From: Chloroflexota bacterium
Lineage (GTDB): Bacteria; Chloroflexota; Anaerolineae; Anaerolineales; UBA11858
Assembly: GCA_003648195.1 (NCBI GenBank)
Contig: QMOK01000004.1
Coordinates: 1 to 34,334 of the forward strand
Reading direction: 5' to 3'
DNA length: 34,334 nucleotides
How positions within the stretch are numbered: position 1 is the stretch's first letter; every line of letters begins with the position of its first letter. The position numbers and the translations under genes were made by a program. The notes beneath the pieces were generated by a model that saw only the letters and a program-made list of their open reading frames with translations, had not been told where the DNA came from and searched no databases. Positions 1-34,334 of the stretch are shown here, piece by piece.

Positions 1-375
1 AGCATCATCTTGGCTACGCACGATATGGCAGAAGCCGAAGAGATGTCTGATCGGGTGGGGATTATGCTGGGGGGAAAACTGGTCAATATCGGGACGCCGA
101 TGGAGATTACCGCAACAGGTGCGGGGCTGACAAAGGTTTCTGTACGGACGCAAAACTCATCTTTGTCGGGGACCGGCACCACGTTCACTGCCGTGAGCCA
201 GCATAAATCTACGGGCGAATATGAAATTTACTTCAGCTCGGATATCGCACCAACATTATCCGCCATTATCACCCATATCGAATCCCAGAACGATTCCCTA
301 ATCGACCTACGCGTGGAACGCCCCTCTCTGGAAGATCGCTTCCTTGAAATCACCACGACTGGAGCTATGCAATGA
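1..375 (+). CDS. ABC transporter ATP-binding protein, C-terminal part (5' truncated by window edge)
   Basis: Frame is open from base 1: SIILATHDMAEAEEMSDRVGIM, the H-loop region of ABC ATPases; overlaps the downstream permease by 4 nt. Confidence 0.85.
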   Translation, partial: SIILATHDMAEAEEMSDRVGIMLGGKLVNIGTPMEITATGAGLTKVSVRTQNSSLSGTGTTFTAVSQHKSTGEYEIYFSSDIAPTLSAIITHIESQNDSLIDLRVERPSLEDRFLEITTTGAMQ

Positions 376-1181
376 ACGCATTCATCAATCACTTTGCTTT
401 TGAATTTCGCACAGGCATCCGCAATAAACAATTGCTCCTGATGAACTACCTTTTCCCGCTGGGCTTTTACCTGATGATGGGAGTTGTGATGGCAGAAATC
501 AACCCGCCCTTCCGTGAAGACATCATCCCAGCGATGGTCACTTTTGCCGTTTTAGCCGCAACTTTGCTAGGGATACCAGACCCGCTGGTGAATGCCAGAG
601 AAAACGGGGTTTTTCGCAGCTATAAGATTAACGGCATCCCCTCGATTTCGATTTTGATTATTCCTGCGCTAACGACTATTTTGCATCTCAGCCTTGTGGC
701 GACGATTATCACGGTTACTGCCCCAATGCTTTTTGATGCGCCCCTGCCCCTAAACTGGCTCAACTATTTGCTGACTTTTATCGCTTTGGCGATTGCTTGC
801 GCTGGCTTGAGCGTGCTGATTGGCGTTGTCTCCCCAAGTTCGCGAATGACCGTGTTGTGGTCGCAACTTATTTTTGTCCCCTCGATGATGTTGGGCGGGC
901 TGATGGTCCCTTATGGCATATTGCCTGATGCAGCGGGAAAAGTTGCTCAGCTTTTGCCCGCCACGCAAGCGATGAATGCCTTTAATGGACTAGCGATGGG
1001 AAAAGTAGCGGATTTTTCGCCTTGGGGCTCCGTAATCGCTCTTGTTTTGAGCGGGACTCTGGCATTCGGCTTGGCATCCTACCTCTTCAATTGGGATAGC
1101 CATAACTCGGCGCGGCGCGGGCATCCAGCGTTGGCATTGCTAGCTTTGTTCCCGTATTTTATCGGAATATTCTTGCTATAG
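372..1181 (+). CDS. ABC-2 type transporter permease
   Basis: 269-aa hydrophobic protein with multiple TM segments, coupled (ATGA overlap) to the ATPase gene. Confidence 0.8.
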   Translation: MNAFINHFAFEFRTGIRNKQLLLMNYLFPLGFYLMMGVVMAEINPPFREDIIPAMVTFAVLAATLLGIPDPLVNARENGVFRSYKINGIPSISILIIPALTTILHLSLVATIITVTAPMLFDAPLPLNWLNYLLTFIALAIACAGLSVLIGVVSPSSRMTVLWSQLIFVPSMMLGGLMVPYGILPDAAGKVAQLLPATQAMNAFNGLAMGKVADFSPWGSVIALVLSGTLAFGLASYLFNWDSHNSARRGHPALALLALFPYFIGIFLL

Positions 1182-1219
1182 ATATCAATCGGCGACTGAT
1201 AATCGATTAAATACTAGCC

Positions 1220-1359
1220 GCACAACCCCGCGTTACGTCACCCGCCTTCGGCTCAGGTATGCGGCGCGATTTTTGTTGTTTTAGTTTCGGGTAAAATTGG
1301 GTTGCGGGCGTAAAGACTACGCATGCAAAATCGGCGGGCAGCTTACGCCATCGTTAGCA
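1220..1359 (+). other. attC-like recombination site 1
   Basis: R'' GCACAAC, L'' GTTACGTCACCCGCC, L' GGCGGGCAGCTTACGCC, R' GTTAGCA; internal GCGATTTT/AAAATCG pairing; shares GGTAAAATTGGGTTGCG with site 4. Confidence 0.75.
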
Positions 1360-1383
1360 GGCGGAGAAACAGGAGGAAAAAAG

Positions 1384-2319
1384 GTGATCAAAGGCGCTTT
1401 TCTTGTAGAACCCCTCACTGAAAACAAAATATCTAAGATTATTGATTTGGGAGTGAATGAGATTTCACTCAAGTGGGAATATTGCAATGAAAAACATACA
1501 GATATACTGAGAAACCAGGGCATAAAAGTATATGCCGAATTTAGTGTATTTGTACACGAAGAAATGTGGCGGAAGCACCCTGGTTCGCGACCTATTGATC
1601 GAAGCGGCCACCCAATGGAACCAGTCAATGGGTATTACGGCGTATGTCCCAATCACCCAAAAGTTCGAGAAGAAAAATTGATGACAATTGCTTCGGTCAT
1701 CGAGAACAAAAGCATTGATGGTTTGTGGCTCGATTTCATACGATATCCATGTCATTGGGAAGGAGTAAGAACACCACCAATCGCAGAGTATTGCTTCTGT
1801 CCAAACTGCCTTGAAAAATACGAGAAAGAAGTTGGCGGCACACCGGAAGGGGATAAATGGGTAACCTGGAAATGCGAACAGATTACGGGGTTTGTAAAGG
1901 AGGTTCGGAAGCGTATTGAAATTTCAGGAAAGTCAATTCAGCTGGGTATATTTGCAGTGCCGTGGTTTGATGATGAGTATGGAGGAGCAATACGGTCAAT
2001 CATAGGTCAAGATTTTAGAGCATTGTCGTCATATGTTGATGTATTTGGGGTAATGGCGTATCAGAAGTTCACTGGCCAGCCAATCAACTGGATTAGTGAT
2101 ATAGTAGAAGCAATTGATCGAACAACGGGAAAATCTGTTGTACCGCTGGTACAATCAATGGATAGACCGGAAAAAGTATCCAGCGATGAGTTTGAATACT
2201 CCATAGGAATGGCGATAAAAGGATCATCAAAGGGCATGCTCATTTTTCACTTGGAAGATTTATTGATGAATGAAGATAAATTCAAAATACTCCAGCAAGT
2301 GTTCAATTCATGCGGCTAG
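1384..2319 (+). CDS. Glycoside hydrolase-like (COG1649 / DUF4015-type TIM barrel) protein, cassette A
   Basis: GTG start at 1384 preceded by AGGAGGAAAAAAG; motifs such as IDGLWLDFIRYP and VFGVMAYQKF resemble putative glycosyl-hydrolase-like proteins. The longer ORF from 1297 would run through attC1. Confidence 0.6.
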   Translation: MIKGAFLVEPLTENKISKIIDLGVNEISLKWEYCNEKHTDILRNQGIKVYAEFSVFVHEEMWRKHPGSRPIDRSGHPMEPVNGYYGVCPNHPKVREEKLMTIASVIENKSIDGLWLDFIRYPCHWEGVRTPPIAEYCFCPNCLEKYEKEVGGTPEGDKWVTWKCEQITGFVKEVRKRIEISGKSIQLGIFAVPWFDDEYGGAIRSIIGQDFRALSSYVDVFGVMAYQKFTGQPINWISDIVEAIDRTTGKSVVPLVQSMDRPEKVSSDEFEYSIGMAIKGSSKGMLIFHLEDLLMNEDKFKILQQVFNSCG

Positions 2320-2337
2320 ATTTCAGGGCTGAACGCC

Positions 2338-2464
2338 AGCTAACCCTAAATGAAGCAAACCGGGCTGGTCGCCCGCGGGTAAGCGGCGCGAAAATGAGCA
2401 ATTCGCCTCAAGCAAATCCGCGTTTCGGCCTGCGCCGCCCGATATGCTTATTATCCTGTTAGCA
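2338..2464 (+). other. attC-like recombination site 2
   Basis: R'' AGCTAAC, L'' TGAAGCAAACCGGGC, L' GCCCGATATGCTTA, R' GTTAGCA; internal GCGGCGC/GCGCCGC. Confidence 0.78.
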
Positions 2465-2532
2465 GGCAAAAGTTGTGAGAAGAACAACTAAACAACATCA
2501 GATTTGATGTGAAAATGTTTTTTATGTGCAAT

Positions 2533-3039
2533 ATGATTACACTGCGTTGTACCAGAAAGCTCCAAAAATATTTAGGGGTTAGTTTTGTAGAGAATCCAGA
2601 TTCGCCAAAAGCGAAGTTAGGTGATTGGTACACGAATTTTATTCCAACGCTTTCAGGCGATATCATCATATTTGTGAGTGAAAAAACATTGCTAATGGTG
2701 GCTATTCCAGTTTGGGAAGCAGATAAACTTTTGCCAATGTTTGGGTTCCGAGTGGTCAATTTGTTGAAAATGATAGGGGTTGCGCAAGAAGTCATTGACA
2801 AAGAGATCAAGCATTACAGTGAGATTCAATTTGCTAAAACGGCGAGCCGAAGCATTTTAGGTACGATGAATGAAATAGCATATCATCTTCAATATAAAGC
2901 TGAATATGCAAAGAAGAAAGAAGATTTCAGCCTCTCAAATATAGAATTAGAGATGAGTAATTATTTATGGAAAAGTCTAGACTATCGATATCCGTCTGAC
3001 ATTGCAAAAGAAATTCTATATTTGAGCTATCTTCATTAG
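2533..3039 (+). CDS. Hypothetical protein, resembles DUF6933-type proteins (MITLRCTRKLQKYL...), cassette B
   Basis: Single ORF in cassette B; internal ATG at 2533 gives the familiar MI-LRCT-KL start; the longer ORF begins with GTG at 2509. Confidence 0.55.
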   Translation: MITLRCTRKLQKYLGVSFVENPDSPKAKLGDWYTNFIPTLSGDIIIFVSEKTLLMVAIPVWEADKLLPMFGFRVVNLLKMIGVAQEVIDKEIKHYSEIQFAKTASRSILGTMNEIAYHLQYKAEYAKKKEDFSLSNIELEMSNYLWKSLDYRYPSDIAKEILYLSYLH

Positions 3040-3045
3040 AATGCC

Positions 3046-3171
3046 TGCTAACCCAAATTGCAGCGGACTTGGCTACGCCAAGGTGGTAAGCGGCGCGAAA
3101 TTCTCAGTTTGGATTGGGTATACAATTCACTCGGAGCAAAAACGTCAAGCCGCTCACACAAACCGTTAGAA
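3046..3171 (+). other. attC-like recombination site 3
   Basis: R'' TGCTAAC, L'' TTGCAGCGGACTTGGC, L' GTCAAGCCGCTCACA (pairs with one unpaired A, a candidate extrahelical base), R' GTTAGAA. Confidence 0.8.
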
Positions 3172-3259
3172 ACTTGCTTTGGAAATGAGCATAGAAATTA
3201 TTTTTTAAAAAAAGTGGTATGATGATGTATGAAAATTCACAAAACAAGGTCATTGAAAA

Positions 3260-3460
3260 ATGGAAAATCAGCGAACCATAGCGAAAGTATATAAAAAAGT
3301 AAAATTCAATGAACAAGGGACAGATTATGCTTATTGGCAAACACAAAGTCCTGAAAAACGATTATTAACGTTAGAACAAATTCGTCAAGAATACAACTTG
3401 TGGAAATATGATACTCAACCCGGATTTCAAAGAGTTTTTTCAATTACTAAACGCCAATGA
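3260..3460 (+). CDS. Small protein partnered with a nucleotidyltransferase (candidate TA-type partner), cassette C
   Basis: 66 aa, QSPEKRLLTLEQIRQEYNLW...GFQRVFSITKRQ; overlaps the next ORF, a layout typical of small genes preceding MNT/AbiEii-like genes. Confidence 0.6.
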   Translation: MENQRTIAKVYKKVKFNEQGTDYAYWQTQSPEKRLLTLEQIRQEYNLWKYDTQPGFQRVFSITKRQ

Positions 3461-3848
3461 AGTACGTTATTTGATAGTTGGGGGATATGCGGTGGCGTAT
3501 CATGGTTATCCCAGATATACCAAAGATGTAGATGTTTGGATATGGATAAATCCAGAAAATGCCGAGCGAGTAGTAAGAACATTAAATGATTTTGGTTTTT
3601 CACCGCTAGGGTTAGAAGCCAATGATTTTCTAGATCCAGACACAATCATACAATTAGGTTATGCTCCAAATCGAATTGATTTAATAATGGGATTACCGGG
3701 GGTAGATTTTGAAGAGTGTTATGCGGTTAGAAATGAAGAAGAAATTGATGGAACAAAACTCAAATTTATTGATTTAGTGGGTTTGAAGAAATCCAAAAAG
3801 GCATCAGGAAGAACTCAAGATATCGCAGATATAGAGAATTTAGACTAA
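3408..3848 (+). CDS. Nucleotidyltransferase-fold protein (AbiEii/DUF6036-like), cassette C
   Basis: NEVRYLIVGGYAVAYHGYPRYTKDVDVWI: GG-A-..-R-T-D-D nucleotidyltransferase motif. Confidence 0.75.
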   Translation: MILNPDFKEFFQLLNANEVRYLIVGGYAVAYHGYPRYTKDVDVWIWINPENAERVVRTLNDFGFSPLGLEANDFLDPDTIIQLGYAPNRIDLIMGLPGVDFEECYAVRNEEEIDGTKLKFIDLVGLKKSKKASGRTQDIADIENLD

Positions 3849-3874
3849 CCAGAAATGCTCTTAGGCGAAAATGT

Positions 3875-4001
3875 TTCTAACCCCGCGTTAAGCTGACCCG
3901 ACTCGGCTTAGGGTATGTGGCGCAATTTTCGGTGTTTTAGGTTCTGGTAAAATTGGGTTGCGTTCGTGAAATCGGCGGGACAACTTACGCCATCGTTGGA
4001 G
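3875..4001 (+). other. attC-like recombination site 4 (last in array)
   Basis: R'' TTCTAAC, L'' GCGTTAAGCTGACCC, L' GGGACAACTTACGCC, R' GTTGGAG; strong similarity to site 1. Confidence 0.75.
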
Positions 4002-4053
4002 CTGCTCTCCTGTTTTCCTAATTCCACAACATTTACACCCCCCATTTTTTTAA

Positions 4054-4082
4054 TTGACAACTGATTTTCTCCCTGCTACAAT
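4054..4082 (+). promoter_or_regulatory. Sigma70-type promoter for the hdrA operon
   Basis: TTGACA (4054-4059), 17-nt spacer, TACAAT (4077-4082). Confidence 0.7.
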
Positions 4083-4092
4083 ACAACTACAT

Positions 4093-4303
4093 AAAATCAC
4101 CTTTGGAATAACCTAGCTCATAGAGCATCAAAAAACTGAACCCAAGCCTCCATCAACCAGGTTCAGAAGGCCGCAGCACTATTAAATAATCGCCGTCATC
4201 ACATAGGAGGGTATTTAATAAACCTAGGGGGTTAGACAAACTGGGTTAATCCACTACTATCACAACTGTCATCACGTTTGCCTTAAAGCAATAAGGTGAT
4301 TTT
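4093..4303 (+). ncRNA. Candidate structured leader RNA upstream of hdrA (family unidentified)
   Basis: Closing helix AAAATCACCTT (4093-4103) / AAGGTGATTTT (4293-4303), 11 bp; nested GGAATAACC (4105-4113) / GGTTAATCC (4244-4252), 8 of 9; internal hairpins CTGAACC/GGTTCAG (4136-4142/4160-4166) and ATTAAATA/TATTTAAT (4181-4188/4212-4219). Confidence 0.6.
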
Positions 4304-4365
4304 ACGCTCTACAAAACCTCTCGCTACCCATTCATTGGATACACCAAAAGGGAACAATAAAAAAG

Positions 4366-7300
4366 ATGACAATATCCACAATCAAAAACCCCCACCGCGA
4401 AAACCCAGTAGGAGCAGTAATGGTCGTTGGCGGAGGCATTGCTGGCATGCAAGCCTCCCTAGAACTAGCAGAACAAGGATTTAAGGTTTATATCATAGAG
4501 AAAAAAGCAGCCATCGGGGGACACATGGCGCAATTCGACAAAACCTATCCAACCAACGACTGCGCCATGTGCACCATCTCACCCAAACTTGTAGAAACGG
4601 GAAACCACCCCAATATTGAAATACTAACCAAAAGCGAAGTTATCGATATAGCTGGCCAGGCCGGAAATTTTCGAGCGCAAATACACCAAGAAGCCCGCTA
4701 CATAGACGTAGAAAAATGCGTAGGCTGCGGAGACTGCATTGAAGCATGCCCAGCAGTCGTTCCCAATGTCGAATTTGAAGCAGGATTAATTTCACGGCAC
4801 GCCATTTACCAACTCTACCCCCAAGCTATCCCCAACGCTTTTTCCATCACCAAACTTGGCATAGCCCCCTGCCGAGACGCCTGCCCAGCCGGACAACGCG
4901 CCCAAGGATACATAGCCCTCATAGGAGAGGGACGCTGGGATGATGCCATGCGCGTCATCAAAATGGATAACCCCTTCCCCGGCATTTGCGGACGCATCTG
5001 CAACCACCGCTGCGAAGACGCCTGCAACCGAGGTTTAGTTGACGAACCTATCAACATCCGCGCCCTAAAAAGATCCGTCACCGATAAAATTTACGCCCAA
5101 CCCCGCGAACCAGTTGAACCAGCCGAAATACTCTACCCCGACAAGCCAGTTGCCATCATCGGCGCCGGTCCCTGTGGATTAACCGCCGCCCAAGACGTTA
5201 TCCAAGCCGGATACCCCGTGACCGTCTTTGAAGCCATGCCAGTTGCCGGCGGAATGCTGCGGCTGGGCGTGCCCGAATACCGTCTCCCCACCGAAGTCAT
5301 TGAGCGTGAAGTCCAAGACATTGTCGACCTAGGAATAGACCTGCGCCTCAACCACCGCGTAGACGACCTAGACAAAATTTTCGCCGAGGGCTTCGAATCC
5401 GTATTAATTTCGGTAGGCGCTCACGAAGGCATCCGCCTGCCAATCCCAGGCGCAAAACTAGACGGCGTCATCATCAACACCCACTTCTTGCGGGATGTGC
5501 GCTTGGGACATTATGAACGAAAAGATAATCAACCCCTGAATACCCCAGATGGCGTGCCGCTCGGCCCGAAAGTGCTTGTGCTGGGAGGAGGCAACGTAGC
5601 CATTGACTGTGCCCGAAGCGCCATCCGCCTGGGATGCGAAGTGCATCTCACATGCCTAGAGAGCCGCGAAGAAATGCCCGCCCACGCCTGGGAAGTGAAC
5701 GCCGCCGAGGAAGAAGGCGTCCACCTCCACCCCGGACGCACGTTCGAGCGCATTCTCGGCGACCAAAATGGTCGTGTGCGCGGGCTGGAATGCACGAAAG
5801 TAGATTCGTTCCACTTTGACGAAAGCGGCCACCTCCACCTTGATAAAATCCCCGATTCTCAACATATTCTTGACTGTCAAACGGTAATCTTCTCTATCGG
5901 CCAACGCGCCGGTTTGGCCTTCATCCCCGAAGACGCTGGCGTGGGATTGACAGAAAAGCGCACCATCGCCGTCAACCCCAACACCTTTGCTACCAGTCGT
6001 CCCGGCGTATTCGCGGCTGGCGATAGCGTTTCGGGAACAGCTTTTGTTATTGAAGCGGTTGCCAACGGGCACAAAGCCGCTCATTCTATCACCCTCTACT
6101 TACAAGGACAACCACTAGAACCGTTCCCCGAACCGAACCTGCCGGTGGTGAATTTCACCCAGCAAGAGATTGACGAACGCATAGCAAGGGGAGAAATCAC
6201 TCTCCAGCCGCGCGTACCTATGCCAGAAGTGCCAGTTGAGAAGCGCATTGACAATTTTGTTGAGGTTGAGGGCTGTTATGATGAAGCCAGCGCCCGCGCA
6301 GAAGCCGCCCGTTGTTTGGCCTGCGGCGTCTGCTCTGAGTGTATGTCATGCGTAGAGGCTTGCCAGCGTGACGCTATCATCCACGATGATCCAGATAAGA
6401 CAATAGAACTAAATATAGGCGCGGTAGTGATGGCGCCTGGGTATCAGACATTTAACGCGAGTCTTTCTGAAGAATACGGGCTGGGACGATATCCCAACGT
6501 GGTCACCTCACTTCAGTACGAGCGGATGCTTTCCGCCAGCGGTCCTACAGGGGGACACGTGGAGCGCCCCTCAGACGATGGCAGGCCCAAACGGATTGCC
6601 TTCCTTCAATGCGTAGGCAGCCGCGACCAAAGCCACGATTATTGCTCTTCGGTGTGCTGCATGTACGCGGCCAAAGAAGCCATTATGACCTTAGAGCACG
6701 CTAAGACCGAAGCCCGCGATGGCGATGGAAATAACGATGTACATTGCCAGGTCTTTTTCATGGATACCCGCGCTTACAGCAAAAATTACGAGGAATACTA
6801 TCAGCGGGCTAGGAAAAAGTACGGGGTCGAATATACTCGCTGCCGTATCAGCGAGCTAAAACAAAATCCTCAAAACCATAATCTCCTCATCCGTTATTCA
6901 GAAAACGGGGCCGCTCCCATTGAAAAAGAATTCGATATGGTTGTACTCTCTGTGGGCATGGAGATTTCTGACTCCGTCAAGGAACTCAGCCGGCAGATGG
7001 ATATAGAACTCAACGAATATGGTTTTTGTCATACTACCCTCTTTGATCCCTTGCAAACCAGCCGCCCGGGTATTTATGTGGCCGGCCCTTTCCGAGAGCC
7101 AAAGGATATTTCTGAAAGCGTCACCGAAGCCACAGGAACAGCCGCGAAAGTAGCTGAACTTCTCGCTCCCGCTCGGAACACTCTTACTGTAAAAAAGGAG
7201 TATCCTCCAGAGATAGACGTTAGCGGCCAAGACCCTCGCATTGGAGTTTTCGTCTGCCACTGCGGCAGCAACATCGGCGGCTATTTAGATGTTCCCCTTG

Positions 7301-9138
7301 TGGCTGACTACGCGAAATCCCTCCCCAACGTAGTCCACGCTGAGGATAACCTATACACCTGCTCTCAGGACACTATCGCTCACATCACCGATCAGGTCAA
7401 AGAATTGGGGCTGACCCGCGTTGTGGTTGCTTCGTGCTCGCCAATCACGCATGAGGCTCTCTTCCAAGACGCCATCCGCCAGGGCGGGTTGAATCCCTAT
7501 CTTTTCGAGATGGCCAACATCCGCAATCAATGCTCTTGGGTACACTCCGATGACTGGGATACTGCCACAGAAAAAGCTAAATCTCTGGTGCGCATGTCGG
7601 TAGCTAAGGCCGCATATCTTGAAGCTCTTCAAATTTCTAAGATAGATGTGAACAATGCCGCCTTAATCATTGGTGGAGGAACGGCCGGGATGACCGCCGC
7701 GCTCAATTTGGCAAAGCAAGGATTCCCCGTACATTTGGTGGAACGAGAAGACGAGCTAGGCGGCAATTTGCGGCACTTGCGGTATTTCGCGAACACCTTA
7801 GGGAATGGCGCAGGAGGAAATGGTAAACAGGGGAGTAGTAAGCTGGTAAATTGGGAAACACAATCTCCCGATACACCAATTTCCCAATCTCCCAATTTCT
7901 TATCCACCACGCCCAAAGAATATTTGGCCAAGACAATAGCCAATATAGGGAGACATCCCCTTATCACCATTCACCTGAACACGGAATTGTCCGAAACAGA
8001 TGGCTTCAAAGGGAACTTCACGTCCATCCTCAACCATAATGATGAATCCATAGAAGTGCGTCACGGCGTGATTATTATTGCCACGGGCGGGGAAGAATAC
8101 AAAGGTAAGGAATACAGTTACGGCCAAGATGAACGCATTATGACGCAGCTAGAGTTCGAGCAAATGATGGCAGGAGGGCAGGAAAGCAAAAGAGCAGAGG
8201 AGCAGGAGAGCGATGGAGCAGGAGAAAACCAATCCACCAATACCCAATCTCCCAATCTACCATCTTCCGTTGTTATGATTCAATGCGTGGGGCCGGCTGA
8301 GAAATACTGCAGCCGCATTTGTTGCACTACAGCCTTAAAAAATGCTCTAAAACTAAAAGAACTGAAACCGGAAGCAGAAGTCATTATCATCTATCGTGAC
8401 ATCCGCACATACGGCTTTAGAGAACATATATACACCGAGGCAAGACGAGCCGGCGTCCGCTTTGTGCACTATGAGTTTGAGAATAAGCCCAAGGTTGAAA
8501 TTGGGGAATCGGCTACGGAGCAAATTAAAATCCGCGTTTGGGAGCCAATGCTAGGACGAGAATTAGAGTTGCGCCCAGACATTCTGGTACTATCTACGCC
8601 TGTTGTTCCCGCCAAAGGCGCATCAGAGCTAGCCAGCCGACTAAAACTCTCTTCCGACATGGAAGGCTTCTTCTTGGAAGCTCATGTCAAACTCCGTCCA
8701 GTGGATTTCGCCGCTGATGGTATCTATATGGCAGGGATGGCGCATTACCCCAAATTCTTAGACGAAACCATTGCCCAGGCGCAGGCAGCCGCTTCTCGGG
8801 CCGCTATTACCCTCTCTAAAGAGACTATGATGACCAGCGCACAGGTCGCTCACGTAGACCCCGATAAATGCGTGGGGTGCCTCACTTGTGTGCGTATTTG
8901 CCCTTATAATGTACCTAAAATCTCCAACGAATTTTCCGGTATTGGGAAAATTGGTGGAGCCGCCTATATTGAGCCAGCCGTATGTCACGGGTGCGGCTCC
9001 TGCGCCTCAGAATGTCCAGCCAAGGCCATTGAGTTGCTACACTACAAAGATATACAAACAATGGAAAAACTGAGTGCGCTGTTTGCGAATAGACCGCAGG
9101 AGCAAATTATTGAGACGATTCCAGTTATGGGAAGCTAA
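4366..9138 (+). CDS. hdrA: HdrA / GltD(NfnB)-like / HdrA multidomain fusion, FAD and Fe-S electron-transfer protein
   Basis: 1590 aa: HdrA FAD motif (VVGGGIAGMQASLELAEQGF, GGHMAQFDKTYPTNDCAMC), CVGCGDCIEACP, then GltD-like APCRDACPAGQRAQGYIALIGEGRWDDA / VAIIGAGPCGLTAAQDVIQAGYPVTVFEA, a return to HdrA, then a second HdrA (VCHCGSNIGGYLDV..., ALIIGGGTAGMTAALNLAKQGF) with a C-terminal 2x[4Fe-4S] ferredoxin domain. Confidence 0.88.
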   Translation: MTISTIKNPHRENPVGAVMVVGGGIAGMQASLELAEQGFKVYIIEKKAAIGGHMAQFDKTYPTNDCAMCTISPKLVETGNHPNIEILTKSEVIDIAGQAGNFRAQIHQEARYIDVEKCVGCGDCIEACPAVVPNVEFEAGLISRHAIYQLYPQAIPNAFSITKLGIAPCRDACPAGQRAQGYIALIGEGRWDDAMRVIKMDNPFPGICGRICNHRCEDACNRGLVDEPINIRALKRSVTDKIYAQPREPVEPAEILYPDKPVAIIGAGPCGLTAAQDVIQAGYPVTVFEAMPVAGGMLRLGVPEYRLPTEVIEREVQDIVDLGIDLRLNHRVDDLDKIFAEGFESVLISVGAHEGIRLPIPGAKLDGVIINTHFLRDVRLGHYERKDNQPLNTPDGVPLGPKVLVLGGGNVAIDCARSAIRLGCEVHLTCLESREEMPAHAWEVNAAEEEGVHLHPGRTFERILGDQNGRVRGLECTKVDSFHFDESGHLHLDKIPDSQHILDCQTVIFSIGQRAGLAFIPEDAGVGLTEKRTIAVNPNTFATSRPGVFAAGDSVSGTAFVIEAVANGHKAAHSITLYLQGQPLEPFPEPNLPVVNFTQQEIDERIARGEITLQPRVPMPEVPVEKRIDNFVEVEGCYDEASARAEAARCLACGVCSECMSCVEACQRDAIIHDDPDKTIELNIGAVVMAPGYQTFNASLSEEYGLGRYPNVVTSLQYERMLSASGPTGGHVERPSDDGRPKRIAFLQCVGSRDQSHDYCSSVCCMYAAKEAIMTLEHAKTEARDGDGNNDVHCQVFFMDTRAYSKNYEEYYQRARKKYGVEYTRCRISELKQNPQNHNLLIRYSENGAAPIEKEFDMVVLSVGMEISDSVKELSRQMDIELNEYGFCHTTLFDPLQTSRPGIYVAGPFREPKDISESVTEATGTAAKVAELLAPARNTLTVKKEYPPEIDVSGQDPRIGVFVCHCGSNIGGYLDVPLVADYAKSLPNVVHAEDNLYTCSQDTIAHITDQVKELGLTRVVVASCSPITHEALFQDAIRQGGLNPYLFEMANIRNQCSWVHSDDWDTATEKAKSLVRMSVAKAAYLEALQISKIDVNNAALIIGGGTAGMTAALNLAKQGFPVHLVEREDELGGNLRHLRYFANTLGNGAGGNGKQGSSKLVNWETQSPDTPISQSPNFLSTTPKEYLAKTIANIGRHPLITIHLNTELSETDGFKGNFTSILNHNDESIEVRHGVIIIATGGEEYKGKEYSYGQDERIMTQLEFEQMMAGGQESKRAEEQESDGAGENQSTNTQSPNLPSSVVMIQCVGPAEKYCSRICCTTALKNALKLKELKPEAEVIIIYRDIRTYGFREHIYTEARRAGVRFVHYEFENKPKVEIGESATEQIKIRVWEPMLGRELELRPDILVLSTPVVPAKGASELASRLKLSSDMEGFFLEAHVKLRPVDFAADGIYMAGMAHYPKFLDETIAQAQAAASRAAITLSKETMMTSAQVAHVDPDKCVGCLTCVRICPYNVPKISNEFSGIGKIGGAAYIEPAVCHGCGSCASECPAKAIELLHYKDIQTMEKLSALFANRPQEQIIETIPVMGS

Positions 9139-9166
9139 GAGACTAAAACCAAGGACACTGACTATT

Positions 9167-9214
9167 GACTACCCAACTACCCCACCGTCAAACTATCCAA
9201 CTACCCCACCACAG
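9167..9214 (+). repeat. Two tandem 24-bp imperfect repeats in spacer
   Basis: GACTACCCAACTACCCCACCGTCA then AACTATCCAACTACCCCACCACAG. Confidence 0.7.
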
Positions 9215-9228
9215 GACTACACAACACT

Positions 9229-9690
9229 ATGACTGAAGACTTCTCCCCCGAAATTGTTGCTTTTTGTTGCCATTACTGCGCTTATGCCGCCGCGGACTTG
9301 GCAGGCTCTCTGCGCTTAGAGTATCCCCCCAGCATCAAGATCATCAAACTGCCTTGTTCTGGTAAGTATGACCCCATCTACGCCTTGAAAGCATTCGAGG
9401 AAGGCGCAGACGGTGTAATGGTGGCCGGTTGAATGCCCGGCGACTGCCATTACCTGGAAGGTAATTACCAAGCCCGAAGACGAGTTGAATACACTAGAAA
9501 ACTGCTGGAAGCTATCGGCATTAATGGCCGGCGAATCCAGATGATTAACGTATCCGCGGCCATGGGTGGCAAATTTGCATCTTCGGTAGCCGAAATGACA
9601 GCAGAAATCCAGCGGATAGGACCAAATCCATTGCGCAAACCGCCAAACGCGAAAGAAATTAATAGCGTAATTGCTCAAAACCCCAGTTGA
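9229..9690 (+). CDS. mvhD: MvhD/VhuD-like delta subunit with in-frame TGA read as selenocysteine (candidate selenoprotein)
   Basis: ORFs 9229-9432 and 9433-9690 share one frame, split only by TGA 9430-9432. ...GADGVMVAG-U-MPGDCHYLEGN... aligns with GADGVMVLGCHIGDCHYGNGN of the other MvhD at 21501-21929. Confidence 0.8.
9449..9465 (+). promoter_or_regulatory. Candidate bacterial SECIS hairpin
   Basis: ATTACC (9449-9454), loop TGGAA, GGTAAT (9460-9465); loop begins 23 nt after the TGA and has G at its second position. Confidence 0.6.
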
Positions 9691-9700
9691 GAGATAGCGT

Positions 9701-9737
9701 ATGCCCTGCACTTCAGAGCATTAGAAGTGCAGGGCAT
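9701..9737. repeat. Perfect 14-bp stem-loop downstream of mvhD
   Basis: ATGCCCTGCACTTC (9701-9714), 9-nt loop, GAAGTGCAGGGCAT (9724-9737); no following T tract. Confidence 0.75.
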
Positions 9738-9871
9738 CTGCGTAATGGACTATTTTCTGGCAACTCAAATGCGGCGCATCTAAAAACCGCCGCAATGCAC
9801 ATCTCTATTTTAAGCAAATACGAAATAGCGGCATCAAAATTCAAGCCAAGCGCAGATAATCGACAACCTAG

Positions 9872-10062
9872 AAATCGACAAAACCCAAAAGAAGAGTGAC
9901 ATATATCCAAAATTTATTGGCAGAAATTGGGCTAGAACCACAGCGTATCAAGATGTATAATATGTCGGCGGCCATGGCAGGTGAATTTGTCGCCAAAGCA
10001 AAAGAAATGACTGAAATTATACAGCCCTTGGGCCTAATCCATTACGAAACGATACAAAATGA
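9872..10062 (+). pseudogene. Decayed C-terminal fragment of a second mvhD
   Basis: PKRRVTYIQNLLAEIGLEPQRIKMYNMSAAMAGEFVAKAKEMTEIIQPLG is homologous to the C-terminal half of MvhD. A 1-nt frameshift near 10030 then restores PNPLRNDTK*; the N-terminal half is missing. Confidence 0.8.
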
Positions 10063-10074
10063 TTGGAGGTAGAA

Positions 10075-10764
10075 ATGATTATTGCCGAACAAAAGCCTTT
10101 AGAGGAAATTAAACACTTGCTCGGAGATGCGAAAAAAGTGTTGGTTGTGGGGTGTGGTACATGCGTAACAGTATGTTTCGCAGGCGGCGACCGTGAAGCC
10201 CAAATTATGGCCGCTTCCCTGCGGATGTCTTCCAAACTTGACGGACATCCCATGGAAGTCACCGATATTACCGTCCAACGCCAGTGTGAATGGGAATATT
10301 TGGATGAGATCGAAAACGAAATCAAGGAAGCCGATATTGTCCTATCCCTAGGCTGCGGCATTGGCGTGCAAGCCATAGCCGAACACTTTCCCGACTGCTG
10401 GGTAGTCCCCGGCTTAAACACAACATTCATGGGATTGCCGTCTGAGCAAGGCGTCTGGGAAGAGCGTTGCATGGCCTGCGGAAATTGTGTTTTGGGATTG
10501 ACTGGCGGCATCTGCCCGATTGCTCGCTGCTCCAAATCACTCCTCAATGGCCCTTGCGGCGGCTCAGAAGATGGTCACTGCGAAATTGATCCAGACGTCC
10601 CCTGCGCTTGGCAATTGATCTATGACCGGCTAGAGAGCAAAGGTAAACTTGACCTGCTCTTAGAAATAGAACCCCCTAAAGACTGGAGTACGGCCCACGA
10701 TGGCGGTCCACGCAAAATCGTGCGGGAAGACTTACGGCTAGAAATCGAAGAAGCGGAGGCATAA
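10075..10764 (+). CDS. metV: MetV-like methylenetetrahydrofolate reductase partner (zinc-finger/C-terminal domain protein)
   Basis: KVLVVGCGTCVTVCFAGGDREAQIMAASLR..., CMACGNCVLGLTGGICPIARCSKSLLNGPCGG; RBS GGAGG before ATG 10075; followed directly by metF. Confidence 0.85.
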   Translation: MIIAEQKPLEEIKHLLGDAKKVLVVGCGTCVTVCFAGGDREAQIMAASLRMSSKLDGHPMEVTDITVQRQCEWEYLDEIENEIKEADIVLSLGCGIGVQAIAEHFPDCWVVPGLNTTFMGLPSEQGVWEERCMACGNCVLGLTGGICPIARCSKSLLNGPCGGSEDGHCEIDPDVPCAWQLIYDRLESKGKLDLLLEIEPPKDWSTAHDGGPRKIVREDLRLEIEEAEA

Positions 10765-10767
10765 ACA

Positions 10768-11784
10768 ATGACATCAAACGAAAATAACAATGGCTATCTC
10801 GTAGGCACCACGCTAGAAAGAATGTTAAAGGCAGGCCACTTTGCCGTCACCGGCGAGCTGGGGCCTCCCCAAAGCGCAGACGGGAATGTGATCCGTGAAA
10901 AAGCAGCTCTCCTAAAAGGCTACGTGGACGGCGTCAACCTCACCGACAACCAAACCGCCATCGTGCGCATATCCAGCATTGCAGCCGGTGCCATCCTCAT
11001 CCAAGAAGGACTTGAACCTATCATCCAAATGACCTGCCGAGACCGCAACCGCCTGGCCATCCAAGCCGATTTACTCGGCGCCTACGCCCTTGGAATTCGT
11101 AACTTGCTCTGCCTCACTGGCGATCACCAAATCTTCGGCAACCACCCTACCGCGAAACACGTCTTTGATATGGACTCTATCCAATTGGTGCAAATGGTTA
11201 CTAAAATGCGCGATCAAAAAGTCTTCCAATGCGGAGAGGAATTCAAAGGTCAGGAACCGCGCTTCTTAGTTGGAGCAGCATCAGCTCCACTTGCAGACCC
11301 CTTGGGTTTTCGCCCCTACCGTCTCGCCAAAAAAATCAAAGCTGGAGCTAACTTCATCCAAACCCAGCTCGTCTACGACATTGAAGCTTTCGCCAAATTC
11401 ATGGAAAAAATCCGTGAGATGGGACTTCACGAAAAAACCTCTATCCTAGTTGGTGTGGGGCCGCTGAAAAGCCCCGGCATGGCCCGTTACATGAAAAACA
11501 ATGTTCCTGGAATTGACGTCCCTGACGAGATTATTAAACGCATGTCCGCCGCCGGAAAAGGAGAACCTTGGTTCGGAAAAAAGAACGCCGACATGACCAA
11601 AGAAGAGAAACGCGCCCGCTCGAAAGCCCGCCAAGCAGAGGGCATCCAAGTTTGTATTGATCTCATCAAACAACTACGCGAAATTGAAGGCGTAGCAGGC
11701 GTCCACATCATGGCCATTGAATGGGAAAAAGCCGTCAAACCCATTGTAGAGGGAGCGGGATTGTACCCCCGACCGAGTGTTTAA
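10768..11784 (+). CDS. metF: Methylenetetrahydrofolate reductase
   Basis: FAVTGELGPPQSADGNVIREKAALLKGYVDGVNLTDNQTAIVRIS..., LLCLTGDH, GANFIQTQLVYD motifs. Confidence 0.92.
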   Translation: MTSNENNNGYLVGTTLERMLKAGHFAVTGELGPPQSADGNVIREKAALLKGYVDGVNLTDNQTAIVRISSIAAGAILIQEGLEPIIQMTCRDRNRLAIQADLLGAYALGIRNLLCLTGDHQIFGNHPTAKHVFDMDSIQLVQMVTKMRDQKVFQCGEEFKGQEPRFLVGAASAPLADPLGFRPYRLAKKIKAGANFIQTQLVYDIEAFAKFMEKIREMGLHEKTSILVGVGPLKSPGMARYMKNNVPGIDVPDEIIKRMSAAGKGEPWFGKKNADMTKEEKRARSKARQAEGIQVCIDLIKQLREIEGVAGVHIMAIEWEKAVKPIVEGAGLYPRPSV

Positions 11785-11831
11785 AACGTTAAACCTTTCA
11801 ACGTTCAACGTTTAACATCGAGGAGAACCTA

Positions 11832-13265
11832 ATGGAAGAAGAGAAACAACAAGCAACGCAATCCATAACCATCACAAGCGACTTAGCCAAACGCATCCAA
11901 GAAGAAATAGGCCAAAATGTTTATCTATGCTACCAATGTGTAAAATGCACCAGCGGATGCCCCGTAGCCGAATTCTTCGACTGGCAGCCTAACCAAATCA
12001 TGCGGGCCGTACAACTAGGACAAGAAGATATTGCCCTAGAATCCAAAACTATATGGCTCTGTGCCGCTTGCCAAACCTGCACTACCCGCTGCCCTCAAGG
12101 ACTAGACATCGCAGGCATCATGGAATTCCTAGCCCGTGAATCCCTAAAACGCGGCATCAAGCCCCAAGTGCCCGCTGTTAAAGCTTTCAACCAAGCTTTC
12201 TTACGAGAAATAAATATCTGGGGACGCAGCTACGAACCCGGCATCATGGTCGAAATGGGTCTCCAAGACCCATTGCCGCTCCTCAAAGACATTGATATCT
12301 ATATGGCCATGCTCAAAAAACGAAAAGTGGCCTTCTTTCCTGACCCCACCCGCAAGCCCAGCCATCGCAAGGCCAAACCCATTGAGGGAGCCTCAGATGC
12401 CATAGGCTATTACCCCGGCTGCTCACTGGAAACAACGGCTACCGAATTCAATATCTCCTCGAAAGCAGTTTGCGAAGCCATCGGCATAAAATTAATCGAA
12501 CCCAAAGGATGGATTTGCTGTGGAAGCACACCCGCTCACAAAGCAGACCCACAAGCCGCCATAGAATACCCTATGGAAAATCTGGCCCTCTTTGAAAAGA
12601 GTGGATTCACAGAAGTCACCATGCCCTGCGCTTCTTGCTACAACCGCCACAAAACCGTCCAACACGAAATCCGAGAACACGCCGACCTCAAAGCCTCCGT
12701 AGACAAAACCTTGAAATATGAATACCAAGATTCAGTATACGTCAGCACACTGCCCGAAGCCATCTACAAACACATTGGCCCGAAGCGCGTCTCCGAGAAA
12801 GTTGCCAAACCACTCAAAGACCTACACCTGGCTTGCTACTACGGCTGCCTGCTCACCCGTCCCCCCGAAGTAACTGGCGCACCCAACCACGAAAACCCCA
12901 CCGACATGGATGAACTCATGGTTGCCCTGGGAGCCGAAGTACACGACTGGTCTTACAAAACCACCTGCTGTGGAGCAGCTCACGCCCTCAGCCGTCCCGA
13001 CATCATCCTGAAGTTGAGCGGAAACATCATCAAACACGCCCGAGAAGCCGGTGCCGAAGCCATAGTCGTCTCCTGCCCCCTCTGCCACATGAACCTGGAC
13101 GCCCGCCAAATTCAAATGGAACTCGACGAACCCATGCCCATCCTCTACTTCACCCAACTCATGGCCGTAGCCCTCGGACTGCCCCTAAAATCTATCGGCC
13201 TCAACAAAAACATCATTGACCCTCGACCTCTTCTAAAATCGAAAGGCCTCCTCCCCAACGCGTAA
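11832..13265 (+). CDS. hdrCB: Heterodisulfide reductase HdrC-HdrB fusion
   Basis: N-terminal HdrC (CYQCVKCTSGCP, CAACQTCTTRCPQG) fused to HdrB with two CCG domains (YYPGCSLE...ICCGS...PCASC; CYYGCLLTRP...TTCCGAAH...CPLCHMNLD). Confidence 0.92.
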   Translation: MEEEKQQATQSITITSDLAKRIQEEIGQNVYLCYQCVKCTSGCPVAEFFDWQPNQIMRAVQLGQEDIALESKTIWLCAACQTCTTRCPQGLDIAGIMEFLARESLKRGIKPQVPAVKAFNQAFLREINIWGRSYEPGIMVEMGLQDPLPLLKDIDIYMAMLKKRKVAFFPDPTRKPSHRKAKPIEGASDAIGYYPGCSLETTATEFNISSKAVCEAIGIKLIEPKGWICCGSTPAHKADPQAAIEYPMENLALFEKSGFTEVTMPCASCYNRHKTVQHEIREHADLKASVDKTLKYEYQDSVYVSTLPEAIYKHIGPKRVSEKVAKPLKDLHLACYYGCLLTRPPEVTGAPNHENPTDMDELMVALGAEVHDWSYKTTCCGAAHALSRPDIILKLSGNIIKHAREAGAEAIVVSCPLCHMNLDARQIQMELDEPMPILYFTQLMAVALGLPLKSIGLNKNIIDPRPLLKSKGLLPNA

Positions 13266-13282
13266 AGCCACCACATCAATCC

Positions 13283-13318
13283 AATCCCCCCGCATCACAA
13301 AAGCGGGGGGATTTTTTT
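13283..13318 (+). terminator. Rho-independent terminator of the hdrA-hdrCB operon
   Basis: AATCCCCCCGC ... GCGGGGGGATTTTTTT. Confidence 0.9.
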
Positions 13319-13845
13319 ATTTAAGCAACAGGCTACACGCAGCATTTTTCAGGGGGATAACCAAATCGTGTGCCGCCTTTAGACATTCTTCAAACCTCCA
13401 ACCAAAAACCTGTCCCCTACGTTCATAAACCTGAAATTTGTGGGAATGTCTGCTCCCAAACGAATTTGCCCCTCCCCAACAAATTGCCATTTACCCACCC
13501 GCTGACCTCCCAATTCCTTACTTACGGTTTAATCGAAAATAGCTTTCACCAAGTAACGCGGCCAATCAGAATAACCACATTACTTGGACAACGAAACCAC
13601 GAAGTTAATATGGATAACCATTTAGTAGTATTGTCAAGTGTAATTTGATGTGTTCGCAGTAGAGCACGCGAGTGCCCATTTTAGGGGACAGGCAAGCTCT
13701 CGTTCGCTACTACAAGCCATCATTTCATGTTTGACAAAACATCAGTATATAGAATTCATGAATAGGTGCTTATAGTCACCTTGTATAATAGAAAAAACTC
13801 GTGTATACTTTTATTATTAAAAACTCTTGAAGTAGGAGAAAGCAA

Positions 13846-14232
13846 ATGACTATTCGCGAGTTACTAGAGCTAATTGAAGGTGAGGTAATCACAGAGAACA
13901 TAGATCTAGACCAAAAAGTCAAAATGGGGTGTGGTTCAGATCTGATGAGCGATGTGCTGGCATTCACCCACGAGGGAACGGTATTAATGTCTGGCCTCAC
14001 TAACCCACAAGTGGTGCGCACAGCCGAGATAGCTGACATCAAGGCCATCGTCTTCGTACGGGGCAAATATCCTCCTCAAAAAACCATTGACCTAGCTAAA
14101 GAAAAAAACATCCCCCTCCTAGCATCCAAATACACCATGTTTGAGACTTGCGGCCGAATTTACGCCTCTGGCTTGCCTAGTTGTGGTGTCTTTGACCTTA
14201 CCACTCGCCAGTGGGAGGATAAATTTAAATAA
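13846..14232 (+). CDS. DRTGG-domain protein
   Basis: MTIRELLELIEGEVIT...GSDLMSDVLAF...VLMSGLTNPQVVRTAEIADIKAIVFVRGKYP: DRTGG-like fold; RBS AGGAG. Confidence 0.75.
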   Translation: MTIRELLELIEGEVITENIDLDQKVKMGCGSDLMSDVLAFTHEGTVLMSGLTNPQVVRTAEIADIKAIVFVRGKYPPQKTIDLAKEKNIPLLASKYTMFETCGRIYASGLPSCGVFDLTTRQWEDKFK

Positions 14233-14264
14233 ATACGCACTTTTATAACTCATCATAATCAACC

Positions 14265-15275
14265 ATGAAAGCAGAAAAAGATGACCTCGCTCCTACAATC
14301 ACCAAACTCAAGGAGCTGACCTACGAAATAAAAATCGGTCAAGCCATGACAAAGGACGTGATTACTGTTCCTCCTCACACTACAATGTGTGAACTCCGAG
14401 AAGTATTAAAGGCAAACCGCATTTCTGGTACACCAGTAGTCGAAAACGGCCAAATAATAGGCATCATCAGCTTAGAAGATTTGATCAACGCCATGGGGGT
14501 ATGCGGCCCAATTTCTACGAAAAAAAATGGAGAGGATATTTCAAAAATACAAGAAAAAAACATGGCCTCAGTACGCGAGAACATGAACATGACCACAGTC
14601 CAAGAGAATATGACCCTCAATCCAGAAACTCTCTACGCAGATGAACCTTTAGCTAGCGCAATAAGCAAGTTCAACAAATTTCATTACGGACGTTTTCCAA
14701 TCATCAACCGGCAAGAAGACCTAGTAGGCATAATCACCCAAAGTAACATAATACACGCTGTACTCCAACACCTAGAAATAGCTTATTATCGAGAAGAAAT
14801 TCACGATCAATCCTCTGGTCACGTTCTTGAAGACATTATCGCCGATGAGGTCAAACTCATTCTCCGCTACCACGTAAACGCCGAAGATTTCGACCACGCC
14901 GGAGAAGCTTCTAGCAGACTAAAAAAAACGCTGCACAGCTTAGGCTTCCATCCCCAAACCATTCGCCGTGTAGCTATTGCTTCCTATGAGGCAGAAATAA
15001 ACCTCGTCCTGTGGGGAAAAGGTGGTGAACTCCAAGTAGAGGTACAACCCTCTCAAATCAAGTTAGAGACATTCGACACCGGCCCTGGCATTGAAAATAT
15101 TGAGCAAGCTATGCAACCAGGTTACTCCTCTGCGCCAGAATGGGTACAGGCAATGGGCTTTGGCGCCGGCATGGGATTACCCAACATTAAGGCCTGTACT
15201 GATGATCTAAAATTAGAGTCCACCATTGGTGAAGGAACACATCTAAAAGCCATCATCTATATCAATGAAATATGA
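14265..15275 (+). CDS. CBS-pair / HATPase (anti-sigma-factor-like) regulatory protein
   Basis: Two CBS motifs (QAMTKDVITVPPHTTMCELREVLKANRISGTPVVENGQIIGIISLEDL; second repeat with GRFPIINRQEDLVGIITQSNI), then HATPase FDTGPGIENIEQAM...GFGAGMGLPNIKACTDDLKLESTIGEGTHL. Confidence 0.85.
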   Translation: MKAEKDDLAPTITKLKELTYEIKIGQAMTKDVITVPPHTTMCELREVLKANRISGTPVVENGQIIGIISLEDLINAMGVCGPISTKKNGEDISKIQEKNMASVRENMNMTTVQENMTLNPETLYADEPLASAISKFNKFHYGRFPIINRQEDLVGIITQSNIIHAVLQHLEIAYYREEIHDQSSGHVLEDIIADEVKLILRYHVNAEDFDHAGEASSRLKKTLHSLGFHPQTIRRVAIASYEAEINLVLWGKGGELQVEVQPSQIKLETFDTGPGIENIEQAMQPGYSSAPEWVQAMGFGAGMGLPNIKACTDDLKLESTIGEGTHLKAIIYINEI

Positions 15276-15364
15276 GCTCAATTCATCAACCATAACGGCA
15301 CATCCGCAGCCAAAAACTATCAGAACAAATTCGTCAAGCCCAATAAACCTTAAGGAGAAAAAGC

Positions 15365-16411
15365 ATGAGTCTAAAAATTCTAGACAAAGGGGCTATTGCC
15401 CCACTAGTCGAGGCACTGATGGATGATTATCGGGTTGTCGGTCCCCAAGCGAAAGGTAGTAAGTTTACCTTCGAAACAGTTACCGATCCTGCTAATCTAC
15501 GACTCGATTACGATACTACCATCCTCCCCCCCAAGAAAGTCTTCCAACCTCCTCAAGAGAGGTTAGCATCTTTCACATTGCAAGAAGACCTACAAATAAA
15601 ACCAATAATAGAGGCAGAGCCGATAGTATTATTCGGCGTACATACTTGCGACTTGCAAGCTATCCACCTCTTGGATAAGGTCTTCGCCGATGATTACCCT
15701 GACGCGCATTACCTTTCCAGACGCGAACAAACTGTTATCGTTAGTCTTGAGTGTTTAAAGCCCTGTGATGAACATTCTTTCTGCAAAGATATGGGAACCC
15801 TAAACGCCAGTAATGGATACGACATCCACCTAACTGAGTTAGAATCCGCGTATCTTGTTGATGTAGCCACAGAAACCGGCGAAAAGCTAATTGCTAAATA
15901 CGCCACCGCACGAAAGGCTACTGAAAAAGATAAGAACAAATTAAACGAAGCCCTTAATGCTAAGCAACCTCTCTTCAGTAATCATCTCGACTTTGATGTC
16001 GCAGATCTGCACACGCTGCTGAAAGCATCCTACGATCATCCTATCTGGGAAAAACTAGGTGACAGGTGTCTTGCGTGTGGTTCATGCACAAATGTTTGCC
16101 CCACATGCTATTGCTTCAACGTTAGTGATGAAGTGAATTTGTCGCTGACCGAAGGCACACGCTCTCGAAACTGGGATTCCTGCCAGTTGGACGAGTTCGC
16201 GCGAGTGGCCGGGGGTGAAAACTTCCGCGAGGCACGCGCCTCCCGCCAGCGACACCGCTTGATGCGCAAGGGCAGATACATCTATGAAAAATTCGATGAA
16301 CTAGGATGCGTGGGATGTGGACGCTGCATCCGCACTTGTACAGCTAGAATCAGCATAATCGAAAGCTTCAATGCCATCCACCACAACAGAGTAGGAGGAA
16401 ATGGACAATGA
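15365..16411 (+). CDS. hydB: 4Fe-4S dicluster hydrogenase/sulfhydrogenase beta subunit-like
   Basis: CLACGSCTNVCPTCYCF and CVGCGRCIRTC; followed by FAD subunit, small and large hydrogenase subunits. Confidence 0.82.
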   Translation: MSLKILDKGAIAPLVEALMDDYRVVGPQAKGSKFTFETVTDPANLRLDYDTTILPPKKVFQPPQERLASFTLQEDLQIKPIIEAEPIVLFGVHTCDLQAIHLLDKVFADDYPDAHYLSRREQTVIVSLECLKPCDEHSFCKDMGTLNASNGYDIHLTELESAYLVDVATETGEKLIAKYATARKATEKDKNKLNEALNAKQPLFSNHLDFDVADLHTLLKASYDHPIWEKLGDRCLACGSCTNVCPTCYCFNVSDEVNLSLTEGTRSRNWDSCQLDEFARVAGGENFREARASRQRHRLMRKGRYIYEKFDELGCVGCGRCIRTCTARISIIESFNAIHHNRVGGNGQ

Positions 16412-17232
16412 AAGAAACATCTATTTATCATCCACACATGACGCGCATAGCTAGTATTAAACAGGCAACCGCGCTAGAAAAAGTTTTCACAATAGAATCG
16501 CCCAATGGAAAGTTGGGACATGAACCAGGTCAATTTGTAATGGTCTCCGTGTTAGGTGTGGGAGAAGCCCCCATCTCTATTAGCTCTTCACCCAGCCGTT
16601 CCAATGGAAGTTTCGAACTATGTGTACGCAAAGTAGGCGATGTGACCAATGCTTTGCACTCCATGAACCCCGACACTAAGATAGGCATTCGAGGACCTTT
16701 TGGGTCAAGTTTCCCCATTGAGAAAATGCGCGGCAAAGATATTCTCTTTGCTCCGGGCGGATTGGGATTAGCTCCCCTCCGCTCCTTAATCAACCAAGTG
16801 ATTGACGAACGCGACACCTTTGGCAATGTAACTATCCTCTACGGAGCGAAGCAAGCCAGCGATTTGCTCTTCCGAGACGAATTAGAAGAATGGGTTGCCC
16901 GCGATGACGTTAATTGTCTTATCACAGTAGATCACGGTGACGAAACGTGGGACGGCCACGTAGGCGTTATCACCACCCTCTTTCCAAAAATAAACATTGA
17001 CCCCAACAATACCATTGCCGTCACTTGTGGCCCACCCATCATGTATCGCTTTGTGCTAATGGAACTGCTGGGTATGGCTATCCCCGAATCACAAATTTAT
17101 CTTTCTCTTGAACGACGAATGAAATGCGGTGTAGGGAAATGTGGACACTGCCAAATTGAGGGCGTATACTGCTGTCAAGAAGGTCCCGTTTTCAATTATG
17201 CCGAGATTAAGGGCTTTGAGGAGGCACTCTAA
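16408..17232 (+). CDS. hydG: FAD/NAD(P)-binding hydrogenase gamma subunit-like
   Basis: PGQFVMVSVLGVGEAPISISSSP, GGLGLAPLRSLI, C-terminal CGVGKCGHCQIEGVYCCQEGPVF [2Fe-2S] motif. Confidence 0.85.
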   Translation: MKETSIYHPHMTRIASIKQATALEKVFTIESPNGKLGHEPGQFVMVSVLGVGEAPISISSSPSRSNGSFELCVRKVGDVTNALHSMNPDTKIGIRGPFGSSFPIEKMRGKDILFAPGGLGLAPLRSLINQVIDERDTFGNVTILYGAKQASDLLFRDELEEWVARDDVNCLITVDHGDETWDGHVGVITTLFPKINIDPNNTIAVTCGPPIMYRFVLMELLGMAIPESQIYLSLERRMKCGVGKCGHCQIEGVYCCQEGPVFNYAEIKGFEEAL

Positions 17233-17233
17233 G

Positions 17234-18007
17234 ATGACAAACAATAATAAAGTAAAAGTCGCCTTCTTCGATTTTGCAAGTTGCGAGGGATGCCAATTAA
17301 CCATCGTTGATGCCCTCCAAACCCACCTGGATCTCTTGGACGCGGTTGAGATCGTTCAATTCAGGGAAGCAATAACCGAGAAGGGCGAAGACTATTTGAT
17401 TGCGTTCGTAGAAGGCTCATGCACCCGAAAATGTGACGAAGAACGTCTTTTCAAAATCCGCGAACAGGCCGCCATAGTGGTAGCCCTGGGATCTTGCGCC
17501 CACACAGGCGGAATCAACGCTCTCAAAAACATCCAACCATCCCTGCAGGGCGTGCGCGAGTACGTCTACGGCGACAAGGCCGATTGGTACGAGACCTACC
17601 CAACCCGCCCTATCAGCGCGGTGATTGACGTTGACGCTTTCATCCCCGGATGCCCCATTGACCGAGGAGAATTCGTCAAGGTGGTCAAAAACGTCCTCTT
17701 AGGCAAAGCGCCAGGGATTCCCGACTATCCCGTTTGTGTTGAATGCAAACTAAAAGAAAACGTCTGTCTCTTGCTTGAAGGTAAACCCTGCCTGGGGCCA
17801 GTCACCCGCGCCGGGTGCGGAGCAATTTGCCCCACCTACGGCGAGGGCTGCGAGGGCTGCCGAGGGATAATCCCCCACCCCAACGAGAACGCCATGAAAG
17901 ACGTTTTAGAAGAAGCCGGACTAAGCTTAGATGAAATTATGGCCCGCTTCACAATGTACAACGCCTACCAAGCAGAACAAATCGAAACAGCGGAGGAAAT
18001 AGTATGA
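17234..18007 (+). CDS. hydD: [NiFe] hydrogenase small (delta) subunit
   Basis: FFDFASCEGCQLTIVDAL, EGSCTRKCDEE, ALGSCAHTGG, FIPGCPIDRGEF; ATG at 17234 (longer ORF overlaps upstream gene). Confidence 0.87.
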   Translation: MTNNNKVKVAFFDFASCEGCQLTIVDALQTHLDLLDAVEIVQFREAITEKGEDYLIAFVEGSCTRKCDEERLFKIREQAAIVVALGSCAHTGGINALKNIQPSLQGVREYVYGDKADWYETYPTRPISAVIDVDAFIPGCPIDRGEFVKVVKNVLLGKAPGIPDYPVCVECKLKENVCLLLEGKPCLGPVTRAGCGAICPTYGEGCEGCRGIIPHPNENAMKDVLEEAGLSLDEIMARFTMYNAYQAEQIETAEEIV

Positions 18008-19290
18008 GTACAGTAAATATAAATGTACACCACGTTACACGTGTTGAAGGCCATGGCAACATTGTCCTAAATGCTAAAAACGGGAAAATTGAAAAATGTC
18101 AGTTTGACGTTGTTGAAGCCCCCCGCTTCTTTGAGGGCTTTGTACGTGGTCGGCCTTATACAGAGATCAACCACATCACATCGCGCATTTGCGGCATTTG
18201 CTCTGTGGGGCATTCTACGACAAGCGCTATGGCTACCGAGAATGCTTTAGGAGTAGAACTTACCGAGCAAGCGACTTTGCTGCGTAAACTCCTCTTTCAT
18301 GGAGAAATTCTCGACAGCCACATCCTCCACACATACTACCTAGTCGCCCCAGATTTCTTCGGGGCCGGCTCTGTTATCCCCTTGATTGGAATCAATCGTC
18401 CCGTGGTTGAAAGAGCTTTAAGAATGAAAAAACTAGCCGGAGACCTATGCGCCATAATTGCCGGTCGTCACACGCATCCTGTTTCATTGGTCGTGGGAGG
18501 TTTCTCTCACGTTCCTAAAGAGCAAGAGTTGCGAGACATGCGCAAGCAATTGGTAGACGCCCGCCCAGACGTAGAAGCCTCTGTAGAATTATTTGCATCC
18601 CTTGATTGGCCGAAATTCGAGCGCGACACAGAATATGTCTCCCTCACCAAAGACGACGAATATGCCTTTGTAGGTGGTCGCATCAAAACCAGCGATGGTT
18701 TTGAATACCCCGTTGAAGACTACAAAAAAGTCACCAACGAATATTTAGTGCCTCACTCAACGGCTAAATGGACAAAACACAACCGCGATGAATACATGGT
18801 CGGCGCCCTAGCCCGCTTCAATAACAACTTTGACCAACTTCACCCCAAGGCTAAAGAAGCCGCCGCCGCATTGGGAATGGCCCCCAAAGTCACCAACACC
18901 TTCCTCAACAGCGGCGCACAGATCGTAGAAATAGCACATTGCCTTGAAGACAGCATTCGCATCATTGACGAACTCCTTGAACGAGGTATCAAGCAAGAAA
19001 AACCAGCAGAAATAAAAACAAAAGACGGTGAAGGTTGGGCATCTTGCGATGTGCCTAGGGGTATCCTCTTCCACCACTACAAATACGAAGATGGACTTTG
19101 CCAGGAAGCCAACTGCATCATCCCCACCAATCAAAATTATGGCAACCTTAATGCCGACATGGAAAAATTGGCTCCTCAGATTATTGATCAACCCCAAGAT
19201 AAAATAAGGTTAATGCTAGAGATGTTAGTGCGAGCCTACGATCCTTGCATTTCCTGCTCAACGCACCTTTTAGATGTAAAATTTGTATGA
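18004..19290 (+). CDS. hydA: [NiFe] hydrogenase large (alpha) subunit, group 3-like
   Basis: VTRVEGHGNIVL, RICGICSVGHS (L1) and DPCISCSTH (L2) followed by the short C-terminal tail LLDVKFV, presumably processed. Confidence 0.9.
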   Translation: MSTVNINVHHVTRVEGHGNIVLNAKNGKIEKCQFDVVEAPRFFEGFVRGRPYTEINHITSRICGICSVGHSTTSAMATENALGVELTEQATLLRKLLFHGEILDSHILHTYYLVAPDFFGAGSVIPLIGINRPVVERALRMKKLAGDLCAIIAGRHTHPVSLVVGGFSHVPKEQELRDMRKQLVDARPDVEASVELFASLDWPKFERDTEYVSLTKDDEYAFVGGRIKTSDGFEYPVEDYKKVTNEYLVPHSTAKWTKHNRDEYMVGALARFNNNFDQLHPKAKEAAAALGMAPKVTNTFLNSGAQIVEIAHCLEDSIRIIDELLERGIKQEKPAEIKTKDGEGWASCDVPRGILFHHYKYEDGLCQEANCIIPTNQNYGNLNADMEKLAPQIIDQPQDKIRLMLEMLVRAYDPCISCSTHLLDVKFV

Positions 19291-19799
19291 ACAAAAACAC
19301 AGTGGCGGATGACAAACATTCCCGGCCTGCCACCCTCATTGTAGGGTTGGGCAATCCCCTGCGCGGGGATGATGGCATAGGTCCCCGCGTGGTAGAAGAG
19401 TTGTTGCAACGGGAGCTTCCCGACAACGTGGAGGTGGTGGACGGGGGGAGTGGTGGCCTGGATTTATTGCAATTACTGGAAAACCGAGAACAAGCGGTAG
19501 TAATAGACGCCGCACGCATGGGACGTGATCCCGGCCAATTTACGCGTTTCACCCCAGAGGAAGTTCACCTGTCCCCACGCTCATTCTCCCCCCATCACGC
19601 AAGTCTCGTAGAGGTAATGACACTCGCCCACGCCCTGGGATTATCCCTCCCCCAGATAATCGTTTTCGGCGTTCAACCAGCCAAAATGGATTGGGGAGAG
19701 GGCCTCAGCCCAAACGTAGAAAATGCGCTTCCAGAATTAGTTGACGCTATTCTACAAGAAATAAGAGACACTTTACCCGAAGGAGGATACAATGTCTAA
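19287..19799 (+). CDS. Hydrogenase maturation protease (HyaD/HybD family)
   Basis: TLIVGLGNPLRGDDGIGPRVVEEL...VVDGGSGGLDLLQLLE...VVIDAARMG; ATG overlaps hydA stop (ATGA). Confidence 0.88.
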   Translation: MNKNTVADDKHSRPATLIVGLGNPLRGDDGIGPRVVEELLQRELPDNVEVVDGGSGGLDLLQLLENREQAVVIDAARMGRDPGQFTRFTPEEVHLSPRSFSPHHASLVEVMTLAHALGLSLPQIIVFGVQPAKMDWGEGLSPNVENALPELVDAILQEIRDTLPEGGYNV

Positions 19800-20187
19800 G
19801 ATTCTAGTAATTGACGATAGTCTTGATATGCAAATGGCTCTCCGCATGCCGCTAGAAGCCGAAGGGTATGAATTTTTTGCCGCCTGCACGGGCGAAGAAG
19901 GCTTAGAAAAAGTCAAAGAACTTGAGCCAGACTTGATTATCCTTGATGTGATGATGGAAACAACAACAGCCGGTTTTCAGACTTCGCTCAAGTTGCGCGA
20001 CCCCAACCCAGATTCAGAATACGCCGCTTATCGAAATATTCCCATCTTAATGTTGACGGCTATTCACACTACTACCTCTCTGCGCTTTGGGCCCGACGAG
20101 ACTTATCTCCCTGTGGATGATTTCCTAGAGAAACCCATTGACCCAGATAAATTGCTAGAGAAAGTGGAAAATTTGATTAGCAAGTAG
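19792..20187 (+). CDS. Response regulator receiver protein
   Basis: KILVIDDSLDMQMALR, DLIILDVMM, PILMLTA, FLEKPIDPDKL. Confidence 0.9.
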   Translation: MSKILVIDDSLDMQMALRMPLEAEGYEFFAACTGEEGLEKVKELEPDLIILDVMMETTTAGFQTSLKLRDPNPDSEYAAYRNIPILMLTAIHTTTSLRFGPDETYLPVDDFLEKPIDPDKLLEKVENLISK

Positions 20188-20218
20188 CTTGGAGGATAAA
20201 CGACACCGTTTGGGGCAT

Positions 20219-20260
20219 AAAACTCCAAGGGTCTATATAATTAAAGACCCTTGGAGTTTT
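20219..20260 (+). promoter_or_regulatory. Perfect 16-bp stem-loop between response regulator and kinase (terminator or SD-sequestering hairpin)
   Basis: AAAACTCCAAGGGTCT / AGACCCTTGGAGTTTT with 10-nt loop; the only GGAG before the kinase ATG (20269) lies in the 3' arm. Confidence 0.7.
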
Positions 20261-20268
20261 AAAAAATA

Positions 20269-21411
20269 ATGCTGGAGCAAAGAGTGGAACTGGAAAAAAT
20301 TCTAGCTCAGATTGTGAATGGAGCTAAAGAGGTGATAGAGGCAAATGCAGCAATAATATGTCTCTTGAATGAAGATGGGACTCAATTATATGCGGCTGCG
20401 GCCTCTGGCATTTCTATGGGGGAAGTAAAACAAGAGCTAATGCCGCAACTCCTGCTAGATGAGGAAACGCTAACTAGAAAATTCATTGTTCTCACCAATG
20501 CCAATTCTGATACGTTAATCGCCGATTTACCTGCAGGATATCAATCCTGTCTCTGTGCCCCGTTAATAGCCGGAGAAAAACAAATTGGCACACTTTGCGC
20601 TTACGCAACTGAACCGAATTATTTCAAAGAAAAAAAAAGCAAGCAATTGATGTTACTAGCAGACGTTGGGGCAGTTTCTATAGTTAACGCCCGTGAATTG
20701 GAGACCTTAGATAGCCTGAGAGCGAGCCGGGACAAATTCATTCGTATCGCCACCCACGAACTGCGTTCTCCTGTCACTATCGCTCAATCTCTCGTCCGAG
20801 GCGTCATCAAAGGTTACGCCGGCAAATTGAGCGAGAAACAACAAGATGTTTTTGGCCGCATTAATCGCAGTCTTGATTTTCTTGAAAATCTTGTCAACGA
20901 TCTCCTAGACTTAGCAGAAGGCCAAACTTTGGATATTGCTAAAAATAAAGAATTTGTGCTAATCAGCGCGTCAATAGGCCGAGCGGTGCTGCTGATTCAG
21001 CCTCAAGCAGAAGAAAAAGGTGTTAAGCTTAGCTATCAGACTAATTCTGCGGAATTGATTGTCTGGGGAACAGCAGAGGGCATGGATCGTGTTTTCGTTA
21101 ATATTATCGAAAATGCGGTTAAATACACCCCGCCCGGCGGAAGTGTGGCCGTTTCTGTGCAAGTCGCTGGGGAGGAGATTCGGGTTGAGGTATCTGATAC
21201 GGGCATCGGTATCCCAGAAAAATCCATTCCCCTCATCTTTAATGAATTTTATCGCGCACCTAATGCCAAAGAGGGAGGAGAAATAGGCACTGGGTTAGGA
21301 TTGAATATCGTCAAGGATTTGGTAGAAGGATTTGGCGGAAAAATTAAAGTACGAAGCAAGGTAGGAGAGGGAACCACATTTGTGGTGATGTTTCCTGTCG
21401 CGGGGGATTAA
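20269..21411 (+). CDS. GAF-domain sensor histidine kinase
   Basis: GAF-like N-terminus, HisKA FIRIATHELRSPVTIAQSL, HATPase NIIENAVKYTPPGG, DTGIGIPEKS, GTGLGLNIVKDLVEGFGG. Confidence 0.92.
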   Translation: MLEQRVELEKILAQIVNGAKEVIEANAAIICLLNEDGTQLYAAAASGISMGEVKQELMPQLLLDEETLTRKFIVLTNANSDTLIADLPAGYQSCLCAPLIAGEKQIGTLCAYATEPNYFKEKKSKQLMLLADVGAVSIVNARELETLDSLRASRDKFIRIATHELRSPVTIAQSLVRGVIKGYAGKLSEKQQDVFGRINRSLDFLENLVNDLLDLAEGQTLDIAKNKEFVLISASIGRAVLLIQPQAEEKGVKLSYQTNSAELIVWGTAEGMDRVFVNIIENAVKYTPPGGSVAVSVQVAGEEIRVEVSDTGIGIPEKSIPLIFNEFYRAPNAKEGGEIGTGLGLNIVKDLVEGFGGKIKVRSKVGEGTTFVVMFPVAGD

Positions 21412-21418
21412 TGGAATC

Positions 21419-21452
21419 AAAAAGAAGCGGCTGAAAACAGCCACTTCTTTTG
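21419..21452. terminator. Bidirectional terminator between convergent operons
   Basis: AAAGAAGCGGCTG AAAA CAGCCACTTCTTTT. Confidence 0.8.
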
Positions 21453-21500
21453 TTAGCGCATTCCAAACGTTGGACGGGGGCACCACTTAATTCTAGGCAA

Positions 21501-21929
21501 CTACCCTGCCACTTGCAATACCCCTCTCATCGGTGGCATTGAACGTAGACGTTCAGTAAATTCGGCCACGACTTCGGCAAATATTGGTCCTTCGGACGCA
21601 GAGACCCACTGTACCCAAAGACGTTCTTTTTCTATTCCCATATAATCCATAAATTCTTTATAAACAGGGAAACGCTTAGCCGTGCGGTGGTTCCCGTTTC
21701 CATAGTGACAATCGCCAATATGGCATCCTAACACCATTACTCCATCTGCTCCTTGCATAAAGGTGCGCAGAACCATCTCGGGGGAAACCCGTCCCGAGCA
21801 AGGTACTCGAATAATCTTAACATTGGGGGGATATTCAATACGGGCTAAACCAGCCCCATCCGCGCCGGCATAACTGCACCAATTGCATAAATAACCAATT
21901 ATTTTGGGTTCGTAGCTATTTTCAGACAT
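21501..21929 (-). CDS. flxD: MvhD/FlxD-like delta subunit (Cys form)
   Basis: GYLCNWCSYAGADGAGLARIEYP..., GADGVMVLGCHIGDCHYGNGNH. Confidence 0.88.
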   Translation of the reverse strand: MSENSYEPKIIGYLCNWCSYAGADGAGLARIEYPPNVKIIRVPCSGRVSPEMVLRTFMQGADGVMVLGCHIGDCHYGNGNHRTAKRFPVYKEFMDYMGIEKERLWVQWVSASEGPIFAEVVAEFTERLRSMPPMRGVLQVAG

Positions 21930-22002
21930 AAATTCTCCATAATTCGTGAAACGCGAAATTGTGAAACGTGAGACATGGCAACGTGACTTTACACAACACC
22001 CA

Positions 22003-24000
22003 TCATGCTGGTATCAATGTCCCATCTATCTCAAACAAAGCATTCATAGCCCCAGTCATCTGAGCCATTAATTCTTGATCAGTAAAATGATGCAAGGTAA
22101 TAGATTTAGAAGGGCAAGCGGCCACACAGGTTCCACAGCCTTTGCATAAAGCTCTGTTCACTTTAGCTTTTTGGCGGTCTTCCAGATAATCTATGGCTTC
22201 GTAAGGGCAAGATATAACGCACATCTGACACCCTACGCAGGTAACATCATTGACTTCTGCCGTGGCTGCTTCAATTTCTACTTCCCCTTTATCTATAATG
22301 GAAAGTACACGGGCCGCTGCCGCCGATCCTTGAGCCACTGAGCTGGGAATATCGCGCGGGCCTTGCGCGGCCCCGGCAATGAATACTCCTCCGGTCATAG
22401 TAGCAACAGGGTCTAGTTTGGGATGCCGCTCTCGGAAAAAGCCATTCTTATCAATACTAATGCTAAAAGTCCTAGCCACTTCTTGACTGTCGTGACGCGC
22501 TTCCAAACCGGTAGATAAAATAGCCATATCCACCGGAATGCGGCGTTGCTCGCCAATCAAAGTATCCTCGGCAGTCACAATCAACTTACCTTCTTCTTCT
22601 GCAGTCAGGGCAACATCACTAATAGAAGCAGCCCGCCCGCGAATGAAGCTAGTGCCTTCTTCTAGTAAACGGTGATAGAACTCTTCGTAACCCTTGGCGG
22701 GGGTGCGAATATCGATGTAAAAGTTATAGACTTTGGCGCCGGGAACTTTATCATGCACCATGTGAGCAAATTTAAGAGAATACATACAACAAACCGAGGA
22801 ACAGTATTCGTTGTATTTTTTGTCTCGGCTGCCAACGCAATGAATTATAGCCACGCTCTTCGGCACATTGACGCCGTCACGCAGCACCACTTTCCCTGTT
22901 GTCGGCCCGGCCGCGTTAGTCATGCGTTCAAATTCCATAGCGGTAAAGACATTGGGGTAACGCCCATAACCATATTGCGGAATCCGTCTGGCGTCAAAAA
23001 TATCGTAGCCAGTAGCTACAATGATATTTCCCACCTTTACTTCTAGAATTTCGTCTTCCTGTTCAAAATCTATAGCATTAGTTGGACAGACCTTCTCGCA
23101 CAAGCGGCATTTACCTTTTTGGTACCAAGTGCAGTTCTCTCGGTCAATGACCGGGTATTTAGGAACCGCCTGGGGGAATGGTCGGTAAACGGCTTTGCGA
23201 TAACCCAAACCCGCTTCGTAGACGTCGTCTACCACCTTGACGGGACATTTTTCTATGCAGAGGCCGCAGCCCGTGCAAGCATCTTCATCAACAGCTCGCG
23301 CCCGCTTGCGAATTCGGACTTTAAAGTTTCCGATATACCCATCCACGTTCTCCACTTCAGAGTAAGTGAGCAGGGTTATATTTTTGTGATTTCCAGCTTC
23401 GAACATACGCGGAGTAAGAATACAAGCCGAACAGTCTAAAGTTGGAAAAGTCTTATCCAGCTGAGACATGTGCCCACCTATGCTCGGCTCCCGTTCCACT
23501 AAATAAACGTGATAACCAGCATTAGCAATCTCAAGCGCAGCCTGAATACCAGCTATACCTCCGCCAACAACCAGGGTATTTTTATCAACTGGAGCATGCT
23601 GAATGACAAGCGGTTCGTGATAGCCAACCCGCGATAGAGCGGCAGCTACAAGCGCTTTAGATTTTTCCGTACCAGCCTCTTTGTCCTTGTGAACCCAGGA
23701 ACAGTGTTCGCGGATATTGGCCATTTCCATAAAATAAGGGTTAAGTCCAGCTCGTTGGCAAGCTCCCCGAAACGTGGATTCGTGCATGTGAGGGGAACAA
23801 GACGCCACCACTACGCGATCTAGTCCATATTCCTCAATGTCTTTTTCTATAAGTTCCTGCCCCAGGCTGGAACACATGAATTTATAGTCGCGCGAGATTG
23901 CCACATCCTCTAAGTCGCCGGCCCATTTAGAGACTTCTTCTACATCCACTGTGTCGGCAATATTGCTCCCGCAATGACAAATATAAACACCTTTTTTCAT
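22003..24000 (-). CDS. hdrA: HdrA (canonical length)
   Basis: MKKGVYICHCGSNIADTVDV... VVGGGIAGIQAALEIANAGYHVYLVEREPSIGGHMSQLDKTFPTLDCSAC...; C-terminal 2x[4Fe-4S]. AGGAG precedes the ATG at 24000. Confidence 0.93.
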   Translation of the reverse strand: MKKGVYICHCGSNIADTVDVEEVSKWAGDLEDVAISRDYKFMCSSLGQELIEKDIEEYGLDRVVVASCSPHMHESTFRGACQRAGLNPYFMEMANIREHCSWVHKDKEAGTEKSKALVAAALSRVGYHEPLVIQHAPVDKNTLVVGGGIAGIQAALEIANAGYHVYLVEREPSIGGHMSQLDKTFPTLDCSACILTPRMFEAGNHKNITLLTYSEVENVDGYIGNFKVRIRKRARAVDEDACTGCGLCIEKCPVKVVDDVYEAGLGYRKAVYRPFPQAVPKYPVIDRENCTWYQKGKCRLCEKVCPTNAIDFEQEDEILEVKVGNIIVATGYDIFDARRIPQYGYGRYPNVFTAMEFERMTNAAGPTTGKVVLRDGVNVPKSVAIIHCVGSRDKKYNEYCSSVCCMYSLKFAHMVHDKVPGAKVYNFYIDIRTPAKGYEEFYHRLLEEGTSFIRGRAASISDVALTAEEEGKLIVTAEDTLIGEQRRIPVDMAILSTGLEARHDSQEVARTFSISIDKNGFFRERHPKLDPVATMTGGVFIAGAAQGPRDIPSSVAQGSAAAARVLSIIDKGEVEIEAATAEVNDVTCVGCQMCVISCPYEAIDYLEDRQKAKVNRALCKGCGTCVAACPSKSITLHHFTDQELMAQMTGAMNALFEIDGTLIPA

Positions 24001-24112
24001 TGATAATCTCCTAAGTGATGAGTAATGAGTAATACGTAATGAGGATGAGTGATGCGTGAGTTCACTTTTCACTCTTTACTCATTATTTTTTCCGTTTTAC
24101 ATCTTTACATTT

Positions 24113-25069
24113 TCACGTTTCAAGCGGCTTTGGCATTGGCAAAGCATTCTTGTCTCGTTTCTCCCGGCGCTTCCGTTTTTTGGGCGCTGGCTCGGCCGAA
24201 CGCCACTTTTCCAGCATCGGCTGGGAAGAGACAATCCCTCGCTCAAACATAAGCGTTTTGGGATCCATCCCAAAGGCCAATCCCATCACTTGGGAAAAAT
24301 AGACTATGGGAATTTGATAATCGGTGTTGAATGCGCTATTAACATCTGCCTGATAAGCATCCAGGTTTAGTTGGCACATAGGGCAACCCACAACCATGGC
24401 GTCAGGCTTTAACTTATCTGCCCCTTTCAGCAAATGATGCAACATACGCAGAGACGCTTTAGCACTAAGCTGCGTCATGTGCCCGCCGCAGCAAGTGGTC
24501 TTAAGCGCATAGTCTGGCACATTAGCACCCAGTGTCTTTAGCAGGGTGTCCATTGTTTCTGGTCTTTCAGGGTGATCAAAATTGTCTTCTGGGCGGCCCA
24601 TATAACAACCATAATACGGAATAAGGGTAAGGCCAGCCAGCGATTGGGTCACCTTTTCTTTTACGGCTTCATAACCCACGTCATTACACACTACATCCAA
24701 AAAGTGCCGTGATTTGACTGAGCCGGGTTCATAAGACAAACTTCCAGCGGCCAGAGCTTCATTCACCTCTAAATTAAGTCGTTCATATTTGGCCATCTTT
24801 TCATCTGTTTTTTTGAGATTTATATAACAAGCACTGCAGGGAGCAATAACTTGGGGCGTCTCCTCGGCATCGATGAGCGCCAAGTTGCGGGCTACCAACG
24901 CATAAGCCGGTAATTGGTCAACTGAAAAATATTCCGTTGCCCCGCAACAATTCCAATCGTTTATTTCTTGAAACTCTATACCCAATGCTTCAGCTATCAT
25001 CCGACTGGTTTTGTCGTAGGCGAGAGAATTGCCTTCAGCCGAGCAACCGGGATACCAGGCATATTTCAT
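24113..25069 (-). CDS. hdrB: Heterodisulfide reductase subunit B
   Basis: KYAWYPGCSAEGNSLAYD...WNCCGATEY...PCSACYINLKK...TTCCGGHMTQLS...CPMCQLNLD. Confidence 0.92.
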   Translation of the reverse strand: MKYAWYPGCSAEGNSLAYDKTSRMIAEALGIEFQEINDWNCCGATEYFSVDQLPAYALVARNLALIDAEETPQVIAPCSACYINLKKTDEKMAKYERLNLEVNEALAAGSLSYEPGSVKSRHFLDVVCNDVGYEAVKEKVTQSLAGLTLIPYYGCYMGRPEDNFDHPERPETMDTLLKTLGANVPDYALKTTCCGGHMTQLSAKASLRMLHHLLKGADKLKPDAMVVGCPMCQLNLDAYQADVNSAFNTDYQIPIVYFSQVMGLAFGMDPKTLMFERGIVSSQPMLEKWRSAEPAPKKRKRREKRDKNALPMPKPLET

Positions 25070-25620
25070 TTTTGTGCTCCTATCTCTTTTGCTTTATCTA
25101 AAATAGCGCGTAGTTGACCCATGTTTTTGATGCGCGCAGGAATCAAGGACAAGCGGCCCCTGCTCAACATCCCCAACGCCATGGGGGCCATCTTCACGCT
25201 TTCAAGCGGGTGATGAAGCATATGAAATCCAGCAGCAAGACCCAGCTCAAAGGAACGGCCAAAATACTCTACCATTCCAATAAAAGTCTTCGAAAAATCT
25301 TTCGCATCAGTAGTATACAAACCTTTTTCTATGGCCTGATGCTTAAGATTATACATAATATCGGTGATTGGAATCTCTTGCGGGCAGCGTACAGTACACT
25401 GATAACAAGATACACAATACCAAAAAGTATTGGAACGCAACACTTTATCATCTTGCCCAGCAGCTATCAGGGCAAACAGCCCCCGTGGCGCATAATCCAT
25501 ATCAAGCGCCGAGGGACAAGAACCAGTGCAATTGCCGCATTGTAAACAGCTTTTGAGTTTTTCCCCATCGGGGAGTTCAGTAATTATTCTTTCGTATACA
25601 GAGTTAGGCTCTAAGGTCAT
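25066..25620 (-). CDS. hdrC: Heterodisulfide reductase subunit C
   Basis: CLQCGNCTGSCPSALDMDYAPR, CVSCYQCTVRCPQEIPITDIMY. Confidence 0.92.
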   Translation of the reverse strand: MTLEPNSVYERIITELPDGEKLKSCLQCGNCTGSCPSALDMDYAPRGLFALIAAGQDDKVLRSNTFWYCVSCYQCTVRCPQEIPITDIMYNLKHQAIEKGLYTTDAKDFSKTFIGMVEYFGRSFELGLAAGFHMLHHPLESVKMAPMALGMLSRGRLSLIPARIKNMGQLRAILDKAKEIGAQK

Positions 25621-25767
25621 GATGTGCTCCTGAACGTGAAGCGTGAGAATTGGTGTATTGGTAAATATATAAATTGGCAGGTTGGTTTAAGACACAACTA
25701 ATTTCACTATGCATCAATTTTTCACTCTCCCAATATATTATTTCCCTAGTTTCCCAATTTACCAACT

Positions 25768-26622
25768 TTATAAAAAGCTTTCCAGTAATTCGGCAACTTC
25801 CGAGTGGTAAAAAACCGGCCCATCGGTGCAAACAAAAATATCGCCCAGGTTACAACGTCCGCATTTTCCAATTCCACAGTGCATGCGGCCTTCCAAAGTA
25901 ACCAACATCTGATCCAGCGTGAAGCCTAATTTTTTCAAGGTTAGGGATACAAAATGAATCATAATCGGCGGGCCGCAAGTGATGGTGATAGCGTTTTCGG
26001 GCGAAGGATTTAACTTTTCTAACAGCGTTGTAATCAGGCCTTCGTCGCCTTCATCCCAGTCGGGGGGTTTGTTATCTACAGTGAGATGCAGTTCGGTTTG
26101 GGGTGTGTTCCGCCATTCTTCATATTCGTCTGTAAAAATGAGCAGGCCCGGGTTACGAGCCGCCCAAAGGATAGTCATCGAACCATAATCGTCTCGGTTC
26201 TCCATGACAGTTTTGATGACAGGGCGGAGAGGCGCGCCGCCAATTCCGCCACCTAAAACTATAATATCTTTTCCTTTGATGTCATCCATAGGGAAGTTAT
26301 TCCCCAGCGGGCCACGCACCCCGATGGGATCACCCACCGACAGGTTGTGCAACCCGTTGGTCGTTTTGCCATGTGGGTGGCGGTGGATGGCAAACTCCAG
26401 CAACCCATCTTGGGCGGGGATAGATGTAATTCCAAAGGGGGCTTCTCCTTCGCCAAAGGCCGAGACAAACCCAAACTGGCCGGGTTTATAATTTGCGAAA
26501 GCCTCTTTTCCAACCGCATCCATCAGCTCAATTTGGAACAAGCGAATGTCGGTTCCTAATTCTTTGACGCCTGCCAATTTTCCAAGATAAGGACGCATGG
26601 AATGATGGTTGTGTTCGTTCAT
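25768..26622 (-). CDS. flxA: FAD/NAD(P)-binding subunit, FlxA-like
   Basis: PGQFGFVSAFGEGEAPFGITSIP, GGGIGGAPLRPVIKTV, CGIGKCGRCNLGDIFVCTDGPVF; paralogous to 16408-17232. Confidence 0.83.
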   Translation of the reverse strand: MNEHNHHSMRPYLGKLAGVKELGTDIRLFQIELMDAVGKEAFANYKPGQFGFVSAFGEGEAPFGITSIPAQDGLLEFAIHRHPHGKTTNGLHNLSVGDPIGVRGPLGNNFPMDDIKGKDIIVLGGGIGGAPLRPVIKTVMENRDDYGSMTILWAARNPGLLIFTDEYEEWRNTPQTELHLTVDNKPPDWDEGDEGLITTLLEKLNPSPENAITITCGPPIMIHFVSLTLKKLGFTLDQMLVTLEGRMHCGIGKCGRCNLGDIFVCTDGPVFYHSEVAELLESFL

Positions 26623-26624
26623 GT

Positions 26625-27641
26625 TTACGCCTCCACCTTTTCGTGTAAGTCTGCTACTTGTGCTAACATCTCTTTGATGTCAATGTTAACTGGACAGGCC
26701 TCAATGCACCTCCCGCAGCCTACACAGCCCAGGGGACCAAAATCTTTGGGATAGTAGTGGAATTTGCAGTAATAGCGGTTGCGTATTCGCTGCCCTTTAG
26801 TGGCTCGGGAATTGTGTCCTCCAGCGATGGTGCGGTAATTGGGAGCGGTGCAGGCATCCCAGACTCTCATTCGGTCGTGGATTACTATCCCCGTGCCAGA
26901 AAGCACTTCTTCGTCTCGCAGGTCAAAACAGCGGCAAGTGGGGCAAACATAGGTGCAGAGTTTGCAGCTTAGGCAGCGTTCGCCCAGCCGCGCCCAATAC
27001 TGGTCGTTAAAGAGAGCCGGCCAATCTTCGGCAGGTAAAATGGGAACAGTCTCGTTTTTGGGTATCTCTGGGAGGGTTAAGTCGGTTACTTCTTGGGTTT
27101 CGGCTGAGGCCAACAACGCTTTCCCTTTGCTGGTCGCCGCTTTTACGGCATAACCATCCCCCACGGCAGTTAGGAGTACGTCCAAATGGGAGGGGTCGTC
27201 TGGGGCGCCCCCCACGCTAGTGCAAAAGCAGTTCTCCCACATCTGCGGACACGAGATGCCAACCAGGGTTGTCATCTCTCGGCGGCGGGCGTAATAAACA
27301 TCTGGAGGGTCTTGTTCAAGGAACAAGGCGTCAAATGCCAAAAAGCCATGAGCATCACAGGGGCGTAATCCAAAGATAATTTGTTCTTTTTCTAATAGAT
27401 AGTCGTGCAAGGTAACTTCATCGCCACGTTTTTCAATTCGCATCAAGCGGTCTGTTTGCGGGAAGAGAAATTCTTTGGCGGACATCTCTGGTTGAGTATA
27501 GTCGAAAGTTATCTCTTCTATATCGCTAACTGGGCGATAACGAATATGCCCTTTGCCAATGTCTTGAGGAGCTATTAGAGTTCGATCTTCTTTTAATTTG
27601 CCTAACCAGGCCAATAAGTTATGGTGAGTAATAAAGATCAT
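26625..27641 (-). CDS. 4Fe-4S dicluster protein, FlxB/HydB-like
   Basis: CLSCKLCTYVCPTCRCFDL, CVGCGRCIEACPVNIDI; paralogous to 15365-16411. Confidence 0.82.
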   Translation of the reverse strand: MIFITHHNLLAWLGKLKEDRTLIAPQDIGKGHIRYRPVSDIEEITFDYTQPEMSAKEFLFPQTDRLMRIEKRGDEVTLHDYLLEKEQIIFGLRPCDAHGFLAFDALFLEQDPPDVYYARRREMTTLVGISCPQMWENCFCTSVGGAPDDPSHLDVLLTAVGDGYAVKAATSKGKALLASAETQEVTDLTLPEIPKNETVPILPAEDWPALFNDQYWARLGERCLSCKLCTYVCPTCRCFDLRDEEVLSGTGIVIHDRMRVWDACTAPNYRTIAGGHNSRATKGQRIRNRYYCKFHYYPKDFGPLGCVGCGRCIEACPVNIDIKEMLAQVADLHEKVEA

Positions 27642-28486
27642 ATTAGTGAGATCTCCCCGTCTTTCATAAGGGTTACGAAAGGTGTAGGTTCTGTGGTCAT
27701 GCCGCCTCGATGGTCAAATAATTCTTCCATCTCTTTGGTTAGCTTGCGGTTTAACAAACTGAGAGGTATATCCATGGGGCAAGCCAGTTCACAGGCATTA
27801 CATTCTACACAACGGCCGGCCAAGTGCATGGCGCGGAAAGTGTGGAAAAAGTATTTCTCTGGCATTTCATTTTGCATTCCGATCCAGAGAGAGTCATCGC
27901 GGTCAAATTCGCAAACGGTGCAATAACATCCAGGACAAGCCTGACGACAGGCATAGCAGCGAATACAACGGTCAAATTCTGACAGCCAAAAGTTTAGCCG
28001 TTCTTCGGGTGCCATGGCCTCTATTTCGGCTACATCCTCAAAATCATCGCTGATTTCCTCGGTGGGTGGTTCTCCTATCAGGGTGTCATACACTAGAGGA
28101 GAGCGTATTGTGCAGTGTTGGCAGCGGGTTTGGATTTCGCCATTTTCTAGCATACCTGTACAGGTTAAGCCAATGACGTGAATATTCTCGCGCTTGATTT
28201 GGCTCTCACCTACCAACAAATTGATCGTTCGACTGTCACAGGGTTTAACTATCACGGCCACGCTGGGGATGTCTGCTCCACGCTTGGGCGGTTTCTTTTT
28301 ATCGTGTAAATAATTTACTAGGTTGTAGTGACACTGCTGATTCCAGACCAGACGATCTACATCATCAGGGTCATAAATAAAGGCCGGACGGGTTCCCCCA
28401 TCAGTCGCTGTCTCGTAGCCAATTACACAGCTTACTTGCTCGTTTTCTAGCAATTCTTTGGCTTTGGCTTGTATTTGCTCAATCAA
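27638..28486 (-). CDS. 4Fe-4S protein, FlxC / F420-hydrogenase-beta-like
   Basis: VAVIVKPCDSRTINLLVGESQIKRENIHVIGLTC, CIRCYACRQACPGCYC, CVECNACELACPMDIPLS. Confidence 0.78.
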   Translation of the reverse strand: MIEQIQAKAKELLENEQVSCVIGYETATDGGTRPAFIYDPDDVDRLVWNQQCHYNLVNYLHDKKKPPKRGADIPSVAVIVKPCDSRTINLLVGESQIKRENIHVIGLTCTGMLENGEIQTRCQHCTIRSPLVYDTLIGEPPTEEISDDFEDVAEIEAMAPEERLNFWLSEFDRCIRCYACRQACPGCYCTVCEFDRDDSLWIGMQNEMPEKYFFHTFRAMHLAGRCVECNACELACPMDIPLSLLNRKLTKEMEELFDHRGGMTTEPTPFVTLMKDGEISLI

Positions 28487-28892
28487 ATTGACCTCCTACT
28501 CTTTTCAATTGCTGGCTCTCGTATATTTTTTGGCACAGTGATTTACGCTGCATTGTACGTTGCTACTTTGTGTTTATCAATTACCGTGGAAGCAAGCGTA
28601 TATAACTGGTGTTTGAAATCACCACCTCTTATTGCTAGCATTGCGCTTTTTCATCACATTAATACGAATTTTACCGCACGGAAAGAGAACCCACAAGAAT
28701 CAAATGTCATAAATACGCTGTCATTTGGCATATTTCCTATAGAGAGTTATATAATTCTTCTATGCCTTCTAAGAAAGCGTATTATCCACGCAGTTCCCGG
28801 CAACCCCTAAAATGATCTCAAAAACCAACGCAAATATCCATGTTTTAAAGGGCGTTTCACTCTTCTTCCCCGCTGACCTATGCCATATTTCG

Positions 28893-28921
28893 TTGACAAA
28901 ATTAAGTGCCCATAGTAAGAT
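28893..28921 (+). promoter_or_regulatory. Sigma70-type promoter for tRNA-Met
   Basis: TTGACA, 17-nt spacer, TAAGAT; 13 nt upstream of the tRNA. Confidence 0.6.
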
Positions 28922-28934
28922 AATGCCCGTTGCT

Positions 28935-29006
28935 GGCGAGGTAGCTCAGTGGTAGAGCAGGAGACTCATAAGCTCTTGGTCGTGGGTTCAATCCCCTCCC
29001 TCGCCA
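28935..29006 (+). tRNA. tRNA-Met (anticodon CAT)
   Basis: GGCGAGG / CCTCGCC acceptor stem, D-loop AGCTCAGTGGTAGAGC, anticodon loop CTCATAA, T-loop GGTTCAATCCC, discriminator A, CCA not encoded. An Ile2 (lysidine) identity cannot be excluded by eye. Confidence 0.93.
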
Positions 29007-29019
29007 CTTTTTTTATTTA

Positions 29020-29065
29020 AAACGCACACCCGATAACTTCAAAAATCGGGTGTGCGTTTGTTTTT
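29020..29065. terminator. Bidirectional terminator between tRNA-Met and the amylase gene
   Basis: AAACGCACACCCGAT ... ATCGGGTGTGCGTTT (15 bp), T/A-rich on both sides. Confidence 0.88.
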
Positions 29066-29085
29066 GTTAACAGGTAAAGTGAACG

Positions 29086-32000
29086 CTAATTTTCGCCAGT
29101 CCTGTTTGCCTTTCTCCATTGCCATACCACGCTCAAAAGAACAAGCACCGCCAAGATAAGCAATCCCCACAAGCCAAATTGCCCGCGCGCCGAAAACGCT
29201 TGCAGCGTGATTGCCGTTGGTGTCTGGTTACCATCACCAACCACAAAAGGCGTGCCGCTCAACTGGGATAGACTAGGGGTAGTGCCGCTGGTCACCGTAA
29301 AGCCGACCGTGTTAGCGACTGTATCTACCGTGGAGCCATCAATCTTTAGCCAATCAGAACCATCATACCAATAGAGTTTGTGGTCTGTTTCGTTAGTTTC
29401 ATCGGTATATGTTAAGACAATTTCTAGGCTATCTACGTCTGTGGCACTGCTCAGGTGAATGTCTACATACACAGACTTATTGCCACCCGCATTAGGGACG
29501 TTATCAAGCTGCGCCAAGGTGATAACAGGTTCACCTGTTCCCAGTTTGGTAACATCTAAAGTACTGCTCATTGCCACTGTCTCTGGGCCAATGCCAGTTT
29601 CAACAGTGGTAAGACTAGAAACATCTGATTGGAAGCCAACGAAGACGGTAGCGGAATCGCTATATGTTACGCCGCTAGGAGCGGTAATGCTGGCCTGAAT
29701 AACGACAACTTGCGGCCCCGAACTCGGTGCGGTATAAGACACGGCGGCAACACCACTGCCATCGGTAACACCTGTAGAAGTGCCTAAACTGCCGCCTCCG
29801 CTGGCAGGACTGATAATTTGAAAATCAACCACAACGCCGGCAGGCAGCACACCGCCTGTCACGTTTTTGATAGTGGCGTTTATGTTAGTGCTGTTATCGC
29901 AGCTAATTTTAGTGGCCGTACTATCCGCGTTTACGCTGGCGGGCGGCAGGGATAAGGTTGTGTCTGCGGTGTTGGGATTGTCGAAACGTGGCACAAGTAC
30001 CGCGCTGCTCAAAGCTGGCAAATTGACCATGGCTAAATTTGACCCTGTGGCGGCATAGCTAGCGGAATTATTCAACACGTCGTAATAAGTTGTGTCTTCA
30101 CACTCGCTGGGAACTATCAGGTTAACGTCGTGCGCGTTGCTTCCATCACGGTTGAAGATGGCAATAGCGCAGTCGGGTGCGCCGCCGGTGCGGGCGTAGG
30201 CATAGGTCTGGTTCACGTCGTCGGTTAGCAGAGTGGTGACATCGCCTGTCTGAAGCACATCGTAATTGTTACGGATTAACGCCAGACTCCGGTAGGTGTC
30301 ACGTAAGTCGGTGTTAGGCAACCCCGCTGGCAGAAATCCGCTTTCATTCCCCCAGGGATAAGTGTGCCTGTTGTAAGGATCGTCCTGCACAATCCCGGCC
30401 ACTGACTTTCCCGCTCCCCACTGGCCCGCGCTGCCGTATTCCGCGCCTAAGCCAACCTCATCTCCATAATAGATTGTCGGTGCGCCGGGATAGGTAAATT
30501 GCAAGGCGGCCATCATTTCCATTTTTGAGAGGGCGTTGGTTAAATTGTTGCTAGATTGTTTGTACAAAACGTACAAGGGACGGTTGGTATCGTGTGATCC
30601 CATGAGATTCATCATGGCATACCAAGCGGGAGCTGGGTAGTCTTCGCGAATAGAACCGAGCGCGTAATCAAATTCGGAAGGCGAGAGCGCCCACATAGTT
30701 TGGTCGCCGTTATTATCGTTGTCAATCCAATCGGAATCGATTAGAAAGCCCAGAACGGCCTTGCGGTAGCGGTAATTCATGGTGGCATCCATTTGGTTGC
30801 CGTAGAGCCAGGGAATGGCCTCAAACCAAACCTCGCTATAAAGCGGGCCTGTCAAACCATCGTTGGTTTTTACCTGGCTGCGGAAATCTTCCCAAAAAGA
30901 GTGGCCGACCTCATCGGCAACGTCAAATCGCCAGCCATCGGCGCCTTTGCTGTACCAGTATTGGATAACCGCGCTGGGAGAGGCGTCATCGTTACTATAG
31001 TCGAAGACGTAATCTTTCACGGTGGTATTTTCGTTCAGGAGGGGAAGGCTATCGTAGCCCCACCAAGAATCATATTGCTCGTTGCCATCGGTGCGCCCCG
31101 CGCAAGGCCCGCTGCCCGCCTCGAAAGTGTAGAACAAATTATACGAAGAGGACTCGCGTTCACACGCGCCGCTGGTATCCGCGCCTGTATCGGCGTTTCC
31201 GCTGGCATCCCAGCGATCATAACGGTCAAAATATACAGAATCGGAGCCAGTGTGGTTAAAAACCCCATCCAAGATGATAGATATGCCTCGGTTTTCAGCC
31301 TCGGTTGAGAACGTTTCAAAGAGGTTGTTAGTCCCCAGGCGAGGACTGATTTTTAGATAGTTGGTGGTGTCGTAACCGTGATTAGAGGGAGAATCAAAAA
31401 TTGGGTTCAGATAAATGGCGGTAACGCCTATCGATTCCAGATAATCTAACTCATCCTCAATCCCTTGCAAATCTCCGCCAAAGAAATCCGCGCTCCAGTC
31501 TTGATAATAGGAACCGCCCGCATCTCTGGGATCATCAGCCGCTTCGTTCCAGACAGTGTGCAAATGCTCGTTTGTGCCGTAAATGGTGCTATACGGCCAA
31601 GCATTATCATTATTTGGATTTCCATTTCTGAAACGGTCGGGCAAAATTTGGTAAATGACGGCTTTCTTGGCCCAATCTGGGGTTGTGAACGCGCTATCGT
31701 AAACGGTGATGTTAAAAGAATTATTCGCGTATTGGCTAGCTTCCCCATCGTCAACCATCATCCCTGTTCCATTCTCGTACCGGTCTTCGTGATCGTAGCT
31801 ATTGTGAGAATAGTCGTCAATATACCAGTCTACATCCGTGCCGTCAGTAAGCTTAAATTTATAGTACAAGGTGCGGATACTGGCGGTGTCGCCGGCGGGG
31901 ATGGTGTAATCGTACCAATCATACGTTGGGTCACTCTCAGAACGTTTGGTCATGGCGTAGGCCTGCGTACCAGAGGGTGTATTATAAACATAGAGCGTGG

Positions 32001-33834
32001 CGCCGGTGAGGTCGCTGTTGGCCGTTCGCAGTGAGATGGCGATGGTCTGCCCCGTGGGGACGGCCCCAAAGGGCGCGCGATAACCGCTAGCGCGAGTGTC
32101 ATGGTAAACCTCATTCCACCAGATGTCGCCATCCGCGCCGGCCCCAGCGCAAGCGCCATTACAATACGTGGTGCTGGGTCCGCTCTCCCTATCGGCGGTG
32201 CTGCTGTTGTCGTAATCGTTGTTCACCGCCTCAACGCGGTAGTAAGTAGGGTCGCCAAATGAAAGGCCGCTGGCGCAATACTGATTCCCGCCGGTGCTAG
32301 ACATAGAGGCAGTGCTGCCCCCGCTGCCGTCCACCACGTCAGACTTGGTGCCGCTATAGCGCACCTGAACGCTGCTAATGCCGCTATCGTTGTCGCCGCT
32401 GCGGGAATTGGTATCGTATACATTGGCACAGACCTGCCCCCCAGCGTAATTCACATTTTCTACGGTGGGAGCGGTTATATCATCGTCAATGACAGTATAA
32501 GCATATTCCGTGCCCGAGGGACAGTCAGAGCTATGCACCCATTGGTTCATCCAGTTATGGTCTTCTTGGCCGCTGCCATGCGCGGCGCGGCACAGGTCAC
32601 GCTCGCCAATATTGTCCACGCTTACAGGGTAATAATAAATATCACGGGGGTTCTGGGCGGGAATTGTGACCTTAACGATGTCATAATTGGTGGTTGGTGT
32701 GCCGCCCCAAGCACCAGACCAATCCCCGGCGTCGCTGCCCGCCGACCAGTTCCAAGAGCCGTTGTAATACCGCAGCCGTGGATAGCCGCCGCCAAAGGTG
32801 AGATCGCCTTTGTGGGACATCCAGTAGACGTCCACGCTTTCATCATCGTAGGCGTATACGTCTGTGGTTCCACCTGGGGATAGGGTTCCGTCATCGCTCC
32901 AGCGGCGGGTGCTGACGAAGCGAACTGTATCCCCAAAGGCGGGGACGTATTGTTCGCTGGGGTGATCGCTGGCCGAGCAGTTATCGGCCACTAATTGATC
33001 GCAAGATGAATGATAGAGTCGATCCCAAACCACGGCGGTGGGCGCATCGGAAGAACCCCGCAGTTCAATCCACCATCCAAAATAAACGTTGCCATCGTTG
33101 AGGTCACGGCCCCAAGCGTTGCCCGTTTGGCCGGGGATGCCCATCACGTCTACCGCGTCTGTCGTGGTGAAGTCATCGGTGGTATCTGTATCGTTGTTCC
33201 AGCCCGCGTTATTTTGGAAAGTAGCCACGGTCATGCTAAACGCGCTTGTGTTATCCATGCCGTTCAGGTCAGAGAGGGGAAGTCGGGCTTCTACTACATC
33301 GTTGGCCGCGCTGATGCTAATTTGCGTACCGCTGATGGTGTACCAAGAACCGCCAGCCCACCATTCCACTTGATAATTGCCGCTGCTTACGCTATGAAAG
33401 GAGAGTATTCGTTCGGCGTACAAAAAAGTCCGTCCCATGGTCAGGTTAGACTCATCACCTAGCCAGTTGTAGCCGGTGTCGTAGCCATCTTGGTCGGTAT
33501 CAATGCCCACGGCAATATGAACCTCATCTGCGTCTGTGATGTCATCTAAACGAAAGAGCAAATAGAGGTAAGTACTATCCACGGTGACGCGCACTTCGGT
33601 GAGGTCGGCGTTAGAGTCCATGCCGGTGTCGGTGCGGGCATCGTCCGCGGCGCCGGTGTATATCCATTCACCATCGCTTTCGGCGTCTGTATGGGCTGTG
33701 GCTGAGGGCGTGCCAGTCCAATCGGAAGGGTCGCCGTCTACAGTGCGGGAGGCTGCCCCCACAGAATGAGAACTAGCAACAACCAAAAACAATAACATAA
33801 ACGAAGAACAAAATGTGAAAAACCAGCGTCTCAT
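29086..33834 (-). CDS. Secreted, membrane-anchored GH13 alpha-amylase/pullulanase-type enzyme
   Basis: ATG at 33834 with AAGGAG RBS and signal peptide MRRWFFTFCSSFMLLFLVVASSHSVGA. GH13 motifs DGVFNH, GWRFDVADE, LYSEVW, MGSHDTNRP; N-terminal DOMON-like and beta-sandwich modules; Ig-like C-terminal domain; terminal TM helix FGLWGLLILAVLVLLSVVW plus basic tail. Confidence 0.9.
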   Translation of the reverse strand: MRRWFFTFCSSFMLLFLVVASSHSVGAASRTVDGDPSDWTGTPSATAHTDAESDGEWIYTGAADDARTDTGMDSNADLTEVRVTVDSTYLYLLFRLDDITDADEVHIAVGIDTDQDGYDTGYNWLGDESNLTMGRTFLYAERILSFHSVSSGNYQVEWWAGGSWYTISGTQISISAANDVVEARLPLSDLNGMDNTSAFSMTVATFQNNAGWNNDTDTTDDFTTTDAVDVMGIPGQTGNAWGRDLNDGNVYFGWWIELRGSSDAPTAVVWDRLYHSSCDQLVADNCSASDHPSEQYVPAFGDTVRFVSTRRWSDDGTLSPGGTTDVYAYDDESVDVYWMSHKGDLTFGGGYPRLRYYNGSWNWSAGSDAGDWSGAWGGTPTTNYDIVKVTIPAQNPRDIYYYPVSVDNIGERDLCRAAHGSGQEDHNWMNQWVHSSDCPSGTEYAYTVIDDDITAPTVENVNYAGGQVCANVYDTNSRSGDNDSGISSVQVRYSGTKSDVVDGSGGSTASMSSTGGNQYCASGLSFGDPTYYRVEAVNNDYDNSSTADRESGPSTTYCNGACAGAGADGDIWWNEVYHDTRASGYRAPFGAVPTGQTIAISLRTANSDLTGATLYVYNTPSGTQAYAMTKRSESDPTYDWYDYTIPAGDTASIRTLYYKFKLTDGTDVDWYIDDYSHNSYDHEDRYENGTGMMVDDGEASQYANNSFNITVYDSAFTTPDWAKKAVIYQILPDRFRNGNPNNDNAWPYSTIYGTNEHLHTVWNEAADDPRDAGGSYYQDWSADFFGGDLQGIEDELDYLESIGVTAIYLNPIFDSPSNHGYDTTNYLKISPRLGTNNLFETFSTEAENRGISIILDGVFNHTGSDSVYFDRYDRWDASGNADTGADTSGACERESSSYNLFYTFEAGSGPCAGRTDGNEQYDSWWGYDSLPLLNENTTVKDYVFDYSNDDASPSAVIQYWYSKGADGWRFDVADEVGHSFWEDFRSQVKTNDGLTGPLYSEVWFEAIPWLYGNQMDATMNYRYRKAVLGFLIDSDWIDNDNNGDQTMWALSPSEFDYALGSIREDYPAPAWYAMMNLMGSHDTNRPLYVLYKQSSNNLTNALSKMEMMAALQFTYPGAPTIYYGDEVGLGAEYGSAGQWGAGKSVAGIVQDDPYNRHTYPWGNESGFLPAGLPNTDLRDTYRSLALIRNNYDVLQTGDVTTLLTDDVNQTYAYARTGGAPDCAIAIFNRDGSNAHDVNLIVPSECEDTTYYDVLNNSASYAATGSNLAMVNLPALSSAVLVPRFDNPNTADTTLSLPPASVNADSTATKISCDNSTNINATIKNVTGGVLPAGVVVDFQIISPASGGGSLGTSTGVTDGSGVAAVSYTAPSSGPQVVVIQASITAPSGVTYSDSATVFVGFQSDVSSLTTVETGIGPETVAMSSTLDVTKLGTGEPVITLAQLDNVPNAGGNKSVYVDIHLSSATDVDSLEIVLTYTDETNETDHKLYWYDGSDWLKIDGSTVDTVANTVGFTVTSGTTPSLSQLSGTPFVVGDGNQTPTAITLQAFSARGQFGLWGLLILAVLVLLSVVWQWRKANRTGEN

Positions 33835-33937
33835 TACATGCTCCTTCACTCTCAAGGCCAATATATGCTCAATTTTCAAAGCTCCGAATGCGCTAATTTT
33901 ACCACCGCCCTGCGCTAGCAAAGGTAATCTATTAAGG

Positions 33938-33970
33938 CAAAAAAGCGAGGCGGCTGCGCCGTCTCGCTTA
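33938..33970 (-). terminator. Reverse-strand terminator for a gene beyond the right edge
   Basis: On the minus strand TAAGCGAGACGGC GCA GCCGCCTCGCTTTTTT (one wobble pair). Confidence 0.65.
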
Positions 33971-33995
33971 TGTTGTAATTTTACTTATGTTTTGG

Positions 33996-34156
33996 GTGGT
34001 AGCTCTCAAGTAAGTGACGCGCTTGTCACTGCGAGCGGAGTTTACGGAGCGTGGCAGTCTCCGGCACCACAAGGGAGATTGCTTACTCAAGAGTATGCTT
34101 CGCTATCGGCAAAAAACGCCTCGCAATGACAGTACCATCACTTACTTAAATACCAC
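33996..34156. repeat. Dispersed palindromic element (CATTGCGAG-type)
   Basis: Nested inverted repeats: GTGGTA/TACCAC, AAGTAAGTGA/TCACTTACTT, GTCACTGCGAG/CTCGCAATGAC. Confidence 0.7.
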
Positions 34157-34250
34157 TACTAGGTTTTGAATGAACGGTTCTTCAGAAAATAGCGGGGTTG
34201 CACTTAACAAAGGTAATTATTCACTCCCCTCCCGCAAATGTTCAATGACG

Positions 34251-34334
34251 TGTCATTCTGAGAGCGTTTTTCTCGAAGAATCTCCTATGTTTACGAGAGG
34301 GAGACTCTTCGTTCACTAATCTTAGCTCCGCTAA
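34251..34334. repeat. Dispersed GTCATTCTGAG-type element, truncated by window end
   Basis: TGTCATTCTGAGAGCG...TCGAAGAATCTCC, the familiar environmental-bacterial repeat style. Confidence 0.5.

Follow-up and report, generated by a model that had tools for sequence, protein, structure and literature searches.

The Locus and Its Cassettes

The window, that is, the whole stretch of 34,334 nucleotides analysed here, belongs to a draft genome for which a contamination of 5.1% is estimated. Near its left end are four attC-like sites that enclose three cassettes of one or two genes, all in the same orientation (Table 1). An ABC-transporter permease gene (372-1181) precedes them, and a heterodisulfide-reductase operon follows, its hdrA gene running from 4366. 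A first-pass annotation, made from the letters alone, had described four palindromic attC-like spacers here, and their boxes and crossover points fall exactly where it placed them. The R' boxes of sites 1-4 read GTTAGCA, GTTAGCA, GTTAGAA and GTTGGAG, with the G at 1353, 2458, 3165 and 3995. In every site the R'' and R' boxes (RYYYAAC and GTTRRRY-like) are separated by a distance within the approximately 60-145 bp typical of attC, and the R' boxes show one or two deviations from strict GTTRRRY, which is within the known looseness of this box. The sites are 0.7-1.1 kb apart, well inside the limit of 4 kb that, according to PMC9668308, at least two attC sites have to respect.

Table 1. Position of the window and of the features of the cassette array, in window coordinates.
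Feature	Position	Strand	Remarks
Window	1-34334		Contig C4; draft genome of 2.98 Mb, 327 contigs
attC-like site 1	1217-1361	+	R'' AAC 1224-1226; R' GTT 1353-1355
Cassette 1	1354-2458	+	Crossover to crossover; start matches R'' of site 2
Cassette 1 ORF	1384-2319	+	GTG start; about 311 aa
attC-like site 2	2335-2466	+	R'' AAC 2342-2344; R' GTT 2458-2460
Cassette 2	2459-3165	+	ORF 2509-3039
attC-like site 3	3043-3173	+	R'' AAC 3050-3052; R' GTT 3165-3167; one extra base in L''
Cassette 3	3166-3995	+	Overlapping ORFs 3260-3460 (66 aa) and 3408-3848 (146 aa)
attC-like site 4	3872-4003	+	R'' AAC 3879-3881; R' GTT 3995-3997; distal end of the array
TTGACA-17-TACAAT	4054-4082	+	Conserved, promoter-like; upstream of the hdr operon

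The product of cassette 1 is glycoside-hydrolase-like (DUF4015/GHL10, E about 5e-6, just under the gathering score). Cassette 2 encodes a DUF6933 protein (PF22016, 5e-31) that also matches PDC-S63, a phage-defence-candidate model of PADLOC (7.5e-13); no DUF6933 protein was found in nine genomes of the same genus. The 146 aa ORF of cassette 3 corresponds to a DUF6036-like nucleotidyltransferase (subthreshold match) and, judging by its arrangement with the shorter ORF, the pair may be toxin-antitoxin-like. The GC3 of the cassette ORFs (0.26-0.39) is lower than that of hdrA (0.54). Other arrays of the same genome encode a PemK/MazF-like protein, a GH114 protein, and HXXEE and DUF1349 proteins. 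A second copy of the nucleotidyltransferase gene, 58% identical, was seen beside an attC-like site on another contig (L023 (C240) 4035-4268).

Site 1, whose right half is found again on other contigs, is the attC of a cassette that starts to the left of the contig end. Directly left of it is an ABC transporter pair (window 1-1181), for which a 70-75% identical pair occurs, among the relatives searched, in G005 only, with no attC matches there. This transporter could be a large cassette, whose start would fall beyond the contig end, or the left flank of the array.

Self-Matching Cassette Ends and Pairing of the Arms

In integrons, the substrate of the integrase IntI is attC in the form of its folded bottom strand, to which the enzyme binds and which it joins at G/TT. 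Since this cut falls between the G and TT of R', a cassette has at its left end the nucleotides needed to complete the R' of its own attC. The complementarity reported in the first-pass annotation between the first bases of each cassette and its own R'' was reproduced: GTTAGCAGGCG/GTTAGCTGGCG in cassette 1 (10/11), GTTAGCAGGCA/GTTAGCAGGCA in cassette 2 (11/11) and GTTAGAAACTT/GTTAGAAACAT in cassette 3 (10/11), counts that include the G:C pair. Under strict scoring, without the fixed TT/AA, the values are 7/9, 8/9 and 7/9. Cassettes 1 and 2 have TTAGCAGGC in common, so that the three matches are not fully independent, and the test was therefore repeated on 32 pairs of adjacent same-strand sites, collected by a covariance model (see below) from this genome and related ones. 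The score counts how many of the nine bases after TT of one site agree with the reverse-complemented R'' of the site that follows. Its mean over the 32 pairs was 6.59/9, against 3.82 in shuffled pairs (sd 0.25, maximum 4.97; none of 20,000 as high), while R' and R'' within one site averaged 3.59. The claim is thus upheld on the larger set: it is the cassette, and not the site, that the matching follows, and this is the signature of integrons. A self-pairing extended over 9-11 nt between cassette start and attC has been described before (PMC2727003).

The L'' and L' arms had also been claimed to pair. This stands for the sites of this and related genomes as a whole (9.86 with the own L' vs 6.53 permuted, sd 0.20) and for site 2 (score 12.5, rank 0), is moderate at sites 3 and 4, and fails at site 1, which does not exceed the background (6.5 vs about 6.5). 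The proposed check of bottom-strand folding gave a similarly divided answer. As drawn from the array, sites 1, 3 and 4 fold no better than shuffled sequences by MFE; in the reconstructed form of the excised circle, in which R' is exchanged for the start of the cassette itself, the hairpins are stable at sites 2 (z -2.6) and 3 (z -2.3), with a weak gain at site 4 (z -1.3). Plain MFE folding of array-state sites was set aside as uninformative.

Further Sites and Integrases

A strict generic attC scanner returned no matches and Rfam, at gathering scores, only a tRNA. The stem rule of the scanner is too rigid, and it was therefore replaced by the self-match test and by a covariance model built here from six sites of this genome. 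In a genome-wide search the model recovers sites 3 (E = 5.6e-9) and 2 (7.2e-4), neither of them used in training, and, with E values up to 1, 21 places on 12 contigs (six of them the training sites); a sequence search with site 1 yields 16 places on 8 contigs. The further copies of the spacer, for which a genome search had been proposed, thus exist, as about 20 attC-like sites on 12 contigs. A similar array occupies the left end of contig C43, the sites on C56 are flanked left and right by chromosomal genes, with no integrase, and some copies (C44, C272) are partial. On the minus strand of another contig, one attC-like site has an insert of about 150 bp inside its VTS (L021 (C264) 1480-1766).

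The earlier remark that no integrase is in view is true of the window, contig C4 having no intI, but not of the genome, in which the search for intI revealed a full-length integron integrase on contig C143 (TIGR02249, 447.7 bits, cut-off 265). The gene (L026:240-1223) has no stops and adjoins rnc and smc; the alignment of its product retains the IntI-specific region and the catalytic R, H-R, H and Y residues. The contig breaks 240 bp upstream of intI, and the assembly gives no link between it and any contig with attC sites. Near the contig end, 117 bp upstream of intI, a GTTGGGC constitutes a candidate attI/cassette junction (L026 (C143) 111-125). The attC of the first cassette beside this intI was not found, and the R'' set of the genome contains no convincing match to the start of that cassette. 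Contamination as the source of C143 was considered and is unlikely: in comparison with G003, its single-copy Smc shares 56% identity and the window's HdrA 73%, the same ratio as between G003 and G008, so that C143 appears native. No Smc orthologue was obtained from G009 and G004.

Within the order, 28 of 61 genomes, this one included, encode an IntI above the cut-off, and covariance-model matches occur in 23 of the 61. Four relatives (G007, G016, G044 and G046) have attC sites upstream of a divergent intI; in three of these, R'' of the first attC matches a G/TT located 170-275 bp from intI (9/9 in G007, 8/9 in G016, 8/9 in G046), which is an attI-like junction. Several relatives have intI only 217-372 bp from the contig start. 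In a maximum-likelihood tree, the IntI of this genome groups with IntIs of Anaerolineales/Chloroflexota (98/90), in agreement with the Chloroflexota host suggested at first reading. It stands apart from the IntIs of G003, G005, G007 and G008, which belong to the same genus; two separate IntI lineages in one genus therefore suggest integrase exchange, replacement or transfer within it.

A comparison of strains at the locus had also been proposed at the outset. By HdrA identity (87 and 82%), the relatives nearest to this genome are G009 and G004. Neither has cassettes upstream of hdrA; what precedes the gene there is a CBS-domain gene in divergent orientation, together with an hdrA-like gene or its remnant. 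Homology to them resumes at the promoter-like TTGACA-17-TACAAT, about 50 bp past site 4. The corresponding CBS/hdrA-like part of this genome lies on another contig (L249 (C71) 3234-7611, compared with L209 (G009:C237)), because of which the hdr region may have been rearranged and not simply interrupted.

Nature of the Array

The stretch is very probably the cassette array of a chromosomal integron, present as a CALIN on contig C4. The structure of the attC sites, the self-matching ends, the integrase and further sites of the genome, the arrays divergent from intI in relatives and the absence of the cassettes at this locus in the closest ones all agree with this reading, which the first-pass annotation had offered as a CALIN or the distal end of a chromosomal integron. 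The three cassettes would each have been inserted by IntI acting on the folded bottom strand of attC, with recombination between G and TT of R', up to an end point about 50 bp upstream of the hdr operon promoter. The IntI of C143 is the likely enzyme for this array; presumably it acts on these sites, the cassettes may still move, and the hairpins would form in the cell.

It is possible, if somewhat doubtful, that the assembler divided one large sedentary integron, leaving its distal portion in the window and the portion next to the integrase on C143. The window begins inside the array, to the left of site 1, C143 and the contigs of several relatives break near intI, and repetitive attC and cassette DNA probably breaks assemblies. 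Against a single split integron, the arrays end in different chromosomal flanks (the hdr operon on C4, others on C43, and both sides on C56), which implies that at least some of them are separate from intI, and the first cassette beside intI on C143 is not convincingly fitted by any R'' of the genome. More unlikely is that the chromosomal array is an old and decayed one, made of non-recombining relics and of cassettes that have become fixed genes. The weak pairing of the L arms at site 1 and at many other sites of the genome would fit such decay; the low GC3 of the cassettes and the lack of DUF6933 in the genus would too, as features that fit an acquisition of any age. Against this, R'' and the cassette starts still match almost completely, the fold of site 2 is good, and no stop interrupts the full-length intI.

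That the sites are only attC-like in appearance, and belong to a family of dispersed, self-spreading palindromic repeats (REP/MITE-like), is highly improbable. The VTS and right halves are indeed very similar on many contigs and the copies on C44 and C272 are partial, but self-spreading would not make the bases after one copy complementary to the left end of the next, 0.4-2.2 kb away, a match for which the permutations exclude chance. The sites also delimit single accessory ORFs that all run one way and, in relatives, adjoin intI.

Relation to Known Integrons

CALINs are a standard class of elements. The array resembles them and the sedentary chromosomal integrons (classes of IntegronFinder; Vibrio, Xanthomonas) in its clustered attC sites, single-gene cassettes in one orientation, chromosomal setting, attC sites similar within the genome, and integrase located elsewhere or lost. 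It differs from them in its Chloroflexota (Anaerolineales-like) host, in having 3-4 sites per contig over many draft contigs, and in attC sites of about 130 bp with a conserved VTS of their own. Its layout recalls the VCR of the Vibrio cholerae superintegron, with attC longer than 120 bp, a conserved VTS, extrahelical L'' bases and an unpaired central spacer; here, in comparison with VCR, the right halves are conserved and the left arms vary.

Chloroflexi or Chloroflexota have been listed as integron hosts since 2008 (PMC2426708, PMC8618304, PMC9668308), and the integrons listed there share with this one the phylum and an integron-family IntI. The earlier statement that integrons are little described in Chloroflexota is fair, although these sources include a report of 2008 and reviews that list the phylum. 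In the literature searched, the phylum is for the most part only listed, and no description of Anaerolineales cassette arrays was found. The array on contig C4 is a well-supported, real new example of an element type that was already known. For one order of Chloroflexota, its study documents self-matching cassette arrays, as well as integrases in close to half of the genomes searched. It also supplies an IntI, attC sites and cassettes, a phage-defence candidate among them, whose exchange with Proteobacterial integrons could be tested.

Mismatched Arms

Weakly pairing L arms characterize 69% of the attC-like sites of this genome vs 21% in relatives, and for this reason many of its sites, site 1 included, may be inactive. 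At three of them (C43:1586 and those of C86 and C242), the pairing of L'' with the L' arm of a different site in this genome is better than in any of 500 draws made from other genomes, and GGCGGGCAGCTTACGCCATCGTT, a right half, is found repeatedly, joined to differing left arms. Right halves have seemingly been exchanged between sites, which we offer as a lead only: the arm-exchange test was one of several looked at, and concerns 16 sites at the assembly level. Sites a and b of C43 share identical blocks of at most 17 nt, which argues against a simple k-mer misassembly. An exchange of attC halves in this lineage, with the right core (L'-R') swapped between sites that differ in their left arms by way of homology within the VTS or beside it, is on the whole improbable; if true, cassette arrays could be reshaped by a second route in addition to IntI. 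An L'' poorly paired with its own L' but well paired with those of other sites of the genome, with the extra-base pattern, is seen at L019 (C43) 561-3283, L022 (C86) 10463-10594, L229 (C98) 66-198 and L230 (C242) 3259-3387.
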